Shown here: one piece after another, positions 1-64,000 of the stretch
Layout of the letters: the number at the start of each line of letters is the position of its first letter
Position numbering within the stretch: the stretch's first letter is position 1
Assembly: GCA_004321905.1 (NCBI GenBank)
Contig: SCQF01000039.1
Location: forward strand, 1-64,000
From: Verrucomicrobiota bacterium
GTDB lineage: Bacteria; Verrucomicrobiota; Kiritimatiellia; CAIQIC01
DNA length: 64,000 bases
Reading direction: 5' to 3'
Notes under the pieces: generated by a model
Databases searched by the model: none
Seen by the model: only the letters and a program-made list of their open reading frames with translations
Told to the model about the DNA's origin: nothing
Made by a program: the position numbers and the translations under genes

Positions 1-24
1 GGAGGATCAAGCCGCCTGAACCTT

Positions 25-50
25 TTGGCCCACGGGTACCCGTGGGCCAA
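25..50. repeat. Perfect 26-bp palindrome
   Basis: The 26 bases read identically on both strands, with centre GGTACC and outer arms TTGGCCCACG. It lies about 30 bp past the stop of the broken pseudopilin on the minus strand. The minus-strand downstream side is not U-rich, so a simple intrinsic terminator is not clearly supported. It may be another dispersed palindrome. Confidence 0.6.
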
Positions 51-79
51 GTAAACAAACGAACCATCAACACCGATGA

Positions 80-248
80 CTACGGCTCACCCAATGTGCG
101 AAATATTCTGGACACAACCCCGGGCACCACCGTCGCAAGCAAGATACCCATGACCGCCAACAGCTCAACCAAGGTGAAACCAGCAGAGCGAAATCTGAAA
201 CCTGAAAGCTGACGGCCGATAGTTGACCGCTGATAGCTTTATCTTCAT
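80..248 (-). pseudogene. Broken prepilin (type II secretion/type IV pseudopilin)
   Basis: An ATG at 248 overlaps the stop of the upstream prepilin gene (ATGA), as expected for the next gene of the operon. Its leader frame runs into an early stop, whereas the conserved prepilin motif FTLVELLAVMGILLA is in another frame and stops at 80-82 after about 20 further residues. The neighbouring prepilins carry 130 or more residues after this motif. A frameshift in the leader plus early termination therefore leave a non-functional copy, unless there is a base-call error. The leader is built from the CTGAAAC and GCTGA repeats seen in the sister genes, so slippage there could explain the shift. Confidence 0.6.
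190..240. repeat. CTGAAAC and GCTGACCG degenerate repeats in a prepilin leader
   Basis: Direct reading shows ATCTGAAACCTGAAAGCTGAC followed by degenerate GCTGA/GATAG units. The same two repeat types occur at about 800-870, 1470-1575, 2090-2150 and 2427-2495. In each case they lie between a prepilin start codon and its FTLIEL motif. Confidence 0.7.
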
Positions 249-880
249 TTCCACGACCGAATATGAGAAGAATCGCTTGGGTCATCCCTCCAACTGTTCC
301 GGACAGGGCCCCACGACCACACCGCCACATTGCGCCCAGCGATACTGCCGCCATCGGCATTGGGGGAATCAATTTGATTATCAAAATTCCAATCCGCCGT
401 CACATAGTAGCGATTCCCCCAAAGATCGGCCAAGTCGCCCACCTGTGCTGTCCCCCCCATGCTTATGGTTAAAAAACTATTGGTGTGTACATCCAAAAAT
501 ACAATATTACGCGAGTTGGAAAACCTGGCATCTGCACCATGTCCACCGCACAGAACAGTAATCAATTGCGCGTAGTCACCGTCGTAGAAGTGGTCAGCGG
601 TGGCGTCGCCCACTCCCTGCCCAGGAAAGTGGCTATATTCCTGCTGATAGGCCTCCACCGCGCGCGCGATGGCATGCACTTCGCCGCGCGCCTTGGTGAT
701 TTTCCCTTTGGTGATCGCGCCAAAGATGGCCGGCTGCAAGACCCCCGCCAAGATGGCAATGATGGCGATGACCACGAGCAACTCGATCAACGTGAAACCA
801 TAGCAGGAGCTTCGACAGCGGATAGCGAACAACAGATCGCTAAGCGCTGATCGCTGACCGTTGATAACTGCTCGTTTCAT
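245..880 (-). CDS. Prepilin-type pseudopilin (GspG-like)
   Basis: A 211-residue protein with the class III prepilin signature [10 protein letters not shown](I) followed by a hydrophobic helix. The invariant Glu lies five residues after the processing site. The C-terminal part carries the aromatic SWGP motif typical of GspG-like pseudopilins, which form periplasmic pseudopili in type II secretion-like systems. The start at 880 is chosen over an ATG at 892 because it overlaps the upstream stop (ATGA) and has a GGAGGG ribosome site just before it. The leader peptide is encoded by low-complexity repeats rather than conserved sequence. It is the third gene of a four-gene pseudopilin operon. No secretion ATPase or secretin gene is visible nearby. 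Confidence 0.85.
   Translation of the reverse strand: MKRAVINGQRSALSDLLFAIRCRSSCYGFTLIELLVVIAIIAILAGVLQPAIFGAITKGKITKARGEVHAIARAVEAYQQEYSHFPGQGVGDATADHFYDGDYAQLITVLCGGHGADARFSNSRNIVFLDVHTNSFLTISMGGTAQVGDLADLWGNRYYVTADWNFDNQIDSPNADGGSIAGRNVAVWSWGPVRNSWRDDPSDSSHIRSWK
800..870. repeat. GCTGATCG-type repeats in a prepilin leader
   Basis: Units such as GCTGATCGCTGACCG, GCGGATAGCG and AGATCGCTAAG crowd the leader region of the 245-880 gene. They are degenerate direct repeats of roughly eight bases. Confidence 0.55.
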
Positions 881-1593
881 TTTGCCCTCCATGAACGAAT
901 GTGCGCCTTGTTCTTGTTATCCGGCTGACAACTGGCATCCGTACCCCACGACCACACCGCCACAGTATTGGTGACCTGCTCATTATCGGCGCTATTGATC
1001 AAGCCGTTCATACTCCAATTGGCGACCACATGATAACGATGCCCCCATGGATCGGCCAATTGGCCGCTCTGCGCCGCATCGGTACCGGTCAGGTTATTCG
1101 TGACAATACTACTATCGGAAAGCACCAAAAAAACCCTGGAGCGTGGATTCTGATTTTGCCAACTGCCGCCACCGACAAAATTATCAACGGTGCCGGCCGT
1201 ATTGGTACCGCGCAAGGTGGCGATCAGCATGCTATAATCCGTATCCTCCAAGGTATAATCCTTATTATCCGCCGTGTCATCTTGTTTGGGAAATTTCCCG
1301 TATTCGGCAAGATAGGCTTGCATGGCTTGCTCAATCAGCTTGCATTCGGAACGCGCCCGCGCCACCTTGCTGCTCTTGATCCCCGACATGATGGCCGGGA
1401 ATAACAAACCCGCCAACAACGCAATGATGGCAATCACAACCAATAGTTCGATCAAGGTGAAGGCAATGCGAAATCTGAAATCAGAAACTTGAAACTTGAA
1501 ACCCGAAACCGGAAATCGGCACAGCTGGTGGATTGCGACCTGCCGACCGCCGATCTCTGATTGCTGACCGCTTTCTTTCATCTTCCACGTCAT
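877..1593 (-). CDS. Prepilin-type pseudopilin (GspG-like)
   Basis: A 238-residue protein with the prepilin motif [18 protein letters not shown] and a C-terminal SWGT/HIRSW segment almost identical to that of the next gene, which indicates recent duplication. The start at 1593 is preceded by GGAAGG with six bases of spacing. An ATG at 1581 is an alternative. The long leader of about 45 residues before FTLIEL is encoded by CTGAAAC-type heptads (VSGFKFQVSDFRF on translation). Its stop overlaps the start of the following pseudopilin, so the two are translationally coupled. Mature pseudopilins act in the periplasm after prepilin peptidase cleavage. No peptidase gene is in the window. Confidence 0.85.
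   Translation of the reverse strand: MTWKMKESGQQSEIGGRQVAIHQLCRFPVSGFKFQVSDFRFRIAFTLIELLVVIAIIALLAGLLFPAIMSGIKSSKVARARSECKLIEQAMQAYLAEYGKFPKQDDTADNKDYTLEDTDYSMLIATLRGTNTAGTVDNFVGGGSWQNQNPRSRVFLVLSDSSIVTNNLTGTDAAQSGQLADPWGHRYHVVANWSMNGLINSADNEQVTNTVAVWSWGTDASCQPDNKNKAHIRSWRAK
1468..1575. repeat. CTGAAAC heptads followed by GCTGACCG repeats
   Basis: On the plus strand the units AATCTGAAATCAGAAAC, TTGAAAC, TTGAAAC, CCGAAAC and CGGAAATC run in tandem, then GATTGCGACC, GACCGCCGATC and GATTGCTGACCGC. They encode most of the leader of the 877-1593 prepilin. Confidence 0.75.
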
Positions 1594-1666
1594 TCCACAC
1601 CTTCCATTGTTTTCATACTTCTCTAGAATAAAGCAGTTTGCATGACCTCGAATTTCATCCGCGCGC

Positions 1667-2179
1667 TTACTGCACCGCCGCCCAGTTAGAGAGGTCATCG
1701 CCACCGCCGTTATCATTTTGCCCATTCGGCCCCCACGACCAGAGATCATAGCCGTCCGCATTATGCGTACCGGGCGCTTGATAAAAATAATTCCCGCCCC
1801 ACGGATCAACCAGCCGCGATCCCATCACAACGCTTGTATCTTTTAGATATACCTTCGCTCCCTTACACAAGGCGTTATAGAGCGCGGTTTCATTACCCGG
1901 CGGATAACCGCCATATTCAATTTGATAATCCGCGAGCGCGTTTTTGATGGTCTCCATATTGGCATGGCAGCGCGCCACGCTCGCCTTACGCATGGCATAA
2001 CTGGCCCCGCCGACCACCAGCGCCGCCAGCATGGCGATGATGGTAATAACGGCCAATAGCTCGACCAAGGTGAAGGCACGATGCGAAAACCGGAAACTTG
2101 AAACTTGAGACTTGCAAGCTAATCGCTGAAAGCCGATCGCTGCCATTTGCTGCACCAGCCTGGTTGCGTGTATGTTCAT
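1667..2179 (-). CDS. Prepilin-type pseudopilin (GspG-like)
   Basis: A 170-residue protein with FTLVELLAVITIIAMLAAL, then a helical segment and a YPPGNE...DPWGG...LWSWGPNG tail. This is the usual architecture of a major pseudopilin of the GspG type. The start at 2179 has AGGAG nine bases upstream. It is the first gene of the minus-strand pseudopilin operon, followed after about 70 bp by the next copy. The leader again contains the CTGAAAC-type repeat. Family assignment is firm; the secretion or adhesion role is inferred. Confidence 0.85.
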   Translation of the reverse strand: MNIHATRLVQQMAAIGFQRLACKSQVSSFRFSHRAFTLVELLAVITIIAMLAALVVGGASYAMRKASVARCHANMETIKNALADYQIEYGGYPPGNETALYNALCKGAKVYLKDTSVVMGSRLVDPWGGNYFYQAPGTHNADGYDLWSWGPNGQNDNGGGDDLSNWAAVQ

Positions 2180-2218
2180 CGTTCCATGCTCCTGCCGCAC
2201 ACGGCAATATACAACCAC

Positions 2219-2411
2219 TCTTCGGCGCCGTCCATGCCGAAAAACGGGGCAGAAATTTAACCACGAAACACACGGAAGGCCATAAAAGGGAGGGATCCTC
2301 AGCTTGGTTCATCCGTGGTCTTCTTCCTCTCATCACCCATCACTTGCACTTTATGCTTTCTTTTCTCCATTTTCCCTTTGCGCCGGCGCGTTAAAAACGT
2401 ATTATTCTTCC
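2219..2411. other. Gap between divergent prepilin genes with CACGGATG-type repeat
   Basis: This gap of about 190 bp holds AACCACGAAACACACGGAAGG near 2260 and TTCATCCGTGGTC near 2305. The two are loosely complementary halves of an element also seen at 3985-4075. Promoters for both divergent transcripts are expected here, but no clear -35/-10 pair was found. Confidence 0.4.
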
Positions 2412-3179
2412 ATGAACTCATTGCCATCAGCTAACAGCTATCCGCCTTTCCGTTCAGGTTTCAGGTTTCAGGTTTCACGCTTCACGTTTCTCTCCGGCTT
2501 CACCCTCATCGAGCTGTTGGTGGTGATCGCCATCATCGGCATTCTCGGCGGCATGCTCTTCCCTGCCATCAACGCGGCCAAACGCAGCGCCCAACGCGCC
2601 GCCTGCGCATCAAACCTGAAGCAAATCGGCATGGCGATTATCAGCTATGCTAGTGACAATGACGGATTGCTATGTTCTTCGACCTATTACATTGTTCCCC
2701 CAATGTATAGAACAACCCCCCCTTATCCGTCTTTGGGATATTATCTAGCCCCCTACTTGGGGATGTCTACCAACAGTGTTTCTTCTTATACGATCATTCC
2801 AACCATGGTTTGCCCCGGCTTTAAATCAGCTATGCAACCTAAACGCCCTAATGATTGGTGGCAGCTTGCTGAATATGTTCGCATCAAAACCTACACTATA
2901 GATGGTAATACATTGGCTTTTGATCCATTTGAATTTGGCAGCTCCAATCAACACCCCATGGCTGGAATCCATACGACGACAGGCGCATCGGTCAGTCCCA
3001 GCAAAGTTTGCGTCTTGGGCGAGGTGGACCAAAAGAACAACCCGAACAGCCCCTCCATTCCCAGCGCGGAGCTTCCGCCTGACCCCGTGCATGGCAGCAC
3101 CCGCAACTATCTTTTTTTAGATGCTCATGTCGAAAGCATCCCGACTGACCATGACATCCTCACGCGTTCAGGACAATAA
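2412..3179 (+). CDS. DUF1559-like prepilin (H-X9-DG type)
   Basis: A 255-residue protein with [19 protein letters not shown], then [19 protein letters not shown], the hallmark helix of the large PVC prepilin family. The C-terminal LFLDAHVES corresponds to the H-X9-DG-type tail. The first ATG in a sensible position is 2412. Earlier in-frame ATGs fall in an intergenic repeat. Its leader contains GGTTTCAGGTTTCAGGTTTC heptads, the same family as in the divergent genes but in the opposite orientation. The family is hugely expanded in planctomycetes and verrucomicrobia. Its exact role is unknown. Confidence 0.85.
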
Positions 3180-3231
3180 CGATCACCGTCTTCACTTTGC
3201 TTCATCGCCTTGAAGCTTCTATCCTCTAGTC

Positions 3232-3951
3232 ATGCTCATGAAACATATTCTGCCCAATCTCATCCGGCTCACCCGCGAACTGGGCCGCGAAGAGCGCGGG
3301 CTGACCATCACCGGCGAGGGCAATACCAGCGCCACGCTGGGTGACGGCACGTTTTGGATCAAGGCCTCCGGACTGGGACTGGTGAACATCACCGCGCGCG
3401 GTTTCTGTCGCGTTCAAACCGATAAAGTGCTCGCCCTGCTCAATGATCCACGCGTGACCGACGCCAACGCCGGCGCGGCCATGTGCCGTGCGCTCGTGAA
3501 CCCCCAAGCGCCGCGCCCTTCCATTGAAACGATTCTTCATGCGCTATGTTTGACCGATCCGACCATCCGCTTCGTGGCGCACACCCATCCGCTCGGACTC
3601 TTACGCGTTTTGTGTAGTCGTGCGGGGGCGAAGCCGTTTCGTCGGCACTTCTATCCCTTTGCGGTGGTCACCTGCGGGCGTCATATCGCGGCCGTCGGCT
3701 TTCACAATCCCGGCCTGGCACTGGCGCTCGCGGTGCAAAAGGAACTTACGCGCTATCGCCGCGTGCACGGTTGTTCGCCGCGCCTGCTGCTGATGGCCAA
3801 CCACGGCATCGTGGCGCTGGGACGTACGGCGGAAGAAGCGCTCAACATCACGCTGATGGCAGAAAAATGGGCGCAACTACTCGAGGGCACACAGCGCTGG
3901 GGCGGCCCTTCGTTCTTGCCGGAACACGCCTTCGCGCACCTGAATGCGTGA
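3232..3951 (+). CDS. Class II aldolase/adducin-family protein
   Basis: A 239-residue protein with the class II aldolase landmarks: GEGNTSA in the phosphate-binding region, HTHP supplying two metal ligands, and a later NHG supplying the third histidine. The family cleaves or epimerises phosphorylated sugars such as fuculose-1-phosphate, rhamnulose-1-phosphate and ribulose-5-phosphate using a divalent metal. The substrate cannot be told from sequence alone. An alternative ATG lies two codons downstream. No strong ribosome site is visible. It stands alone between the prepilin and a repeat-filled gap. Confidence 0.75.
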   Translation: MLMKHILPNLIRLTRELGREERGLTITGEGNTSATLGDGTFWIKASGLGLVNITARGFCRVQTDKVLALLNDPRVTDANAGAAMCRALVNPQAPRPSIETILHALCLTDPTIRFVAHTHPLGLLRVLCSRAGAKPFRRHFYPFAVVTCGRHIAAVGFHNPGLALALAVQKELTRYRRVHGCSPRLLLMANHGIVALGRTAEEALNITLMAEKWAQLLEGTQRWGGPSFLPEHAFAHLNA

Positions 3952-4074
3952 AAAGATGTTACAGAGGCATAGAGAATTCAAAATATAGCCACAGATGAAC
4001 ACAGCTAGACAGGGCTTGTTTTTATCTGCGTAAATCTGCGTCCCTCGTGGTTTTCTTGCTTTTTATTTCAAGTT
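3952..4074. repeat. CACAGATGAACACAG / CTGCGTAAATCTGCGT dispersed repeat
   Basis: This gap contains GCCACAGATGAACACAG, then TTATCTGCGTAAATCTGCGTCC and CTCGTGGTTTTC. These are short internally repeated halves in opposite sense, separated by a few dozen bases. A similar degenerate element is at 2255-2310. No gene is visible in the gap. Confidence 0.55.
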
Positions 4075-4566
4075 TCATGACTCATCATTCTTTTTCGCCG
4101 CCCACGGCGGGAAAAGCAGCGTCAGTTCGCCGCGCCCGATGCGGTTGCAATCCACCTCGATGCACGCGCCTTTTTTAACCTCGATATTCAAATGACCTTC
4201 CGCCGTCACCCCGGCGATCATCCGCGAAATATCCGGTTCGTGCCCCACCACCGCGACACGCTCCAGCTTGTGTTCCAACCCGCGCAACCAGCGCATGAAC
4301 GCCCGATAATCCGCGCCGGGATTGAATTCCGCCGTATGCGCGCGCGCTGCCTTGGGAAAAACTTCCGCCAACAAATCCGCGGTTTGCCGCGCCCGCACCG
4401 CGTCCGACGACACGATCAACTCCAGCGGCTCATAAAATCCTGCCAGCGCCCGGAATGTCCGGCACGCCTTGCGCGCACCTTCATCGGTCAGCGGACGGAC
4501 GAGGTCATCGCCACGAAAGTTCAGCGGTTCGACTGCGATGGCATGCCGTACGAATAGAATTTTCAT
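4075..4566 (-). CDS. sixA: SixA-like phosphohistidine phosphatase
   Basis: A 163-residue histidine phosphatase. The N-terminal RHA motif provides the phospho-accepting histidine, SSDAVRARQTA follows, and VVGHEPD carries the second catalytic histidine. Length and motifs match SixA, which dephosphorylates histidine phosphotransfer domains, though the true substrate here is unknown. The start at 4566 is the ATG directly before KILFVRHA. A longer frame upstream reads through a palindromic repeat and is rejected. It lies 35 bp downstream of the oxidoreductase gene, separated only by that palindrome. Confidence 0.8.
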   Translation of the reverse strand: MKILFVRHAIAVEPLNFRGDDLVRPLTDEGARKACRTFRALAGFYEPLELIVSSDAVRARQTADLLAEVFPKAARAHTAEFNPGADYRAFMRWLRGLEHKLERVAVVGHEPDISRMIAGVTAEGHLNIEVKKGACIEVDCNRIGRGELTLLFPPWAAKKNDES

Positions 4567-4580
4567 GTGTGTGACCAGTT

Positions 4581-4599
4581 TTTTCCAAGGCTTGGAAAA
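4581..4599. repeat. TTTTCCAAGGCTTGGAAAA palindrome (single copy)
   Basis: A perfect 9-bp-arm palindrome with a one-base centre, filling the gap between the oxidoreductase stop and the sixA start. No partner lies 32 bp away, so this is one of the solitary copies. Confidence 0.9.
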
Positions 4600-4601
4600 C
4601 C

Positions 4602-5948
4602 TCAGACCTTCCACGGGCCGCGATACTCCCGCGTCAGCCACGCCGGATCGCCCGTGCCGCCGACAAATTCAAATTTGAGCGGGTCCCACTTGATCTTTTG
4701 GCCGTGATAATAGGCTTGGCTCATCAGGTGGCAGCAGATGGCCGAGTGACCACCAACTTGTTCGCTGGTGATCGGCTTCTGGCGCGTCTGGATGCACCTG
4801 AGGAAATCGGTTTGATGATTCTTGCTCTCATACAGTTTGATCTTGGCGTCCTTCAAAAACGCGCGCTCCGCCTTTTGCACCTGCGCGGCACAGGACGTGT
4901 TTTCCGCGTCGGAATGCTTCTTGCCTTTGTTGTCATGTTTTTCGGTATAAGCGGCGATGACTTCGCTGCCACGCTGGAAGAAAAACTTGCCGCGGTTGAC
5001 CAGCACTTCACCCTCTGTGCCGTAGAACGATACGCCGAAGCCGTCCTTATGCTCCACGGTGATGCCGTTGGCATAGACCAGCTTGGCGCCGCGTTTATCA
5101 TCCGAATGCGTTGGTGGCCGTGCTTCCACCGGGCCGCTGCCGTCCATGCCCAGCCCCCATTGCGCGATGTCGAGGTGGTGCGCCCCCCAGTCGGTGATAT
5201 AGCCGCCGCCATATTCGCGATAGAGCCGCCACATCACCCAATGATCGGGGAAGCCGCGCGGGCTCAGCACGGCATTATAGGGCCGCACCGGCGCGGGACC
5301 TTGCCAGAGATCCCAATCCAGCCCCGGCTCCGCCGGCTCTTCCGGCAAGTTGCACGGGATCGCCGGATCGCCAAAACTGCATTCGATGCGTTGCAAAGTC
5401 CCGATCGCACCGTTGCGGACCAACTCGCAGGCCACGCGAAACTCCTTCATCGAACGCTGCATCGAGCCGGTCTGCAACACGCGCTTATGGGCATCCACGG
5501 CCTGCATGACCGCGATGGCTTCGTGGATGTTGTGCGTCAGCGGTTTCTCGCAATAGACATCCTTGCCGGCGCGCAAGGCCGCCAGCGTGATGAGCGCATG
5601 CCAGTGATCCGGCGTGGCGATGGCCACCGCGTCAATGTCGTTCCGCGCCAGCAATTCCCGGAAATCGTTGTAAGCAGCGCAATCGCTGTTCCCGTAAAAT
5701 TTGTCCACCTGCTGTTTCGCCAGAGTGCGGCGGTTGGTATCCACATCGCAGACCGCGAGCACGCGCGTGTCCTGCCCCAAGAAATTGCCCAACAAGCCCC
5801 GGCCCATCTTACCTTGTCCGATGAAGCCCATCCCCAGCTTGCTGCTCGGTGGCGTCGCGGCCGCCCAAAGACGGGAAGGCAAAATGAACGGAACCGCCGC
5901 CGCCGAAGCGGTCACACTTTTCAAAAATATACGCCGATTGGTTTGCAT
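4602..5948 (-). CDS. Tat-exported Gfo/Idh/MocA-family oxidoreductase
   Basis: A 448-residue protein. The N-terminus has a twin-arginine signal (NRRIFLK followed by a hydrophobic stretch ending about residue 30). A Rossmann dinucleotide site follows (GFIGQGKMGRG), then the family motif CEKPLTHN with the catalytic Lys, and WGAHHLD in the second domain. Such enzymes oxidise or epimerise sugars with bound NAD(P), here outside the cytoplasmic membrane. The start at 5948 has AAAGGAC upstream. The longer open frame to 6116 runs through two palindromes and is not credible. A second Tat-type relative is at 32849. Confidence 0.85.
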   Translation of the reverse strand: MQTNRRIFLKSVTASAAAVPFILPSRLWAAATPPSSKLGMGFIGQGKMGRGLLGNFLGQDTRVLAVCDVDTNRRTLAKQQVDKFYGNSDCAAYNDFRELLARNDIDAVAIATPDHWHALITLAALRAGKDVYCEKPLTHNIHEAIAVMQAVDAHKRVLQTGSMQRSMKEFRVACELVRNGAIGTLQRIECSFGDPAIPCNLPEEPAEPGLDWDLWQGPAPVRPYNAVLSPRGFPDHWVMWRLYREYGGGYITDWGAHHLDIAQWGLGMDGSGPVEARPPTHSDDKRGAKLVYANGITVEHKDGFGVSFYGTEGEVLVNRGKFFFQRGSEVIAAYTEKHDNKGKKHSDAENTSCAAQVQKAERAFLKDAKIKLYESKNHQTDFLRCIQTRQKPITSEQVGGHSAICCHLMSQAYYHGQKIKWDPLKFEFVGGTGDPAWLTREYRGPWKV

Positions 5949-6032
5949 GCTGTCCTTTCGTTCGGCGCGGTAGATATCGCGCGGCAACGCTGAATGCAAC
6001 AACGGATGTGGGGGGCGGTTTATTGTGGATGG

Positions 6033-6083
6033 TTTTCCAAGGGTTGGAAAACCGGCGGAACACTTTTTCCAAGCCTTGGAAAA
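6033..6083. repeat. Paired TTTTCCAA..TTGGAAAA palindromes
   Basis: Copy one at 6033-6051 (centre GGG) and copy two at 6065-6083 (centre GCC). The centres are 32 bp apart. The pair fills the gap between the oxidoreductase and the next minus-strand gene. Confidence 0.9.
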
Positions 6084-6087
6084 CGCC

Positions 6088-7065
6088 TCATTCCGGCTTG
6101 GGCCGGCGCAGGACATCCCACAGCACGAACAGCGCGCCCGGCAACATCGCGCCGAAAATCAGGGGATAGGTGATCAGCGAAACAGCCAAACACACGGGTC
6201 GCGGTATACCGGCGCAACCAAAGAAGTACAGGAACGCGCCCTCTTTGACACCGAGTCCAAAATAGGAAATCGGGAGCAAGGTGAACATATTGATCATCGG
6301 GACAAACGCGGCGGCCTGGCTCACCGGCACGGGATGCTGCACGGCGTAAAACAGCAACACGATCTGTACCACCCGCAAAATTTGCGCCAGCAGATTGAGC
6401 GCGAAGACCTTCGCCAGTTTGGCGGGATGGTGCCGGAACGACGTGAGCGAATCGTGGATGGCCACAATACGTTCGGCCAGCGTGATGATGCGCGCTGCCA
6501 GGCGGCCACGTCCGGCCAGCCGGCGTTGCAACGGCGGCACCCAGAACACCGGCAGCGGCGAAAGTAGTACGCCGATCGCAATCAGCAGCATAGCCGCGAT
6601 GAGGAGAATAGACCACATCGTCCGGTGATCGAGCAAGGCCGGGCCGGCCCAGGCCACGCCGATGAGCGAGAGCACCATGATGGCCAATGCGCCGAGAATG
6701 CGGTCGGCCACCAACGATCCGGCGGCGTGCGTGAAACTTTGTTGTGCGCCCTTCAGCATCATCAGCCGCAAGGCATCGGCGCCAAAACTGACCGGTAACG
6801 CCACGCTGAGAAAGTTGCTGGTAAAAACGATCCGCACCAGCCGCCGCAAGCGGAGGTTGATTCCTTTTTCGCGGAGCAGTAGATTCCATTTCACCGCGAC
6901 CAGCACCGGCTCAGCCAGTACGGTCAGCCAAGCGGCCAGCACCCAGCCGGGCGCGAGCTGCTTGAAATGCAGCGCGAGATCGCGAGGATGGATTTTAGAA
7001 AAAATGATGCTAAAACACAGCGTAATAAACGCCAGCTTGAGCAAGTTGATGAGCCATCTTTTCAT
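6088..7065 (-). CDS. Flippase-like membrane protein (lysylphosphatidylglycerol synthase TM / UPF0104 family)
   Basis: A 325-residue integral membrane protein with about eight hydrophobic segments. It carries the conserved cluster SFGADALRLMML in the N-terminal half and LPISYFGLGVKEGA near the end, as in the UPF0104/AglD/MprF flippase-domain family. Members translocate or influence membrane lipids and glycolipids. No LPG synthase domain is fused. The start at 7065 fits the hydrophobic N-terminus; the frame further upstream overlaps the divergent deacetylase gene. The downstream stop abuts the palindrome pair. Specific substrate unknown. Confidence 0.75.
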   Translation of the reverse strand: MKRWLINLLKLAFITLCFSIIFSKIHPRDLALHFKQLAPGWVLAAWLTVLAEPVLVAVKWNLLLREKGINLRLRRLVRIVFTSNFLSVALPVSFGADALRLMMLKGAQQSFTHAAGSLVADRILGALAIMVLSLIGVAWAGPALLDHRTMWSILLIAAMLLIAIGVLLSPLPVFWVPPLQRRLAGRGRLAARIITLAERIVAIHDSLTSFRHHPAKLAKVFALNLLAQILRVVQIVLLFYAVQHPVPVSQAAAFVPMINMFTLLPISYFGLGVKEGAFLYFFGCAGIPRPVCLAVSLITYPLIFGAMLPGALFVLWDVLRRPKPE

Positions 7066-7100
7066 GTCGCGCGGCGGGACGTTAGCAACGAGGTGACACG

Positions 7101-8207
7101 ATGAACAAGACGATTCTGAGCCTGACCCTGACGGCGCTGCTGGTCGCCGGCTGCAGTCGGCCTCCAGCACCGGCGCGTTTTAGCGCCCAGCCCGGCACCT
7201 TGCTCCACTTCGTGCCGGTCGCCGAAAAACTCGTCGCTTTGAGTTTCGACGACGGACCCAACGATCCGTGTACGCGGCAATTGCTCGACGTGCTGGCCAA
7301 AGAAAACGTCCACGCCACCTTCATGCTCATCGGTGCGAACGCCGTGAAACACCCGGACATCGTGCAGCAAATCGCGGCGGCGGGCCACGCCATTGGCAAT
7401 CACTCCTACAGCCACCCGCGCTTCGACCGCAGCTCACCCAACACCATCCGCGAAGAAATCACCAAGAACGACGTGCTGCTCGAAAAGTTGACCGGCGCAA
7501 AACCGTTGCTCATGCGTCCGCCCTACGGCCTCTACGGCCCAGACTACTTCGAGATTTGCCGCGCCACCGGCCACGTCATCGGCGGTTGGTCGGCCTCGGC
7601 CGGCGACTGGAACCCGCACACGCCACAGGAACTTACCGGCGCACTGCTCGACCAACTCGCACCCGGCGCAATTTTCTTGCTGCACGACGGCAAGGAAACC
7701 AACGATGGCCCACACCGTGTGGCCAGCGTACAAGCCGTCGCCCAACTGATCCCGCAGGTCAAAGCGCGCGGCTACCGCTTTGTGACCATCCCCGAACTTT
7801 TGGCCCAAGCCACCGCGCCGCTGGCCGCATTCGAGAACGGCGCACACCTGCTCGCCGTCCAATGGCCGGACATGCGCGCGGGCACGCCGGAGTTGATCTT
7901 CCGCTTTCACTGGCAACTGCCCGCCGGCCTCGACCGTCGCGCCACGCGCGCCTGGCTGCGCGTAAGTCAAAACGGCAGGGAATTCGGCTGGTACGCCGCC
8001 GATCTGCCGGGCGGCGCCGATGTCTGGAAGGAAACCGAAACCATCAAAGTGCGGCGCCCGCCGACCATGACCGCCGGCAATTACACGGTTGAACTTTGCC
8101 TGACCCGCGGCGGCCATCGCGCCTGGCAACGGCTGGCGGTGGGCAGCAACCTGCCAACACAACGTCGCCGTATCACCTTACCGAACACGCTGGTTCTTGC
8201 GCCCTAA
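7101..8207 (+). CDS. Polysaccharide deacetylase lipoprotein (CE4 family)
   Basis: A 368-residue protein. A lipoprotein signal ends in LVAGC (Cys18). The NodB-homology domain spans about residues 40-240, with SFDDGP (catalytic base and metal Asp), HSYSHP (the two metal histidines), RPPYG and LLHDG. It should remove N- or O-acetyl groups from peptidoglycan or another extracellular polysaccharide at the periplasmic side of a membrane. The C-terminal 130 residues form an extra beta-rich domain of unknown role. It is divergent from the flippase-like gene with a 35-bp gap and followed 13 bp later by a glycosyltransferase, a plausible envelope-glycan pair. Confidence 0.85.
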   Translation: MNKTILSLTLTALLVAGCSRPPAPARFSAQPGTLLHFVPVAEKLVALSFDDGPNDPCTRQLLDVLAKENVHATFMLIGANAVKHPDIVQQIAAAGHAIGNHSYSHPRFDRSSPNTIREEITKNDVLLEKLTGAKPLLMRPPYGLYGPDYFEICRATGHVIGGWSASAGDWNPHTPQELTGALLDQLAPGAIFLLHDGKETNDGPHRVASVQAVAQLIPQVKARGYRFVTIPELLAQATAPLAAFENGAHLLAVQWPDMRAGTPELIFRFHWQLPAGLDRRATRAWLRVSQNGREFGWYAADLPGGADVWKETETIKVRRPPTMTAGNYTVELCLTRGGHRAWQRLAVGSNLPTQRRRITLPNTLVLAP

Positions 8208-8220
8208 ATCTATTGGCACC

Positions 8221-9243
8221 ATGCATCGCATCACCTTCGGCATCATCAATTATAACGGCGCGGCCACGCTGACGCCGGTCATCGAACATGTGCTCGCGCA
8301 AACGGGCATCGAGGTCGCCGAAATTCTACTCGTGGATAACGCCTCGCCCGATGGTTCCGCGCAAATGGTTCGCGGGCGTTTTGGCAACCGTGTCCGCATC
8401 ATTCCGATGGGCGACAACCGCGGCCCGAATCCGGCACGCAACCGCGCCCTGCACGAGGCCACCACCGACCTCGTACTCATTTTGGACAACGACATCCTCT
8501 GCGCGCCTGACTACGCCGCCCGCCTCGCCGCCGTCTGCGATGCCCACCCCAAAGCCGGCGCGGTCACCGGTCAAATTCGTTTCCACGCCGAACCGGAAAA
8601 GATTCAGTACAACGGCACGGACATCCATTACGCCGGCGAAGTGGTCGTCAACCGCACCGTGCATCCCGCGCCGTTCGTCGTCGCCACCGTGTCTGCGGGC
8701 GCAACGCTGTTGAGTCGCAAGGTCGTCTTTGACCTCGGCGCGTTCGACGAAGATTTGCTGTTCGGCTGGGAGGATGGCGACCTCACCTTCCGGCTGACCG
8801 TCTGCGGCCACCCCTGCTACGCCGTCAGCCAAGCCGTCTGCTGGCATATGTCCGCGGGCCGCAGCACCAAGTGGGTACGCCTGCAAATCCGCAATCGTTG
8901 GCGCTTTCTGCTGACGCACTACGACACGCGCACCCTCCTGCTCGCGTTCCCGGGCATCTTGTTCTACCAAACCTGCGCCGGAATTTTCTTCACGCTCAAA
9001 GGGCAGGGCCGCGCCTTCCTCGGAGGCTGTGCCGATGCCTTCCGCTCGCGCTCCGCAATCCGCGCCAAACGCCAATTCGTGCTGGATCACAAGCGCGTAC
9101 CCGACCGCCAAACGCTGACCGGCGGCGTGCTCGAACTGCCCGGCGCAGTGCAGGAGAAGAAAACGTTGCGTCTATTCGGCGCGGTGCTCAGCGGACTGCT
9201 ACACGGCTGGTGGCTTCTGATCCGCCCGTTGTTGAAAAAGTGA
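8221..9243 (+). CDS. Glycosyltransferase family 2
   Basis: A 340-residue GT-A fold enzyme with DNASPDGS after the nucleotide-binding strand, LDND as the DXD-type metal motif, and FGWEDGDL as the acceptor/catalytic acidic motif. The arrangement resembles rhamnosyltransferase-like GT2 enzymes. A hydrophobic segment near residues 240-265 and another near the C-terminus suggest membrane association. The start at 8221 lies 13 bp after the deacetylase stop. An upstream in-frame ATG at 8197 overlaps that gene. Likely co-transcribed with the deacetylase; donor and acceptor sugars unknown. Confidence 0.8.
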   Translation: MHRITFGIINYNGAATLTPVIEHVLAQTGIEVAEILLVDNASPDGSAQMVRGRFGNRVRIIPMGDNRGPNPARNRALHEATTDLVLILDNDILCAPDYAARLAAVCDAHPKAGAVTGQIRFHAEPEKIQYNGTDIHYAGEVVVNRTVHPAPFVVATVSAGATLLSRKVVFDLGAFDEDLLFGWEDGDLTFRLTVCGHPCYAVSQAVCWHMSAGRSTKWVRLQIRNRWRFLLTHYDTRTLLLAFPGILFYQTCAGIFFTLKGQGRAFLGGCADAFRSRSAIRAKRQFVLDHKRVPDRQTLTGGVLELPGAVQEKKTLRLFGAVLSGLLHGWWLLIRPLLKK

Positions 9244-9244
9244 T

Positions 9245-9263
9245 TTTTCCAAGGCTTGGAAAA
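9245..9263. repeat. TTTTCCAAGGCTTGGAAAA palindrome (single copy)
   Basis: A perfect copy squeezed between the glycosyltransferase stop and the 3' end of tRNA-Cys. It could act as a hairpin end for both converging transcripts, though it is the same repeat found throughout the window. Confidence 0.9.
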
Positions 9264-9265
9264 CA

Positions 9266-9340
9266 TGGAGGCGCGGATCGGATTCGAACCGATGAATAGA
9301 GGTTTTGCAGACCTCCGCCTTACCACTTGGCTACCGCGCC
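9266..9340 (-). tRNA. tRNA-Cys (GCA)
   Basis: On the minus strand the acceptor stem GGCGCGG pairs with CCGCGCC. The anticodon stem GAGGT/ACCTC encloses CTGCAAA, giving anticodon GCA. The T-arm reads GGTTCGAATCC. The discriminator base is U and CCA is encoded in the DNA. Confidence 0.95.
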
Positions 9341-9541
9341 ACGTCGGACGGGGAAGAAAGATAATCAAACGGCGCGCCGATGCCAGCAAAATCAACGCGA
9401 GGCCTTTAACGCGCTACGGACGCCAAGGAGAGTAGCCGCTGAAGCTCGCCGTTGAGGTGACTCTCGTCCACACCTTGCGGCTTGCCTATCTGTAGCTTGG
9501 CGATCACACCGCGAATATCCGGCCTTTTGTTTACCCTGCGG
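9341..9541. other. Short gap without a clear gene
   Basis: An open frame on the minus strand continues for about 51 codons after the MoxR stop codon and ends near 9410. It has no ATG and no recognised domain. No other structure was seen besides the palindrome at its right edge. Confidence 0.4.
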
Positions 9542-9558
9542 TTTCCAAAGCTTGGAAA
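9542..9558. repeat. TTTCCAAAGCTTGGAAA palindrome (single copy)
   Basis: Lies immediately downstream of the FHA-MoxR stop codon. The arms match the consensus apart from the central base. Confidence 0.85.
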
Positions 9559-9561
9559 AAC

Positions 9562-10941
<1,380 letters not shown>

Positions 10942-10967
10942 GCTGTTGCTCCTTATGCTGTTGTTGC

Positions 10968-11741
10968 TCACTTGATTTTCGGCAGTTCCACTACGCCCAA
11001 ATCCTTGACGCTATCCACCACACGCAAACCGCTCAGCTGACCGGGACAATAGACATGGGGCAACAGTCCCGGATGCTCATGCGCGATCACGACTTCCTGG
11101 CGGATAATTTCCCGCGTCGTCACTAGTTGCCAATTAGGGCCGACATCCTCGAAAAGCACCAGTTTGATCGCGCGCACCTGATATTCCGCATGGACGGTGG
11201 CATCCTGAAAAGTAATGGGGCGCGCGCGGACTTCTTGCAATACACAATGCGCGTTGCCGGCCGCGCCGGTGTGACCCTCGCACCGGTGTATCTTTTTAAG
11301 CTCATAGAAGGGTTCCGATTTATTCAGAATCGCGGTGATACTACGCAGGTCATTCGGGGTCAGGGTGCTGGCCGCGCGGTCCAAGCAGAGGCCTTCATAG
11401 AACGCGTTCGGCCCCACCAGCAAGAGATCATATTTTGCAGTCGGTAAATTGGGAAATTCAAAGGCGTGGCCATCGGCGGAGAGCTTGGCTTTATAGACCC
11501 GCATCAACTCGCCGGAAGGAATGGCGAAGGCGTCAACCAGTTTTTCGCTGGAAGCGGGTACGCGTCCACGTAGCCCGCCGGTAGCGCTGGGGTCCGGCGG
11601 TGTGTAGAGCCGCGACGACTGCTTGGTGGTCGAATGGCCCTCGGTTGTTTTTTTTGATTTTGAAACATCCGCCGCTTGCGTCGCAACGCCGAGCACGCAA
11701 CACCCCAGCAGGGACACAATCACGCGCCCATTCGCCGTCAT
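10968..11741 (-). CDS. Secreted protein of unknown function in the MoxR operon
   Basis: A 257-residue protein with a cleavable-looking signal peptide (hydrophobic core LLGCCVLGVA, then TQAAD). A Ser/Thr/Lys-rich linker is followed by a beta-rich region containing LRGRVPAS and an EGLCLDRAAS segment. The pattern loosely recalls carboxypeptidase-regulatory-like domains, but no family is claimed. Its ATG overlaps the stop of the upstream gene by four bases, which indicates coupled translation. Its stop lies 26 bp before the FHA-MoxR start. The product probably acts in the periplasm with the other exported members of the operon. Confidence 0.6.
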   Translation of the reverse strand: MTANGRVIVSLLGCCVLGVATQAADVSKSKKTTEGHSTTKQSSRLYTPPDPSATGGLRGRVPASSEKLVDAFAIPSGELMRVYKAKLSADGHAFEFPNLPTAKYDLLLVGPNAFYEGLCLDRAASTLTPNDLRSITAILNKSEPFYELKKIHRCEGHTGAAGNAHCVLQEVRARPITFQDATVHAEYQVRAIKLVLFEDVGPNWQLVTTREIIRQEVVIAHEHPGLLPHVYCPGQLSGLRVVDSVKDLGVVELPKIK

Positions 11742-14062
11742 TTGAAATCCTCCAAACGCAGTAGGCGTCCACCTTTGTTGTGCCTGGCCAGCAAATCCAG
11801 CTCCACTTGAATGTCTTTGGTCGCCGGGTGCCCGGGAAACCGCGCGACCAATTCGTGTGCCAGCGTCGTAAACTCATCGGTGCGTTTCAGCGCCAGCAAA
11901 CACCGACTTTCCAACGCCATCGCCTGCGGCAGGTAGTTGGAAATTTCGACATTCTTGCGGTAGACCGAAAGCACACGCAGCGCACGCGGAAAATCGCCGA
12001 TGGTGGTATAAAACTCGCCCTCGCCGATGGGGTAGTCGCCGGCCAACTTGCTCAACGGGAATTCCAGTTCCCACGCCTCCAGCGTTTTGTGCGCTTCTTC
12101 GATGTCGCGCACCACAAGCTGGCTGTGCAGTTGTTCATAGTAGGCCGCCTCGCGCACCGCCTGTTTGCGCCAGTCATCCACCGAGGGCGCAATGGAGAAC
12201 ATTTTCGCCTCCCGCTTGCCGCGACCGCGTTCCCGTTCGCTCTCTTTTCCGGCCTTACCACCGGTCGCGGCAACGGACACCGTCTTCCTGGCCACCGTGG
12301 CCGGCTTTTTGCCGAGCGTGTCTTGCGCGGCACTATAAAACTTGGCCGCCGCCTCGGCCTCACCGGCAAAGCGTTCCACGTCGCCCTGGCGAATCAACAC
12401 GCGGGCGATTTCGTTGGACGTGGACAGGTGGATTTGCATGGTCTGCGCGAGCTTGCGCGCCGTATCGGGTTGATTCAAATCATTGAGCACAAAGTCCAGG
12501 CGGGTGAGTTGCCACTGCAGTTGACGTTCCCGGTTGGCGCTGTCTGCGGATTCAAACTTGGTCAGCCACTCCGCCGCCGCTTTCGGATTGCTGTACCGCA
12601 TGAGGTCGAAATAAATGTCCTCCAAGCGATAGCGTTCCACCGCAGACCGCCGGAGCACATCACTCCACGACCGCTCAAAAATTTCCTGCATCAGCGTCAG
12701 TCCCGCCAGCGGTTCCACCACGCCATCCAGGATGCTCCAAAGTTCCTCATCCCAGTTGGCACAGGGCCGTTGCGGGATTGGCACCGCCTGACAGCGAGCC
12801 ACCAGCGCCTTGCGATATTCCATCCGGTCGTTGGGCGAGTTGATCGTCGCGCGCGACGGCGTCTGGGCAAAATACACCCCACGGGCGCTGTGCGCGCTAG
12901 CCTTGTCCAGCAGCGCCGTCAAACCCACGGTGCGTTCTGCGGAACCATTGAAAATCCAGTTGATCTCGCGACCCGTCACGCGCAGCCCCGGCTCCGGCTC
13001 CCACGTATAGACCATATTGGTCGGCGCATTCGCCGCCGGCAGTGCACGAAAGGTGAAGAGATTCCACGGCCACGCGCGTAACCACAAATAACTTTCGCAC
13101 GACCATAGGAACGCAGCCGTCGGCGCGTTTTCGCGGGTCTCAAATTTATAGACCTGCGCCTGCCCCGACTGCACGTAGTCCTTCACCTCCAGCGTATGCG
13201 GCACCTTGTCGCCGGGCAAGCGCCAGCACAGATTGGCCTCGGCGGTATCGCTGCCTTTTTTGAAATGAAAATATTCGACCCGATGCAACCCGGCGCTCAA
13301 CTCCATCCAGCTCCCATATTTCCCGCCGGCGCCCTCTTTCCGCGCATGGACGCCGGGCCAACTGGCCACGACCTTGCCATCCAGCAGACATTCCGAACCA
13401 TCGCTGGAGATGGTGCACAGAAAAGTCTTCGCCTTCTTGGGCGTCTTGATCCAACCCGCATAATACGAGCTATAATCCGCCTTCGGCCCGAGCAAATTTT
13501 CGCACTGCCCAATGTACGGCGCGAGGCCCATCCGCACCCCACCCTGCCAGGCTTCCGCCGGAATTTGCTGCGCAGTGCTCATGCTGGCGTGGCCCATCTT
13601 CACCAGCAGCAGCAGACTCGGCTTGAAAATTGAATTGGGCCGATTGCCGAGATGCGTGAAACTGGCCGCATTCCGAAAATAAATCATGGCGCGACCGCCG
13701 CTCGGCTCTTCGAAGGCCACGGCGATGCCGTCGTGCAGGCTGAACCAGAGCACCTCGCTTTTGAGCGTCGCGCCATTGGCGTCGAGTACGACGGGATCGG
13801 GCGTGGGGTGCGGCAGCAGGCCACCATCGGGGATGATCGCCACGACGCCGGCCTCCGGGATGGAAGGCGCCGCCGTCATATGCACTTCAAAGCGGATCGG
13901 CGCGTCGGCGACCGGCCAGCCGGATTTGGCCTCGCCGGCGCTGACCGCAAGCGCGCCGAGCAGCACAATGGCGAGCGCTTTTCCAAGGCTTGGAAAAAGG
14001 AAATGGTGATTTTTCCAAGGCTCGGAAAAAGTCGTCGCGCGAGTGCGGAATAGAGGATTCAT
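11738..14062 (-). CDS. Large exported PA14/TPR-like protein of the MoxR operon
   Basis: A 774-residue protein. The N-terminus is odd: residues about 10-30 are encoded by a palindrome pair (FSEPWK...FPSLGK), after which a hydrophobic signal core (ALAIVLLGALAVSA) begins. Residues about 205-290 resemble a PA14-type beta domain (YYAGWI, DGSECLLDGK, GLHRVEYFHF). The C-terminal third is helical with tetratricopeptide character (EAAAKFYSAAQ, GEFYTTIGDFPRAL). Such combinations suit a periplasmic scaffold. It starts five bases after the upstream DUF4175-like stop and overlaps the next start. Exact function unknown. Confidence 0.6.
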   Translation of the reverse strand: MNPLFRTRATTFSEPWKNHHFLFPSLGKALAIVLLGALAVSAGEAKSGWPVADAPIRFEVHMTAAPSIPEAGVVAIIPDGGLLPHPTPDPVVLDANGATLKSEVLWFSLHDGIAVAFEEPSGGRAMIYFRNAASFTHLGNRPNSIFKPSLLLLVKMGHASMSTAQQIPAEAWQGGVRMGLAPYIGQCENLLGPKADYSSYYAGWIKTPKKAKTFLCTISSDGSECLLDGKVVASWPGVHARKEGAGGKYGSWMELSAGLHRVEYFHFKKGSDTAEANLCWRLPGDKVPHTLEVKDYVQSGQAQVYKFETRENAPTAAFLWSCESYLWLRAWPWNLFTFRALPAANAPTNMVYTWEPEPGLRVTGREINWIFNGSAERTVGLTALLDKASAHSARGVYFAQTPSRATINSPNDRMEYRKALVARCQAVPIPQRPCANWDEELWSILDGVVEPLAGLTLMQEIFERSWSDVLRRSAVERYRLEDIYFDLMRYSNPKAAAEWLTKFESADSANRERQLQWQLTRLDFVLNDLNQPDTARKLAQTMQIHLSTSNEIARVLIRQGDVERFAGEAEAAAKFYSAAQDTLGKKPATVARKTVSVAATGGKAGKESERERGRGKREAKMFSIAPSVDDWRKQAVREAAYYEQLHSQLVVRDIEEAHKTLEAWELEFPLSKLAGDYPIGEGEFYTTIGDFPRALRVLSVYRKNVEISNYLPQAMALESRCLLALKRTDEFTTLAHELVARFPGHPATKDIQVELDLLARHNKGGRLLRLEDFK
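13979..14029. repeat. Paired TTTTCCAAGGCTTGGAAAA palindromes inside a coding N-terminus
   Basis: Copies at 13979-13997 and 14011-14029 have centres 32 bp apart. They encode the N-region in front of the signal-peptide core of the 774-residue protein, so the insertion is in frame. Confidence 0.9.
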
Positions 14063-14067
14063 GAGAT

Positions 14068-17000
14068 TCAGGGCTGGGTCTCGCTGAGCGTTTTGAAATA
14101 TTCGGCGACAAGATCGCGGTAGGCCGGCGGCGCATCGTCGGCGGCAGCGGCCAGTTGGGTGTCGTGCGTCGCGCTGCGACCAACTTGGATTTGCTGCGCG
14201 GGCATGCCGGGCTGCAACTCGGCCTGGGTTTGCTTAAGCGCGGTGACGGCTTTGCGCTGAAATTCACGGATTTCGCGGATGGGCCGACCTTCTTGTTTGG
14301 CGACTTCCGCATCGCGCATGTACCGCGCGGCTTCTTCGAGCGAACCGGTCTTAAGATGGCTCAGCGAGGCCTTGGCGAAGAGCGCGTCGGCATTGCGGCG
14401 CAGCATCGCCTGCCAGCCGGCGTCGCTACCCGGCGCGCTCGCGTCGCGGCGCGGGCCGGTGCCAGCCATGCCGACCGTTTCGCTATAACCACTCATCTTG
14501 CCGCCGCCGGTGGCCTTGGCCTCGGCGTGCCCTTCTTCCTGCACCTGCCCGCTCTGTGCGGAATCCTGCGTCATCCGTTTTTCGATGTTGTTATCGCCTT
14601 CGTTGATCTTGCCGGAACCCGCGGTGGTCTCGCCATCGGACATGCCCTGCCGGCCAACGAGCGAGCGGCCATCCTGCTCCTTGTGGTCGGGCCGCGTATT
14701 GCCGGATTTGCCCTGGGCGGCATAACTGGTGAATTCGCCTTCGGCCACGGCCCAGCCCGGCGGAATATCGGCGGAACCTTGATTGGTCGCAGAATCGTCG
14801 GACTTATCTTCCTCTTTCTTTTCCTGATCGAGCAAGTCGCCGATCAAATCGTTGACTTCGCTGGCCATCGGAACGACCGGAATTTGCGGCAGCTCCTGCT
14901 TGTCGAAGGCCTCGGTGTCGCGCTTGACGCTGTCGGGCTGGCTGCCCAGCCACATTTCCATTTCCTCCGCGCGCTCCGCGGCTTTCTCCAGCAAACTAAG
15001 AATGAAGTCCTCTTTTTGCAGGCCGATCTCGGTGGCCGGGTTGGATTCCGAGTCGGCGACCTGCTTGATTTCCTCATAAATCTGGTTGACGTCGGCAACC
15101 ACATCGTTGCCCACCGGCAGTTCGGGGAAAATCTGGAGGTCTTTGGCGATTTGCAACGCGGCCTCCTTCATATTATTCTGCAGGTCTTTGATCTCCTGCG
15201 CCAACTCCTCCATTTTCTTGTCGGATTTATCCGGCTGCTGCAAGGTTTGACGAATGTTTTTGGCGATTTCCTTCTGTAGTTCGGTAAGCTTCTTCAACTC
15301 CGTCTGCGCCTTGTCCACCGCCTGCTGCAATTCCGCCAACCGTTCCTTGGCATCCTGCATCCGCCACGCGTTGAGCGTCTTTTGATATTCCTTGAGGTTG
15401 TTGAGCGCGGTGGTCTGGAGCGGCAACGCCTTGTCCGGCGCATTCTTTTCGAGTTGCTCCGACGCGCCGAGCATGGCGGCGGAGACTTTGTCCGTTTTCT
15501 CGCCGGTATCGGCGAGCTTGACGAGGATAGCGGAGAAATCCTTGTCATTCTTCTGCAACGCGTCCGCTTCCTTGCGGCACAGCACAAAAAATTCCGTGAC
15601 GTCTTGCGCGAGCCGATCCTGCCGATCCACCAGCGCGCGGGCAATCTTCTCGGCCTTACGCAAGCTGACGCCGGTATGGTCGAGCGTCTGTTGCTGCCCG
15701 AAGACCAGCGCGTCAATCAACGCGAGCAACCCGGTGATTTCGCGGTGCTGCTCAATCCGTCCCAGACTTTCGCTGGTCATGGTGAGCGTACGCAGAATTT
15801 GCCGCTCCAGCACGAGCGCGCGCTGCGCCAACTCCGCGCGACTGGCCGCCGGCGTTTGCAGCAGGCGGGTCAGCGTGCCCACGGCGTCGTTCATCGCGTT
15901 GGCGTGCAGGTCACGCACCATCAGCGTCATCGGCCCGAGCGGTTTGCGCGGATCGCTCAGTAGCGTACCGGCGAGCCGGCGAATGTCGGCTTGCGTCTCG
16001 GCGACGCCACCCCACGTTTTCTGATCGCCATATTGCTTCTCGCTATCCAGCCGGCCACTGCGTTCGATGTTCGCTTGTTGCATCTCGATCATCCGGCGTA
16101 AATGGTCGGACGTCTCGCTGGCCGCCCGTTGCGTGCTATTGCTGGCGAGGGTCGCGGCGGAAAACGCCTCGAAGATGACCGGCGCGGAAATTGTGCGGTG
16201 CGGTGCGAGGCCCAGCGTGACGCGGTCGGTGGCGGTGAGGCGATAGGTGACGGTGTTTTCAAGGCTTGGAAAACTGAACTGCTCCGGTTTCCAAGCCTTG
16301 GAAAACTTCTTCTCGCCCTGGAGCGGAAACTCGGCCACGGTCTCATATTTCGTCTCGCGGCCCTCGCTACTGACGCGTTCGAGGACGACACGATCCAAGG
16401 CGAAGTCGTCGGTCACCTCCCACTCGATGCGCGGCGCGGCGCCGACGCTGAGCATCGTCCGGCCCGCGGGCGCCACGAGGCGGATATCGGGCGCTTTGTC
16501 GCGCAACAGTTCGAGGTTGAGCAACGTCTCGGCGCGGCCGCCAAAGGCGTCGTCGGCCACGAGGCGCAGGCTATCGCCTTCGGCCACGGTGAGCGCGCCG
16601 GCGAGACCTTCGCCACTTTTCTCGATCAAGGCGGTGGCGTTGGCGCCGGCAAAGAGCGTCGCGGATTTTAGCGGACGATTGGCAACCGCTTCGACGCGGA
16701 GCGCGGAGCCTTGCGGCACAATCACCGGCGTAGCGAGCGCGGCAAACGCGCGCGGCGGCAGGCCGGTATAGGTCGGCGGCGTGATCTTCACATCCACGCG
16801 TTTGAAGGCCAGCGGCGGCATGGCTTGCATCGCGTAACGCTCGGACTCGGCGTCGCCGGCGCGGAAACGATACTTGAGGCTGGTGGTGACGCGGGCGAGC
16901 GTGTAGGCGAATTCCTGCGGGCCGCCTTTGAGTTCGCCGAGTTGCACCACACTCTTTTTGTCGTCCTGCGGCCAGACATCGAGAAATACTTTTTGGCCGC

Positions 17001-17643
17001 TCTTGCCCTCCGCGCGGACAGCCAGCGTGAGCGGCGCGCCAACCATGACGTAGCCGGCGCCGGGTTGGACATCGAGAATGCGCGCGAAGGTGGCCGGCGC
17101 ACGCGCAGAAAAGGGGTTGATAATGCGGGCGGCGGCGTTTAGCCAACCGGGGCCCGACCACAAGGCCGTCAGCAGCACAAAAGCAACCACGCCGCCCAAG
17201 CTGCTCCACGCGCGAATCCAGAGCGGACGATCCGGCCACTTTTTACCGTCAATGGTCGGCCACGCGGGAATATCGGCGGCGAGGTAGGCGGAAATCATCG
17301 CGTCATCGGCGGGCGCGGCGCGACGGAATTGGAGGTAGTTGATCAGGTGATTGTCCAGTTCCGGGAACATGCGTTCAACGTTGACGGCGATGGCTTCGCG
17401 CGGACGCGGACGGCGGAGCGCGGCGCTGATGAGCCAGGCCGCGGCGCCCAGCGCGACGAGCAGCAGCGTCCCGCTCACTACGCGGCCAACGCGCTGGAAG
17501 TGCAACAGCAAATCCGACATCGCCAACAGCCACAGCAGCAACAACGCCGTGGCGCCGGCGAGGGCCAAGCGGATGGCGGCCTGACGCCATCCGATGCGCC
17601 GCCCGACTTCATCCAATTTCTTATAGACCGCGTTCGCCATCAT
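14068..17643 (-). CDS. DUF4175-like giant membrane protein of the MoxR/VWA operon
   Basis: A 1191-residue protein. Two transmembrane segments lie in the first 80 residues and a third near 155-175. A long beta-rich periplasmic region (about 200-480) has Ig-like features. A helical and coiled-coil region follows (about 500-870, with KLTELQKEIAKNIRQ-type heptads), then a charged, low-complexity tail rich in Gly/Asp/Glu. This resembles the DUF4175-like proteins accompanying MoxR and VWA genes in PVC bacteria. Residues about 446-466 are encoded by an in-frame palindrome pair. The family has no established biochemical role; an envelope-stress or assembly complex is an inference from context. Confidence 0.7.
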   Translation of the reverse strand: MMANAVYKKLDEVGRRIGWRQAAIRLALAGATALLLLWLLAMSDLLLHFQRVGRVVSGTLLLVALGAAAWLISAALRRPRPREAIAVNVERMFPELDNHLINYLQFRRAAPADDAMISAYLAADIPAWPTIDGKKWPDRPLWIRAWSSLGGVVAFVLLTALWSGPGWLNAAARIINPFSARAPATFARILDVQPGAGYVMVGAPLTLAVRAEGKSGQKVFLDVWPQDDKKSVVQLGELKGGPQEFAYTLARVTTSLKYRFRAGDAESERYAMQAMPPLAFKRVDVKITPPTYTGLPPRAFAALATPVIVPQGSALRVEAVANRPLKSATLFAGANATALIEKSGEGLAGALTVAEGDSLRLVADDAFGGRAETLLNLELLRDKAPDIRLVAPAGRTMLSVGAAPRIEWEVTDDFALDRVVLERVSSEGRETKYETVAEFPLQGEKKFSKAWKPEQFSFPSLENTVTYRLTATDRVTLGLAPHRTISAPVIFEAFSAATLASNSTQRAASETSDHLRRMIEMQQANIERSGRLDSEKQYGDQKTWGGVAETQADIRRLAGTLLSDPRKPLGPMTLMVRDLHANAMNDAVGTLTRLLQTPAASRAELAQRALVLERQILRTLTMTSESLGRIEQHREITGLLALIDALVFGQQQTLDHTGVSLRKAEKIARALVDRQDRLAQDVTEFFVLCRKEADALQKNDKDFSAILVKLADTGEKTDKVSAAMLGASEQLEKNAPDKALPLQTTALNNLKEYQKTLNAWRMQDAKERLAELQQAVDKAQTELKKLTELQKEIAKNIRQTLQQPDKSDKKMEELAQEIKDLQNNMKEAALQIAKDLQIFPELPVGNDVVADVNQIYEEIKQVADSESNPATEIGLQKEDFILSLLEKAAERAEEMEMWLGSQPDSVKRDTEAFDKQELPQIPVVPMASEVNDLIGDLLDQEKKEEDKSDDSATNQGSADIPPGWAVAEGEFTSYAAQGKSGNTRPDHKEQDGRSLVGRQGMSDGETTAGSGKINEGDNNIEKRMTQDSAQSGQVQEEGHAEAKATGGGKMSGYSETVGMAGTGPRRDASAPGSDAGWQAMLRRNADALFAKASLSHLKTGSLEEAARYMRDAEVAKQEGRPIREIREFQRKAVTALKQTQAELQPGMPAQQIQVGRSATHDTQLAAAADDAPPAYRDLVAEYFKTLSETQP
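16256..16304. repeat. Paired palindromes inserted in frame in the DUF4175-like gene
   Basis: A first copy lacking one C (16256-16273) and a perfect copy at 16288-16304, centres 32 bp apart. They translate as FSKAWK and FPSLEN, with EQFS between. They sit in the beta-rich region, where extra loop residues may be tolerated. Confidence 0.9.
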
Positions 17644-17684
17644 GAGCTTTGCCCTCCCTTGCTGATCCTATAACGCACGAACCA

Positions 17685-18383
17685 TCAATTTGATTTTTCG
17701 AGGCGCACCTCTTTGACCATGAGATCGCCCTCTTTGCCGCCAAGCGCCACGATATGCACCGACAAAAACTCCACGGAGTTCCACATGGTCTGGCCCAAGG
17801 TGCTGACTTTCCCCTTGGTGGCGATGATTTTGTTGTCCGGCACAGTCACCGATGCTTCCGCCCAATCTCTTTTGGCGCCACCAAACGAGCCGCCTAGCGC
17901 TGAAGCGTTCGTGGGCTTGGTGAAGTAAAGTAGTGTGGAATCATAACACCTCCGCAATTCCGCCAACGCGGGAGCGGGATGCGGCTTGATGCCGGGCTTC
18001 CATTTATAGCCATAAACCAGAATGCGGCAATTCGGGCCGGTGGTTTTGACCACCGCCGTAAGTCTGGCTTTTTCCGGCGGTTTGATGGGCACGGGATCAC
18101 TATCCACCTTGATACCCATGGCGACCGCCGACGCCAATTCGTAAAAGGTGCCATGCAACTTCAGCACCTTCGGCTTGCCTTCTGCCTCCGCCGCCACGGA
18201 AACGAGATTGTGGTTGTTAGTATACCAACCTTCGCCGGGCAGATCATATTTGTAGCGCCAGCCTTCAAGCCCTTGCGCGAAGTTTCCATTCTTGAGCAGA
18301 TTACTGTTGGTCGTCGCCGCGGTGACACACACCAACACCGCCAACCCACCGCCAACACGGATCAAAATATTTTTCATACGCAT
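17685..18383 (-). CDS. Exported protein with carbohydrate-binding-like fold
   Basis: A 232-residue protein with a signal peptide (VGGGLAVLVCVTAAT). The opening NLLKNGNFAQGLEGW is typical of the first strand of galactose-binding-like jelly-roll domains (CBM families). The remainder is beta-rich and ends in KEVRLEKS, the usual final strand of such folds. It lies between the VWA gene and the DUF4175-like gene of the MoxR operon. An alternative ATG is two codons in. Ligand unknown; the fold call is by pattern only. Confidence 0.55.
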   Translation of the reverse strand: MRMKNILIRVGGGLAVLVCVTAATTNSNLLKNGNFAQGLEGWRYKYDLPGEGWYTNNHNLVSVAAEAEGKPKVLKLHGTFYELASAVAMGIKVDSDPVPIKPPEKARLTAVVKTTGPNCRILVYGYKWKPGIKPHPAPALAELRRCYDSTLLYFTKPTNASALGGSFGGAKRDWAEASVTVPDNKIIATKGKVSTLGQTMWNSVEFLSVHIVALGGKEGDLMVKEVRLEKSN

Positions 18384-18402
18384 TCTTTTTCTTCAGCCCG
18401 CC

Positions 18403-20613
18403 TTACGTCAGATTCCGCCAACGCCTGAGTGACCACTCTACCACAAGCAGCGCGATCAGGGCAGCCAGAAAAGCCCAGTGATTCCAGAGCGACCGGTAGA
18501 TCACGCGCTGTTCTTCCGTCGGCATAAAATGCAAAGCAGCAAGCATCGGGCCAAGTTCGTTAAATTCGCAAAACTTTCCGCCGCTGACGCGCGCCAGTGC
18601 CTGGAGCGCGGCCACATTCATGGGCCTCGGCATCGTCTCCGGCGTGTAGGGCCGCACATACACCGGATAGGGCGGCGACTCGATCGTCAGCCCCGCCAAT
18701 TCCGTCCGCGCCACCGCTTGATAGAGACCCGGCTCTTCCGCGCGCAATTCCGCCACAAAGCCCGGCAATTGCTTACCGGTGCCCGTGGTGATGGTCTGCG
18801 TTTTCATGCTAAACGGCAATTTGCGCCCCGCCGGCGTGGTGATTTCGCACGTCACCGGCGCGGTGCCGACCGGTTCACCGCCACGCGCCGTCAACCGCGC
18901 GCTGAATTGCAGCCTGTCACCCAGATACGGATGCTCGGTGTTGGCATAGAGCTCGATGGCAAAACGCTCCAACACCTGCTGCTCCGGCACCAGCGACTGC
19001 ACCAACTGATTCCAGAAACGCGTATAGGACTTGCTCTGCAACGGATCCATGGACCAACGCCACAGCGAATCGCTCAAGATCGCCACCACGCGGCCCTGCC
19101 CGTAACGTTGCTCGATCACCAGCGGCAGCGGCCCTTCGGCGGTCTTGGCGGTCACGAGCACCTGCGCGCCCGCACTGGGCCGGCTGCCGGGATACACCGA
19201 GAGCACCGGCGGCATGGCGAACTCGCCTTCATCCTTGCGCTGAAACGCGGGATGCACCAAACCTTCCGGCGTCACCGTGACCGGGAACTTGCCTTCCATG
19301 ACGGGGCGGTGGCCGGCGCGGCTGATCGGCAAAATTTTCCTGAGCGGGCTGGCGTCGAAACCGTCGCGGCCCCACGCGCGCGCGCCGCCGAGCAACACGA
19401 GGCTGCCGCCGGCCTCCACATACTTCACCAACTCGTCGAGCTGCGCCGCCGGCAGCATCGTGGCTTCCAAGTCGCCCAGCGTGATGACCTTGTAGGTCGC
19501 AAGCGGCAACTGCGTCCAATCCGTCGTGCTCGCCTGCTCGCGTCCGAACGTCAGCCAGCGCTTGCCGGAGCGGATGAACGCCAGCGCCGAGACCGTCTGG
19601 TTGTCGTTCAGCAGCCGGTTGAGGAATTTGAATTCCCAACGCGGCACATCTTCGAGGTAAAGCAGCCGGTTCTTCGCGTCAATCACCTGCACCGTAAGCC
19701 GCTGGAGATTATCGTTGGTGTGCGTCTCGCCCCGGAGCGGCGGAATACGCACCTCATAGGCGAAGTTGCCGACCACCGGATGGCGCACCGTGAATTTGAC
19801 CTCGCGCCGCCCACCCTCGTCCGGCAACTGCGCCGGAATTTCTTCCAACAGCGCATCGTTTTCAAAAAGCTGGACGCGCACCGGCTGGTTCTCCGTGCTG
19901 ATCCCCTCGACCACCGCCTTCAATTCCGCATCCCAACCCACCACCACGCGCCGCGGCGTATCAATCATATCCACACGCACATCCGGCTCAACTTTCCATG
20001 CCGCCGCCGGCTCCAGCCGCGCGGAATAAATCGGACACGGCCAACTTGCCGCCGTCCACTCGTCGCGCGCTTCACGCGTATCGAGGCCATCGGTGAGCAA
20101 GAGCAGCCCGCCGACCGGCTGCCCACGATAGCGATCGGTCAGCGCGCGCAACGTCTCGCGCACCAGCGTCGCCGTGCCCGTCGGTGCCAGCGCCACCGCT
20201 TCTTGCGCCGTGACGTGCTGACCAAGCTCCTGCGCGAACGGATAAATTTCCACGTCGCACTGTTTTTCCACCGCCGCCAGCCACGGCTGGAGCAAGAGTT
20301 CCTTCGCCTGCTTCCAGCGCGGCGGCAAATTCGTGTTCGGTGTCAGACTCATGCTCCGCGAGGTGTCCAGCGCCACCAGAAAATGCGGACGGAGCACCTC
20401 GGTAACCGCGTACTTTTGCGTGGGGATGAGCAAGCACCAACCGAGGACGAGGAAGAAGAACGCGCGGATCGGCCAGAGGAAGAACGCCGCTTTTTCGCCG
20501 GGCAAAAACCGCCAGAAAAAGAATACGCCTAGCGCCAACACCAACGCCACGGCAGCGATTATCGCCCCGAGCGGCGCCGCGTGTTCATAGAAAATCTCCA
20601 CAGGCATCGCCAT
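18403..20613 (-). CDS. VWA-domain membrane protein (BatA/BatB-like), head of MoxR operon
   Basis: A 736-residue protein. Two N-terminal transmembrane segments (about 15-35 and 45-65) precede a von Willebrand A domain with a complete MIDAS (DTSRS, then a Thr, then TDGLDT). A region resembling glutamine-amidotransferase-like domains follows (VEAGGSLVLLGGARAWG, YGQGRVVAILSD), then further beta domains and a C-terminal transmembrane segment (WAFLAALIALLVVEW). VWA proteins are the expected clients of MoxR ATPases. The start is directly adjacent to a palindrome copy, whose GGAA may serve as the ribosome site. A second ATG lies two codons downstream. Confidence 0.8.
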   Translation of the reverse strand: MAMPVEIFYEHAAPLGAIIAAVALVLALGVFFFWRFLPGEKAAFFLWPIRAFFFLVLGWCLLIPTQKYAVTEVLRPHFLVALDTSRSMSLTPNTNLPPRWKQAKELLLQPWLAAVEKQCDVEIYPFAQELGQHVTAQEAVALAPTGTATLVRETLRALTDRYRGQPVGGLLLLTDGLDTREARDEWTAASWPCPIYSARLEPAAAWKVEPDVRVDMIDTPRRVVVGWDAELKAVVEGISTENQPVRVQLFENDALLEEIPAQLPDEGGRREVKFTVRHPVVGNFAYEVRIPPLRGETHTNDNLQRLTVQVIDAKNRLLYLEDVPRWEFKFLNRLLNDNQTVSALAFIRSGKRWLTFGREQASTTDWTQLPLATYKVITLGDLEATMLPAAQLDELVKYVEAGGSLVLLGGARAWGRDGFDASPLRKILPISRAGHRPVMEGKFPVTVTPEGLVHPAFQRKDEGEFAMPPVLSVYPGSRPSAGAQVLVTAKTAEGPLPLVIEQRYGQGRVVAILSDSLWRWSMDPLQSKSYTRFWNQLVQSLVPEQQVLERFAIELYANTEHPYLGDRLQFSARLTARGGEPVGTAPVTCEITTPAGRKLPFSMKTQTITTGTGKQLPGFVAELRAEEPGLYQAVARTELAGLTIESPPYPVYVRPYTPETMPRPMNVAALQALARVSGGKFCEFNELGPMLAALHFMPTEEQRVIYRSLWNHWAFLAALIALLVVEWSLRRWRNLT

Positions 20614-20614
20614 G

Positions 20615-20661
20615 TTCCAATCTTGGAAACGACAACTACCCGATTTTCCAAACCTTGGAAA
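20615..20661. repeat. Paired palindromes at the start codon of the VWA operon
   Basis: A shorter copy TTCCAATCTTGGAA (20615-20628) and a longer copy TTTTCCAAACCTTGGAAA (20644-20661), centres about 31.5 bp apart. The first copy ends one to two bases before the VWA start codon. Confidence 0.85.
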
Positions 20662-20762
20662 GAGCTTTCCACTATATATTTCAGGTAAAAGGTCCGCTTG
20701 ACTTTTTTTGGCGGGTGACCTAGAGCTCGCGCGGGGACGTGGATTTTCAAGTGAGGTTGACG

Positions 20763-21061
20763 ATGCAAGTGAGACAGGGATGGTTGCGGGGGAGTTTGAT
20801 GTTGGCCCTTATCGGCTGGTGCGTGAGCGCGCAGCCAGTCATGGCGCGCTATGTTGTGCTCCACTCATTCGCCAACGGCAGCGGCGATGGCGCCAGTCCG
20901 GTCGGGTCCCTGACGCTTTCGGGCTCCACGCTCTACGGCATGCCGGCCTCGGGCGGCTGGCGGGCATCTGGGATTTAGACGCGGATGGCCAACCCGCCGC
21001 GTGGCATCCCATCACCGGCTCGATACCCGGTTGGATCTTGCGCGGCATAGATCAGCCATAG
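20763..21061 (+). pseudogene. Deletion remnant of a GloVer/VCBS-like secreted repeat protein
   Basis: The reading frame starts at 20763 with GAGG upstream, a signal peptide (LMLALIGWCVSAQPVMA) and the opening of a GloVer-type tandem-repeat protein (VLHSFANGSGDGASP...LYGMPASGG). It stops at 20978. In the next frame the sequence continues as LAGIWDLDADGQP...GWILRGIDQP and stops at 21061. That segment matches the C-terminus of the adjacent large protein (LAGLWDLDANGQP-type, GWIMRGIDQP). The two parts join at GGCGGC, so a large internal deletion has fused the N- and C-termini out of frame. A protein of 71 residues could still be made. Confidence 0.65.
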
Positions 21062-21153
21062 ACTGGTTTACCCGCAGCCGTGGAGGTTAAAAGTGGATTT
21101 GCATAGTGTGTGCGAACTTGCAGTGATGAAGGCCTCCAACTAGGATGTGTCCC

Positions 21154-24100
21154 ATGAAAAATTTCAATCGGTGTGTGTCCTTTTTCGGTATTTGCGGTAC
21201 GCTGATGAGTAGCTGGGCTACAGTCCCGCCGCAACCGCCGAGCCTCGCGGTATCCAACGTCACGATCGTCGCCGGCGAAACGTTCACGCTGCCGCTGGAC
21301 GGCAACGATCCCGGCGGATTGCCCTTGACCTTTTCGGTCGTCTCCAACGGGGTGAGCGGCCTGACGCCCCGACTGGTCACCACCAACCGCACGTTGCACC
21401 TCAACGTCAGCGTCGGTGTGACGACCAACGGCGACCTGATGTTGGAGTTGTTTGAGCATCTCACACCCAAAACCACCGCCCGCATCATCAGCCTGGTCAA
21501 CAGTAATTTCTACAATGGCTTGACCTTTCATCGAATAGTCCAAGACTTCGTGGCGCAGGGCGGCGACCCCCATGGCGACGGCACCGGCGGCAGCGGCGTA
21601 ACCTTCGATGACGAATTCGTATCCGGCCTGACGTTCCAAGGCTTTGGTCAGTTGGCGATGGCGAACTCCGGCTTCGTGACCGGCAGCGCACCCTTGGGCC
21701 GCGACAACAACGATGCGCAATTTTTCATCACCGCGCCGAACCTCGCGGTGGGCGGCAGCGCAACACCGCCCCGGCATCTGAATTACCGGCATACGATCTT
21801 CGGTCAGTTGACTCACGGTTTCGATATCTTCGGCCAACTCATGGCCACACCGGTGGACGCCAATAATCACCCGCTGGACAACGTCGTGATCAATTCAGCC
21901 ACCATCATCACCAACCGACAGGCAACCGTGCTCTATTTGACGGCACCGACCAACGCCGTTGGCCCTGCGCCCGTTACGGTGCAAGCGCAGAACAGCGACG
22001 GCCTCTCCACGCAGGTTACCTTTCAAGTCACGGTGGTGGCCAACACCGTCAACAACCCACCTTTTTTTAATCCAATGCCCGCTGCGTTGGTGGTCACGCA
22101 AGGTATGGCAATCAACTTCCCCTTTGGGGCGTGGGATGACAACGGCGATTCCATGTCGTTAGGCCTGTGGAATGCTAATACCGGGAATATGATAACCAAT
22201 GTTTTTGCCTCCTATAACCCCACCAGCGGACTACTAACCTTGGCGCCTGTTTCCGACTTTCTCGGACGGGTGGAGCTGCTGTTTGGCGTCTGGGACGCCT
22301 ATGACCACAATGGTAACAGCACCAGCGGCGCGGCGGGTGACATTCAGGAATATGATTCGCAGCGTATCGCGTTCACCGTGGTCCGATCCAACCTTGTCAC
22401 CATCACGACGACGGCCAATCCGACGAATGGCGGCAGCGTGAGCGGTGGCGGTGAATATATTATTGGCAATACTATTGCATTGACGGCGACGGCGACGAAC
22501 GGCTGGGTGTTCACGAACTGGAACGACGGTAACACCAACAACCCGCGCACGGTCATAGCGGCGGCCGGCGGCGCGAGCTATACCGCCAACTTTGCGGTGG
22601 CGGCCACGATCACCGCCCTGCCCGGTGTGGCGGGACAGGGGACGGTTTTTGGTAACGGCGTCCATGCCTTGGGATCATCGGTTCCCTTGTTTGCCAGTGG
22701 CAGCATGGGCTGGAAGTTTACGAACTGGAGCGACGGCAACACCAACAACCCGCGCACGGTCGTGGCCAGCAACAGCACCTATACCGCAAACTTTGCCAGT
22801 GCCCAGCTGGCGGTATTACTCCAAGCAGGCAACGGCGGCATGGCGGGCTTGTGGACACTGGGCACGAATTATCTGCCGGCGACGTGGGCGACCGTGACCG
22901 GGCCGCTGGGCGCGAGCTGGGTGCTCCGCGCCATAGACCAGAACCGCATCCTGCTCCAACAGGGTGATGGTGGCCAAATGACGCTGTGGAACTTGGATGC
23001 CAACGGCACGCCCGTGAGCAGCGCCACCATCAGCGCCGCCCTCCCCGGCTGGATCGCCCGCGATCTGGATGGTAATCGTGTGTTGCTCCAAAATGGTGAT
23101 GGCGGCATGATCGGTATCTGGACGCTCGGCACCAACAACACGCCGATCGCCTGGTCATCGGTGAATGGCGCCGTGCCCAATCTGATCGCCCGCGCCCTGT
23201 GTGGCACCCGCCTCTTGCTGCAATTCGGCACCACCGCTTCGATGGGCTATTGGACACTCAACGGCAATAATGCCATCACCGCGTGGACGCCGCTCACCTC
23301 GGGCCTGCCGGCCGGCTGGATTCCGCGCTCCATGACCGACAACTATATTCTGCTCCAACAAGGCGATGGCGGCACCACCGCCCTGTGGGATCTGGACGGC
23401 AACGGCCAGCCGGTCGCTTTGCATACCATCAACGGCCCGCTCGCGGGCTGGATCATGCGTGGCATGGATCAGACGTTCCTCACCACACTCACCGTCGCCT
23501 CCAGCACGAATCTCGGCGGTGCGGTGACCGGCGGCGGCACATATTCCGCCGGTGCCAGTGTCACCTTAACAGCGACCGCCTCCAATGGCTGGATATTCAC
23601 CGGGTGGAATGACGGCCTGACGAACAACCCACGCAGGATAACGGTCGCTGCCGACGGCGGCACGTACACCGCCAACTTCGCACCGGGCGTAATCGTAACG
23701 CTGCAAGGCAACCCAGCCAGCGGCGGCGCCTTGACCGGCGCGGGCACCTACGGGGCCGGAACGTTGGTAGCGCTGAGCGCTCAACCGAACCTCGGCTGGA
23801 AATTTGCAAACTGGAGCGACGGCGACACGAACCAGACCCGCCAGATCACGCTGGAGGCGACGAGCACCAACCTGACGGCGAACTTCAGCTCGGCTCCGAT
23901 GTCGGTGCTTTTACAGGCCGGCGATGGCGGCATGGCGGGCCTCTGGGGCTTGGGTACCAACTACCAGCCCGAGACGTGGACAACCGTCACGGGAGCGCTG
24001 GGTAACGGCTGGGTGTTGCGCGCGTTGCACCAAAACCGTGCGCTCTTGCAACAGGGCGTGGGGGGCAAGATCGAGCTATGGGACCTCGGCACCAACGGCG

Positions 24101-24570
24101 CACCGGTCACGAAGTGGCCGGTCAGCGCCGCTCTCCCCGGCTGGATCGCCCGCGATCTGGATGGCAATCGCATTCTGCTCCAAGCCGGCGACGGCGGCCT
24201 AATCGGCCTCTGGACGCTCAGCACCAACAACACCCCGGCCACGTGGATGACGTTGAACGGCGCGGTGCCCGGCCTCGTTGCGCGTTCGTTGTCTGGCACC
24301 CGTATCTTGGTGCAATTCGGCGGCGGCACGTTGATGGGCTACTGGACGCTCAACGGCAGCAACGCCATCACCGCGTGGACGCAGATCAACTCCGGCCTGC
24401 CGGCGGGCTGGGTGTTGCGCTCGATGACTGATCGTTACATCTTGCTCCAAGCCGGTGACGGCGGCATGGCGGGGTTGTGGGACTTGGACGCGAACGGCCA
24501 ACCGATCGCCTGGCATGTGGTCAGCGGTCCCCTGCCCGGCTGGATCATGCGCGGGATTGATCAGCCCTAG
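21154..24570 (+). CDS. Secreted cyclophilin-type protein with two five-unit repeat blocks
   Basis: About 1138 residues with an N-terminal signal. Residues about 85-260 are a cyclophilin-type peptidyl-prolyl isomerase domain (TFHRIVQDFVAQGGDP with the catalytic Arg, QLAMAN, DNNDAQFFIT). Ig-like segments follow, then InlB/bacterial-type repeats (GWVFTNWNDGNTNNPRT). Two blocks of five units of about 44 residues come next (LLQxGDGGxxxLWxLxxN, then LPGWxxRxxDxNR), separated by two more InlB-type repeats. The units resemble VCBS/FG-GAP propeller blades. The start at 21154 has AGGA nine bases upstream. Likely extracellular adhesion or binding; isomerase activity is plausible because key residues are present. 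Confidence 0.75.
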   Translation: MKNFNRCVSFFGICGTLMSSWATVPPQPPSLAVSNVTIVAGETFTLPLDGNDPGGLPLTFSVVSNGVSGLTPRLVTTNRTLHLNVSVGVTTNGDLMLELFEHLTPKTTARIISLVNSNFYNGLTFHRIVQDFVAQGGDPHGDGTGGSGVTFDDEFVSGLTFQGFGQLAMANSGFVTGSAPLGRDNNDAQFFITAPNLAVGGSATPPRHLNYRHTIFGQLTHGFDIFGQLMATPVDANNHPLDNVVINSATIITNRQATVLYLTAPTNAVGPAPVTVQAQNSDGLSTQVTFQVTVVANTVNNPPFFNPMPAALVVTQGMAINFPFGAWDDNGDSMSLGLWNANTGNMITNVFASYNPTSGLLTLAPVSDFLGRVELLFGVWDAYDHNGNSTSGAAGDIQEYDSQRIAFTVVRSNLVTITTTANPTNGGSVSGGGEYIIGNTIALTATATNGWVFTNWNDGNTNNPRTVIAAAGGASYTANFAVAATITALPGVAGQGTVFGNGVHALGSSVPLFASGSMGWKFTNWSDGNTNNPRTVVASNSTYTANFASAQLAVLLQAGNGGMAGLWTLGTNYLPATWATVTGPLGASWVLRAIDQNRILLQQGDGGQMTLWNLDANGTPVSSATISAALPGWIARDLDGNRVLLQNGDGGMIGIWTLGTNNTPIAWSSVNGAVPNLIARALCGTRLLLQFGTTASMGYWTLNGNNAITAWTPLTSGLPAGWIPRSMTDNYILLQQGDGGTTALWDLDGNGQPVALHTINGPLAGWIMRGMDQTFLTTLTVASSTNLGGAVTGGGTYSAGASVTLTATASNGWIFTGWNDGLTNNPRRITVAADGGTYTANFAPGVIVTLQGNPASGGALTGAGTYGAGTLVALSAQPNLGWKFANWSDGDTNQTRQITLEATSTNLTANFSSAPMSVLLQAGDGGMAGLWGLGTNYQPETWTTVTGALGNGWVLRALHQNRALLQQGVGGKIELWDLGTNGAPVTKWPVSAALPGWIARDLDGNRILLQAGDGGLIGLWTLSTNNTPATWMTLNGAVPGLVARSLSGTRILVQFGGGTLMGYWTLNGSNAITAWTQINSGLPAGWVLRSMTDRYILLQAGDGGMAGLWDLDANGQPIAWHVVSGPLPGWIMRGIDQP

Positions 24571-24616
24571 CCCGGCTTGTTCACGAACGAAACACTGGTG
24601 AGGTTCCGCGCACACC

Positions 24617-25543
24617 ATGAAAACCATTACGCTCGGTAAAAGTTCTCTGCCATCGTCACGCCTCGCCTACGGTTGCTGGCGCATCGCGGAAACGGAAGAT
24701 GCGGGTCGCACCACCGGCCGCGCCGCGATCCTCGCGGCGATTGAGGCTGGTTATACGCTCTTCGATCACGCCGATATCTATGGCAAAAGCCGCGCTGAAG
24801 CCGCGTTCGGTGCGGTACTGCGCGAAACGCCGGCGCTCCGCCAGCAGATGCTCATCGCCACGAAATGCGGCATTCGCTTCGCGGGCGAGCCGACGCCCGA
24901 TGCGCCGTTCCGCTATGATTTTTCCGCCGAGCACATCATCCGTGCCTGCGAAGGTTCGCTGCGGCGACTGGCGGTGGAGACCATTGACCTCTATCAACTG
25001 CACCGCCCCGACTGGCTGATGGATCCGCACGAAGTCGTCGCTGCATTCGAGCAACTCCGGCGGCAGGGCAAAGTCCGCGAGTTTGGCGTCAGCAATTTCC
25101 AGCCCTCGCAAGTGGCGCTGCTGCAAAAAGCCTGTCCGTTTCCGCTGGTGGTCAACCAAGTGGAGGTCAGCCTCGCCCATCTGGATTGCTTTCAGGACGG
25201 CACGCTCGATCAATGCCAAGCCGAACAAATTACGCCGCTCGCGTGGAGTCCGTTGGCGGGCGGTAAACTGGCCGAGGGCGCGCGCCGGTTATTGCCGTGG
25301 CAGGAAAACTACCGCGTGGATGCGATCGTGACCGAACTGGATGCACAGGCGCAGAGCTTCGGCGTCGCGCGCGGCACGCTGGCGTTGGCGTGGCTGCTGA
25401 AACATCCCGCTGGAATTGTGCCGATTGTCGGCTCGACCCAGCCGGAAAAAATCCGCGCCGCCACGCAAGCCGACCAGCTCCATCTTTCCCGCGAGCAATG
25501 GTACCGCCTGCTGGAAGCCGCGCGCGGCGAACGCCTGCCTTGA
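24617..25543 (+). CDS. Aldo/keto reductase
   Basis: A 308-residue TIM-barrel NAD(P)H-dependent oxidoreductase. The catalytic tetrad is visible: Asp in FDHADIYG, the Tyr of the same motif, Lys in IATKCGI and His in YQLHRPD. The NADPH-binding C-terminal part carries IVPIVGSTQPEKI. It is close to YdhF-like reductases by pattern. It reduces small aldehydes or ketones in the cytoplasm; the substrate is unknown. It lies 46 bp after the repeat protein and before rpsT, which has its own promoter. Confidence 0.85.
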   Translation: MKTITLGKSSLPSSRLAYGCWRIAETEDAGRTTGRAAILAAIEAGYTLFDHADIYGKSRAEAAFGAVLRETPALRQQMLIATKCGIRFAGEPTPDAPFRYDFSAEHIIRACEGSLRRLAVETIDLYQLHRPDWLMDPHEVVAAFEQLRRQGKVREFGVSNFQPSQVALLQKACPFPLVVNQVEVSLAHLDCFQDGTLDQCQAEQITPLAWSPLAGGKLAEGARRLLPWQENYRVDAIVTELDAQAQSFGVARGTLALAWLLKHPAGIVPIVGSTQPEKIRAATQADQLHLSREQWYRLLEAARGERLP

Positions 25544-25574
25544 GGTCGCCAGACCGAAAACCCGTGGAAAGCGG

Positions 25575-25602
25575 TTGACATTCGGGCGGCGGCCCGTATC
25601 AT
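25575..25602 (+). promoter_or_regulatory. Sigma-70-type promoter of rpsT
   Basis: TTGACA (25575-25580), a 16-bp spacer and TATCAT (25597-25602) lie about 30 bp upstream of the rpsT start codon. TAGGAG serves as the ribosome site. Confidence 0.7.
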
Positions 25603-25633
25603 GTCGCCGCTTTTTTTACCGTAGGAGTAAACG

Positions 25634-25903
25634 ATGCCAAATATTGTAGGTGCAGCCAAACGAGCCCGTCAGGCGATCCGGCGAAACAACCGGAACGTCT
25701 CCGCGAAAACCGGCCTGAAGAGTCAGCGCGCCAAGTTGTTCGGCGCGGTGACGAAGCAAGATCAGCCGCAGAGCGTGGCCGAATACAAAGCCTATTGCGC
25801 GATGCTCGATAAGCTCGCCAAGCGCGGCATCATCACCAAGAACACCGCCGTCCGCCGCAAAACCCGCGCCGCCAATCGCGTCCGCGGTCTCGCTGCGAAG
25901 TAA
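25634..25903 (+). CDS. rpsT: 30S ribosomal protein S20
   Basis: An 89-residue, Lys/Arg-rich helical protein beginning MPNIVGAAKRARQ and ending in NRVRGLAAK, as in bacterial S20. It binds 16S rRNA during small-subunit assembly. It is monocistronic here, with a consensus-like promoter, a TAGGAG ribosome site and an intrinsic terminator 23 bp after the stop. Confidence 0.95.
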   Translation: MPNIVGAAKRARQAIRRNNRNVSAKTGLKSQRAKLFGAVTKQDQPQSVAEYKAYCAMLDKLAKRGIITKNTAVRRKTRAANRVRGLAAK

Positions 25904-25925
25904 ACGCGTTCCCCGCCGTTCTGAT

Positions 25926-25964
25926 CCGCCGCTCCCTTTTTCGGGACGCGGCGGTTTGTTTTTT
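25926..25964 (+). terminator. Intrinsic terminator of rpsT
   Basis: The stem CCGCCG...CGGCGG with an inner TCCC/GGGA pairing is followed by TTTGTTTTTT. The T-run then merges with a half palindrome of the TTTTCCAAGG family. Confidence 0.85.
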
Positions 25965-26102
25965 CCAAGGCTGCGGATTTTAAACTGAAGTGCAACCGCG
26001 GAGCGAAAAAAGGCGCACGGTCGTTGACCTTCGGCCGCATGGTGTTTGGACCAACAAACCACCAGCGGACGGAGGACGCCGAGGCGTTCCAGGCCTCTTA
26101 GC
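25965..26102. other. Gap with no recognisable gene
   Basis: Between the rpsT terminator and the decayed IS30 no reading frame with a recognisable product was seen. A truncated palindrome half (TTTTCCAAGGCT, 25961-25972) is the only clear element. Confidence 0.4.
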
Positions 26103-26400
26103 ATGGCTGAGCGACGCAACCTGGCGGTGTTACGGGAAAACGGCTGCAGCCTGCGGCTGAGCGGGGCGCTACTGGCGGGACGGAGCCATCGTGAGCCGAG
26201 TCACTAACCGCCGCATCCGCGGGATCACCACGATTGACGACCGCCCGGTTCACTAATGCTTCCCGAAAAACCGCGACTTCCGGACGATCACCGAGGCCGA
26301 GTTACGGTGGGTTGAAGGTCAACTCAACGCGCGGCCCCACAAACGCCATCACGACCAAGTCCCTAACGACCTCCGGTCTCATCGCCCTGTTGCCCTTTAG
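26103..26400 (+). pseudogene. Decayed IS30-family transposase
   Basis: Two conserved pieces of an IS30-type transposase remain. The N-terminal helix-turn-helix is seen in frame from 26103 (AERRNLAVLRENGCSLR...GRSH). After a one-base shift, VSRVTNRRIRGITTIDDRP recalls the linker before the catalytic domain. The C-terminal hallmark FPKNRDFRTITEAELRWVEGQ...ARPHK follows at 26260-26346, ending at 26400. Most of the DDE core is deleted and a TAA interrupts. Terminal inverted repeats were not identified. It lies just upstream of the FMN riboswitch. Confidence 0.6.
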
Positions 26401-26407
26401 CCTTGAA

Positions 26408-26455
26408 TCCCCAGCCCTGGAAAAGCCCACCGTCCGGTTTCCCAAGCCTTGGAAA
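26408..26455. repeat. Paired palindromes, first copy degenerate
   Basis: A degenerate copy CCCCAGCCCTGGAAAA (26409-26424) and a good copy TTTCCCAAGCCTTGGAAA (26438-26455), centres 32 bp apart, between the IS30 remnant and the riboswitch. Confidence 0.7.
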
Positions 26456-26515
26456 CCGCCCGTTTCCCGGCTTGCATTTTCCGGCGGGCGGGCTAGTCTT
26501 GGTGCCGACGAAGAT

Positions 26516-26677
26516 GTGTCTTCGGGGCAAGGTGCGTCCCGGCGGGAAAAATCGCCGGGGCAATTCCTGACCGGCGGTTTAGCCCGCGAGTCCTGACCCA
26601 ACGTTGGGACTGACACGGCGCTCCCGATGCGAATCGGGATCCGTGGCCGACAGTAAAGTCTGGATGGAAGAAGACAC
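26516..26677 (+). promoter_or_regulatory. FMN riboswitch (RFN element)
   Basis: The P1 helix GTGTCTTC (26516-26523) pairs with GAAGACAC (26670-26677). Between them lie the conserved RFN blocks: CGGGGCAAGGTG, GCAATTCCTGACCGGCGG, AGCCCGCGAG, then CCGACAGTAAAGTCTGGATGG. It senses flavin mononucleotide and controls the riboflavin operon downstream. Confidence 0.95.
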
Positions 26678-26702
26678 GTAACGCCGAGGTATGCGGCTGG
26701 GT

Positions 26703-26735
26703 GCCCCGAAGAATTTTCTTTGGGGCAATTTTTTT
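26703..26735 (+). terminator. Riboswitch expression platform: terminator hairpin
   Basis: GCCCCGAAGAA pairs with TTCTTTGGGGC (one mismatch), followed by a run of seven T residues. The GTG start of ribBA follows at once, and the GGGG of the hairpin is the only candidate ribosome site. The hairpin may therefore block both transcription and translation when FMN is bound. Confidence 0.8.
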
Positions 26736-27962
26736 GTGAAAAAACGACACAAAGCAGCAACGAAATCGGCGGAATTCCGCGCGGTGGTGGAGGCGATCAA
26801 AATCTATCGCCGCGGCGGACTGATCGTGGTGGCCGACGACGCCAAGCGTGAAAACGAAGGCGATATTCTTTGCGCTGCCGCGAAAATCACGCCGGAAAAA
26901 ATCAACTTCATGGCGCGCCACGGACGCGGTTTGGTTTGCGTGGCCCTGGAGGCGGCGCAACTGGCCCGGCTGGGCATCAAACGCGCGACACCGCGCGGTA
27001 GCGGCAAGTTTTCCACGGCGTTCACAGAGTCGGTGGACGCCGCACACGGCATCAGTACGGGCATTAGCGCCTATGACCGCGCGCACACGATCCGCTTGCT
27101 GGTGTCCGAAAAATCCGGGCCATCCGATTTCATCTCGCCCGGTCATCTCTTTCCGCTCGAAGCCGTGCCCGGCGGCGTCTTGCGGCGTGCGGGCCATACG
27201 GAGGCGGCGGTTGATTTTGCGCGGCTCGCAGGCCTGCCACCGGCGGGTGTGATCTGCGAGATTATGCGCGAAGATGGCCACATGGCGCGGTTTCCGGAAT
27301 TGAAGGCTTTCGCCGCCCGGCACAAATTGCCCCTCATCACCGTAGCCGATTTGATCGCGTACCGCCGCCAGACCGAGTTGTTGGTCGAGCGCGAACGTGT
27401 TGTCCAATTGCCGACGGAATGCGGGTTGTTTGAGTTGCACCTCTATCGTGAATTGTTGACCGACCAGTATCATCTGGCGCTGGTCCGCGGCGCGCCGGAG
27501 AAGCAGGCGGTGGCGTTGGTGCGCGTGCATAGCGAATGTTTGACCGGCGACGTGTTTGGCTCGCAGCGTTGCGATTGCGGCCGGCAACTGCACGCGGCGC
27601 TGAAGGCGATTGCGCACGAAGGCCACGGCGTGTTGCTTTATATGCGGCAGGAAGGTCGCGGCATCGGCTTGGCCAACAAAATTCACGCCTACGCATTGCA
27701 AGAACGCGGCCTTGATACAGTCGAAGCCAATCAGGAACTCGGTTTCGAGGCCGATCTGCGCGACTACGGCATCGGCGCGCAAATCCTCGGCGATCTTGGC
27801 TTGCATCGGATTCGGCTGATGACGAACAATCCGCGCAAGATCATCGGTTTGAGCGGCTATGGCTTGAAGGTGACCGAGCGTATTCCACTCGTCCTCCCGC
27901 ACACCGAACATAGCCGGCGCTATTTGGAAACCAAGAAACAAAAACTGGGACACATGTTGTGA
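26736..27962 (+). CDS. ribBA: Bifunctional DHBP synthase / GTP cyclohydrolase II
   Basis: 408 residues from a GTG start. The N-terminal half makes 3,4-dihydroxy-2-butanone-4-phosphate from ribulose-5-phosphate (DDAKRENEGD acidic loop, MARHGRGLVCV, HTEAAVD). The C-terminal half is GTP cyclohydrolase II (SECLTGDVFGSQRCDCG zinc-binding cysteines, MRQEGRGIGL, TNNPRKI). Both active sites look intact. An in-frame ATG at 26691 is rejected because it lies in the leader before the terminator hairpin. It is the first gene of the riboflavin operon; ribH follows after 25 bp. Confidence 0.93.
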   Translation: MKKRHKAATKSAEFRAVVEAIKIYRRGGLIVVADDAKRENEGDILCAAAKITPEKINFMARHGRGLVCVALEAAQLARLGIKRATPRGSGKFSTAFTESVDAAHGISTGISAYDRAHTIRLLVSEKSGPSDFISPGHLFPLEAVPGGVLRRAGHTEAAVDFARLAGLPPAGVICEIMREDGHMARFPELKAFAARHKLPLITVADLIAYRRQTELLVERERVVQLPTECGLFELHLYRELLTDQYHLALVRGAPEKQAVALVRVHSECLTGDVFGSQRCDCGRQLHAALKAIAHEGHGVLLYMRQEGRGIGLANKIHAYALQERGLDTVEANQELGFEADLRDYGIGAQILGDLGLHRIRLMTNNPRKIIGLSGYGLKVTERIPLVLPHTEHSRRYLETKKQKLGHML

Positions 27963-27987
27963 GTGCATGCCAACAGAGGAGTGGATC

Positions 27988-28461
27988 ATGAGCTATAAAG
28001 AAATTGGTGGAACGTTGGAGGCCAAGGGCCTCAAGTTCGGGATCGTCGTCGCCCGCTTCAACGACTTCCTGACGCGCCAACTACTGGCCGGCGCGGTGGA
28101 TTGTCTCAAGCGGCACGGCGCGGCGGAGGCCGACATCACGGTGATCTGGGTGCCCGGCGCCTACGAAAGCCCGCTGGCCGCGCAACGACTCGCACGCGGC
28201 GGCAAGGTCAACGCCGTCGTTGCGCTCGGTGCGGTGATTCAAGGCGCCACGCCGCACGCGGGCCTGATCAACGCGCAGGTCGCGCGGTCGCTGACCGCCA
28301 TCGCATTGGAAACCGGCGTGCCGGTGATTGATGGCGTCGTCGCCGCAGAGAACCTTGAGCAAGCCATCGAGCGTAGCGGCACCAAGGCGGGCAATCGTGG
28401 CTGGATCGCGGCGCAATCGGCCATCGAGATGGCCAGTCTGATGAAGCAATTGCCGGCCTGA
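27988..28461 (+). CDS. ribH: 6,7-dimethyl-8-ribityllumazine synthase
   Basis: A 157-residue enzyme that condenses the RibBA product with the pyrimidine intermediate. It shows VARFN near the N-terminus, WVPGAYE for substrate binding, GAVIQGATPH with the catalytic histidine, and NLEQAIERSGTKAGNRG near the end. The start at 27988 has AGAGGAG seven bases upstream; an ATG at 27967 is less well placed. The loop after the catalytic histidine (AGLI) is shorter and more hydrophobic than the usual FDYV. Operon position between ribBA and nusB is a common arrangement. Confidence 0.93.
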   Translation: MSYKEIGGTLEAKGLKFGIVVARFNDFLTRQLLAGAVDCLKRHGAAEADITVIWVPGAYESPLAAQRLARGGKVNAVVALGAVIQGATPHAGLINAQVARSLTAIALETGVPVIDGVVAAENLEQAIERSGTKAGNRGWIAAQSAIEMASLMKQLPA

Positions 28462-28475
28462 TGGAGCAATAATCT

Positions 28476-28919
28476 ATGAGCAGCCGTCACGAAGCCCGCC
28501 TCTGGGCGGTACAATTTCTGTTTCAACGCGATTTCAACGACACGGCGCGGGAAGCGGCGCTGGTGGATTTTTGGGAAGAGCGCAAGTGCCGCGCCAAACT
28601 GCGCGCGTTCTGCGAGGAATTGATCCAAGGCGTGGAATTGAATCGTGAGGATATTGACCGACGGCTGCGCAAATATGCCGAACACTGGAGCCTCGAACGC
28701 ATGGGCGCGGTGGACCGCAACATCATGCGCGTTGCGCTCTTCGAGATGCTGTTCTGCCCCGATATTCCGCCCGTGGTCTCGATCAACGAAGCCGTGGACT
28801 TGGCCAAGGAACTGAGTGGGCGCGAATCCGGCAAGTTCGTCAACGGCATCCTCGACCGCGCGCGGCAGGATGTGGAGCGGCCCTCCCGCGTTGCCACCCA
28901 GCCCAAGAAAACCAAGTGA
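28476..28919 (+). CDS. nusB: Transcription antitermination factor NusB
   Basis: A 147-residue all-helical protein with SSRHEARLWAVQFLFQRDF at the start and AVDRNIMRVALFEMLF, INEAVDLAKE and KFVNGILDRA in the second half. These are the standard NusB signatures. It binds boxA RNA with NusE in rRNA antitermination. It follows ribH by 14 bp and precedes ftsY by 6 bp, so its expression would be under the FMN riboswitch unless an internal promoter exists. Confidence 0.93.
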   Translation: MSSRHEARLWAVQFLFQRDFNDTAREAALVDFWEERKCRAKLRAFCEELIQGVELNREDIDRRLRKYAEHWSLERMGAVDRNIMRVALFEMLFCPDIPPVVSINEAVDLAKELSGRESGKFVNGILDRARQDVERPSRVATQPKKTK

Positions 28920-28925
28920 GGGGCG

Positions 28926-29831
28926 ATGGCCAACTGGCTTGCAGCATTATCCCGTACGCGCAACCTCTTCGCGCAGACGCTTTCCAAGCTTTGGAAAAGT
29001 GCCGCCGCGCCGGATGGCCTGACGCTCGACGAACTCGAAGAGAATCTACTGCGCGCCGACTTACCCGTGGCGCTCGTCGGCGAATTGATGGCACACCTTG
29101 CACGCGAAGCGCGGCACGGCGGCGCGGAAGCCGTCGCGGTGTTACGCCAACAGTTGCGCGCCGCGCTCGGCAAGCACGCCGATTTCGCGTGGAATTCTTC
29201 CGCCAAGCCGCGCGTCGTTCTCATCGTCGGTGTCAACGGTTCCGGTAAAACCACGACCTGCGCCAAACTCGCGCATCTGGCGAAAAATACCGGGCAAAAA
29301 GTGTTGCTGGGCGCGGGCGATACCTTCCGCGCCGCCGGCGTCGAGCAACTCAAATGGTGGGCCAATCATTTGCACTGCGACATCGTCGCCGGCGCGACCG
29401 GCGCGGACGCTGCTGCGGTCGCGTTCGATGCGGTCGCCGCGGCACAGGCGCGCGGTAGTGATGTGCTGCTGCTCGATACCGCCGGGCGGATGCACACGAA
29501 GACGCCGCTGATGCAGGAATTGCAAAAGGTTGGCGGTGCGCTCGCCAAAAAAATGCCGGGCGCACCGCACGAGGTCTGGCTGGTGCTTGATGCCACGCTC
29601 GGTCAGAATGCGCTGGTGCAGGCGCGCCAGTTCCACGCCGCGATTCCCTTGACCGGCGCGATTATCTCCAAAGTGGATGGTTCCTCCAAGGCCGGTTTTG
29701 TATTCGCGGTGGCCAAGGAACTCGGTGTGCCGATCCGCTTTATCGGCCTCGGCGAGGGTGAAGACGATTTACAGCCGTTCCACGCCGCACATTTCGTCGC
29801 GGCGCTGCTCGGTGACGAGGAGAAAGGTTAG
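28926..29831 (+). CDS. ftsY: Signal recognition particle receptor FtsY
   Basis: A 301-residue SRP-type GTPase: P-loop GVNGSGKTTT, DTFRAAGVEQL, DTAGRMHT, ISKVDGSSKAG in the G4 position, and GLGEGEDDLQPF at the end. It lacks the long acidic A domain, as in many bacteria. A single palindrome copy at 28981-28997 is read in frame as SKLWK (residues about 19-23) in the N domain. It targets ribosome-SRP complexes to the membrane translocon. Its location between nusB and ribD inside a riboflavin operon is unusual. Confidence 0.93.
   Translation: MANWLAALSRTRNLFAQTLSKLWKSAAAPDGLTLDELEENLLRADLPVALVGELMAHLAREARHGGAEAVAVLRQQLRAALGKHADFAWNSSAKPRVVLIVGVNGSGKTTTCAKLAHLAKNTGQKVLLGAGDTFRAAGVEQLKWWANHLHCDIVAGATGADAAAVAFDAVAAAQARGSDVLLLDTAGRMHTKTPLMQELQKVGGALAKKMPGAPHEVWLVLDATLGQNALVQARQFHAAIPLTGAIISKVDGSSKAGFVFAVAKELGVPIRFIGLGEGEDDLQPFHAAHFVAALLGDEEKG
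28981..28997. repeat. TTTCCAAGCTTTGGAAA palindrome in ftsY
   Basis: A solitary copy in coding DNA of the FtsY N-terminal region, read as SKLWK. No partner at 32 bp on either side. Confidence 0.85.
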
Positions 29832-29833
29832 AC

Positions 29834-29884
29834 TTTTCCAAACCTTGGAAAACAAAATGAGTACTTTTTCCAAACCTTGGAAAA
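29834..29884. repeat. Paired palindromes flanking and entering the ribD start
   Basis: Two perfect copies with ACC centres, 29834-29852 and 29866-29884, centres 32 bp apart. The ribD ATG (29857) sits exactly between them. The second copy encodes residues 4-9 (FSKPWK). Confidence 0.92.
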
Positions 29885-30981
29885 CGAATGCGGATGACGC
29901 GCGCTGGATGCGACGCGCGCTGACGTTGGCGCGGCGCGGCGAAGGTCTCACGCGGCCCAATCCGCCGGTCGGCGCGGTAGTGGTCGCGCGCGGCAAAAAA
30001 ATCGGTGAAGGTTTCCATCGTTTTGCCGGTGGCCCGCACGCCGAAGTCATTGCCTTGCTCGCTGCCGGGAAAAAAGCACGTGGCGCAACGCTCTATGTGA
30101 CGCTGGAACCATGCTCCACGTGGGGCCGGACGCCGCCGTGTACCGACGCCATTCTCGAAGCCGGTGTCGCGCGTGTCGTCGTCGGGGCCACTGATCCCAA
30201 TCCCAAACATGCCGGGCGCGGCCTGGATTTGCTGCGGCGCAAAGGTGTGCAGATCACGACCGGTGTTTGTCGTGCCGCAGCGGAAGAGCTCATCGCGCCA
30301 TTTACCAAACAGCAACGAACAGGTCGCCCCTTCGTCACGCTTAAACTGGCCCAGACGCTTGATGGACGTATTGCCGACACGCGTGGGGCGTCACGTTGGA
30401 TCACGTCGCCGGAATCGCGCACCGTCGTGCAAGCACTGCGGCGGCGTGCCGATGCGATCATGGTTGGCGGCGAAACGGTACGCGCCGACAATCCGCGTTT
30501 GCTGCCGCAACCCGACGAAGGGCGGTGTCCGCTGCGCGTGGTGGTTACGGCCAGCGGCAAGCTGCCGCCGCGCAGCCGTGTGCTGACCGATGACCACGCG
30601 GGTTGCACCCTCGTTGCCACGACGGCGACCGGCGCGCGGCGATGGGCGCGCGTGAAGACCGCCGCAAAAATCTGGACGCTGCCGGCGCGTGCCGGGAAAA
30701 TTGATCTGGCGGTTTTGCTCAAGAAACTGGGTGACTGCGATTGCCTGCATGTGCTCGGCGAAGGTGGCGGCAAATTGGCCGCAGAACTGTTTCGCGCGAA
30801 GCTGGTGGATGAACTCCAACTTTTCATTGCCCCCAAGTTGCTCGGCGGCGATGCGCGGCCCGCCATTGGCGCTGCCGGTTGGTTGCTGAAAACCGCGCCT
30901 GCGTTGGAAATCATGGACATGCGACGCGTTGGGCCGGATATTTTGATTCAGGCAAAACCGATGAAGAAAAAATCAAGGTGA
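29857..30981 (+). CDS. ribD: Riboflavin biosynthesis deaminase/reductase
   Basis: A 374-residue bifunctional enzyme. The N-terminal deaminase domain has the zinc site GGPHAEV and PCSTWGRTPPC (Thr-Trp replace the usual His-x). The C-terminal reductase domain has FVTLKLAQTLDGRIA and IMVGGETVRADNPRL for NADPH binding, with HVLGEGGGKLAAELF near the end. It performs the second and third steps from GTP. The start codon lies between two palindromes and no good ribosome site is visible between them. The N-terminal residues FSKPWK come from the repeat. Confidence 0.93.
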   Translation: MSTFSKPWKTNADDARWMRRALTLARRGEGLTRPNPPVGAVVVARGKKIGEGFHRFAGGPHAEVIALLAAGKKARGATLYVTLEPCSTWGRTPPCTDAILEAGVARVVVGATDPNPKHAGRGLDLLRRKGVQITTGVCRAAAEELIAPFTKQQRTGRPFVTLKLAQTLDGRIADTRGASRWITSPESRTVVQALRRRADAIMVGGETVRADNPRLLPQPDEGRCPLRVVVTASGKLPPRSRVLTDDHAGCTLVATTATGARRWARVKTAAKIWTLPARAGKIDLAVLLKKLGDCDCLHVLGEGGGKLAAELFRAKLVDELQLFIAPKLLGGDARPAIGAAGWLLKTAPALEIMDMRRVGPDILIQAKPMKKKSR

Positions 30982-30985
30982 AGGG

Positions 30986-31627
30986 ATGTTCACGGGTATT
31001 ATCCAGAAGATTGGCGGAATTGTGGCATTGCAGCGCAGCAGTGGCGCGGGTCGTTTGGCGCTGAAGGCGGGCGCGTGGACGCCACCGGTGGCGCTCGGCG
31101 AAAGCATCGCCATCGAAGGCATCTGCCTGACCGTTGCGGAAATTTCCAGCGCTATTTTGTGGTTCGATGTGCTCGAAGAAACTTTTGCCAAGACGACACT
31201 CGGCCACAAGAAAATCGGCGCTGTGGTCAATGTGGAACGCGCGGTGCGCGCCGGTGATTTTCTCGGCGGTCATATCGTCAGTGGTCACGTGGACGGGGTG
31301 GGACGGATCCAGGCCATCGGGCGCGCCGGCGCGGATCGTGTGGTGGAAGTGACGTGCGGCGCGGAAATTTTGCAGGGCGTGGTGCCGAAGGGTTCCATTG
31401 CACTCAACGGCATCAGCTTGACTGTCGTCGCGGTGAAACCGACGGCTTTCACCGTCCACATCATTCCGCACACGTGGGCCAACACATCGCTATGTTCTGC
31501 GCGTGTGGGTGATGCGGTGAATTTGGAAACCGACCTTCTCGGCAAATATGTCGAACACCAGCTTGCCGCGCGCGAAAAATCCAAGGTTACGCCGGAGCAA
31601 TTGCGCGCGGCTGGTTTTATGGATTGA
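30986..31627 (+). CDS. ribE: Riboflavin synthase (alpha chain)
   Basis: A 213-residue protein made of two lumazine-binding repeats. It opens with MFTGIIQKIG and has LGESIAIEGICLTV in the first barrel, then PKGSIALNGISLTV in the second. SGHVDGVG lies between. It dismutates two lumazine molecules into riboflavin. It is the last gene of the FMN-riboswitch operon, four bases after ribD, and ends just before tRNA-Pro on the other strand. Confidence 0.94.
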   Translation: MFTGIIQKIGGIVALQRSSGAGRLALKAGAWTPPVALGESIAIEGICLTVAEISSAILWFDVLEETFAKTTLGHKKIGAVVNVERAVRAGDFLGGHIVSGHVDGVGRIQAIGRAGADRVVEVTCGAEILQGVVPKGSIALNGISLTVVAVKPTAFTVHIIPHTWANTSLCSARVGDAVNLETDLLGKYVEHQLAAREKSKVTPEQLRAAGFMD

Positions 31628-31635
31628 AGACGAGC

Positions 31636-31712
31636 TGGTCGGGGCGAGTGGATTTGAACCACCGACACCTGGCTCCCAAAACCAGTGCTCTACCAGGCTG
31701 AGCTACGCCCCG
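31636..31712 (-). tRNA. tRNA-Pro (TGG)
   Basis: On the minus strand the acceptor stem CGGGGCG pairs with CGCCCCG. The anticodon loop TTTGGGA gives anticodon TGG. The T-arm reads GGTTCAAATCC. The discriminator is A and CCA is encoded. Confidence 0.95.
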
Positions 31713-31746
31713 GGTCGCGCGATGATGTAGCACACCGCCGCGAAAG

Positions 31747-31794
31747 TTCCAAGGCTTGGAAAAACAAAGGCCGGTTTTTTCCAAGCCTGGGAAA
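31747..31794. repeat. Paired palindromes upstream of tRNA-Pro
   Basis: TTCCAAGGCTTGGAAAA (from 31747) and TTTTCCAAGCCTGGGAAA (to 31794), centres 32 bp apart, in the gap between tRNA-Pro and the next minus-strand gene. Confidence 0.85.
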
Positions 31795-31802
31795 CTGCGC
31801 CA

Positions 31803-32696
31803 TCAAACATCGCAAATCCGCACGGCTTGTTCCAGCGAGGCGACGGGGTCGTGTTTCGGGCCATATTCGTGCGCGACGAAACCTTGGTAGCCGGTGGCGA
31901 CGATGGCGCGCATGATCGCGGGGTAGAACAATTCCTGCGCGTCATCAATTTCGTTGCGGCCCGGCACGCCGGCGGTGTGGAAGTGACCGATGTGTTGGAT
32001 GTTTTCCTTGAGCGTGGCGATCACGTCGCCTTCCTGCACCTGCATGTGATAGATGTCGTAGAGCAGTTTGATGCGCTCGGAGCCGACGCGCTTGCACAGC
32101 TCGGTGCCCCACGCGGTGTGGTCGCACTGATAGTCCTTGTGATTGCGTTTGCTGTTGAGCAACTCCATGCAGACGTTGACCTTTTTCTCCTCGGCGAACG
32201 CGGCGATTTGCTTGAGGCCCGCGACGCAGTTGACCAAGCCTTCCTCGTCGCCCAACCCCGCGCGATTACCGGAAAAGCAAATGACGTTGGGATAGCCGGC
32301 GGCGCTGGTCCGTTCGATGATCTCGCGTAATTCGGCGATCAGGTGGGCGTGATTTTCCCTGCGGTTGAAGCCCTTGCCCAGCGAAGCCTTTTCAACGCGG
32401 GACATGGAACAAATCAATCCATGTTTTTTGAGTGTTGGCCAATCGGCAGGGCTGGCGAAATCCATACCATGAATACCGAGTCGCGCACAGATTTGGCAAA
32501 CTTCGTCGAGCGTTTTGATGCCGCGAAGCGGGCCGCGTCCGGCGATGCCCTGCCGGATATTGCCTTTGAGTTGCAGCGGTGCGGTGGCCGCGGCGGCGCG
32601 CAGGCTGGCGACGGGTTGCGCGGCCACGGCGACCGTCGTGGCCCCCACAAGTTTGAGCAAGCTACGACGATTGAGCGTGCGACTGGTTGGCGTCAT
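31803..32696 (-). CDS. Tat-exported hydroxypyruvate isomerase-like TIM-barrel protein
   Basis: A 297-residue protein with a twin-arginine signal (NRRSLLK plus hydrophobic core). The catalytic domain matches the hydroxypyruvate isomerase/sugar-phosphate isomerase family: metal ligands are expected in CMELLNSK, LLYDIYHMQ, HFHTAGVPGRNEID and HEYGP. It interconverts ketoses or 2-keto acids, here probably in the periplasm. It is divergent from a Tat oxidoreductase gene across a 150-bp gap. Substrate unknown. Confidence 0.8.
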   Translation of the reverse strand: MTPTSRTLNRRSLLKLVGATTVAVAAQPVASLRAAAATAPLQLKGNIRQGIAGRGPLRGIKTLDEVCQICARLGIHGMDFASPADWPTLKKHGLICSMSRVEKASLGKGFNRRENHAHLIAELREIIERTSAAGYPNVICFSGNRAGLGDEEGLVNCVAGLKQIAAFAEEKKVNVCMELLNSKRNHKDYQCDHTAWGTELCKRVGSERIKLLYDIYHMQVQEGDVIATLKENIQHIGHFHTAGVPGRNEIDDAQELFYPAIMRAIVATGYQGFVAHEYGPKHDPVASLEQAVRICDV

Positions 32697-32848
32697 TTAT
32701 TCTCTCCTAATAGCCGGATTATGCCGACTGTGGCGCGAAACTAAACCAGCGCGTTGCCGCTGTCAATCGTCAGTCCCCCCCCAAATATTGTAGAAGTCGG
32801 CACTAAAAATTAGCCTCGTCCGTTATTGCTTCAACGAAAGGGATAGCC

Positions 32849-34165
32849 ATGGAAACCAAAAACGTTTCGCGACGGGGGTTCATCAAGAGTGCGGCGGCGT
32901 TGGGCGTGATGGCCCCAGCGGTACCGCTCATCAACGTGCGGGCGCAAAATGCGGCCAAAAAAATCAAAGTTGGTCTGGTCGGTTGTGGCGGGCGCGGCAC
33001 GGGCGCGCTCGACAATCTGATGGATGCGGCTAAATTGGTCGGCGTCGAAATCGAACTGCTGGCGACGGCGGACGTTTTTAAAGACAAGGCGATCAAAGTC
33101 GGTTCGGCGCATGGCGTACCGGAAGCGCACTGCTTCGACGGCTTCAGTGGCTACAAAAAACTGCTCGAATTGCCGGTGGAACTCGTGCTGTTGGCGACGG
33201 CGCCGACCTTCCGTCCGGTGCACTTCGAAGCGGCGGCGGCGGCGGGCAAACACGTGTTCATAGAAAAACCCGTTGCGGTGGATCCGCCGGGCGTGCGCCG
33301 CGTGATCGCCGCCGGCGAGGTGGCGAAGCAAAAGGGCCTGACCGTTGTTGCCGGCACGCAGCGCCGGCATAAAGCGGGCTATTTACAAGTTGCCAGGGCG
33401 GTTCAAGATGGGTTGATCGGCAACATCGTCGGTGGGCGCGTTTCGTGGTGTATGGGCGCGCTGTGGTTCAAGCCGCGGGAACCGGGCGAGGACGACGCGC
33501 ACTATCTGGTGCGCAACTGGACGAGTTTTGCGGGAATGTCCGGCGACCACATCGTCGAGCAGCATGTTCATCAACTTGATGTGGCCAATTGGTTGATCGG
33601 GCGCACGCCGAAGCAAGCGGTGGGCTTTGGCGGCCGCGCGCGGCGGCAGACCGGCGATCAGTTCGACTTCTTCAGCGTGGACTATGACTACGACAACGAG
33701 TTGCATATCCACAGTATGTGCCGGCAGATCAACGGCACCTATGGCGGCGTTTGGGAGCAGTTCATCGGCACCAAGGGCACCACGATGGGCGGCAGCAATA
33801 TGCGGACCTTTGATGGCAAAAAACTGGAACTGCCGGAAATCAAATTGCCGTCCGACATCGAGATAGTGCAGGAGCACGTGGACTTGCTCAACAGCCTTCT
33901 CCAAAATCAAGGCTTGAATGGCGCGCAAACGGTGGCGTATTCCACGTTGACCGCGATCATGGGGCGCATCGCCGCCTACACCGGCGAGCTGGTGCGTTGG
34001 TCGGATTTGATGGAGCACCAGGATTCGCGGTTCTATAACCTGACGCTCACGCCGGTGGCCGATGATTTTGAAAAAGGCGCGGTCATCGCGCCGCCGGATG
34101 ATGTCATGCCCGTGCCGGGTACCGATGGTGGAAACAAGAAAAACAAAAAAGGAAAACACGCATGA
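32849..34165 (+). CDS. Tat-exported Gfo/Idh/MocA-family oxidoreductase
   Basis: A 438-residue protein with a twin-arginine signal (SRRGFIK, then hydrophobic), nucleotide-binding GLVGCGGRGTGA, the family motif FIEKPVAVDPPG with the catalytic Lys, and GDHIVEQHVHQLD in the C-terminal domain. The tail is Lys-rich. It should act on sugars or cyclitols with tightly bound cofactor outside the cytoplasm. It overlaps the next gene by four bases (ATGA), so the dehydrogenase and isomerase are coupled. Related to the protein at 4602-5948 in architecture but not closely. Confidence 0.85.
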   Translation: METKNVSRRGFIKSAAALGVMAPAVPLINVRAQNAAKKIKVGLVGCGGRGTGALDNLMDAAKLVGVEIELLATADVFKDKAIKVGSAHGVPEAHCFDGFSGYKKLLELPVELVLLATAPTFRPVHFEAAAAAGKHVFIEKPVAVDPPGVRRVIAAGEVAKQKGLTVVAGTQRRHKAGYLQVARAVQDGLIGNIVGGRVSWCMGALWFKPREPGEDDAHYLVRNWTSFAGMSGDHIVEQHVHQLDVANWLIGRTPKQAVGFGGRARRQTGDQFDFFSVDYDYDNELHIHSMCRQINGTYGGVWEQFIGTKGTTMGGSNMRTFDGKKLELPEIKLPSDIEIVQEHVDLLNSLLQNQGLNGAQTVAYSTLTAIMGRIAAYTGELVRWSDLMEHQDSRFYNLTLTPVADDFEKGAVIAPPDDVMPVPGTDGGNKKNKKGKHA

Positions 34166-35007
34166 AGAAAGTGATCTTGTGCATGGCGGCGGTCGCCTTG
34201 AGCGGCCTCTTAGTCCATGCGCGCAATGATGCCGCCGCCGAACAACTCGGCTGGAAGCTCGGTTCGCAGGCCTACACCTTCCGCGCCCTCTCGTTCTTCG
34301 AGACCGTGGATAAGCTGCACGAACTCGGGATCAAGTATGTCGAGATGTATCCCGGTCAGGCGCTCAAGCCGGGCGTGAAAGCTAAAACCGGCCCCACGAT
34401 GACCGAGGCGGAAACCGCCGATATGCAGGCCAAGCTCCAAGCGGCCGGTGTCAAAGTCGTCAGTTTCGGCGTGGCGCCGATCCCCGACAAAACCGAGACC
34501 GAAGCTCGTCGGCGCTTCGCCTGGGGCAAAAAACTGGGTATCGAAACGTTTGTCACCGAAACCGTGCCCACGCCGATGCTCGACAAACTAAGCCAGGAAT
34601 ACGGCATCAAGATTGCGCTACACAATCATCCCAAGACGTGGCCATCGGAGCAGGTGTTGACTGCGTGCGCAGGCCTGAGCAAGAACGTCGGTTCCTGTTC
34701 CGACACCGGGCATTGGAAGCGCGCGGGACATGTGCCCGTGGAGCAGCTCAAGAAACTCGAAGGCCGGATCATCGAGTTGCACTTCAAGGATGTGGCGGCG
34801 GACGGCAAGGGGAAAGGTGGCTATACCGATCGTCCGTGGGGCACCGGCGAAGGCAATGTGAAGGCCATGCTCGCCGAACTCAAACGGCAGGGCTTCAAGG
34901 GTCATTTCCAGATTGAATACGAACACGGCACCGTGCCGGAGCTGATGCGCGATCTGCCGCTCTGCATCGAATATTTCGACAAAGAAGCGGCTGAACTCGC
35001 GAAATAA
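34162..35007 (+). CDS. Exported sugar phosphate isomerase/epimerase-like protein
   Basis: A 281-residue AP-endonuclease-2-type TIM barrel with a signal peptide (VILCMAAVALSGLLVHA). Motifs of the family are visible: GIKYVEMYPG, IALHNHP, SCSDTGHWKRAG, IIELHFKDV and FQIEYEHGT, supplying Glu/His/Asp metal ligands. It probably interconverts sugar isomers in the periplasm. It is translationally coupled to the upstream oxidoreductase, as in many PVC inositol- or sugar-use clusters. Substrate unknown. Confidence 0.8.
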   Translation: MKKVILCMAAVALSGLLVHARNDAAAEQLGWKLGSQAYTFRALSFFETVDKLHELGIKYVEMYPGQALKPGVKAKTGPTMTEAETADMQAKLQAAGVKVVSFGVAPIPDKTETEARRRFAWGKKLGIETFVTETVPTPMLDKLSQEYGIKIALHNHPKTWPSEQVLTACAGLSKNVGSCSDTGHWKRAGHVPVEQLKKLEGRIIELHFKDVAADGKGKGGYTDRPWGTGEGNVKAMLAELKRQGFKGHFQIEYEHGTVPELMRDLPLCIEYFDKEAAELAK

Positions 35008-35024
35008 GAAAAATTCAGTTCGCG

Positions 35025-35072
35025 TTTCCAAGCCTTGGAAAAATCGCTCAAACGGTTTTCCAAGGCTTGGAA
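35025..35072. repeat. Paired palindromes between convergent genes
   Basis: TTTCCAAGCCTTGGAAA from 35025 and TTTTCCAAGGCTTGGAA to 35072, centres 32 bp apart, between the convergent isomerase and kdsD genes. Confidence 0.9.
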
Positions 35073-35107
35073 CTTTTTGGGAGGGCGAGACTGGTCGAGC
35101 TGTAGCG

Positions 35108-36079
35108 TCAGAAGATTTTGAACTTCGGCAGGTCTTGGATGTCCACCATGCCGGCGAGCCGCCCGCGCTCGTCCACGACCACGAGATCGTCAATGTTTTG
35201 CTTCTCGTAGATCGCCAACACGTCTACGGCGAGATCATTCTGCCGCACGGTGATCGGCTGGGCCGTCATCACCTGCTCAACCGTCATATCCGCGAGCGGC
35301 GGACCATCGTTCAAATGCCGCCGTAGATCACCATCGGTAAAAATTCCGAGCACGATATCGTTGGCGTCCACCACGGCCACGGCGCCAGCGCGCGCGCTGG
35401 TCATCGCCAGCACGGCATCGCGTACGCGCTGGTCGCTGCGCACCTTGGCCAGTCGCTCGCCGGTACGCATGATGTCCGCGACGCGTAGCAGCAGCGTCCG
35501 ACCAATCGCACCGCCGGGATGCAGCTTGGCGTAGTCCTCGCGCTTGAAGCCGCGCGCCTCCAAGAGCACCATCGCCAACGCGTCGCCCACGACGAGCGTC
35601 ACCGTCGTGCTCGTCGTCGGTGCGAGATTGAAGGCACCGGCTTCGCGTTCGACGGCCACGTTGATGACCACATCGGCGTCACGACCCAGTGCGCTATCCG
35701 GTTCACCCGTGATCGCGATAATCGGGACTTTCTGGCGCTTGATGACTAAAATCAGGTTCTGCAATTCTTCCGACGCACCGGAATAACTCAACGCCAACAC
35801 GACATCGTTGGGCGCCATCAAGCCAAGATCGCCGTGCATCGCGTCGGAAGGATGCAAGAACACCGCCGGGCAGCCGGTACTCGTCAGCGTCGCCGCGATC
35901 TTCTGGCCAATCGGCGCATTCTTGCCAACGCCGGTGACAAGAATTTTGCCGCGTTTGCGCAGGCCTTCCAAAATCAGGTCCACGGCTTTGGAAAAGCCGC
36001 CATCGAGACTCTCGCGCAGCCGCTGCAAACCGGCCAATTCGATGTCTATCACTTCGCGCGCTTTGTTGACGTAATTCAT
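35108..36079 (-). CDS. kdsD: Arabinose-5-phosphate isomerase (KpsF/GutQ family)
   Basis: A 323-residue protein. The N-terminal SIS domain (about 35-190) has VTGVGKNAPIGQKIAATL, FLHPSDAMHGDLG and LSYSGASEEL. Two CBS domains follow (about 205-320; VADIMRTGERL, VEQVMTAQPITV). It converts ribulose-5-phosphate to arabinose-5-phosphate, the first step of Kdo synthesis for lipopolysaccharide, which indicates a Gram-negative envelope. The ribosome site AAGGA is at the end of a hairpin inserted in a palindrome just upstream. Confidence 0.92.
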   Translation of the reverse strand: MNYVNKAREVIDIELAGLQRLRESLDGGFSKAVDLILEGLRKRGKILVTGVGKNAPIGQKIAATLTSTGCPAVFLHPSDAMHGDLGLMAPNDVVLALSYSGASEELQNLILVIKRQKVPIIAITGEPDSALGRDADVVINVAVEREAGAFNLAPTTSTTVTLVVGDALAMVLLEARGFKREDYAKLHPGGAIGRTLLLRVADIMRTGERLAKVRSDQRVRDAVLAMTSARAGAVAVVDANDIVLGIFTDGDLRRHLNDGPPLADMTVEQVMTAQPITVRQNDLAVDVLAIYEKQNIDDLVVVDERGRLAGMVDIQDLPKFKIF

Positions 36080-36088
36080 AGCTGTATA

Positions 36089-36157
36089 TTTTCCTTGGTC
36101 GCCTTAGGCGACCAAGGGTTGGAAAGCGACCGGCGCAACTTTTCCAGAGTTTGGAAA
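36089..36157. repeat. Paired palindromes, the first split by a 19-bp hairpin insertion
   Basis: TTTTCC (36089-36094) and AAGGGTTGGAAA (36114-36125) form a normal copy if the 19 bases at 36095-36113 (TTGGTCGCC-TTA-GGCGACC) are removed. The second copy TTTTCCAGAGTTTGGAAA is at 36140-36157, about 32 bp from the first centre. With its flanks the insert makes a perfect 11-bp stem at 36093-36117. Confidence 0.8.
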
Positions 36158-36173
36158 CGTTGGCGAGTTTTTT

Positions 36174-39100
36174 CTACGGCTCAACTTCCAGATGAAAATC
36201 CCGTTTCGCCGGATACGTCCACGTCGTCCACGGCTGGCCGTCGCGTTTGAACACCACGCCACCATCGGTTTTGCAGAAGCCGAAATCAATCACCTTCTCT
36301 GCGGTGTTCAGATGTTGCCGGAACCATTCTGCCCGTGACAGACCGGGACGTTGCCACGGCTCAAAGCGGAAGGTTTTGCCGCCATCGGCCACGACCAAAT
36401 CGCCGAGCCGAATGCGGTTGGAGTTATCATCGGCGTCGGCCAGCGGAAAACTTTCGTGGCCGTTCCAGAGGCCGATCCACCACGTATAGTGGCCATCAGC
36501 GATATGTTCCGGCAGCCGCAATTCATGCGGCCCATCGAGCACCTCCATGCCATTGGTCCACGTCGCGGTCGGCGTTTTCAGGGCGTGGTCTTGCAAAAAA
36601 ATGGTCTGCCAACCGGAGTAATTGTTGGTGGGTACGTCGAAGTGCACAAAACTCCGAAAGCCGCCGGGCATCGGCGTGCCGACTTTCCAAACATAGGAAA
36701 ATTGGATACGCCGCTTTTCCAAGGCTTGGAAATTTTCAACGCGCGGACAAATCGGCAAGCCTGATTGCCAATCGCGTGCGCGCCGGGCGTTGGCCAGTCG
36801 CAGTTCGGGCGCGTTGACAAAGTCCACGATCACGCCCTCGCGCCACACCGTGCCGGCGGCGAAATCAGTGTTCGTGGCAAACCAGCCGAATTGCGGCAGC
36901 GTTTGACCGGCGGCGGCGAAATCCTCGGCGGCGTTGTTGGCGGTGATCGTCAGGCCGTTGGCGTAGGTGATGCGGACGCGATTGAAGTCCCGCGCCTTGG
37001 CCGCAGCGGTGGCATCGGCCCACTGGCCGTTGACGAAATAGCGGATATCGCTGACGCGCTGATCGGCGTGGCGGGAGGTCACGGGCGTCATCAGATGCTG
37101 CTCCAGCCACGCCGCGCCGGGTTCCCGCCACAGACCTTGGCTCAGAAAACCAATGTGGCCATAGACGATTTCCTGCATGCGGTATTGATCGCGCGCGACC
37201 ATCGGCATCCCACCGCCCCACGGCGGGGTTTTGCCGTACCAGCGTTCATAATAACCTTGGCCGTGATTGATTTGCAGCGGATGGATGCGCAGCAGATCGA
37301 AGTCCACGGCGAGTGGCGCGTTCATTCCGTCGCGCTCCGGCCAGCCGGTGCCGAATTGCGCTTCGACGCCATCGAGCCAGCCGCTCCATAGCCAGTGGCG
37401 ATTGCCTTCCCCGGTTATGGGGCCGGAGTGAACGTCGCGTTCGTACTGCCAAAGTTTTCGATGTGCATCCCACACGGATTGGATTTGGCCCGCGCCCGGC
37501 ACGCCAGCCTGATGATCGAGATGAAACCATGGCGGCACGCACGAATGGACGTCGAGATAGCCGGCGGTCGTGCCATAGCGCCGGTGGATTTCCGGCGACT
37601 GCTCACCGGCCAACCGCAACATGACCGAAGGTTTGATGGCAAAGGACTGGAGCTGCGTGCCTTTGTTGAACCAACTCTTTTCGGGTTTTCCATCGCTCTG
37701 CAAGGCGAGGTCGTTGGTCGTGAAGTGTTCGTAGTTGGGATAATAGTCCACGTAGTTTTCGTGTAACGCGAACTGATGACCAAGCCGCTGGGCGGTTTTC
37801 GCGAGGCGCTGCATCGCCGGTTCGCCGCCTTGCTGGGCGCGTGCGGGGAAATGCGCCGGCAGACCGTTGTCATAGCCATCGCGCTGCCAGCTATGGAAGA
37901 TGATCAGATCGTTGCGGATGTCATAGTCCGCCAAGGTGTCGGGGCTTTGCGCGCTCGCGTCGAACGCGCTTCCGTTCCAGATATCCAGCACGATGCGTCG
38001 GCCCATTTCCGCGCGCCACGGCGAGGGCGGATTGGGGATGTTCGCCAGCGTCTCATCCACATGCCACGCCGCCGTGAAAATGAAGCGCTCGCGCAGCCCG
38101 TGCCGCGCGCCATCGGTCAACGGCTCATAAACCGCTTTGTCTTCGCGGAATTGCGACGCACCGGAAGCTATCCAGTCGGGAAAGCTACTGACGAAAAGAT
38201 TTTCCAAGGGCAGGAAATAAACATCGTGTTCGCAGTAGGGCATCGGTACGCGGTGCCGGAGCAGCGCGCCCCAATGCCCCGGATTCAACTCCTTGATCCA
38301 CGGCTGGTCGCACGTCATTTCGAGTACGAGGCTTTTCTGTTCCAGCCGCGCGGTAGTTTGCAACGCCGCTTGCGCGCCGCTGGCATTGGTGAAAATTTGG
38401 ATACACTCAACGGCGTCGCTCCAGAAAAGTTTGCGCGCCCGCATAGTGAGCGGCGCGACGGGCTGCGTCCACGTGATGTTCGCGCCAAGAACCAACGGAA
38501 TCTCGATGTTTTGGTCGCCCATCATCTGGGCATGCAGTCGAAACGCGCCGAATGGCGCGGCGGGTGTAGCCGCATCCATATTCCACGTATATGCCAGTTC
38601 GCCATCCGCACCGTGATAGCTCAACGTTGCAGTGTGACCCGCAAGTTGGGCGCTGGTCTTGCCGTTGAACCCGGAGAGCGGTGCCCAGCTTTTATTTTGC
38701 TTGGCGGAAAGCTTGCGCAAATCCAGCGGCGGCGGCGCGCGGAAGGTCGTCTGGGTTTGGAGTCCCGGCAGAACCAGCTTGCGTCCGATCCACAGGGTTT
38801 GATCGCAGACCGTGTTGTTCTGCGGGCCGGGCGTGACCTCGAAGCGGATGGCAACCGTCTCGCCCGCCCACGGCGCGAGGTCCACACGAAACGGTTGTTC
38901 GGTGCTGCCGTTACGGTGCTCTTCCCAAGCGGTGCGCCCGTTGATCGCAACCCGGTAGGTGACGCCATCGGATTTTTCCGTGCCATGCTGCATCATCGTG
39001 CAGCCTTCGATGGTGCCGGCGGGCGTCTTGGGCAGCTGGAGGGTGAATGCCTGAAATACAATCCCCGGTCCCTTTTTATGCGGCGGATGCATGAAGCAGG

Positions 39101-39326
39101 CCGACCGGTTGCCGGAGGTCGTGCTCGGCAGAGCGACCGCACCCGTCGCCTCATCGCGGAACCCCTCCACGCCAGTCTCAAAACTATTGGTGACGCCACG
39201 GAGGATGTAACCGGATTGCACCTGTCCGATATCGTCGAAATTCAACTCCGGTTCCAGCGGTGTAATCGTCGTCGCAGTAGCCGCAATCAGTGGAGCCGCG
39301 CAGATCGCCAACAAAAACGATTTCAT
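36174..39326 (-). CDS. Large secreted putative glycoside hydrolase
   Basis: About 1050 residues with a signal peptide (FLLAICAAPLIA). An N-terminal jelly-roll-like region (about 40-190) is followed by a beta-sandwich, then a central TIM-barrel-like region (about 430-720) with RRIVLDIWNGSAFD, LIIFHSWQRDGYD, HENYVDYYPN, YLDVHSCVPPWF and GEGNRHWLWSGWLDG. The layout recalls endo-alpha-N-acetylgalactosaminidase (GH101) or DUF5696-type enzymes, with candidate catalytic acids in these motifs. The family call is tentative. The start at 39326 is the first ATG before the signal and lies inside a 43-bp repeat. A palindrome pair is read in frame near residues 863-883. Confidence 0.5.
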   Translation of the reverse strand: MKSFLLAICAAPLIAATATTITPLEPELNFDDIGQVQSGYILRGVTNSFETGVEGFRDEATGAVALPSTTSGNRSACFMHPPHKKGPGIVFQAFTLQLPKTPAGTIEGCTMMQHGTEKSDGVTYRVAINGRTAWEEHRNGSTEQPFRVDLAPWAGETVAIRFEVTPGPQNNTVCDQTLWIGRKLVLPGLQTQTTFRAPPPLDLRKLSAKQNKSWAPLSGFNGKTSAQLAGHTATLSYHGADGELAYTWNMDAATPAAPFGAFRLHAQMMGDQNIEIPLVLGANITWTQPVAPLTMRARKLFWSDAVECIQIFTNASGAQAALQTTARLEQKSLVLEMTCDQPWIKELNPGHWGALLRHRVPMPYCEHDVYFLPLENLFVSSFPDWIASGASQFREDKAVYEPLTDGARHGLRERFIFTAAWHVDETLANIPNPPSPWRAEMGRRIVLDIWNGSAFDASAQSPDTLADYDIRNDLIIFHSWQRDGYDNGLPAHFPARAQQGGEPAMQRLAKTAQRLGHQFALHENYVDYYPNYEHFTTNDLALQSDGKPEKSWFNKGTQLQSFAIKPSVMLRLAGEQSPEIHRRYGTTAGYLDVHSCVPPWFHLDHQAGVPGAGQIQSVWDAHRKLWQYERDVHSGPITGEGNRHWLWSGWLDGVEAQFGTGWPERDGMNAPLAVDFDLLRIHPLQINHGQGYYERWYGKTPPWGGGMPMVARDQYRMQEIVYGHIGFLSQGLWREPGAAWLEQHLMTPVTSRHADQRVSDIRYFVNGQWADATAAAKARDFNRVRITYANGLTITANNAAEDFAAAGQTLPQFGWFATNTDFAAGTVWREGVIVDFVNAPELRLANARRARDWQSGLPICPRVENFQALEKRRIQFSYVWKVGTPMPGGFRSFVHFDVPTNNYSGWQTIFLQDHALKTPTATWTNGMEVLDGPHELRLPEHIADGHYTWWIGLWNGHESFPLADADDNSNRIRLGDLVVADGGKTFRFEPWQRPGLSRAEWFRQHLNTAEKVIDFGFCKTDGGVVFKRDGQPWTTWTYPAKRDFHLEVEP
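36684..36732. repeat. Paired palindromes inside the putative glycoside hydrolase
   Basis: A degenerate copy CTTTCCAAACATAGGAAAA (36683-36701) and a perfect copy TTTTCCAAGGCTTGGAAA (36715-36732), centres 32 bp apart, in frame (translated FSYVWK and FQALEK). The degenerate copy shows that pair geometry outlasts arm sequence. Confidence 0.85.
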
Positions 39327-39364
39327 GCGCCGAAGCTTCGCAGGAATGCCCAGCGGCGACAAGT
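39322..39364. repeat. 43-bp dispersed repeat, copy 1
   Basis: TTCATGCGCCGAAGCTTCGC onward to GGCGACAAGT. It matches copy 2 at 40191-40233 at 35 of 43 positions without gaps. It contains the start codon of the putative glycoside hydrolase. Confidence 0.75.
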
Positions 39365-39388
39365 TGTATTCCGGGGTTTGAAGCCTAT

Positions 39389-39832
39389 TTAGGCAACCGA
39401 CAACACCTTTAGCCCGGCAACACGGGCGAGTTTGATTTGCCGTTCATCAAAACCGCAAAATTCGTGCGCGGCGAGCGCCAGCGCGGAGGCGACGTGCAGA
39501 ATATCCAGCGACCGCGAGCCGACCAGCGGTGTATGTTCCGCAATCAGGTGTTGCGCGGTGCGGTACACCTCGGCCCACGGTGGTGTTACGGTCACCAGCC
39601 GTCCCGCGTGTTCATCTCTTTCGATCTGTTGCACCACCTCGGCCGCGCGCGCTGACGTGAGGTTGCCCCAAAACTGGCAGAGGCGGACGGCGTTGTGCAG
39701 TTCGTGCAGATGGAGCGGCGTCACGGTGATGGGTTCCGCGCGGGCGCGCAGCAGCCGCTGCATTTTTTCCGACCGGTCATCCCGGATATAGATGGGCACC
39801 AAGGCGCTGGTATCGAAGTAGGTCTTCACCAC
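39389..39832 (-). CDS. PIN-domain toxin (VapC family)
   Basis: A 147-residue PIN-fold protein. The four acidic positions are in place: DTSAL at the N-terminus, HELHNA, SLDILHVASAL and FDERQ. VapC toxins are Mg-dependent RNases that cut tRNA or rRNA. It is encoded directly after, and overlapping by seven bases, a Phd/YefM-type antitoxin gene. The C-terminus LARVAGLKVLSVA is typical. Confidence 0.85.
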   Translation of the reverse strand: MVKTYFDTSALVPIYIRDDRSEKMQRLLRARAEPITVTPLHLHELHNAVRLCQFWGNLTSARAAEVVQQIERDEHAGRLVTVTPPWAEVYRTAQHLIAEHTPLVGSRSLDILHVASALALAAHEFCGFDERQIKLARVAGLKVLSVA

Positions 39833-40086
39833 CGCTCATCCGCGCGGGCGCGCTCCACGGGGTTGAAGGACAGCGGCTTGGGGAACTGCTTTTTCAGGCG
39901 CGGCAGGAAATCCCACGTCACCTGCTTGCCGGACGGGGTGGACGGCTCCGGCGGCAGAATCCGGGCCACCGGGCGGCGGCGGTTGGTGATCACCACCGTC
40001 TCGCCGTTGCCGATCCAGCGCAAGACACGCTGAAAAGACTGGCGGACTTCACGGATGCTGAATTCGCGTACGGCCGCGGTCTTCAT
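39826..40086 (-). CDS. Antitoxin, Phd/YefM family
   Basis: An 86-residue protein with the Phd/YefM N-terminal DNA-binding fold (FSIREVRQSFQRVLRWIGNGETVVITNRRRPVA, shown here as a region at residues 9-42) and a disordered C-terminal toxin-binding tail. GAGG lies upstream of the ATG. It should neutralise the PIN toxin and repress its own promoter through the inverted repeat at 40101-40124. The overlap with the toxin gene ensures coupled synthesis. Confidence 0.85.
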   Translation of the reverse strand: MKTAAVREFSIREVRQSFQRVLRWIGNGETVVITNRRRPVARILPPEPSTPSGKQVTWDFLPRLKKQFPKPLSFNPVERARADERW

Positions 40087-40100
40087 AGGTGCGCCTCATT

Positions 40101-40139
40101 TCGTGAAACGAATATGATTCACGATGGCAGTGTTGTCAA
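40101..40139 (-). promoter_or_regulatory. Promoter and operator of the toxin-antitoxin operon
   Basis: On the minus strand TTGACA (40134-40139), a 17-bp spacer and CATATT (40111-40116). An inverted repeat TCGTGAA-N10-TTCACGA (40101-40124) covers the -10 box, as expected for an autorepressor site. Confidence 0.75.
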
Positions 40140-40190
40140 GTTCTGGTCGCCACCTCGACAAATCCATAATGTGAAAAGTATAGCCATTTC

Positions 40191-40233
40191 TTCATGCGCC
40201 GGAGTGTCGCAATAATGGCTGGCGGCGACAAGT
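40191..40233. repeat. 43-bp dispersed repeat, copy 2
   Basis: Same orientation as copy 1 at 39322-39364, with eight mismatches. It lies between the TA operon and rsmB and is not in a gene. Confidence 0.75.
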
Positions 40234-40246
40234 GAAGTCGGGTGCG

Positions 40247-41509
40247 TCACCCAATTCGTCGCAGCCGCGCGATGAACATGCCGTCGCAGGGACCGTCCCA
40301 CGGCCAGACCCAGACGATGCCATCGGCGCAGGTCGCGCCGGTCAGCGGGTGCGTGCAGGCTTCCGGCTGAAATTCTGGGTGAGTGCGGAGGAAATCCGTC
40401 AGCACGTCCAACGTCTCGGCGCTGGTGATCGTGCAGACGGCATAGACCAACGTGCCGCCGGGCCGGACGTGCGGAGCAACCCGCGCGAGTAATTCGCGTT
40501 GTGTGGCGGCGCGGGCGGCGATATCCGTGCCCGGGGTACGCCAACGCATATCGGGATTCCGGTTCCATGTGCCGAGACCGCTGCACGGCGCATCCACCAA
40601 AATGCCGTCGAATTTTGTGTCCGTCGGTGCGGTGTCCACCCGCTGCGTTCGGATGATCGTTGTGCCGGCCTCGGCGGCGCGGCGCTCCAATTCGTGCAAG
40701 GCGGCGGTGCGGACATCGGTGGCTAGAATCGAGCCGGTGTTGTTCATCAGCGCGGCCAGATGCAAGGTTTTGCCGCCCGCGCCGGCGCAGACATCCCACC
40801 AGCATTCGCCGGGGCGCGGCGCGCAAAGCGGGCCGACGCACTGCGAGGCGAGGTCTTGCACGATAGCGGCCACGCCGGTGGCAGCACGCAAGCCCGGTAG
40901 ATTTGCCGGCGGCGTGACGGCGATGGCACCGGCCACACGGTCGTGTGCCGCGCCGCGCGGGCCAAAGAAATTCAATACGGCGGGCACACTGCCGGGCGCG
41001 ACGCGTAGCCAAACCGGCGGCCGGCGTTGCATCGCGGCAAGGTGTTGGGTCAGGCTGATACCGAGCGGCGCGACCAGCGCCGCCGGAACCCAGTCCGGCA
41101 CCAGTTGCTCGATGGTTTTTGGAACTTTGAGGATGTCTTCCAAGGCGCGGAACTTATCGGCTAGATGTTCCAGCGCGATGGGCTTCAGTTCCAAGTTGGC
41201 TTGCGCGGCGAGGATGCGCAGCGCGGGATGCTCGATGCCGTCGAGCCAGCCGACGAGGGCCAGCGCTGCCGCCGGCTGGGCGGGCAGCAGTTCCGCCAGC
41301 CAGCCGCGCCAGCGAAACCAGCCAAAGAGTACATCGCCGAAAAGTCGGCGATCGCGCGCGCCCCATTCGCGGTGGGCGCGGCATAACTGCACGAAGACTT
41401 GATCGGCGGGCTGCTGCTCCACGCAGACCGTGCGCTCCAACTCCGGCAGCAGTTTCAGCAGACAGGCGGCTTGTGTTTGGTCGGCTGGCATGGCGGCATT
41501 GAACACCAT
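40247..41509 (-). CDS. rsmB: 16S rRNA (cytosine-967-C5)-methyltransferase-like protein
   Basis: About 420 residues. An N-terminal helical NusB-like RNA-binding region precedes a Rossmann methyltransferase domain: CAGAGGKTLHLA binds S-adenosylmethionine, ATDVRTAALHELE follows, and the m5C catalytic motifs DAPCSGLGTWNRNPD and YAVCTITSAET hold the two cysteines. Both RsmB and other RsmB/F/NSUN enzymes fit; RsmB is favoured by the N-terminal domain. The start is uncertain: ATGs at 41509 and 41491 lack a good ribosome site, and the frame beyond runs into palindromes. Confidence 0.8.
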   Translation of the reverse strand: MVFNAAMPADQTQAACLLKLLPELERTVCVEQQPADQVFVQLCRAHREWGARDRRLFGDVLFGWFRWRGWLAELLPAQPAAALALVGWLDGIEHPALRILAAQANLELKPIALEHLADKFRALEDILKVPKTIEQLVPDWVPAALVAPLGISLTQHLAAMQRRPPVWLRVAPGSVPAVLNFFGPRGAAHDRVAGAIAVTPPANLPGLRAATGVAAIVQDLASQCVGPLCAPRPGECWWDVCAGAGGKTLHLAALMNNTGSILATDVRTAALHELERRAAEAGTTIIRTQRVDTAPTDTKFDGILVDAPCSGLGTWNRNPDMRWRTPGTDIAARAATQRELLARVAPHVRPGGTLVYAVCTITSAETLDVLTDFLRTHPEFQPEACTHPLTGATCADGIVWVWPWDGPCDGMFIARLRRIG

Positions 41510-41528
41510 GTGCGCAGCGAAAGCGAGT

Positions 41529-41577
41529 TTCCAAGGCCTGGAAAAACGGGGTGGATGATTTTCCAAGGTTTGGAAAC
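41529..41577. repeat. Paired palindromes between rsmB and mreB
   Basis: TTTCCAAGGCCTGGAAA (from 41529) and TTTCCAAGGTTTGGAAA (to 41577), centres 32 bp apart, in the divergent gap. Confidence 0.88.
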
Positions 41578-41615
41578 CTGCTCAAAACTGCGAAAAGCGG
41601 ACGATTTTTTCCTGC

Positions 41616-41645
41616 TTGACGGGTGCGGGGCCGCCGGGGCACTAT
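41616..41645 (+). promoter_or_regulatory. Probable promoter of the mre operon
   Basis: TTGACG (41616-41621), an 18-bp GC-rich spacer and CACTAT (41640-41645), about 48 bp before the mreB start. A GAGGAG ribosome site precedes the ATG. Confidence 0.5.
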
Positions 41646-41680
41646 GCCAGAAATATTTGCGAGTTATTGGGCGGCAATGA

Positions 41681-42727
<1,047 letters not shown>

Positions 42728-42810
42728 GCAGCGCCTAACACACCGCAACTCCCCATCCCGCAGACCGGCACGTCGGTTCGACGTAGTCAGGCTGAAGAAT
42801 CGGGTTGGAC

Positions 42811-43680
42811 ATGCGAGATCGAACGTTGTTTGTGCTGATCCTGGCGGGCGTGGTCCTGCTGGTGATCCTCAACTTGCCGGAACCGGTGAGCGGACGGCTG
42901 AAAGGCTTCGTCCGCGACGCCGTGGCGCCGCTCCAACTGTTGGTCGTGGATATTTCGCGGCAAGGGCAGGAAACCATCAAACTGGCACGTGGTGTCAGTC
43001 AGTTGATGTCCGAAAACCAGCGGCAAGCCGGCGAAATTGCGCGACTGCGGCTGCGACTGAACGAACTCGACAAGCTCGAAGACGAAACCCTCAAGCTGCG
43101 GCATCTGCTCGAATTCCGTAATCGAACGCCGCGGCGGTTGATTGCGTGTGATGTGTTGGGGCGTGACGCCAGCGGTTGGTGGCAGACGTTGCGACTTGAT
43201 AAAGGCGCCAACGACAGCGTTCATGCAGATATGGCCGTGACGACGCCGGAAGGGCTGATGGGCCGCGTGATCAGCGCCACGGCGCGCACCTGCGACGTAC
43301 TTTTGATTTCCGATCCCAAGTGCAAGATTTCCGCCATGGTCAGCCGTAGCCAGGCGTTTGGCATTGTCACGGGCAACGGTGTGACGACCCAGGGGCAGCC
43401 GGTCTGCCGCATGGAATTTATCAACGTGGATCGGCGACATCCGGTGCAGAATGGCGATGAAGTGGTGACCTCCGGACTGGGCGGCGTTTTCCCCAAGGAT
43501 TTGCAAATTGGCCGACTTGAAAATGTGAAGGTAAATGATTCGGGACTTTATGCGGAGGCGGAGGTGGTGATCGCCGCGGATCTTGGCGCGCTGGACTATG
43601 TTTTTGTTGTAGCGGGTTTGAGTCCGGGCGCGCCATCCGCCACCGCCGCCGGACCGGCTGCGGAGGCGGGCGCACCATGA
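42811..43680 (+). CDS. mreC: Rod shape-determining protein MreC
   Basis: A 289-residue protein with one N-terminal transmembrane helix (LFVLILAGVVLLVILNL), a coiled coil (about 60-105), then the double beta-barrel domain with GRVISATARTCDVLLISD and GDEVVTSGLGGVFPKDLQIG. It links MreB to periplasmic peptidoglycan enzymes. The ATG at 42811 is preferred over a TTG two codons earlier. The Ala/Pro/Gly-rich C-terminus overlaps the start of mreD. Confidence 0.93.
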   Translation: MRDRTLFVLILAGVVLLVILNLPEPVSGRLKGFVRDAVAPLQLLVVDISRQGQETIKLARGVSQLMSENQRQAGEIARLRLRLNELDKLEDETLKLRHLLEFRNRTPRRLIACDVLGRDASGWWQTLRLDKGANDSVHADMAVTTPEGLMGRVISATARTCDVLLISDPKCKISAMVSRSQAFGIVTGNGVTTQGQPVCRMEFINVDRRHPVQNGDEVVTSGLGGVFPKDLQIGRLENVKVNDSGLYAEAEVVIAADLGALDYVFVVAGLSPGAPSATAAGPAAEAGAP

Positions 43681-44189
43681 CGCTATTGGTGATGTTGCTG
43701 GTGTTGTTGACGGGTGCGGCTCTCCAGGCATTGCTACCCGGCTGGACGTGGCTGGGCGGCGCGCAGCCACCGATTCTCTTGGCGCTGGTACTCTTCTATG
43801 CCTTTGCGCATAGCCGCGGCTGGATGTTGTTTTGCGCGCTGCTGGCCGGCTTGTTACAGGATGCGCTGGGGCAGGTGCCTTTGGGCTTTTCCTGCTTTTG
43901 CTTCGGTCTCGCAGGTTTTGCGGCGCTACGCTACCGCGACGATGTGGAGGAGGGCGCGTGGCTCGCGCAAATGGTATTCGGCGGCCTTGCCGCCGCTGCC
44001 GTAAATTTGTTGCTCTATATTTTGTTGCGTCACGCCGATGCCGTGGTGGTTTCGTCCGCGCTAGCGCTGCGTAAAACCATCGGTTCGGCGTTGTTGGGCG
44101 CGCTGCTGACGCCGCTGGTGTTTCGTGTGGTCATCAGCTTGGAGCGCCAACTGGGTGAGCGGCCTGCGTCGCGTGAGGAGGCCGGGTGA
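43677..44189 (+). CDS. mreD: Rod shape-determining protein MreD
   Basis: A 170-residue membrane protein with about five hydrophobic segments and the family feature LLAGLLQDALGQVPLG. It is the least conserved member of the elongasome and is recognised by position and topology. It overlaps mreC by four bases and mrdA by one. Confidence 0.88.
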   Translation: MTLLVMLLVLLTGAALQALLPGWTWLGGAQPPILLALVLFYAFAHSRGWMLFCALLAGLLQDALGQVPLGFSCFCFGLAGFAALRYRDDVEEGAWLAQMVFGGLAAAAVNLLLYILLRHADAVVVSSALALRKTIGSALLGALLTPLVFRVVISLERQLGERPASREEAG

Positions 44190-46033
44190 TGAGTTGGCGC
44201 GGGCTTTTTGACGACGAAGTTTTTCGGCTGCGTGCCGTGCTGGTCGTCATGCTCGGTGCCTTGGGTGTGCTGGGCGTGGTTCTCTGGCGCATGCAGGTGG
44301 CTAACGCCGTGCTCTATCAACACAGCCTGAGCGAGCAAAGCGTCCGCCGCCTGCGCTTGCCCGGCCAGCGCGGTCAGATTTTCGCGCGCGACGGAACCTT
44401 GTTGGCCGGTAACCAGCCCAGTTACAATTTGGTGCTTTATCTCGAAGAACTACGCCGGCCCGGTCGCCGGCAGAACACGGTGACCAACGTAGAAGCCGTC
44501 GTGCAAAAACTCGCGCAAATCCTTGGCGAACCGCCACGGCTCAAGCGTTCCGATATTCTGGCCCACATTCACCAGCGACTGCCGTTGCCGCTGACGGCAT
44601 GGCGTAATTTGACGCCCGCCGCTCGGGCGCGATTTGCAGAACAAACGTTGGGCTGGCGTGGGGTAGCCGTGGAGGTGGAACCGGCGCGGGTCTATCCCGA
44701 AGGAGCGCTCGCCGCGCATGTGCTGGGGTATGTGCGTCGCGCGGAGCCGGAGGTGGAGGAAGAAGCGGCGTTCAACTACGCCGATCCGGAAATGACCGGT
44801 CATGCCGGTGTGGAAAAGTATTTTGACGCGTTGTTGCGCGGCACGGCGGGCGAAAAAATTCTTGCCGTGGATGTCTCTGGCTTCAACTACCGTTTCCAGT
44901 TGCCGGGTTTGGCCGGTAAATTGCAGCAGCGCGCGCCCGTGAGCGGTCATGACGTGGTGCTGACGCTGGATGCGCGTGTCCAGCGATTGGCCGAGAATGC
45001 ACTTGAGGGCGTGAGTGGTGCGGCGGTGGTGCTTGATCCAAACACTGGCGATGTGCTTGCGATGGCCAGCCGGCCACACTTTGACCCGAATGATCTGACC
45101 GGCGTGATCTCCCGGGAAACCTGGCAGTTGTTGTTGAATGATCCCGGCAAGCCGCTGCTTAACCGTGCGCTATCCGGGGCCTATCCGCCGGGCAGCATTT
45201 TCAAACCGGTGGTGGCGATGGCAGCGCTGGACTTGGGACAGGCCGATCCGGCGGCGATGTATAGCTGCCCCGGTTACTTCATGATCGGCAAGCACCGCAT
45301 GGAGTGTTGGGATAATCGCGTGGGCCATGGCCCGCTGAACTTGCGCGGCGCCCTGACGCATTCGTGCGATGTTTATTTTTATAACCTCGGTCTGCGGTAT
45401 GGCGGCGAGGTGATCCACGACATGGCCACAGCATTGGGACTGGGGCGACGTACCGGTGTTGAATTGGAGGGTGAAGTCGCGGGCTTGGTGCCCAACGAGG
45501 CGTGGAAACGGCGTGTCTGGCATGATGGTTGGCGCGATGGCGACTCGTGTAATTTTTCCATCGGCCAAGGCGCCTTGTTGGTCACGCCGTTGCAGATGGC
45601 CAGTGTCACCGCCACATTGGCCAATGGCGGCAAGGTCTGGCGGCCGCGGTTATTTCTCGGTTTGCGCGAGGCCGCCGGCGCGCTGCCGCGTCCCCCGCCC
45701 AAATTGGCGCATACGATGGCGTGGAATGCTGCGCATCTCCGCTTGGTGCGCGAGGGTATGCGTGATGTGATCAACGCCCCCGCCGGCACCGGCAAACACG
45801 CGGCGCTGCCCGATGTGATGATTGCCGGGAAAACCGGTACGGCTGAGATCGGAAAAAAAGGCGAGGGCCACAAGCTGGCGTGGATGATCGCCTTCGCGCC
45901 CTATGAAGCGCCGCGCTACGCCATCGTGGTGCTGGTGGAGGAAGGGGTCTCCGGCGGCGCCACCGTGGCGCCGCTGATTCACAACATTATGAACGGCCTC
46001 TTCCATCCCGACACGGGGGAGGGCGAGGGCTGA
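44189..46033 (+). CDS. mrdA: Penicillin-binding protein 2 (elongasome transpeptidase)
   Basis: 614 residues. A transmembrane anchor (about 15-35) is followed by the dimerisation domain (LRLPGQRGQIFARDG) and the transpeptidase domain with SxxK in GSIFKPVVAM, SxN in THSCDVYFYN (SCD replaces SxN), and KTGTAEIG. It cross-links lateral-wall peptidoglycan together with RodA. GAGGAGG precedes the ATG at 44189, which overlaps the mreD stop. Confidence 0.93.
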   Translation: MSWRGLFDDEVFRLRAVLVVMLGALGVLGVVLWRMQVANAVLYQHSLSEQSVRRLRLPGQRGQIFARDGTLLAGNQPSYNLVLYLEELRRPGRRQNTVTNVEAVVQKLAQILGEPPRLKRSDILAHIHQRLPLPLTAWRNLTPAARARFAEQTLGWRGVAVEVEPARVYPEGALAAHVLGYVRRAEPEVEEEAAFNYADPEMTGHAGVEKYFDALLRGTAGEKILAVDVSGFNYRFQLPGLAGKLQQRAPVSGHDVVLTLDARVQRLAENALEGVSGAAVVLDPNTGDVLAMASRPHFDPNDLTGVISRETWQLLLNDPGKPLLNRALSGAYPPGSIFKPVVAMAALDLGQADPAAMYSCPGYFMIGKHRMECWDNRVGHGPLNLRGALTHSCDVYFYNLGLRYGGEVIHDMATALGLGRRTGVELEGEVAGLVPNEAWKRRVWHDGWRDGDSCNFSIGQGALLVTPLQMASVTATLANGGKVWRPRLFLGLREAAGALPRPPPKLAHTMAWNAAHLRLVREGMRDVINAPAGTGKHAALPDVMIAGKTGTAEIGKKGEGHKLAWMIAFAPYEAPRYAIVVLVEEGVSGGATVAPLIHNIMNGLFHPDTGEGEG

Positions 46034-47172
46034 TGAGCTTACGCTTTTATCAGCGCTTGCTACGCTTGGATTGGACGCTGGTGCTGGCCGTGCTGGCGCT
46101 GCTCACCATTGGTGCGTTCTTTATTTTCAGCGCGTCCTATCGCGCGCCGGAATTGCCGGTCAGCCCGCTCTACCGTCGTCAGATCGGCTTTGCGCTGGTC
46201 GGTCTCGGTGCGTTCCTCGGTATGGTGCTGCTCGACTATCGCCGGTTGCGCGATCTGGCTTGGTTGCTCTATCTGATCGGCTTGGTCGGATTGGTGTTGG
46301 TGCTGGTTCCAGGGATTGGGAAAAAGATGTACGGCGCGGTCCGCTGGATCAGCATCGCAGGCATGCAAATCCAGCCTTCGGAACTGGCCAAGCTGGCCAG
46401 CATCCTCACGTTGGCGCGTTTCTTGAGCAACACCGAGCGCGATCCGGAACGTTTCAGCTATATTCTCAAGGCCTTTGCCATCGTTTTGCCGCCGGTTGTT
46501 TTGATCCTCAAAGAACCGGATTTGAGCACCGCGAGCGTGTTGTTGGGCGTGACGGTCATCATGCTGTTCGTGGCTGGCGTGCCGCTGCGTACGTTGGGTG
46601 CGCTCGCGTTGGCCGGCGTGCTTGCGCTGGGCACGCTGCTGACGCTGCTCTTCTTCAAGCCTCAGTGGGTGCCGCTCAGCGATTACGTGAAAGAGCGTAT
46701 CATGGTCTTCTTCGATCCCGGGCGTGACCCACTCAACTCCGGCTGGAACGCCATTCAGTCGGCACTGGCCGTCGGTTCCGGCGGATTGTGGGGTAAGGGC
46801 TTTTTGCAAGGGACGCAAGACGTGCTCGGCTACTTGCCGCGCACGGTCTCGGCCAATGATTTTATTTTTCCGGTGATTGCCGAGGAGACCGGGTTCATCG
46901 GAGCGATGGTGTTGTTGTCATTGTATGCCGTGGTGCTGGTCGCGGGCGTCCGCGCGGCCACTGCGGCGCAGGATAAATTGGGAAGACTACTGGCGACGGG
47001 CCTGACCGGCTTGGTGTTTTGCCACGTCTTCGTGAACATCGCCATGACCATCGGCCTGTTGCCGATCATGGGGATACCCTTGCCGCTCGTCAGTTACGGC
47101 GGCACGTTTGTGATCGGTGCGTTGACCGCGCTGGGTGGGGTGCAAAGCGTGTATACGCGCCGGCATATTTAG
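46033..47172 (+). CDS. rodA: Peptidoglycan polymerase RodA (SEDS family)
   Basis: A 379-residue SEDS glycosyltransferase with about ten transmembrane segments. Motifs include RWISIAGMQIQPSELAKLA, DPLNSGWNAIQSALAVGSGGLWGKGF, NDFIFPVIAEETGF and GIPLPLVSYGGT. It polymerises lipid II for the lateral wall with PBP2. Its ATG overlaps the mrdA stop by one base. Confidence 0.94.
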   Translation: MSLRFYQRLLRLDWTLVLAVLALLTIGAFFIFSASYRAPELPVSPLYRRQIGFALVGLGAFLGMVLLDYRRLRDLAWLLYLIGLVGLVLVLVPGIGKKMYGAVRWISIAGMQIQPSELAKLASILTLARFLSNTERDPERFSYILKAFAIVLPPVVLILKEPDLSTASVLLGVTVIMLFVAGVPLRTLGALALAGVLALGTLLTLLFFKPQWVPLSDYVKERIMVFFDPGRDPLNSGWNAIQSALAVGSGGLWGKGFLQGTQDVLGYLPRTVSANDFIFPVIAEETGFIGAMVLLSLYAVVLVAGVRAATAAQDKLGRLLATGLTGLVFCHVFVNIAMTIGLLPIMGIPLPLVSYGGTFVIGALTALGGVQSVYTRRHI

Positions 47173-47184
47173 AAAGGAGCGAAC

Positions 47185-48783
47185 ATGATCAAGTCACTGC
47201 TCACCATGCTGGGCTTCGGCCATAAAGTGAAAAAAGAAATCGTCATCAATGCGGAGAGTCTGGAAGTGCGGGTTGCCGTGCTGGAAGAAAGCAACCTGGA
47301 AGAGTTCTTCATCGAACGCGAGAGCGAGGAACGCGTCGTCGGCAGCATCTTCAAGGGGCGCGTGCAAAACCTTGAGGACGGCTTGCAGGCCGCCTTCATT
47401 GACATCGGCCAGAAGAAAAACGCGTTCGTCCATTTCTGGGACATGATCCCGGAGGACGCCACGCGGCTCGAGGCCGAAGAGGGCGTACAGAACGTGCGAC
47501 CGCAGAACGCGCGCAAGCTGACCGCCGCCGAAATCGCCAAGCGTTATCCCATCGGTTCGGAAATCGTCGTGCAAGTCACCAAGGGGGCCATCGGCACCAA
47601 AGGGCCGCGCGTCACGGCGAGCTTGAGCATCCCCGGCCGCTATCTCGTCATGATGCCCGGCTGCAACCTCAAGGGCGTTTCACGCAAGATCGAGGACGAC
47701 AAGGAGCGCGCGCGGCTCAAGGCGATTCTCGCGCGTCTGCCGATTCCGCCGGGTGTCGGCATCATCGTCCGCACCGCCGGCGCCGGCGCGCGCAAAGTCA
47801 GTTTCGTCCGCGATCTGCGCGGGCTGCTCGATATCTGGAAGCAAATTGAAACGGGCTTGCGGGAGAAACCCGCGCCCGCCCGGCTCTACCAGGAACCCGA
47901 CCTCGTCGAGCGCATCGTGCGCGATGCGCTGACCGAAGACATTGACCGCGTCGTTATTGACAACAAGGAAGTCTTCGAGCGCATCCGTGACAATATGGGC
48001 CGCATCTCGCGGCGCTCCAAAAATCGCATCAGGCTCTACGAAGGTGAAGCGCCGATTTTCGAGCACTTCGGTGTCGAGCGCCAGCTCGAGAACTGCTTCC
48101 GCCGCAAAGTCTGGCTCAAATCCGGCGGCTATCTCGTGTTCGATGAGACCGAGGCCCTCGTGGCCATTGATATCAACACCGGTCGCCACAAAGGCGGCGG
48201 TTCGCAAGAGGAGTCCATCCTGCAAGTCAATCTCGAAGCCGCGGTCGAGATTGCGCGCCAACTTCGGCTGCGCAACGTCGGCGGGTTGGTGGTGATTGAC
48301 TTCATTGACATGAAACAGAAGCGCAATCAGCAGCAGGTTTACCGGGCGCTGCGTGACGCGCTCAAGCACGATCGCGCGCGCACCAACGTTCTCCAGATTT
48401 CACAGTTGGGTCTTGTCGAAATGACGCGCCAGCGCGCCGAGGAAAGCATCCGGTCGAGCACCTACACCGACTGCCCGTATTGTCGCGGGCGCGGCAAGGT
48501 CAAGAACCTGCTCAGCATGAGCGTGGCGATTCAACGGCAGATCGCCGCGCAGATGCGGCGGCGGCACGACAAGGATTTCAACTTGAAAATCACCGTCCAT
48601 CCCGCCGTGCTCGAACGTCTGCGCAAAGAGGATGAGCAGGTGCTCGTCGAGATGATGCAGAAGTACGGCAGCCGCTTGAGCTTCGCCGCCGATCCGCAGC
48701 AACACGTCGAGGATTTCAAAATTGCCAACGCGGTCACCGGCGAAGAGCTTTATACGACCGTCGAGCGCCTCACCTCGGGTTAG
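47185..48783 (+). CDS. rng: Ribonuclease G/E family endoribonuclease
   Basis: 532 residues. An S1 RNA-binding domain lies near residues 50-140 (SIFKGRVQNLEDGLQAAFIDIG). The catalytic DNase I-like domain has the metal-binding Asp residues in LVAIDINTGR and VVIDFIDM. The zinc-link CPYCRGRGKV is present. RNase G length, without the long RNase E C-terminal scaffold. It follows rodA by 12 bp with GAAAGGAG upstream, the common mre-rng linkage. Processes rRNA and decays mRNA. Confidence 0.93.
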   Translation: MIKSLLTMLGFGHKVKKEIVINAESLEVRVAVLEESNLEEFFIERESEERVVGSIFKGRVQNLEDGLQAAFIDIGQKKNAFVHFWDMIPEDATRLEAEEGVQNVRPQNARKLTAAEIAKRYPIGSEIVVQVTKGAIGTKGPRVTASLSIPGRYLVMMPGCNLKGVSRKIEDDKERARLKAILARLPIPPGVGIIVRTAGAGARKVSFVRDLRGLLDIWKQIETGLREKPAPARLYQEPDLVERIVRDALTEDIDRVVIDNKEVFERIRDNMGRISRRSKNRIRLYEGEAPIFEHFGVERQLENCFRRKVWLKSGGYLVFDETEALVAIDINTGRHKGGGSQEESILQVNLEAAVEIARQLRLRNVGGLVVIDFIDMKQKRNQQQVYRALRDALKHDRARTNVLQISQLGLVEMTRQRAEESIRSSTYTDCPYCRGRGKVKNLLSMSVAIQRQIAAQMRRRHDKDFNLKITVHPAVLERLRKEDEQVLVEMMQKYGSRLSFAADPQQHVEDFKIANAVTGEELYTTVERLTSG

Positions 48784-49160
48784 GCGGTGCCGTGGGTGGC
48801 GCTGATTTGCCCGGCGAGCCAGCGCAGCAGAACATCGGTGATATAGTTCACTTGGGCCACGGTGAGCTTTTTACCGGCGGGGATCTGGTGCCATTTGGCC
48901 AGACAGCCGCGGCAGCAAGTGGCCGTGGCGTGCTGGGCGACGAAGACCGGATGACCGGTCAGCGGCGTCTGGCGGCCGTCACTCGGCGGATCCGCCGGCG
49001 CAACGCGGCGCATGACGAAGTCGCGCGCGTGGGTGCCCAGCACGTCCAACCCACGGTCGCAGGCGTAGGCGAGTTCTTTTTCGGATAGATGGAACTTGGA
49101 CCGGAAGCGCGAACGCGCCAGCCGTTTCTGTAAAGTCTGCCATGTAGCATCGGAAAGCAT
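48780..49160 (-). CDS. DUF4186 family protein
   Basis: A 126-residue protein with the family pattern SRFRSKFHLSEKE, GLDVLGTHARDFV, HPVFVAQHATATCCRGCLAKWH. The CCRGC cysteines and nearby histidines suggest metal binding. Function is unknown in the literature I can recall. It converges on rng with the stop codons overlapping by four bases. Confidence 0.8.
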   Translation of the reverse strand: MLSDATWQTLQKRLARSRFRSKFHLSEKELAYACDRGLDVLGTHARDFVMRRVAPADPPSDGRQTPLTGHPVFVAQHATATCCRGCLAKWHQIPAGKKLTVAQVNYITDVLLRWLAGQISATHGTA

Positions 49161-49226
49161 AATTGCGCCCTGACGGAAAGCATTTTCCGCGCGTTGTGGC
49201 GGGTTGTCAATCCGGGAGATGGGGCG

Positions 49227-49245
49227 TTTTCCAAGCCTTGGGAAA
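49227..49245. repeat. TTTTCCAAGCCTTGGGAAA palindrome (single copy)
   Basis: Solitary copy with one extra G, located just after the parvulin stop codon in the direction of transcription. Confidence 0.85.
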
Positions 49246-49251
49246 CGCGGC

Positions 49252-50094
49252 TTACGCTTGCGTGACGATTTGTGCCACGGACTTTTTTGCGTCCACCCAG
49301 TGGCCGATGTAGTCGTTTTTGAGGTCGTGGTGCAGGCGCGCGCTGATGTCGTCGCGACATTCGTCGAGCGATTGGGGGCGCGCGGCCTTGCGTTCCAAAA
49401 CGGTGGCGATGTGATAGCCGAACGAGGTTTGGAAGATCGGCGAAATCTCGCCGATGTTCATTGAGAAAACGACCACCTCGAACTCCGGCACCATCTGGCC
49501 GCGCGGGAAGAAGCCGAGGTCGGGGCTGCTGTCGTGGCATTCGGATTCGGCCTTCGCAATCTCCATGAACTTTTCACCCGCGAGCAGGCGCGGTCGGAGT
49601 TTGAGCAAGTCGGCGTAGGCCTTGTCCGCTTCCTCCTGATTGCGCGGATGACGGACGATGTGCGCGGCGTGCAATTGCTCCGGTTCCACGAATTCCGCTT
49701 GATGCTCGGTGAAGTAAGCGGCGATGGCGGCCTCGGCGGGTACCGGCACGTTTTTGCTCAAATCGTCTAGAAATCGTGTGACGCGTGTTTGCCGCGCCAC
49801 GTCTTGGCGGATGCGTTGCTCGTCGCGGCCCGTCAGGCCATAGCGACGGAAAAACTCCTGCTTGCCGCCGTTACTATCCACCAGCTTTTTGAACTCAGCT
49901 TCGACCTCGTCGGCGCTCGGCTCGGGCGTGAAGCGCTCGGCTTCCTGCCGGATCAAAGCCCATTCGGCCACGGCGTCGCGGGCGCGTTCGCTGATTTGCT
50001 CTTCCGTCCAATCGCCATGTTCGCGGCGGGCGTTTTCGCGTTCACGCTCGATGACTTCGGCGGCGATGACTTCCCCATTTACCGTAATTTGCAT
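49252..50094 (-). CDS. Parvulin-type peptidyl-prolyl isomerase
   Basis: 280 residues. A helical SurA/PpiD-like N-terminal part (about 1-135) is followed by a parvulin domain with LHAAHIVRHP, AKAESECHDSSPDLGFFPRG and FSMNIGEISPIFQTSFGYHI, the standard PpiC core. No signal peptide or membrane anchor is visible, so it is probably cytoplasmic, unlike SurA and PpiD. Substrates unknown. Confidence 0.85.
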   Translation of the reverse strand: MQITVNGEVIAAEVIERERENARREHGDWTEEQISERARDAVAEWALIRQEAERFTPEPSADEVEAEFKKLVDSNGGKQEFFRRYGLTGRDEQRIRQDVARQTRVTRFLDDLSKNVPVPAEAAIAAYFTEHQAEFVEPEQLHAAHIVRHPRNQEEADKAYADLLKLRPRLLAGEKFMEIAKAESECHDSSPDLGFFPRGQMVPEFEVVVFSMNIGEISPIFQTSFGYHIATVLERKAARPQSLDECRDDISARLHHDLKNDYIGHWVDAKKSVAQIVTQA

Positions 50095-50161
50095 GGCATT
50101 GCCTTTCGGGTGAAAGGCGCGAACGATAGCTCAAGCCGGGCGTGGCGTAAAGCGTGGTTTG

Positions 50162-50743
50162 TCAGACCAAGTCGCAAGCTTCCGGCGGCATCCAATGCGC
50201 GTCGTGGCCCTCCCACTTGACGTTGCAGCCGATGGGATTGGTCAGCGGCACGCTGACCGGTTGGCCGGCAAGATGTTCTTCGAGCGCGCGGTTGAGATCG
50301 TTGACTTTCATCTTTGTGGTGTCGCGCGGACTATCCACGCCACGGCCGGTATAGATCAGCGTGCGCGCAGCGTCGAAAACGAAAAAATGTGGTGTGCGGA
50401 GCGCCCCGCAGGCGCGGGCGATGTTCTGTGTTTCGTCGTGGAGATAGAGCCAGGGAAATTTTTGCGTCTGCATCCGCGCGACCATATGCGGAAAGTCGTC
50501 CTCGGCATAGGTGTTCTTGCTGTTGGCGTTGATGCCGACGAACTGGACGCCGCGCGGCGCGAACTTTTTGGCGGTCTGGCGCGTGACTTCGTCGGAGCCG
50601 ATGACGTACGGGCAATGATTACAGGTGAAAAAAATCACCAGCACCTTGGCCGATTTGAAATCCGCCAAGCTATAGGTTTTGCCGTCCGTTGCCGGCAGCC
50701 GGAAGTCCGGCGCGCTTTGTCCTGGCTGTAGCGTGAAGCTCAT
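50162..50743 (-). CDS. Thioredoxin-fold protein (AhpC/TSA-like)
   Basis: 193 residues. It has the start of a peroxiredoxin-type fold ([22 protein letters not shown]) and an active-site [10 protein letters not shown] (CxxC with Asn-His between). Proteins of this type are thiol oxidoreductases of unclear physiological partner. No signal peptide is present from the ATG at 50743. The longer frame upstream reads through a palindrome. Confidence 0.8.
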
Positions 50744-50795
50744 GGTGAACAAAAGTACACCTTTCGTCGGCAAGATCAAATGGTGCGCGACAAAG

Positions 50796-50813
50796 TTTTC
50801 CAAGGTTTGGAAA
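50796..50813. repeat. TTTTCCAAGGTTTGGAAA palindrome (single copy)
   Basis: Solitary copy in the short gap between the permease stop and the thioredoxin-like gene start. Confidence 0.87.
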
Positions 50814-50823
50814 CGCCGAGTAA

Positions 50824-52059
50824 TCAACGCGGGATGGCCGCCGGTGCGACGAGTGCCGGCGTGAGGCGTTCCGACGTTGGTCTATGCGGCGGGTGGGGTT
50901 GCCAGCCAAAGGCCCAGAGCAACGCAAAGAAACCCACAACATAACCAAGTGCGACGGGCCACCCCTCGCGGACCCACGCGACGACGTTGCGGGCGTGCGG
51001 GAATTCGTTGCAGAGCGCGACGCCCGCCGAGGAGCCGAACCAGATCATCGAACCGCCGCAGCCGACGGCGTAGGAGGCGAGCGCCCAGTCGTAGCCGCCT
51101 TGGTCGAGCGCGAGTTTGGTCAGTGGGATGTTGTCGAAGACGGCCGAGATACAGCCGAGGAGAAACGTGCTTGACCATGTGGCGGGCGGTAACGTCTTGA
51201 CGGGCATCAGGGAGGCGGTAAACACCAGCGCCAGTAGAAACAAGCTGCCTTTGAGGGCATGGCGGACTTCGCGCCAAGGCGTGGATCGGAAGGTGGCCCC
51301 GATCAGAATGGCCAACCAGACGCCCAGCGCGGGGAAATCCAGCGCTAAATTGGCCGTAACAGCGAGCACGGGAATTAGAACGACGATGGCCAGCCGCCCG
51401 TGGTCCAAGCGGGCGTCGCACGGGCCATCGTGCTCAATGGGCTGGTGGCGTTGTTGCTGGATGGCGGCGATGATGCCGAACGCCAGCAGGCCGGCGATGG
51501 ACCCGACAAGGGCACGGAGCACATCGCGCGCGGCAATGCCATCAATCCAGAGCATTGTGGTGGTCGTGTTACCCAGCACGCTGAACGCGCCGCCGGCGTT
51601 GGCGGCGGCGGCGATGGCGGCGAGAAAACCGATGCATACGCGCCGCCGGTAGAGCGTGGCGGCCACCGTACCGCCGATCATCGCGGCGGCGATGTTGTCC
51701 ATGAAGGTCGCCATGACAAATACGGCAGCCAACAGGACGAACCCGCCCGGCCAGCCGCCGGGTAGCCAGTGTGGCAACAGGCGCGGTAGGCGCGTGTCGT
51801 GAAAATGTCGCGCGAGGACGGCAAAGCCGAGGAGCAGGCCAAAGAGATTGAGTAACAGCCGCCATTCTGCGGTGGCATGATGCACCAAGTCAAAATCGGT
51901 ATAGCAAAATTTGTAGGCGGTGACGGCCACCAAGCCGACTATGGCGACCTCAAAGGTGCGGTGATGAAACACCGCGACGCCGAGCAGCGTCAGGCCAAAC
52001 AGGAAGAACTCCAGCGGCACGCCAGCCAGCGCCACAGGTGTTATAGAGGCCATTGCCAT
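50824..52059 (-). CDS. Ion transporter of the NhaD/ArsB/citrate-transporter superfamily
   Basis: 411 residues with about eleven hydrophobic segments. Two inverted-repeat signature hairpins are visible: [14 protein letters not shown] and [19 protein letters not shown] in the first half, and [14 protein letters not shown] with [17 protein letters not shown] in the second. Members exchange Na+/H+, arsenite or dicarboxylates; this one could be an Na+/H+ antiporter or organic-anion permease. The start is ATG 52059 or two codons later; no strong ribosome site. Confidence 0.75.
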
Positions 52060-52187
52060 GCCACGCTGGTAGCAAAATTTTGCGCGGGCGCAAAGAAAAT
52101 CAGGTCGGCACGATTTTTTTGATGGCTTTTTTTTATCCAATCCCTAAAATGTTTAACACTTTGGTTGTGACCAACAGGAGAGCAACA

Positions 52188-52955
52188 ATGAAGAAACTGA
52201 TGCTGGGCATGGTGATGGCCGCAATGATGGTGACGGCACAAGCGGAACCGATGCGTACGCTGCTCACCAAGGAAAACCAAATGACGGAAAAGGGCCAAGC
52301 CGAATTGGGGGTGTTGGCCAATACCCAGCAATATGAGTCCTCTGGTGCCTATACCGAAGCAGCGTATGTGCGCTACGGTCTGTTCGGCAATCTTGCCGCC
52401 TATGCGTTGGTGCCGACACATCAGACGCGGTTCAAAACCGGCAAGGGCAATAATCAAAACGGCTTCGGCGATGTGGCGCTCGGCTTTGATTTGGTGGCCT
52501 ATGAAGATATTTTCCGCTTCCCCTACATCCTGCCGCACATGGAAATTGGTTTTCCGACCGGCGATCAAGACAAAGGTTTTGGCACGGGCGATGTCTCCTT
52601 CCGCGGCGGTGTCACGGTGGGCACCAAGACGTGGGAGTGCGTAAATTGGGCGGTGGACGCGACGGGGCAACACCTTTCCAACAACGACCCGACGCTCAAG
52701 AGCGATACGATCGTGATCTCCGGCTCGATTGTGTGGGATTTGGATGAGCAATTTTCGCTGGTCACCGAAGTAAGCAGCTCCGACCAAAACTACCCTGATG
52801 GCCATCCGGTGACCTATGAAGCCGGCATGGTCTATAAACCGACCGAGAACCTGATGTTTGGCGTCTACGGCGGCAAGACCACACATGCGACCGATCCGAT
52901 CACGCACACAACCGAGAGTTGGAACGGCTCGTTCAAGCTTGCCTACAGCTTCTGA
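52188..52955 (+). CDS. Outer-membrane beta-barrel protein
   Basis: 255 residues. A signal peptide (KLMLGMVMAAMMVTAQA) is followed by alternating beta strands rich in aromatic and Gly residues (FGDVALGFDLVAY, PHMEIGFPTGDQDKGFGTGD). The last strand ends in SFKLAYSF with a terminal Phe, the signal for outer-membrane insertion. It may be a porin-like or transport-associated barrel. CAGGAG seven bases before the ATG. Confidence 0.75.
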   Translation: MKKLMLGMVMAAMMVTAQAEPMRTLLTKENQMTEKGQAELGVLANTQQYESSGAYTEAAYVRYGLFGNLAAYALVPTHQTRFKTGKGNNQNGFGDVALGFDLVAYEDIFRFPYILPHMEIGFPTGDQDKGFGTGDVSFRGGVTVGTKTWECVNWAVDATGQHLSNNDPTLKSDTIVISGSIVWDLDEQFSLVTEVSSSDQNYPDGHPVTYEAGMVYKPTENLMFGVYGGKTTHATDPITHTTESWNGSFKLAYSF

Positions 52956-52970
52956 TTTTGGCTCCACGCC

Positions 52971-53285
52971 ATGCCGTGCCAGGTTAGCCCGTACGTCTGC
53001 CACGTGTTCGTTTGCACACACGATAAATGCAGTGAACGCAAGGCGTGCGCCACGACCGATCCCGCTAAGTTCCGCGAACAACTCAAAGCCTTGGTGCAGC
53101 AAAATCCGGCGCTCCAAGGCAAGGTGCGCGTTTCCGTCGCCGGTTGTTTGGGCGTTTGTGCGCAGGGCCCCAATGTCATGATTTATCCGCAGGGCCTCTG
53201 GTTCAGCGGTGTGACGCCGGCTGATGCGCCGCATTTGCTGGTCACGATCGAGGCGCTGGTGGCCGGGCGCGAACCACCGGCGTGA
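52971..53285 (+). CDS. Thioredoxin-like [2Fe-2S] ferredoxin
   Basis: A 104-residue protein with a four-cysteine pattern: CTHDKCSERKAC in the N-terminal half and AGCLGVCAQGP later, as in Shethna-type thioredoxin-like ferredoxins. The ligands are probably the first Cys, the Cys of RKAC and the two of GCLGVC. Electron partner unknown. It converges on obgE; the stops are two bases apart. Confidence 0.82.
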   Translation: MPCQVSPYVCHVFVCTHDKCSERKACATTDPAKFREQLKALVQQNPALQGKVRVSVAGCLGVCAQGPNVMIYPQGLWFSGVTPADAPHLLVTIEALVAGREPPA

Positions 53286-53287
53286 GG

Positions 53288-54295
53288 CTATTCGCCGCCT
53301 TCAAAGAAGTGATGATATAGCACGTCTTTGAGTTGCGTGATTCCGAGGCCGGTCTCGGCGGAAATTTCCAACGGCTTCTGGCGGGTGCGGCGCTTGAACT
53401 CTTTCAGTCGCTCGGCGGCTTCCGGCAAATCCATTTTGTTGGCCACGATCCAGCGCGGCCGCTCCAGCAATTCGGCGCGATGGAGCTTCAACTCTTCGAG
53501 TAGATGCCGGTAGTCCTCCACCGGATTCCGCCCCTCGGTGCCGGCCATGTCGAGCACGATCAACAAAAACCGTGTCCGCTCGATGTGCCGCAGAAAATCA
53601 TGACCGAGGCCGATGCCCTCGTGCGCGCCCTCGATCAAGCCGGGAATATCGGCGACCCGGATCCGCTTGAAATCGTCGTATTCCACCGTGCCAATCACCG
53701 GATAGAGCGTGGTGAAGGGATAGGCGCCGACCTTCGGGCGCGCCGGACTGATCGCGCGCAGCAGCGACGATTTGCCGGCGTTGGGATAGCCGACGAGGCC
53801 GATATCGGCCACCGTCTTCATTTCCAAGAGCAGTTTTTTCAGCTCGCCGCGCTCGCCGGGTGTCGTCTCCGTTGGCGCTTGGTGCGACGACGTGGCGAAG
53901 TGCCGGTTACCCAGCCCGCCTTTGCCGCCGCGCGCGACGAGCAACTCCGCGCCATCGGCAACCAATTCGCCCACCCACGTACCCGTCTCCGCATCGTGCA
54001 CCTCGGTGCCCAGTGGCACGCGCACGATGCGGTCATCGCCGTGCCGGCCATATTGATCTTTGCCGCGGCCTGGCTCGCCGTGTACCGCGCGCTGAATCGG
54101 TTGAAAATAGAGGTCGAGCAATGACGCGCAGTTTTTATCGGCGCGCAACGTCACGCTGCCGCCGTGTCCGCCATCGCCGCCGGATGGCCCGCCGTGCGGT
54201 TCATATTTATCGCGACGGAACGCGCGGCAGCCATTGCCGCCGTTGCCGGCCTGCGCCTGCATCCGCACGCGATCCACAAAGGTGATGGTTTTCAT
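53288..54295 (-). CDS. obgE: GTPase ObgE/CgtA
   Basis: A 335-residue protein. The glycine-rich Obg fold comes first (GNGGNGCRAFRRDKYEPHGGPSGGDGGHGG, at residues 17-46), followed by the GTPase domain with P-loop GYPNAGKSSLL, DIPGLIEGAHEG, NKMDL and the final ISAETGLG. It monitors 50S assembly and stringent signals. No C-terminal OCT domain. Usual neighbour of rplU-rpmA, as here on the same strand. Confidence 0.94.
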   Translation of the reverse strand: MKTITFVDRVRMQAQAGNGGNGCRAFRRDKYEPHGGPSGGDGGHGGSVTLRADKNCASLLDLYFQPIQRAVHGEPGRGKDQYGRHGDDRIVRVPLGTEVHDAETGTWVGELVADGAELLVARGGKGGLGNRHFATSSHQAPTETTPGERGELKKLLLEMKTVADIGLVGYPNAGKSSLLRAISPARPKVGAYPFTTLYPVIGTVEYDDFKRIRVADIPGLIEGAHEGIGLGHDFLRHIERTRFLLIVLDMAGTEGRNPVEDYRHLLEELKLHRAELLERPRWIVANKMDLPEAAERLKEFKRRTRQKPLEISAETGLGITQLKDVLYHHFFEGGE

Positions 54296-54318
54296 GACAC
54301 GCTAAAACTTTTTACCGG

Positions 54319-54369
54319 TTTTCCAAGGTTTGGAAAAGCGTGTAGTTTGATTTTCCAAGCCTTGGAAAA
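54319..54369. repeat. Paired palindromes between rpmA and obgE
   Basis: TTTTCCAAGGTTTGGAAAA from 54319 and TTTTCCAAGCCTTGGAAAA at 54351-54369, centres 32 bp apart, between obgE and the rpmA terminator. Confidence 0.9.
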
Positions 54370-54398
54370 AAGAAGGGCGGGCCGCAATGCCCGCCCCG
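54366..54398 (-). terminator. Intrinsic terminator of rplU-rpmA
   Basis: On the minus strand GGGCGGGC-ATTGCG-GCCCGCCC is followed by TTCTTTTTT. It separates rpmA from obgE. The T-run is shared with the end of a palindrome copy. Confidence 0.85.
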
Positions 54399-54419
54399 CC
54401 AAAATCACGTTGCTACAGG

Positions 54420-54674
54420 TCACTTGGCCGCCGCAACCTCGCGAACGTTGACGCGCTTGCTGCCTTTGTCAAATTCGACGACGCCGTGCGCGACGGAAAA
54501 AAGCGTGCAATCTTTACCCATGCGGACATTCGCGCCGGCGACGAATTTCGTGCCGACCTGCCGGACGATGATGCTGCCGGGGGTGACGGTCTCGCCACCG
54601 TAGCACTTCACACCACGCCGCTGCCCATTGCTATCGCGCCCATTTCTGCCGGCGCCGCTTGCTTTTGATGCCAT
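54420..54674 (-). CDS. rpmA: 50S ribosomal protein L27
   Basis: An 84-residue protein with the conserved [18 protein letters not shown] core and [12 protein letters not shown]. The N-terminus begins MASKASGAG directly, without the nine-residue extension cleaved by Prp in Firmicutes. Lies near the peptidyl-transferase centre. Follows rplU by 28 bp. Confidence 0.95.
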
Positions 54675-54702
54675 GACTGCTTCCTCCGAACGACACGCCG
54701 GT

Positions 54703-55023
54703 TTAGCCGGCGTTGATTGCTTTGACGGTGATACGCGTCAACGATTGACGATGCCCGATTTTTTTGTGATAGCCCTTACGGCGTTGCTTCTTGAAAGAAA
54801 CGACCTTGGGTGCGCGAAACTGCTTCACGATTGCGGCGGTGACCGTGGCGCCCGCGAGCACCGGCGCGCCGACCGTGAGTTTCTGTCCGTCGGAGACGGC
54901 CAAAACGCGATCGAGCGTGATGGCCGCGCCGGCCTCACCGGCGAGCGTTTCGACGTCCACTTCGCTGTTCTGCTTGACCAGGTACTGTTTGCCCCCGGTT
55001 TCGACTACGGCATAAGCTTCCAT
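54703..55023 (-). CDS. rplU: 50S ribosomal protein L21
   Basis: A 106-residue protein: [13 protein letters not shown] at the N-terminus and [16 protein letters not shown] for rRNA contact. The start at 55023 is preceded by GAGG with an eight-base spacing. It heads the rplU-rpmA transcript, and a terminator-like hairpin lies 20 bp upstream. Confidence 0.95.
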
Positions 55024-55041
55024 GACCAAACCTCAATTCAG

Positions 55042-55070
55042 AAAAAACCGGCCCAGACCCGTTCCCGGCC
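55042..55070 (-). terminator. Terminator-like hairpin upstream of rplU
   Basis: On the minus strand CCGGCC (from 55070) pairs with GGCCGG (to 55048), followed by TTTTTTC. It may end the glycosyltransferase transcript or, since no promoter space remains between it and rplU, act as an attenuator in an rplU leader. Confidence 0.65.
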
Positions 55071-55108
55071 GGCGAAGGCGGGGACAGTAGGGAAACCGCC
55101 GGAGCTTG

Positions 55109-56233
55109 TCAAGCACCGGCGAGGCATTTTTCCAGGCTGGCGGCCAACCCGTTGATGAACTGCTGGGGAGCGAAGCGCTCGGCTTGGCGGCGAATGGTCG
55201 TGCGCGACCAGTTTTGGGCCGCCGCCGTCTGGAGCGCGGCGAGCAAGGCGGCTTCGGTTTGCGTGGCGAAAAACACGCCGGTTTCGCCGGCGACAATCGT
55301 TTCCAGGGCACCACCGCGCGCGAACGCCACGACCGGACGGCCACAGGCCTGCGCCTCCAGCGGAACGATACCAAAATCTTCCTCGCCGGGAAACACGAGC
55401 AGCCGACAACCGCGATAGAGTTCACGGAGATGCTCGTCGCTCTGCCAGCCCAGAAACTCGATCTGCGGCCCGGCGATTTTTTTCAGCGCGTCGTAGTCCG
55501 TGCCGGTGCCGGCAATTTTGAGCGGCCAGCCGAGTTGGGTATAAGCGCGGACAGCCAAATCCAAACGTTTATAGGGAACCAGCGCAGAGACGATCAGGTC
55601 ATAACCGCCGTGCGCCTCCGCTGCGCCGGGCGTGAAGAAGTCCACGTCCACCGGCGGATAGACCACGTCGGCGTCGCGACCATAAAAGCGTTGAATACGC
55701 GCGCGGACGTGCTGACTCAAGGTGACGAACCGATCCACGTGCGCCGAGTTGGCGCGATCCCAGCGTCGCAAGCCGGCCAGCACCGGCGCGGCCAGCGCGC
55801 GCTTGAGCGGATTACGGCCGAGATATTCGTCGTGGAAGAGCCACGCATAGCGCATCGGCGTGAAGCAGTAGCAGAGGTGCTTCGTGCCGGACCGCACGCG
55901 CAGGCCTTTGGCGACGCAGTGACTGGTGCTGATGAGCACATCGGCATCCGGCGCGGGCAAACTGGAAATCGCCAGCGGATGCACCGGCAGAAACCAGCGG
56001 TAACGGCGGTAAATGCCCGGCACACCTTGCAAAAAGGATGTGCGGATCGGATGCGCGTTGATCGTAGCCGACACCGCTGCGGGATTGTGAATTAGCGTGA
56101 AAATCGGTGCGCGCGGGAACCCGCGGCACAACCACTCCAGCACGCGCTCTCCGCCACGCATCCCCGTCAGCCAGTCGTGCGTCAGCGCCACGTTCATCTG
56201 CTGCCATGCGGTTGGAAAAATCACGCTGCTCAT
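55109..56233 (-). CDS. Glycosyltransferase family 4
   Basis: 374 residues of GT-B fold. The N-terminal domain has LTHDWLTGMRGGERVLE. The C-terminal nucleotide-sugar site has GTGTDYDALK, FLGWQSDEHLRELYRGC, VFPGEEDFGIVPLEAQACGRPVVAF. Close in pattern to mannosyl- or rhamnosyltransferases of polysaccharide synthesis. The start at 56233 overlaps the stop of the GHMP kinase (TGATG) with GGAG upstream, implying coupling. A conventional start at 56197 is also possible. Confidence 0.82.
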   Translation of the reverse strand: MSSVIFPTAWQQMNVALTHDWLTGMRGGERVLEWLCRGFPRAPIFTLIHNPAAVSATINAHPIRTSFLQGVPGIYRRYRWFLPVHPLAISSLPAPDADVLISTSHCVAKGLRVRSGTKHLCYCFTPMRYAWLFHDEYLGRNPLKRALAAPVLAGLRRWDRANSAHVDRFVTLSQHVRARIQRFYGRDADVVYPPVDVDFFTPGAAEAHGGYDLIVSALVPYKRLDLAVRAYTQLGWPLKIAGTGTDYDALKKIAGPQIEFLGWQSDEHLRELYRGCRLLVFPGEEDFGIVPLEAQACGRPVVAFARGGALETIVAGETGVFFATQTEAALLAALQTAAAQNWSRTTIRRQAERFAPQQFINGLAASLEKCLAGA

Positions 56234-57321
56234 CATCGCTCCAAGCGCACGCCAGCAAGGTCCACGCGCAGTTGTTGGACGGGATAACCAGCCAGTTTTG
56301 CGCGGGTGTGGCCGAGGCCGATGGCACAATCGCCGAGGCCTGAACCGGAAATTTTCGCCCCGCTGATGCCGGGCGCTGCGCGCAGCCGTTCGCAGATGTC
56401 TTCCAGTTCAGGCGTGTTGGTGCCCAAGGCGGCTTGCAAGTAGTGGTGCAGATTCATTAGTTTGCCGAATTCGTGCCAGCGCCGCGCCCTGCTATGCGGC
56501 AGGGCGTGTGTCACGCAAGCATCCATAAGATCGAAAAGCTTGTTGAACAAAATCGGATTCTTCGCCCGCGCTTGTTCCACGATCTGAATTACTTCAGCGG
56601 TCGGCGTTTTATAACCGCAATAGACGGTGGTGAGGTGCGGCGCGACCGCGAGCGGCCGAATGACGAGCGGCGTGGCGCGATAGAGCACAATGCCGCCGTA
56701 CACGCTCGCCGCCGCGTCCGCGCCAGAGCCAACGCCTTGCACACCGCGAATGATCTCGCGCGCATCGTGGAATAGCGCACGAGCTGTAACCGATTTTAAC
56801 GGCGCGTCCGGAGAACGCGCCCTACCAACGGGATTCTTCGGCAGGGCGGCTTTTCCGAAGTCGCCGCTTATCAACGCATCCAAGCCCTTGAGCAGCGCCA
56901 CCGTGACGGCTGCCGAAGAACCCAAGCCGATTTGGTGAGAGAATTCCGACTCAATCGCAAGGTCCAAACCGTGCGTCAAACGCCGGCGATGATGGAGCAG
57001 GGTGGCCAACGCAAACGTGAACGGCGGCTGGACCGTGAGTTGATCGAGCGAGGTATCCAGTTTGCCCAACGCCGAACGTATGCAAACCTGCCGATCGTCA
57101 CGCAGACGCAGCCGTACGCGTACGCGGCGGTTGATCGCAGCGCACAACGCGCGCCGGCCATGCAACACGGCGTGTTCACCCATCAGCATCAAACTGCCGG
57201 GCGCAGAAACGATGATTTCCTCTGACGACATGCCCGAAACGCTAGCATCCGCCGGCGGCGCTGACGATGAAAAATGTTTTGTGGCCTCGCCGCCCTTGCG
57301 GTAGAATTCTTCTAGTGACAT
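56233..57321 (-). CDS. GHMP-family kinase (mevalonate kinase-like)
   Basis: 362 residues. GHMP motif 1 is APGSLMLMGEHAVLHG, motif 2 IGLGSSAAVTVAL, and a mevalonate kinase-like GSGADAAASVYGG and GAKISGSGLGDC follow. It phosphorylates a small alcohol with ATP; mevalonate or a sugar are both possible. Residues of about 150-175 (PKNPVGRARSPDAPLK) look like an in-frame insertion encoded by GC-rich hairpin DNA. The start may be 57231, directly before SEEIIVSAPG; the extra 30 residues have no ribosome site. Coupled to the GT4 gene. Confidence 0.75.
   Translation of the reverse strand: MSLEEFYRKGGEATKHFSSSAPPADASVSGMSSEEIIVSAPGSLMLMGEHAVLHGRRALCAAINRRVRVRLRLRDDRQVCIRSALGKLDTSLDQLTVQPPFTFALATLLHHRRRLTHGLDLAIESEFSHQIGLGSSAAVTVALLKGLDALISGDFGKAALPKNPVGRARSPDAPLKSVTARALFHDAREIIRGVQGVGSGADAAASVYGGIVLYRATPLVIRPLAVAPHLTTVYCGYKTPTAEVIQIVEQARAKNPILFNKLFDLMDACVTHALPHSRARRWHEFGKLMNLHHYLQAALGTNTPELEDICERLRAAPGISGAKISGSGLGDCAIGLGHTRAKLAGYPVQQLRVDLAGVRLER
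56795..56870. repeat. GC-rich hairpin insertion in the GHMP kinase gene
   Basis: GGCGCGT-CCGGAGA-ACGCGCC is one hairpin, and a second looser GGCGGC...GCCGC hairpin adjoins. The encoded GRARSPDAP stretch is absent from the expected kinase core, which suggests an in-frame repeat insertion. Confidence 0.5.
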
Positions 57322-57332
57322 GCCGGAGGATT

Positions 57333-57664
57333 ATGAAAGCACTTCAATCGTTGACCTCGCTGCTCTTGCTCTTTTTATTCGTGCTGGCTTTGGCGTCGTG
57401 GGATCTGTGGCGCCGCGAGGCCAATGTGCCAGCCGTGGATGAGGCGACGCTACGGCAGTAGTGGGGTCTTACTACGTCCGTTTGTCCCGCTTGTGGGGGG
57501 GAAGAATTTGTACGGGTTCAGGAAAAATCAAAAAACCTGCCTAGCCTGTGCGGGTCGAGGGGCTCAACAACCTGTCCTTTCTGCAAAGGCACCGGTAAAA
57601 TCACCAAAAAACGTCGCCCCCCTGTCCTACGTGCCAAGGGAATGGATTCGCGGCACAGCCCTGA
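57333..57664 (+). pseudogene. Decayed membrane-anchored DnaJ-type zinc-finger gene
   Basis: GGAGG precedes an ATG at 57333. The frame gives a transmembrane helix (LTSLLLLFLFVLALASW) and stops at an amber codon after 42 residues. Beyond it four CxxCxG motifs follow, but in three frames: CPACGG (57483, original frame), CLACAGRG (57538, +1), CPFCKGTG (57573, original) and CPTCQGNG (57623, +2), ending with TGA at 57662-57664. The pattern is that of a DnaJ cysteine-rich domain. The shifts lie at or near homopolymers (G7 at 57495-57501, C6 at 57617-57622), so decay or base-call errors are both possible. The 42-residue peptide could still be made. Confidence 0.6.
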
Positions 57665-57692
57665 ATCGGTGAACTGGCGATGCCGCGCAATT

Positions 57693-57735
57693 TTTTCCAA
57701 GGGTTGGAAAACCGCGCGGACGCTTTTCCGGTTGG
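57693..57735. repeat. Paired palindromes, second copy degenerate
   Basis: TTTTCCAAGGGTTGGAAAA at 57693-57711 and a half-preserved TTTTCCGGTTGG at 57724-57735, implied centres 31 bp apart, just after the beta-barrel gene stop. Confidence 0.65.
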
Positions 57736-57743
57736 TGCGTGAG

Positions 57744-58376
57744 TTAGAAACGTGCGCGCAGACCGGCTTCGAGGAGGAAGCCGCGAAATGTGTTGTCGCG
57801 TAGTGGGCCATCCACGGTGCTGATGCCTTGCTTGCCGAAATCCTGCTGATAGCTGCCGGCGGCAAAAATCGCCAACTTTTGAGTGAGCGCGAAATCGGCG
57901 TCCAAGCCGACGCGCCAGACTGTGCCGTTATCCACCGTCATATCCACGCGCTTGCCCGCCACGTTCAGGCTGGAGGCGTCGGAACTGGCGATGATGTAGC
58001 GCACGCCGGCTTGCGCGTTGAGGCGCACCGGCGCGATGTCGAGGACGTTATAGATGAGGTCAGCGCCGAGCGGGAGGATATCCACGGTGCCTGCGGTGCC
58101 GCCAAACTCGGTGATTTCCTTCGCGTCGGCCGCCACGTTCATGCGTGCGGCGCCGGCGGCGAGCGCGAGCGCCCAGTCGTCGGTGAGCCAGAAACGATAT
58201 TGCGCTTCGCCGCCCCAGCCGTTGTTATAGAGGCTGTTGTTGTCTTTGGGCAAGAAGGTGAGCGCGCCCACCGACGCTTCCTGACGGACCGGGCCGAGTG
58301 TGAAAGCGGAGGCGGAGAGGGTCGTGGCGAGCGTTAGGGTCGCCAGCGCCAAGGTTACTTTGCGGGAGATTTTCAT
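57744..58376 (-). CDS. Outer-membrane beta-barrel protein (OmpW/porin-like size)
   Basis: 210 residues. A signal peptide (VTLALATLTLATTLSASA) is followed by eight or so amphipathic strands (YRFWLTDDWALALAAG, LNAQAGVRYIIAS, VWRVGLDADFAL) and a C-terminal GLRARF ending in Phe, the outer-membrane assembly signal. AAAGGAA lies six bases before the ATG. Function unknown. Confidence 0.75.
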   Translation of the reverse strand: MKISRKVTLALATLTLATTLSASAFTLGPVRQEASVGALTFLPKDNNSLYNNGWGGEAQYRFWLTDDWALALAAGAARMNVAADAKEITEFGGTAGTVDILPLGADLIYNVLDIAPVRLNAQAGVRYIIASSDASSLNVAGKRVDMTVDNGTVWRVGLDADFALTQKLAIFAAGSYQQDFGKQGISTVDGPLRDNTFRGFLLEAGLRARF

Positions 58377-58443
58377 TTCGATTCCTTTCATTGAAAGCGG
58401 ACGCATCCTAGCGCATCGCTGCAGTGGTGACAACGGCTTTCCG

Positions 58444-60423
58444 TCACTTGATGCGGATGGGCAACACAATGAAGGTGATCCCGAGCAGATGCAGCCGCCG
58501 CTGAATCGAAAAAATGATGAAGTTATAGAACCAGCGCGCGAGCAGGTTCTCTTCCGGGAAGACCAACTGGCCGCCGAAGAACACGGCATTGGGGTAGCGC
58601 TTCATAATGTCCGGCGCGAGGCGCTCGACTTCGTCGGCCACATCCTGGCTGACGGCGCCCACGGACTCGGCGGCAAATCCCTGACTGTGGGCGTAACGAA
58701 CGTAGCGGTCGAGGCCCTCGTGCACCGTCTGGCGTAGACGCTCGGCTTCGGCGACGCCTTTGAAGTTGCCGACATCAATCACGCCCACCTGCACGAACAC
58801 AAATCGGCGGAAGCAATTGCCAAATGTACGGACGATGGTGAACAGCGTGTGCAGGCCCAAGCCGTTGAAGCCGTTGACCAGCACGACGGCTGTTTTGGCG
58901 TTGGCTTCGCAGGTCGGCGCCGACGTTTGGTCGGAGGCCAGCGCATCGTTGGCCACTGCCACCAGATCGTTGAGGCGTGCCAGGTGCTGATAGGTGGCGC
59001 GGTAATAGCGGCGGATGAGATGCGCCACAAACACCAGGAGTCCTGTGAACAGCAGGGTGATCCAGCCGCCCTCGTAGAATTTGGTGATCGTCATGGAGAT
59101 CAGGATGAAACCCGTGACGAAACAGCCGAGGCCGTTGATGAAAAGCTTGCTGCGCCAGCGTGGCTCTTTGGCGCGTTCCTGCCACCAGTGGCGCACCATG
59201 CCTGATTGTGAAAGTACAAATGTAATGAAAACGTTGATGCTGTAGAGCACCACCAGCATCGTCACCGAACCGCCGGTGGCCCAGAGTACCACCAATGCCG
59301 CGGCCGACATCAGCAACACACCGTTACGCGTTACGAGATGGTCGGAGAGCGTGGCAAAGAAACTTGGCACCCAGCGGTCGAGCGCCATGCTGGCCAGTAC
59401 GCGCGGCCCGCCGAGAAAACCCGTCTGTGCGGCGATCATCAAAATCGTTGCTTCTGCGGCCAGCGTCACGAAAATAAATATGCGCGCTGTGTCACCGTTC
59501 CAGCCGCCGGTCAACCGCTCCAACAACACCGCGTTGAGCGTTTTGCCTTGAACGGGATGGACGTCGCACAGCCAATAGGCGGTCAGCAAGCCCAGCGCCA
59601 TGAAGGCCAGCGAGATCATCATGTAGCGCATGGTGGCATGCGCGGTCTGCACTTTCGGCTCACGCAGAATGGGCAACGCATTGCTCACGGCCTCAATGCC
59701 GGTATACGTGCCAGCGCCCATCCCGTAGGCGCGCAAAAGCAAAGCCATCACACCCACCAAGCCGACCCCGCTATGCAACAGCGTGTTCGTTTGGGTGACG
59801 GCTTGACGCGCCATCTCGCCCGCATGATCTGCTCCGGCAAAGAAGGCATAGAGAATGGCGAAGACATGGGTGATCACGAACACCAGGAAAATCGGCACCA
59901 TCGGGCGCACACTCTCACGTACGCCGCGCAAGTTGAGCAGCGTCAGCCAGCCGACGCACAACACAATCGCCATGAACCGCCACTGATGCCACGGCGCTGG
60001 AAAAAAGCTGAAGAGCGCATCCGCGCCGCTGGCGATAGAGATGGCGATGGTCAGCACATAGTCCACCAGCAGCGCGCAGCCGGACACCACGCCCAGCGTC
60101 GGTGTGAGCAACTTGCTGGCCACCACATAACCGCCGCCGCCCGACGGAAACGCCGTGATGGTCTGCGAATAGCTGACGCCGATGATGAGCACCGTCAGCG
60201 CCGTCGCCAAGCCCACGAGCACGCCAAGATAGCCGTGCTGGCCCAGCGCCTTGAAGGCTTCCTCCGGGCCGTAGCAGACCGACGAGAGGCCGTCCGCGCC
60301 CAGTCCCACCCACGCCAGAAACGCCACCAGCGAAAGTTGGTGGTAGACTTTTTTATCCAAGGGGCTGCGTTCGCGCCCCAAGAGCAGCGCTTTCAGCCAT
60401 TCATATCCGCGGATCAAGTTCAT
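58444..60423 (-). CDS. APC-superfamily permease (amino acid or KimA-like K+ transporter)
   Basis: 659 residues with about twelve transmembrane helices in the first 470 residues. The APC signature GADGLSSVCYGPEEAF in helix 1 and YTGIEAVSNALPILREPK in the middle are characteristic of the KimA-like subgroup. A soluble C-terminal domain of about 180 residues (VVLVNGFNGLGLHTLFTI...) follows. KimA-type proteins import potassium, other APC members amino acids; the domain layout favours the former. Monocistronic. Confidence 0.75.
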   Translation of the reverse strand: MNLIRGYEWLKALLLGRERSPLDKKVYHQLSLVAFLAWVGLGADGLSSVCYGPEEAFKALGQHGYLGVLVGLATALTVLIIGVSYSQTITAFPSGGGGYVVASKLLTPTLGVVSGCALLVDYVLTIAISIASGADALFSFFPAPWHQWRFMAIVLCVGWLTLLNLRGVRESVRPMVPIFLVFVITHVFAILYAFFAGADHAGEMARQAVTQTNTLLHSGVGLVGVMALLLRAYGMGAGTYTGIEAVSNALPILREPKVQTAHATMRYMMISLAFMALGLLTAYWLCDVHPVQGKTLNAVLLERLTGGWNGDTARIFIFVTLAAEATILMIAAQTGFLGGPRVLASMALDRWVPSFFATLSDHLVTRNGVLLMSAAALVVLWATGGSVTMLVVLYSINVFITFVLSQSGMVRHWWQERAKEPRWRSKLFINGLGCFVTGFILISMTITKFYEGGWITLLFTGLLVFVAHLIRRYYRATYQHLARLNDLVAVANDALASDQTSAPTCEANAKTAVVLVNGFNGLGLHTLFTIVRTFGNCFRRFVFVQVGVIDVGNFKGVAEAERLRQTVHEGLDRYVRYAHSQGFAAESVGAVSQDVADEVERLAPDIMKRYPNAVFFGGQLVFPEENLLARWFYNFIIFSIQRRLHLLGITFIVLPIRIK

Positions 60424-60685
60424 GGGTGGCGGGGACTATAGGATAAACCGCCCCAGCATGAAAGACCGCAGTAAAACGCCGGCTTTCCAAGGGTTGGAAA
60501 AGCCGCGAGTCCGTTTTCCATGCATTGGAAAGCGATCAACGCAAGGGCGCAAAGCTTCAGGTTTTCTCTGCGCCTTCCGTTTTACCTTCGCGCCTTTGCG
60601 TTAAAAAGTTCTAGACTGTCTCGCGATGCTTGGAAACCGCGCCGGATTTCGCTAGGTTCGCGCGCACATTTTCGCGGAGAACCCT
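60424..60685. repeat. Gap with palindrome pair and ACGCAAAGGCGCAAAG-type repeat
   Basis: Palindromes at 60484-60501 (TTTCCAAGGGTTGGAAAA) and 60514-60531 (TTTTCCATGCATTGGAAA), centres 31 bp apart. Then AACGCAAGGGCGCAAAGC (60539 onward) and the inverse-sense CTTCGCGCCTTTGCGTTAA (to about 60606) form an imperfect inverted element. No gene. The topoisomerase VI promoter is probably here but was not resolved. Confidence 0.7.
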
Positions 60686-62470
60686 ATGACAAAACGAAAC
60701 GGCGGCGGGCCGGCAACGGCCGAGAGCATGGCGAGCAAGCAGCGCGACATTTCGGTGTCGGAATTCTTTCTGAAGAACCGGCACCTGCTGGGCTTCGATA
60801 GCCCGCGGCGTGCGCTGCTGACCGCCGTCAAGGAAGCGGTGGACAATTCCCTCGATGCCTGCGAAGAAGGCGGCATCCTGCCGGAGATCGCGGTCGAGTT
60901 GGAGCAGATCGCGGAGTCGCGGTTCCGCGTGATGGTGACCGACAACGGGCCGGGCATCGTCAAAAATCAAATCCCAAAAATTTTTGCGAAGCTGCTCTAC
61001 GGTTCCAAGTTTCACCGGCTGCGGATGAGTCGCGGCCAGCAGGGCATCGGCATTAGCGCGGCAGGGATGTACGGTCAGCTTACGACCGGCGCGGCGACGC
61101 GCATCCTGTCGCGCATCAAGCACGCGAAGACCGCGCACTCGCTCGCGGTACAGATTGATACGCGCCAGAACAAACCGGCGATCTTGAGCGACACGGAGCA
61201 GGACTGGTTGCCGACCTTTCAGGCGGTCAACGCCGAGGGGCAGCCGGAGGGCGAGCCGGTGATCTCCAAGCACGGCACGAGCGTGAGCATCGAGATGGAA
61301 GCCGCCTACCTGCGCGGCAAGCAGTCGGTGGACGAGTTCGTCAAGCAGTGCGCCATCGTCAATCCACACCTGACGCTGCACTACAGCCTGAAACTAACGG
61401 CGAAACCGGAAGCTGGAAACCGCGGCAAAGAAAACCTGAAACCTGAAACTGGAAACCTGAAATTAAGAGCGGAGGGTGGTTTGTCAGATATTTCGGCTTC
61501 AGGTCTCAAGTTTCAAGTTTCAGGTTTCTCTTCGCAGGTTTCTTCTGTGACGTATGTCCGCGCAGTCAAGGAAATGCCGAAAATCCCCGACGAGATTCTC
61601 CCCCACCCACATGGCGTGGAGTTGGGCATGCTGATGCAGATGCTCAAAGACACGGAGAGCCGGACGGTGCGCTCGGCGTTGTCGGGCGATTTCTCGCGCG
61701 TTAGCGCGCAGACCGCGCTGGACATCTGCGTCCGCGCCGGCATCGAACCCAAGACGAACCCGACGCGCATCGCGCATCACGAGAGCGAGGCACTCTATAA
61801 GGCAATCCAGGACACGAAGCTGATGCGGCCGCCGACCGATTGTCTTTCTCCCATTGGAGAAGCGCAGATTCTCGCGGGCCTGCAAAAGGAATTGAAGGCC
61901 GACTTTTTCACGGCGGTTACGCGTGAGCCGGCGGTCTACCGCGGCAATCCATTCCAGATCGAGATCGGTCTCGCCTACGCGCGGCCTGCGGAGAACGAGG
62001 GGCTTGGCAACGAGGAGCCGGTGCGCGTGATGCGTTTTGCCAACCGCGTGCCGCTGCTCTATCAGCCCGGCGCGTGCGCGATGACCAAGGCGGTGACCGG
62101 CGTCAACTGGAAGAGCTACGGCCTCTCCCAACCGAAAGACGCGCTACCGCTCGGGCCGGTCGTCATCCTCGTGCACATGGCGAGCGTCTGGGTGCCGTTC
62201 ACGAGCGAGAGCAAGGACGCGATCGCCAGCTACGGCGAGATTATTGACGAGCTGACACTCGGCCTGCAGGAGTGCGGCCGGCGCCTCTCGGTGTTCCTGC
62301 ACAAGCGCCACCGCGAACTCGAAGCCGCGCGCAAGCGCAGCTACATCGAACTCTATATCCCGCACCTCGCCCTCGGCCTGAAGGACATCCTCAAGCTGAC
62401 GGGCAAGGAAGAGGACAAAATCGTCGGCAATTTGAAGAAGATGTTGGAGAAGACGCATTTGGATGTTTGA
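60686..62470 (+). CDS. top6B: DNA topoisomerase VI subunit B
   Basis: 594 residues. The GHKL ATPase domain has the N-box EAVDNSLDACE (50-60), DNGPGI (86-91) and the glycine-rich lid GQQGIGISAAGMYG (117-130). A helix-two-turn-helix and transducer region follow, with PHPHGVELG and SKDAIASYGEIIDELTLGLQE near the end. ATP binding dimerises B and drives strand passage by the A subunit. Residues about 238-288 are an insertion encoded by CTGAAAC heptads in inverted orientation. GGAG precedes the ATG. Topoisomerase VI is typical of archaea and plants and uncommon in bacteria. Confidence 0.9.
   Translation: MTKRNGGGPATAESMASKQRDISVSEFFLKNRHLLGFDSPRRALLTAVKEAVDNSLDACEEGGILPEIAVELEQIAESRFRVMVTDNGPGIVKNQIPKIFAKLLYGSKFHRLRMSRGQQGIGISAAGMYGQLTTGAATRILSRIKHAKTAHSLAVQIDTRQNKPAILSDTEQDWLPTFQAVNAEGQPEGEPVISKHGTSVSIEMEAAYLRGKQSVDEFVKQCAIVNPHLTLHYSLKLTAKPEAGNRGKENLKPETGNLKLRAEGGLSDISASGLKFQVSGFSSQVSSVTYVRAVKEMPKIPDEILPHPHGVELGMLMQMLKDTESRTVRSALSGDFSRVSAQTALDICVRAGIEPKTNPTRIAHHESEALYKAIQDTKLMRPPTDCLSPIGEAQILAGLQKELKADFFTAVTREPAVYRGNPFQIEIGLAYARPAENEGLGNEEPVRVMRFANRVPLLYQPGACAMTKAVTGVNWKSYGLSQPKDALPLGPVVILVHMASVWVPFTSESKDAIASYGEIIDELTLGLQECGRRLSVFLHKRHRELEAARKRSYIELYIPHLALGLKDILKLTGKEEDKIVGNLKKMLEKTHLDV
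61408..61550. repeat. Inverted CTGAAAC-heptad element inside top6B
   Basis: The left half reads CGAAACCGGAAGCTGGAAACC and then AACCTGAAACCTGAAACTGG. The right half reads CTCAAGTTTCAAGTTTCAGG, then GGTTTCTTC in the opposite sense. About 30 bp separate the halves. It is in frame and adds about 50 residues. Confidence 0.8.
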
Positions 62471-62473
62471 AGA

Positions 62474-62550
62474 GTCACTTGTCATTGGTCACTGGTCATT
62501 TGTTTGCCCAGCGTGACCAATGACAAAGGACGAATGACAAAGGACAACTT
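62474..62550. repeat. Inverted GTCATTGGTCAC element between top6B and top6A
   Basis: GTCATTGGTCAC (62480-62491) and GTGACCAATGAC (62513-62524) are exact reverse complements. They are followed by tandem AAAGGACGAATGAC and AAAGGAC units. The last AAAGGAC acts as the ribosome site of top6A. Confidence 0.85.
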
Positions 62551-63684
62551 ATGAGTAAATCAATTCCCAACGCGCCCGAAGTGGTTTCCAAGAAAGCCGC
62601 GGCCGGCAAGATTGTCGCCGTTGCCGAAGAAATCCACGAGGACATCGTCAGGAAGCACCGCAAGCCGGAGATGGTCTTCCCAATCCGGTCGCTGCAGAAC
62701 GTCAAATATGACGTGAAGCGCGGGCACTTCGAGATCCTCGGCAAGACCGCGACACGCTCGCTCTCCTACAACACGGTGAAGACGTTCGCCCAGTCCATGC
62801 GGCTACTGGCGACGACCAAGAACGACCTGCTCGACAAGGACGACATCGCCGGCAAACGTGAGGTCTATTACAACAGCAAGAGCTGGGGCGAGTGCCGCTT
62901 CGACGAGCAGCCGGAATCCGACACGCTGCTCGACGACATCGAGGCCATGCTTGCGATCAACCGCGAGCAGCTCGGCTACATCCCGGAGGAGCGCGGCGGC
63001 GATGTGACCGGCCCGCTCGTCGTCGTGGATCACGATCCCGGCAACGGCAAGGACATCCGCATTGATTGCACGAAGCTCGGCACCGGCGCGTGGAGCATCC
63101 CCTCGCGCGTCGAACATCTGCGCTTCGACGCGGGCAAGGCCAAGTTTATCCTTGTGATCGAGACCGCGTCACTCTTCCAGCGTCTCGTGCATCACCGCTA
63201 TTACGAGAAGGCGCACTGCATTCTGATCTCGATGAGCGGCGTGCCGACGCGCGCGTGCCGGCGTTTTATCCGCCGCCTCGCCGACGACCAGAAGCTGCCC
63301 GTGCTCGCCTTCACCGATGGCGACCCCTACGGCTATTGTAACATCTACCGCACACTCAAGGTCGGCTCCGGGCAGGCCGCGCACATCAACCGCTTTTTCT
63401 GCGTGCCGCAGGCGCACTACCTCGGCGTCACGCCGCAGGACATCGCCGACTACGAACTGGAAGATGCGACGCATCCGCTCGAGGAAGCCGACATCAAGCG
63501 CGCGAAGGATGCGCTGAAGAACGATCCCTTCATCCAGCATCACAAGGAATGGCAGGACGCGCTCAACCACATGCTCAAGCTCGGCGTCCGTGTTGAACAA
63601 CAGGCCTTCGCCAAACACGGCCTGAACTTCGTCCTCGACACCTACCTGCCGGACAAATTGAAGAAAAACAAGTTTTTGCCGTAA
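62551..63684 (+). CDS. top6A: DNA topoisomerase VI subunit A (Spo11-like)
   Basis: 377 residues. The winged-helix 5Y-CAP domain has GKREVYYNSKSW; Tyr106/Tyr107 include the DNA-cleaving tyrosine. The TOPRIM domain has Glu204 in LVIETASLFQRL and Asp256/Asp258 in FTDGDPYGY. FLGVTPQDI-type and LGVTPQDIADYEL segments follow, as in archaeal subunit A. It cleaves both strands of DNA with two-base overhangs in concert with subunit B. Encoded 80 bp after top6B with AAAGGAC from a repeat as ribosome site. All catalytic residues appear intact. Confidence 0.92.
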   Translation: MSKSIPNAPEVVSKKAAAGKIVAVAEEIHEDIVRKHRKPEMVFPIRSLQNVKYDVKRGHFEILGKTATRSLSYNTVKTFAQSMRLLATTKNDLLDKDDIAGKREVYYNSKSWGECRFDEQPESDTLLDDIEAMLAINREQLGYIPEERGGDVTGPLVVVDHDPGNGKDIRIDCTKLGTGAWSIPSRVEHLRFDAGKAKFILVIETASLFQRLVHHRYYEKAHCILISMSGVPTRACRRFIRRLADDQKLPVLAFTDGDPYGYCNIYRTLKVGSGQAAHINRFFCVPQAHYLGVTPQDIADYELEDATHPLEEADIKRAKDALKNDPFIQHHKEWQDALNHMLKLGVRVEQQAFAKHGLNFVLDTYLPDKLKKNKFLP

Positions 63685-63686
63685 CT

Positions 63687-63733
63687 TTCCAAGGGTTGGA
63701 AAAAGTAGCGGTTCGTTTTTCCAGGCCTTGGAA
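63687..63733. repeat. Paired palindromes after top6A
   Basis: TTTCCAAGGGTTGGAAA from 63687 and TTTTCCAGGCCTTGGAA to 63733, centres 31 bp apart, just after the top6A stop. Confidence 0.87.
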
Positions 63734-63889
63734 GGTCGGCGGGTTATTGTGAAATCAAGTCACATAAAAAGTTCGCCTGGCACGTATTTCCCCGCGCCAG
63801 CCCGGTCGGAAAATTCTTTACGGTGTACGGCTTGCAGTCGCGGCTTTTTTTGTTAAAGTCCCGCGGACTTTTTAGCTGGAGATGAAGCC

Positions 63890-64000
63890 TTGCATCCGGC
63901 AGAACATTTTTGGCCGTTTATCATGTTTGGTGTCATGCTGGTGGCGGCGATCGGTTTCTCGATCATCGCCGTCACGCTGCCGAGCATTCTTGGCCCACGC
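63890..64000 (+). CDS. nuoA: NADH-quinone oxidoreductase subunit A (partial)
   Basis: A TTG start at 63890 with GGAG eight bases upstream gives 37 residues before the window ends: HFWPFIMFGVMLVAAIGF, a first transmembrane helix, ending LPSILGPR. The short N-terminus, hydrophobic helix and LGPR motif fit subunit A of complex I. It is probably the first gene of a nuo operon continuing to the right. The call rests on little sequence. Confidence 0.6.
   Translation, partial: MHPAEHFWPFIMFGVMLVAAIGFSIIAVTLPSILGPR

Follow-up and report, generated by a model that had tools for sequence, protein, structure and literature searches.

A predicted five-bladed propeller as a portable C-terminal tail of putatively secreted proteins in a Verrucomicrobiota bacterium

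The stretch of 64,000 nucleotides analysed here (contig SCQF01000039.1 of a Verrucomicrobiota bacterium, hereafter called the window) contains an open reading frame for a putative secreted cyclophilin, the C-terminal part of which carries two copies of a block of approximately 222 residues. Each block consists of five units of 43-45 residues and is, as structure prediction well supports, a closed five-bladed beta-propeller with five four-stranded blades. As judged from sequence searches, the block is not tied to the cyclophilin but occurs as a portable domain at the C-terminus of unrelated proteins as well. The five-bladed ring type is known; neither Pfam nor NCBIfam has an entry for this propeller family or for its role as a shared tail.

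The cyclophilin ORF corresponds to 1141 predicted amino acids, and translation could equally well begin at an in-frame ATG at 21154. The features of the region, all on the forward strand, are as follows.

20763 to 21061, +: relic of another member of the propeller family, from similarity matches in two frames
21145 to 24570, +: whole gene, putative secreted cyclophilin with duplicated propeller tail, 1141 aa
21145 to 21225 (approximate), +: probable signal peptide, MKNFNRC followed by a hydrophobic stretch to SSWA, predicted from the sequence
21418 to 21903, +: cyclophilin domain (Pro_isomerase), aa 92-253, from Pfam (E 8.2e-32) and alignment to solved cyclophilins
22399 to 22800 (approximate limits), +: InlB-type (Flg_new_2) repeats 1 and 2, from Pfam and DNA repeat family D3
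22807 to 23475, +: propeller block 1, with units starting at 22813, 22948, 23080, 23212 and 23347, from unit comparison and the AlphaFold2 model
23479 to 23892 (approximate limits), +: InlB-type repeats 3 and 4, from Pfam and DNA repeat family D3
23899 to 24567, +: propeller block 2, with units starting at 23905, 24040, 24172, 24304 and 24439, from unit comparison and the AlphaFold2 tail model

The match to PF00160 and the intact active-site stretch FHR-x5-F-x2-QGGD, which aligns with solved cyclophilins including PPIL2 and PPIL1, identify the protein as a predicted cyclophilin, and from its N-terminus we infer that it is secreted. Four Flg_new_2 (divergent InlB B-repeat) domains were found with Pfam, arranged as two pairs with one pair before each block, and the stop codon directly follows the last residue of block 2. 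Both the cyclophilin domain and the InlB-type linkers proposed in the initial annotation were thus recovered with Pfam. In the relic upstream, left by another family member of the window's own genome, the start of a GloVer-type gene in one frame is joined to the end of a last propeller unit in another frame; propeller matches extend over 20927-21055 (E 1.6e-8) and, with the profile, over 20933-21055 (E 9.9e-13). The relic, which terminates with the same GIDQP and stop codon, may reflect either a true deletion or a fault of the assembly.

Block 1 covers aa 555-777, with units starting at aa 557, 602, 646, 690 and 735 and having lengths of 45, 44, 44, 45 and 43 residues; block 2 covers aa 919-1141 and has the same five unit lengths. 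The initial annotation had described two blocks with five units each. Comparison of the units confirmed this and placed the blocks within a few residues of the positions first given; the unit length of exactly 44 residues did not hold. Identity between the blocks was 0.68-0.78 for corresponding units and 0.32-0.58 for non-corresponding units, so the blocks are paralogous unit by unit, as had been claimed. The units of block 1 had a mean pairwise score of 86.9 compared with a maximum of -3.6 in 1000 shuffles, which excludes chance repetition as their source. Unit 4 is the most divergent and lacks GDGG. Over the whole block, blocks 1 and 2 share 70% identity, and block 2 shares 73% with the related block L017; a tree of 13 modules, from which three stand-alone proteins were excluded as too sparsely aligned, gave no resolution among the copies of the window's own genome.

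Block 1 was modelled with AlphaFold2 from a three-row alignment (block 1, block 2 and the related locus L016), resulting in 20 strands in five sets of four with a mean pLDDT of 89.0 and a pTM of 0.88. The model of the last InlB pair together with block 2 had an overall pLDDT of 72.9, lower because the InlB part was poorly predicted, and the block again had 20 strands. Ring closure was judged by strand count, model confidence and structural matches. The closed five-bladed propellers suggested initially are therefore seen in the model of block 1 and, at lower confidence, in that of block 2; the repeats are not predicted to be extended, and an open solenoid or other non-closing repeat is contradicted by the AlphaFold2 model. 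The propeller would start at strand B of one blade and end at strand A, the N- and C-terminal strands closing one blade between them.

When chains ranked by Foldseek were re-aligned by VIA-align, the best solved matches of block 1 were the glutaminyl cyclases 3mbr, 3nol, 2iwa and 3nok (Z 14.6-13.5, rmsd 2.5-2.7, 172-175 of 223 residues aligned; for the top match Z 14.6, rmsd 2.5 and 175 residues), followed by LRP6 (Z 12.1). The same four glutaminyl cyclases ranked first with the model of block 2. Type I glutaminyl cyclases are described as five-bladed (PMC7948796), and their identity to block 1 in the structural alignments was 5-10%. In Foldseek, block 1 gave E-values down to 1.9e-5 with modest TM-scores over the query (0.28-0.53). 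Tachylectin was absent among the best 50 Foldseek and VIA-align matches listed, which is not evidence for a different fold.

No model of Pfam or NCBIfam describes the block. Pfam matches in the blocks of the window protein were below threshold, namely W_rich_C (23.1 bits, cut-off 26.2) and Y4YQ_C, an uncharacterised model of 53 residues, the cut-off of which is just exceeded over 22 residues by the relative L019; NCBIfam gave no match on the blocks. At E <= 1 the window protein matched none of the Pfam models Tachylectin, FG-GAP (PF13517) and WD40. Pfam thus gave no VCBS/FG-GAP match by which this would be a known VCBS-only protein, and plain FG-GAP/VCBS membership was rejected, the Pfam cut-off not being reached. 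A profile search of the PDB with the block returned only WD40 chains (best TBL3, E 6.1e-6) and no solved tachylectin at E <= 10, the profile filters being such that weak matches are lost. A simple WD40 assignment was rejected because these hits are weak. A viral origin was rejected as well, none of 86 pattern matches in viral contigs being a relative, and no description of a C-terminal propeller tail in this bacterial group was found in the open-access PMC literature.

Relatives of the block were found by sequence search as a shared C-terminal tail of putatively secreted proteins. Among 96 genomes taken as relatives, the window's own included, four had matches to block 1 at E <= 1e-3: G000 (the window's own), G077 and G086 (three matches in each of these two) and G003 (one weak match). 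The first three contain 13 copies of the block in 11 ORFs, and all 11 ORFs terminate in a block. G000 (2.53 Mb, 94% complete) has five ORFs with seven full blocks between them and, in addition, one fragment. Two proteins, the window protein and L019, also contain an internal copy. The N-terminal parts of the 11 ORFs are a cyclophilin (1), a BspA-type LRR (1), a papain-family protease with BACON (1), NHL repeats (2), GloVer repeats (2), an ice-binding domain (1), a weak L-type lectin match (1) and unassigned regions (2); both GloVer partners are NCBIfam 'choice-of-anchor' proteins. All 13 blocks are co-linear over the five units and can be aligned unit by unit, no insertion being longer than a few residues, so the set of five units is inherited as one piece.

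Searched with the profile, 5 of 345 genomes of the class (best 8 candidates per genome scored) had matches at E <= 1e-5, and 3 of 387 genomes drawn from the phylum had matches. The additional members in the class, from G142 and G147, are distant stand-alone proteins, approximately 300 residues long, which have a hydrophobic stretch at the N-terminus and contain about five units, counted by eye as the individual unit scores are weak; their alignment reached 98.4% against the 13-row profile in hhalign over 211 columns. A search of genome contigs gave one locus, L016, which is probably the same place as contig C119 of G077.

Relatives of the cyclophilin part are present in all three other genomes of the genus (G001, G002 and G003) with about 63-66% identity (63% over aa 96-417 by BLASTP for G001). 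The orthologues of G003 (941 aa) and G001 (918 aa) end in a different tail, a five-unit module of FG-GAP type which matches PF13517 (E 5.4e-7), and the stretch before this module differs, by eye, from that of the window protein. The frame of the G002 orthologue runs off its contig. The FG-GAP module had 43 matches in G003 and 20 in G001, of which 54 of 63 were full-length (231-245 aa) and the remaining 9 partial. Of the full modules, 48 reach to within 5 residues of the stop codon and 4 to 6-7 residues from it, and the other 2 have 227 and 294 residues after them; this count left out the partial matches and two modules from G055 and G007, which belong to longer arrays. No FG-GAP module was found in G000 (4/4 candidates scored), and no window-type block in G001 or G002 (96-genome search), so that neither tail was found in G002. 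For G001 and G003 all candidates were scored against block 1, and the single weak match, in G003, is itself an FG-GAP module (L027). In these sequences the two tails exclude each other by genome (G000 versus G001 and G003).

Compared by hhalign, window-type and FG-GAP profiles gave 87% for whole modules (E 4e-6) and 50% for units (E 1.6e-4). The scores of 45.0 for modules and 20.3 for units were above the maxima from column shuffles (27.7 and 18.2, 0/200 scoring as well in each comparison) and above the reversed profiles (13.3 and 7.9), and control unit profiles of NHL and GloVer reached at most 0.4% against window-type units. BLASTP of the blocks against the FG-GAP set gave E-values down to 6e-6, a value which holds within that small set. 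Together these comparisons make common descent of the two modules likely. The window-type block is probably related, at a distance, to FG-GAP/VCBS propellers without being a member of that family. It shares with PF13517 propellers the order of the blade motifs, the start and end register, the number of five units and the C-terminal place seen in the sister-species proteins, but its DxDGNR-like loop is shorter and the Pfam model does not match it; the calcium-type DxDGDGxxD loop may have been shortened to these forms. As to the deeper placement of the block, the PDB profile search points instead to WD40 chains.

Strands were assigned to A-D from the strand limits of the AlphaFold2 model. The marks given for the VCBS supercluster are DxDxDG in loop AB, G and W in loop CD and GW in loop DA' (Pereira and Lupas, PMC8023676). 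In the 13 window-type modules DxDxDG occurs in 1 of 65 units. For units 1 to 5 in turn, GW was found in 8/13, 12/13, 1/13, 13/13 and 13/13 modules and a W close to loop CD in 13/13, 12/13, 13/13, 10/13 and 12/13; the G of loop CD is seen in some blades only. Tachylectin-like members are described as lacking DxDxDG, with GW contributing to the sugar-binding pocket of tachylectin-2 and PVL (PMC8023676); tachylectin-2 is described as a five-bladed lectin with 47-residue motifs which depends on multivalent binding (PMC4735018). The window-type block resembles tachylectin-2 and the bacterial tachylectin-like proteins, as far as these accounts describe them, in its single chain with five predicted blades, each about 45-47 residues long, in its probable secretion, in lacking DxDxDG and, for most modules and in four of the five blades only for the former, in the GW of loop DA' and a W near loop CD. 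It differs in that no sequence match to them was found in Pfam or among solved chains, and in that it lacks GW in blade 3 and is the tail of large proteins, its sugar binding being putative.

An attachment tail, probably glycan-binding, is suggested by these motifs together with the constant position at the C-terminus, the lack of relation among the partners and the single type per genome. We tentatively favour, at somewhat less than an even chance, an interchangeable tail by which secreted proteins are attached to the surface or matrix, the ligand most likely being a carbohydrate. The N-terminal part would do the work, here a cyclophilin isomerising prolyl bonds outside the cytoplasm; the InlB repeats would be spacers between it and the propeller, by which the protein would be retained on a polymer belonging to the surface or matrix (slime) of the cell itself. 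As in tachylectin-2, the conserved GW of the D-to-A' loop may form sugar pockets together with the W of loop CD, and duplication of the spacer and propeller in the window protein may have raised avidity. Secretion, attachment, self-target and sugar ligand are all steps that we infer, the self-target being the least secure of them. Against this explanation are the lack of GW in unit 3 of 12/13 modules, the absence of Tachylectin and FG-GAP matches in Pfam and of solved tachylectins in the profile search, the internal copies, which make the block not only a terminal signal, the genome G002 with neither tail, the weak WD40 hits in the PDB, and PEP-CTERM/exosortase as another sorting route. Like PEP-CTERM and other 'choice-of-anchor' tails, the block is an interchangeable C-terminal element on unrelated secreted ectodomains, GloVer included; unlike PEP-CTERM it is a folded domain and not a short transmembrane-plus-basic tail, and no processing enzyme was identified. 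The window protein, which ends LPGWIMRGIDQP, has no PEP-CTERM tail (PEP motif, transmembrane helix and basic end). Seven matches to PF07589, one below cut-off and none in the window protein, and an exosortase are present in G000, so the propeller tail would be an additional route.

C-terminal domains serve as signals in type IX secretion, and the tail could in the same way be a folded domain that some secretion or sorting machine recognises as its signal, and not a ligand-binding anchor. The terminal position in every window-type protein and in 52/54 FG-GAP modules, the many kinds of partner and the single tail type per genome would fit, but the internal copies and the stand-alone, apparently secreted proteins of G142 and G147 do not, and no machine was identified (a search with SprA_N of type IX gave no match and was uninformative, as control genomes were likewise silent); we consider such a signal unlikely. 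To the same degree we doubt that the block is an ordinary binding module for foreign polysaccharides, comparable to a CBM, with its C-terminal place an accident of domain shuffling. VCBS-type propellers are described as typically involved in carbohydrate recognition on secreted multidomain proteins (PMC9218822; PMC8023676), yet the partners here are not mainly glycan-degrading enzymes, and one tail type per genome, whatever the partner, fits better with a self-target.

WD40 proteins are usually protein-binding, and a docking propeller of this kind might assemble the secreted proteins into a complex. The sequence matches of the block among solved structures are all WD40 (TBL3 and others weaker), and its GDGG..GLWDL stretch resembles the WD40 motif; the profile and BLAST similarity to the sister-species FG-GAP modules argues the other way and makes docking improbable. 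It is very improbable that the propeller is catalytic, for instance an enzyme similar to glutaminyl cyclase: the type I glutaminyl cyclases (3mbr, 3nol, 2iwa), which are enzymes, are the nearest solved five-bladed fold, but their identity is low and they align over only part of the block, which bears no sign of catalysis and no Pfam or NCBIfam enzyme match, and likeness of fold is no proof of function.

Returning to the attachment tail, the orthologous cyclophilins suggest a further step. The five-bladed propellers may be a genome-specific C-terminal tag by which many unrelated secreted proteins are brought to the surface or matrix of their own cell. The tag would be of the type without a calcium loop in one species and of FG-GAP type in its sisters, with orthologues changing their tag with the genome, a proposal made with less confidence than that of the attachment tail itself. 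A compact terminal domain behind recognisable N-terminal activities gives a direct handle on how such bacteria retain very large sets of secreted multidomain proteins. FG-GAP propellers are often read only as 'adhesion'; the present results suggest that they can also be the regular ending of a protein. With one tail type or the other, the orthologous cyclophilins amount to a swap experiment made by nature, and a genome-specific propeller tag, if true, would be a folded-domain counterpart of the PEP-CTERM and type IX tails.

The cyclophilin domain of the window protein appears to be nested within an Ig- or tandem-95-like segment (21217-22392), in which the NCBIfam model tand_rpt_95 was matched at an E value of 0.058 only. 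The orthologues in the same-genus genomes G003 and G001 carry an extra insertion of approximately 100 residues ahead of the cyclophilin core. Upstream of the gene lies the relic of a further tail-bearing gene:

20763-21061, + strand, relic in which the beginning of a GloVer-type gene and the terminal part of the final propeller unit stand in separate reading frames

Two proteins contain domains that, as judged by eye, look alike:

2404-5130, + strand, protein of locus L022 (genome G077)
3379-6873, - strand, protein of locus L019 (the window's own genome, G000)

By eye, the NHL repeats of the former are interrupted by an inserted domain (EDAYREEVLAGL...VDGHRTDDWVKRCNS), which resembles the N-terminal domain of the latter; Pfam provided no name for either domain.

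Several PEP-CTERM matches on G000 contigs C14 and C65 fall in very short frames, two of the short-frame matches in this genome being no more than 100 bases from a contig start, and genes of this sort may therefore be located at assembly breaks.

The FG-GAP five-unit modules of loci L137 and L140 are non-terminal, being followed by 227 and 294 residues of repetitive sequences which by eye resemble each other. FG-GAP-tailed genes are often near one another in G003 (contigs C12, C51, C76, C97, C102, C122 and C175), suggesting local gene amplification.

Follow-up and report, generated by a model that had tools for sequence, protein, structure and literature searches.

Several REPs are known to lie nested within other palindromes, namely GTAG-23 in T. 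roseum, GTAG-15 in A. variabilis and CGTC-1 in H. neapolitanus (PMC3733652), and the palindrome targeted by GTAG-23 is present in hundreds of copies in its genome (PMC3733652). REPs also serve as targets of insertion sequences, including ISPsy8, ISPpu9, ISPpu10, ISPa11, ISRm22, IS1397 and IS621; the REP-targeting elements surveyed belong to the families IS3, IS110, IS4, IS256 and IS5 (PMC1525189). Here, a related arrangement is described in a window of 64,000 nucleotides (the whole stretch of DNA that was analysed) from a 2.53-Mb genome. The lineage is Kiritimatiellota-like, as judged from the nearest kdsD relatives only (MAGs labelled Lentisphaerae/Kiritimatiellaeota, 79-83% amino-acid identity).

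As in the nested REPs (PMC3733652), short hairpin repeats occupy one set position within a palindrome. In contrast to those systems, the hairpins in this genome lack a GTAG/CGTC tag, number one to four per type and comprise several unrelated types at one point. The locus also shares with the surveyed insertion-sequence targets (PMC1525189) the interruption of high-copy extragenic palindromes at a fixed point, which in one described case is the symmetry axis, whereas the elements involved here are IS200/IS605-like (Y1) and IS30-like and the host belongs to a Kiritimatiellota-like lineage. Finally, extragenic pairs, mirrored asymmetry and a spacer less conserved than the palindromes are features in common with REPINs and BIMEs (PMC3116915, PMC2817692), from which the present family differs in having a spacer of constant length (15 nt, giving a 32-bp period) whose sequences are essentially unrelated, and in showing neither compensatory arm changes nor a link to the number of Y1 genes. 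REPs nested in palindromes are already known, as are insertion sequences within REPs; what is new is an untagged, phased family that hosts four very small hairpins along with a Y1 element and IS30-like elements. A literature search for the palindrome motif and for Kiritimatiellota repeats returned nothing relevant, and the papers searched yielded no description of a REP system in the lineage.

The host palindrome family

The host palindrome, TTTCCAANNNTTGGAAA, occurs in 33 copies in the window when up to two mismatches are allowed (0.14 expected) and in 1,111 copies in the genome with at most one mismatch (0 for the reversed control). Statistics for the family are based on a 462-kb sample and on whole-genome pattern searches of the MAG, which is 94% complete, with crude gene calls. 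Most copies form pairs exactly 32 bp apart, as seen at 6034-6082, 13980-14028, 54320-54368 and 63686-63734. In the 462-kb sample, successive copies are separated by 32 bp in 82 cases, 31 bp in nine, 33 bp in two and 64 bp in four, and 98 of 144 palindromes belong to groups of two or three. According to the crude gene calls, 107 of these 144 are intergenic. Distances from element to stop codon in the same sample are 0-20 nt for 67 of 109, and 24 elements were counted against 29 convergent gaps measuring 49 bp or more. The palindrome is therefore a REP by its shortness, its copy number above 100, its mostly extragenic position and its frequent pairing. The GTAG/CGTC tag of the tagged REP superfamilies is absent at the feet of both the host palindrome and the four types of insert found within it (A-D, described below).

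The sequence of the 15-nt spacer is essentially random. Changes within the arms are one-sided (about 106), with no compensated double changes across arms and two within arms, and thus do not point to selection for a long hairpin; compensatory changes between the arms, sought as a mark of an RNA or DNA hairpin under selection, were not found. Across relatives, the number of Y1_Tnp genes does not correlate with the number of palindromes. Given no compensatory arm changes and no link to RAYT/Y1 counts, the palindrome does not qualify as a REPIN. The loop triplets are weakly mirrored within a pair, GGC first and GCC second (22 observed versus 15.7 expected, p 0.04). Exact palindrome copies range from 162 to 1,010 in genomes of the same genus and from 0 to 452 in the order's other families.

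An outside possibility is that the approximately 1,000 palindromes act as cooperative sites of a putative chromosome-organising or 3'-end protein, and that mobile elements of several kinds (a Y1 insertion sequence, IS30-like elements and four hairpin types) each came to use the accessible sites made by this protein as a safe landing pad, so that the hairpins would mark such sites. This idea draws on the phasing of the pairs (three helical turns), the random spacers and the concentration just past stop codons. Because the pairs keep a fixed 32-bp distance while their spacers are random, this genome offers a direct test of what REPs bind. Other spacings were observed elsewhere: in an order relative, the palindrome has a different layout, in arrays whose spacing alternates between 22 and 30 bp and whose cores are of the TTTCCAAYSATTGGAAA type (for example G009:C9:34616-34706), and paired palindromes with 31-bp spacing are present in the IMG/VR contigs L171 (3428-3506) and L172 (10588-10635).

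A 19-nt hairpin inside a palindrome copy

At 36089-36125, the sequence consists of TTTTCC, TTGGTCGCCTTAGGCGACC and AAGGGTTGGAAA in succession. Removal of the 19 nt at 36095-36113 yields TTTTCCAAGGGTTGGAAA, an exact member of TTTCCAANNNTTGGAAA, which bears out the proposal of an earlier sequence-only reading that a hairpin had been inserted precisely into a palindrome copy. On the forward strand, the host palindrome TTTCCAAGGGTTGGAAA begins with TTTCC (36090-36094) and resumes after the insert with AAGGGTTGGAAA (36114-36125), both parts being assigned from the sequence read and the family search. The insert itself, TTGGTCGCC-TTA-GGCGACC (36095-36113, forward strand), is referred to as type A and recurs three more times in the genome, always at this same point of the palindrome. 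It is followed by a pair spacer of fixed length and variable sequence (15 nt, 36126-36140) and by the partner palindrome TTTCCAGAGTTTGGAAA at canonical spacing (36141-36157, forward strand). Split copy and partner are thus 15 nt apart, as across the palindrome family, and the retained spacing argues that the palindrome is older than the insert. Together with the huge size of the family, this spacing sustains the earlier claim that the palindrome existed first, so that both the nesting and its order, palindrome first and hairpin second, are supported by sequence comparison. The nesting also provides a relative date, with hairpins younger than palindromes.

The insert and its host flanks together make a perfect stem (36093-36117) that can be drawn with 11 bp and a TTA loop or with 12 bp and a 1-nt loop; in the window copy, pairing of CCTTGGTCGCC-TTA-GGCGACCAAGG is perfect. 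Two perfect stems of at least 11 bp with a loop of at most 5 nt are present in the 64 kb, relative to a shuffle mean of 0.45, and the stem by itself is therefore just mildly improbable. What makes the locus significant is that the palindrome is restored exactly, that its partner still lies 15 nt away and that the insert has further copies.

These copies were located by a genome search for GGTCGCCTTAGGCGACC with up to two mismatches, which returned four sites: the window copy, C48:20567, C82:45386 and C57:142. All four inserts are 19 nt long and occupy the same position, TTTCC^AANNNTTGGAAA (equivalently TTTCCAANNNTTGG^AAA), and at every locus a partner palindrome still lies 15 nt away. The copies differ from one another at 1-4 of 19 nt. 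Their hosts have four different NNN triplets (GGG, GGC, GCC and GGT), and spacers and outer flanks are unrelated. In C57, both palindromes of the pair are occupied, one by an IS200-like element and the other by hairpin A. A search of seven related genomes that also carry the palindrome recovered no type A. In viral contigs, the two exact matches to the type-A core lie outside any palindrome and were rejected as chance.

In three of the four copies, GAGG is present where the window copy has AAGG, and the perfect 11-bp stem is accordingly private to the window copy. The other three copies have in common a 6-bp core, GTCGCC/GGCGAC; the outer stem is kept in C48 and C57 only via a G-U wobble, on one strand, and is mismatched in C82. 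The perfect 11-bp stem noted earlier upstream of kdsD is thus real in the window copy, whereas the shared feature of the type is the shorter core. This difference also bears on whether the insert could have arisen in place, by replication template switching at the palindrome arm with fold-back copying of CCTTGGTCGCCT and no mobile element. In favour of such an event, the window copy folds back perfectly and has fewer bases than type B, with which it has CCTTGGTCGCCT in common. However, independent fold-back is not expected to give the same 19-nt sequence at four unrelated loci, and perfect fold-back predicts AAGG where three of four copies have GAGG, so that the perfection of the window copy looks secondary. 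We consider this origin most improbable.

The reading that we favour, and regard as probable, is that the 19-nt hairpin, a short REP-like insert of the non-autonomous kind, landed at a fixed point in a pre-existing paired extragenic palindrome, and that the palindrome family is a REP/BIME-like hot spot.

The insert upstream of kdsD

The split palindrome lies 10 nt from the ATG of kdsD/kpsF (35108-36079, reverse strand), which encodes an arabinose-5-phosphate isomerase (SIS plus two CBS). On its other side is a co-directional upstream gene (36174-39326, reverse strand), and the palindrome pair starts 16 nt past the stop codon of this gene, the usual position for the family. This setting raises the alternative that the hairpin is a fixed RNA element of kdsD, regulatory or structural, which controls translation by covering the Shine-Dalgarno sequence, or that it is a terminator of the upstream gene. 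In agreement with a role at kdsD, the leader RNA folds much better than shuffled sequences (z -4.3). The 11-bp stem covers the bases CCAAGGA, which lie 10-20 nt ahead of the ATG, and the Shine-Dalgarno AAGGA is located at the stem foot. In addition, the type-A copy in C82 is likewise found just before a start codon. In contrast, the copies in C48 and C57 are located just after the stop codons of unrelated genes, and the split palindrome and its insert are absent upstream of kdsD in relatives (L063-L067), which counts against a fixed regulatory hairpin. Neither strand of the locus has the GC stem and trailing T run of an intrinsic terminator (0 sites), no promoter-like site there is convincing, and the single Rfam match is far under the curated cut-off and off the hairpin. 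The sequence-only reading had stated that a fixed regulatory hairpin would be favoured by a lack of further copies combined with the same split arrangement in all relatives; the outcome was the reverse on both counts, with three further copies in the genome and a kdsD without the split copy in relatives. A fixed hairpin of this kind is thus very unlikely. The strong leader fold with the Shine-Dalgarno at the stem foot suggests that translation of kdsD may be affected, and the predicted covering of AAGGA would be a local side effect of the hairpin rather than the reason for its existence.

Other occupants of the same palindrome

Four types of hairpin (A-D) are found at this palindrome point, in 11 cases in all. 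Type B (TCGCCTYTGGCGCCGCCGRAGGCGGGTAAACC) is present in three copies, at C5:3703, C22:31510 and C27:31428, and is inserted before a repeated TTGG. In the C22 copy (L106), a private variant, CTGG, is observed on both sides of the insert, resembling a target duplication. Type C (C5:88747, C20:45604 and a shortened copy at C42:2786) and type D (C36:211097) both start after TTGG and end with GG before AAA. Type D is also found at the same palindrome point in a genome of the same genus, G001, where two copies have a common spacer and flanks and hence represent one insertion and one block duplication. This type-D match and a type-C-like hairpin in G002 are the only convincing results of broad insert searches in relatives; the remaining matches were rejected as mostly chance patterns.

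Duplications at the insert edges, where the sequence-only reading had advised looking for target-site features, are of only 2-3 nt (GG/GGA) outside type B. Except in type B, they could be due to chance or microhomology. Free copies of the hairpin, also looked for by the sequence-only reading, were not recovered: a search of the genome gave none for types A-D, and all further type-A copies lie inside palindromes. Each of the four hairpins might consequently be a variant of the palindrome arm that spreads along with it.

This absence of free copies would fit an alternative in which hairpin and palindrome constitute one 36-bp element variant, propagated whole by the process that spreads the palindrome and without separate insertion of the hairpin, and the type-D pair of G001, duplicated as a block with its spacer and flanks, would fit as well. 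Unit copying is nevertheless unlikely. The type-A host NNN differ at 44% of positions versus 13% for the inserts, and at this insert divergence the probability of four different NNN is ~0.26 for four random palindromes as opposed to ~0.02 for one copied composite. Moreover, the spacers and outer flanks of the type-A loci are unrelated, the partner is on the intact side at three of the four loci and on the opposite side in C82, and the type-B copy L106 has the private CTGG of its host on both sides of the insert. The earlier conclusion that at least two active short-hairpin systems are implied can thus be kept in part. The hairpin is separate from the palindrome, with four copies in four palindromes that differ in NNN and flanks, but the two systems are unequal, the palindrome being the landing site for at least four hairpin types and two kinds of insertion sequence, more systems than the earlier reading counted. 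The word "active" is not supported, as the type-A copies have diverged, free copies number zero and no insertion event was seen.

Of the two kinds of insertion sequence, the IS200/IS605-like element was recognized at the ends of contigs C5 (L181), C9, C57 (L182), C66, C47 (L178), C63 (L189), C82 and others; most contig ends of this MAG consist of repeat copies, and contigs below ~3 kb were masked. The left end of the element follows TTTTCCAA in 8 of 8 cases and the right end precedes NNNTTGGAAA in 8 of 9, for a total of 16 of 17 contig-end copies, which indicates a target TTTTCCAA^NNNTTGGAAA without duplication. Most copies thus interrupt the palindrome at one position (16 of 17 ends), as is characteristic of REP-targeting insertion sequences. 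Subterminal hairpins are present near both ends (CCCCGTGGCTTGCCACGGGG and CCCCGCGGCTTGCCGCGGGG). An N-terminal transposase piece matches the IS200/IS605 transposase model NF033573 (E 3e-5), with a score below the full-length cut-off because the protein piece is truncated, and another protein piece resembles the end of an IS200/IS605-type transposase. The Y1 transposase, the subterminal hairpins and the fixed 3' target without duplication agree with the IS200/IS605 family, the Y1 catalytic residues being outside the sequence seen since the contigs break inside the gene.

The IS30-like ends adjoin palindrome halves in 3 of 3 cases, and a related end does likewise at C71s and C79e; this assignment was made by eye from a short RPRKRHGYxAPSDL-type C-terminus, and Pfam and NCBIfam gave no confirmation. 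In the window, a decayed IS30-like element, whose terminal inverted repeats are imperfect, is located within a palindrome at 25971-26414 (approximate ends; TTTTTCCAAG-G[IS]CC-CTGGAAAA), and the partner of the interrupted palindrome is 15 nt away (26439-26455, forward strand). Y1 (IS200/IS605-like) and IS30-like elements would thereby join the insertion sequences known to target such repeats, and a single short palindrome can receive mobile DNA of unrelated origin, here two kinds of insertion sequence and several tiny hairpins.

Under the favoured reading of a non-autonomous insert, the abundant paired palindrome family was in place first, and a short hairpin then landed at TTTCC^AANNNTTGGAAA of an existing copy, with IS200/IS605-like and IS30-like elements using neighbouring points of the same palindrome. 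The order of events, the recurrence, the site specificity and the shared use of the site are demonstrated at the level of sequence. We infer that the hairpins would be inserted by a transposase that recognizes the palindrome half-site; a single-strand (Y1) enzyme is the most plausible mover, based on the hairpin-bearing inserts and on the little or no target duplication. Counting against the favoured reading are the lack of free copies, the shortness of the edge duplications outside type B, a 2-nt offset between the hairpin insertion point (TTTCC^AA) and that of the Y1 element (TTTCCAA^NNN), the unlinked numbers of Y1 genes and palindromes, and the missing type A in the seven other genomes.

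Additional repeats were seen in the same genome. A Y1 transposase gene at C36:73272-73864 (L116) has the hairpin AGCCTAGGGC...GCCCTAGGCT on both sides, in the layout of a REP/RAYT unit; at this locus (C36:73437), one of six own-genome Y1 matches, the flanking hairpin differs from inserts A-D. Other contig-end repeats, such as the GGAAACGCTCTA family (~20 ends), are not next to palindromes. A perfect 26-bp palindrome at 25-50 of the window, TTGGCCCACGGGTACCCGTGGGCCAA, was considered as another composite and rejected; it is part of a repeat that several contig ends carry and recurs at the ends of C75 and C85. Finally, the contig ends C68s, C18e and C23s overlap by 31 nt and are mostly in palindromes too, which suggests a short (~215 bp) derivative of the IS200/IS605-like element that has both ends and no transposase gene.
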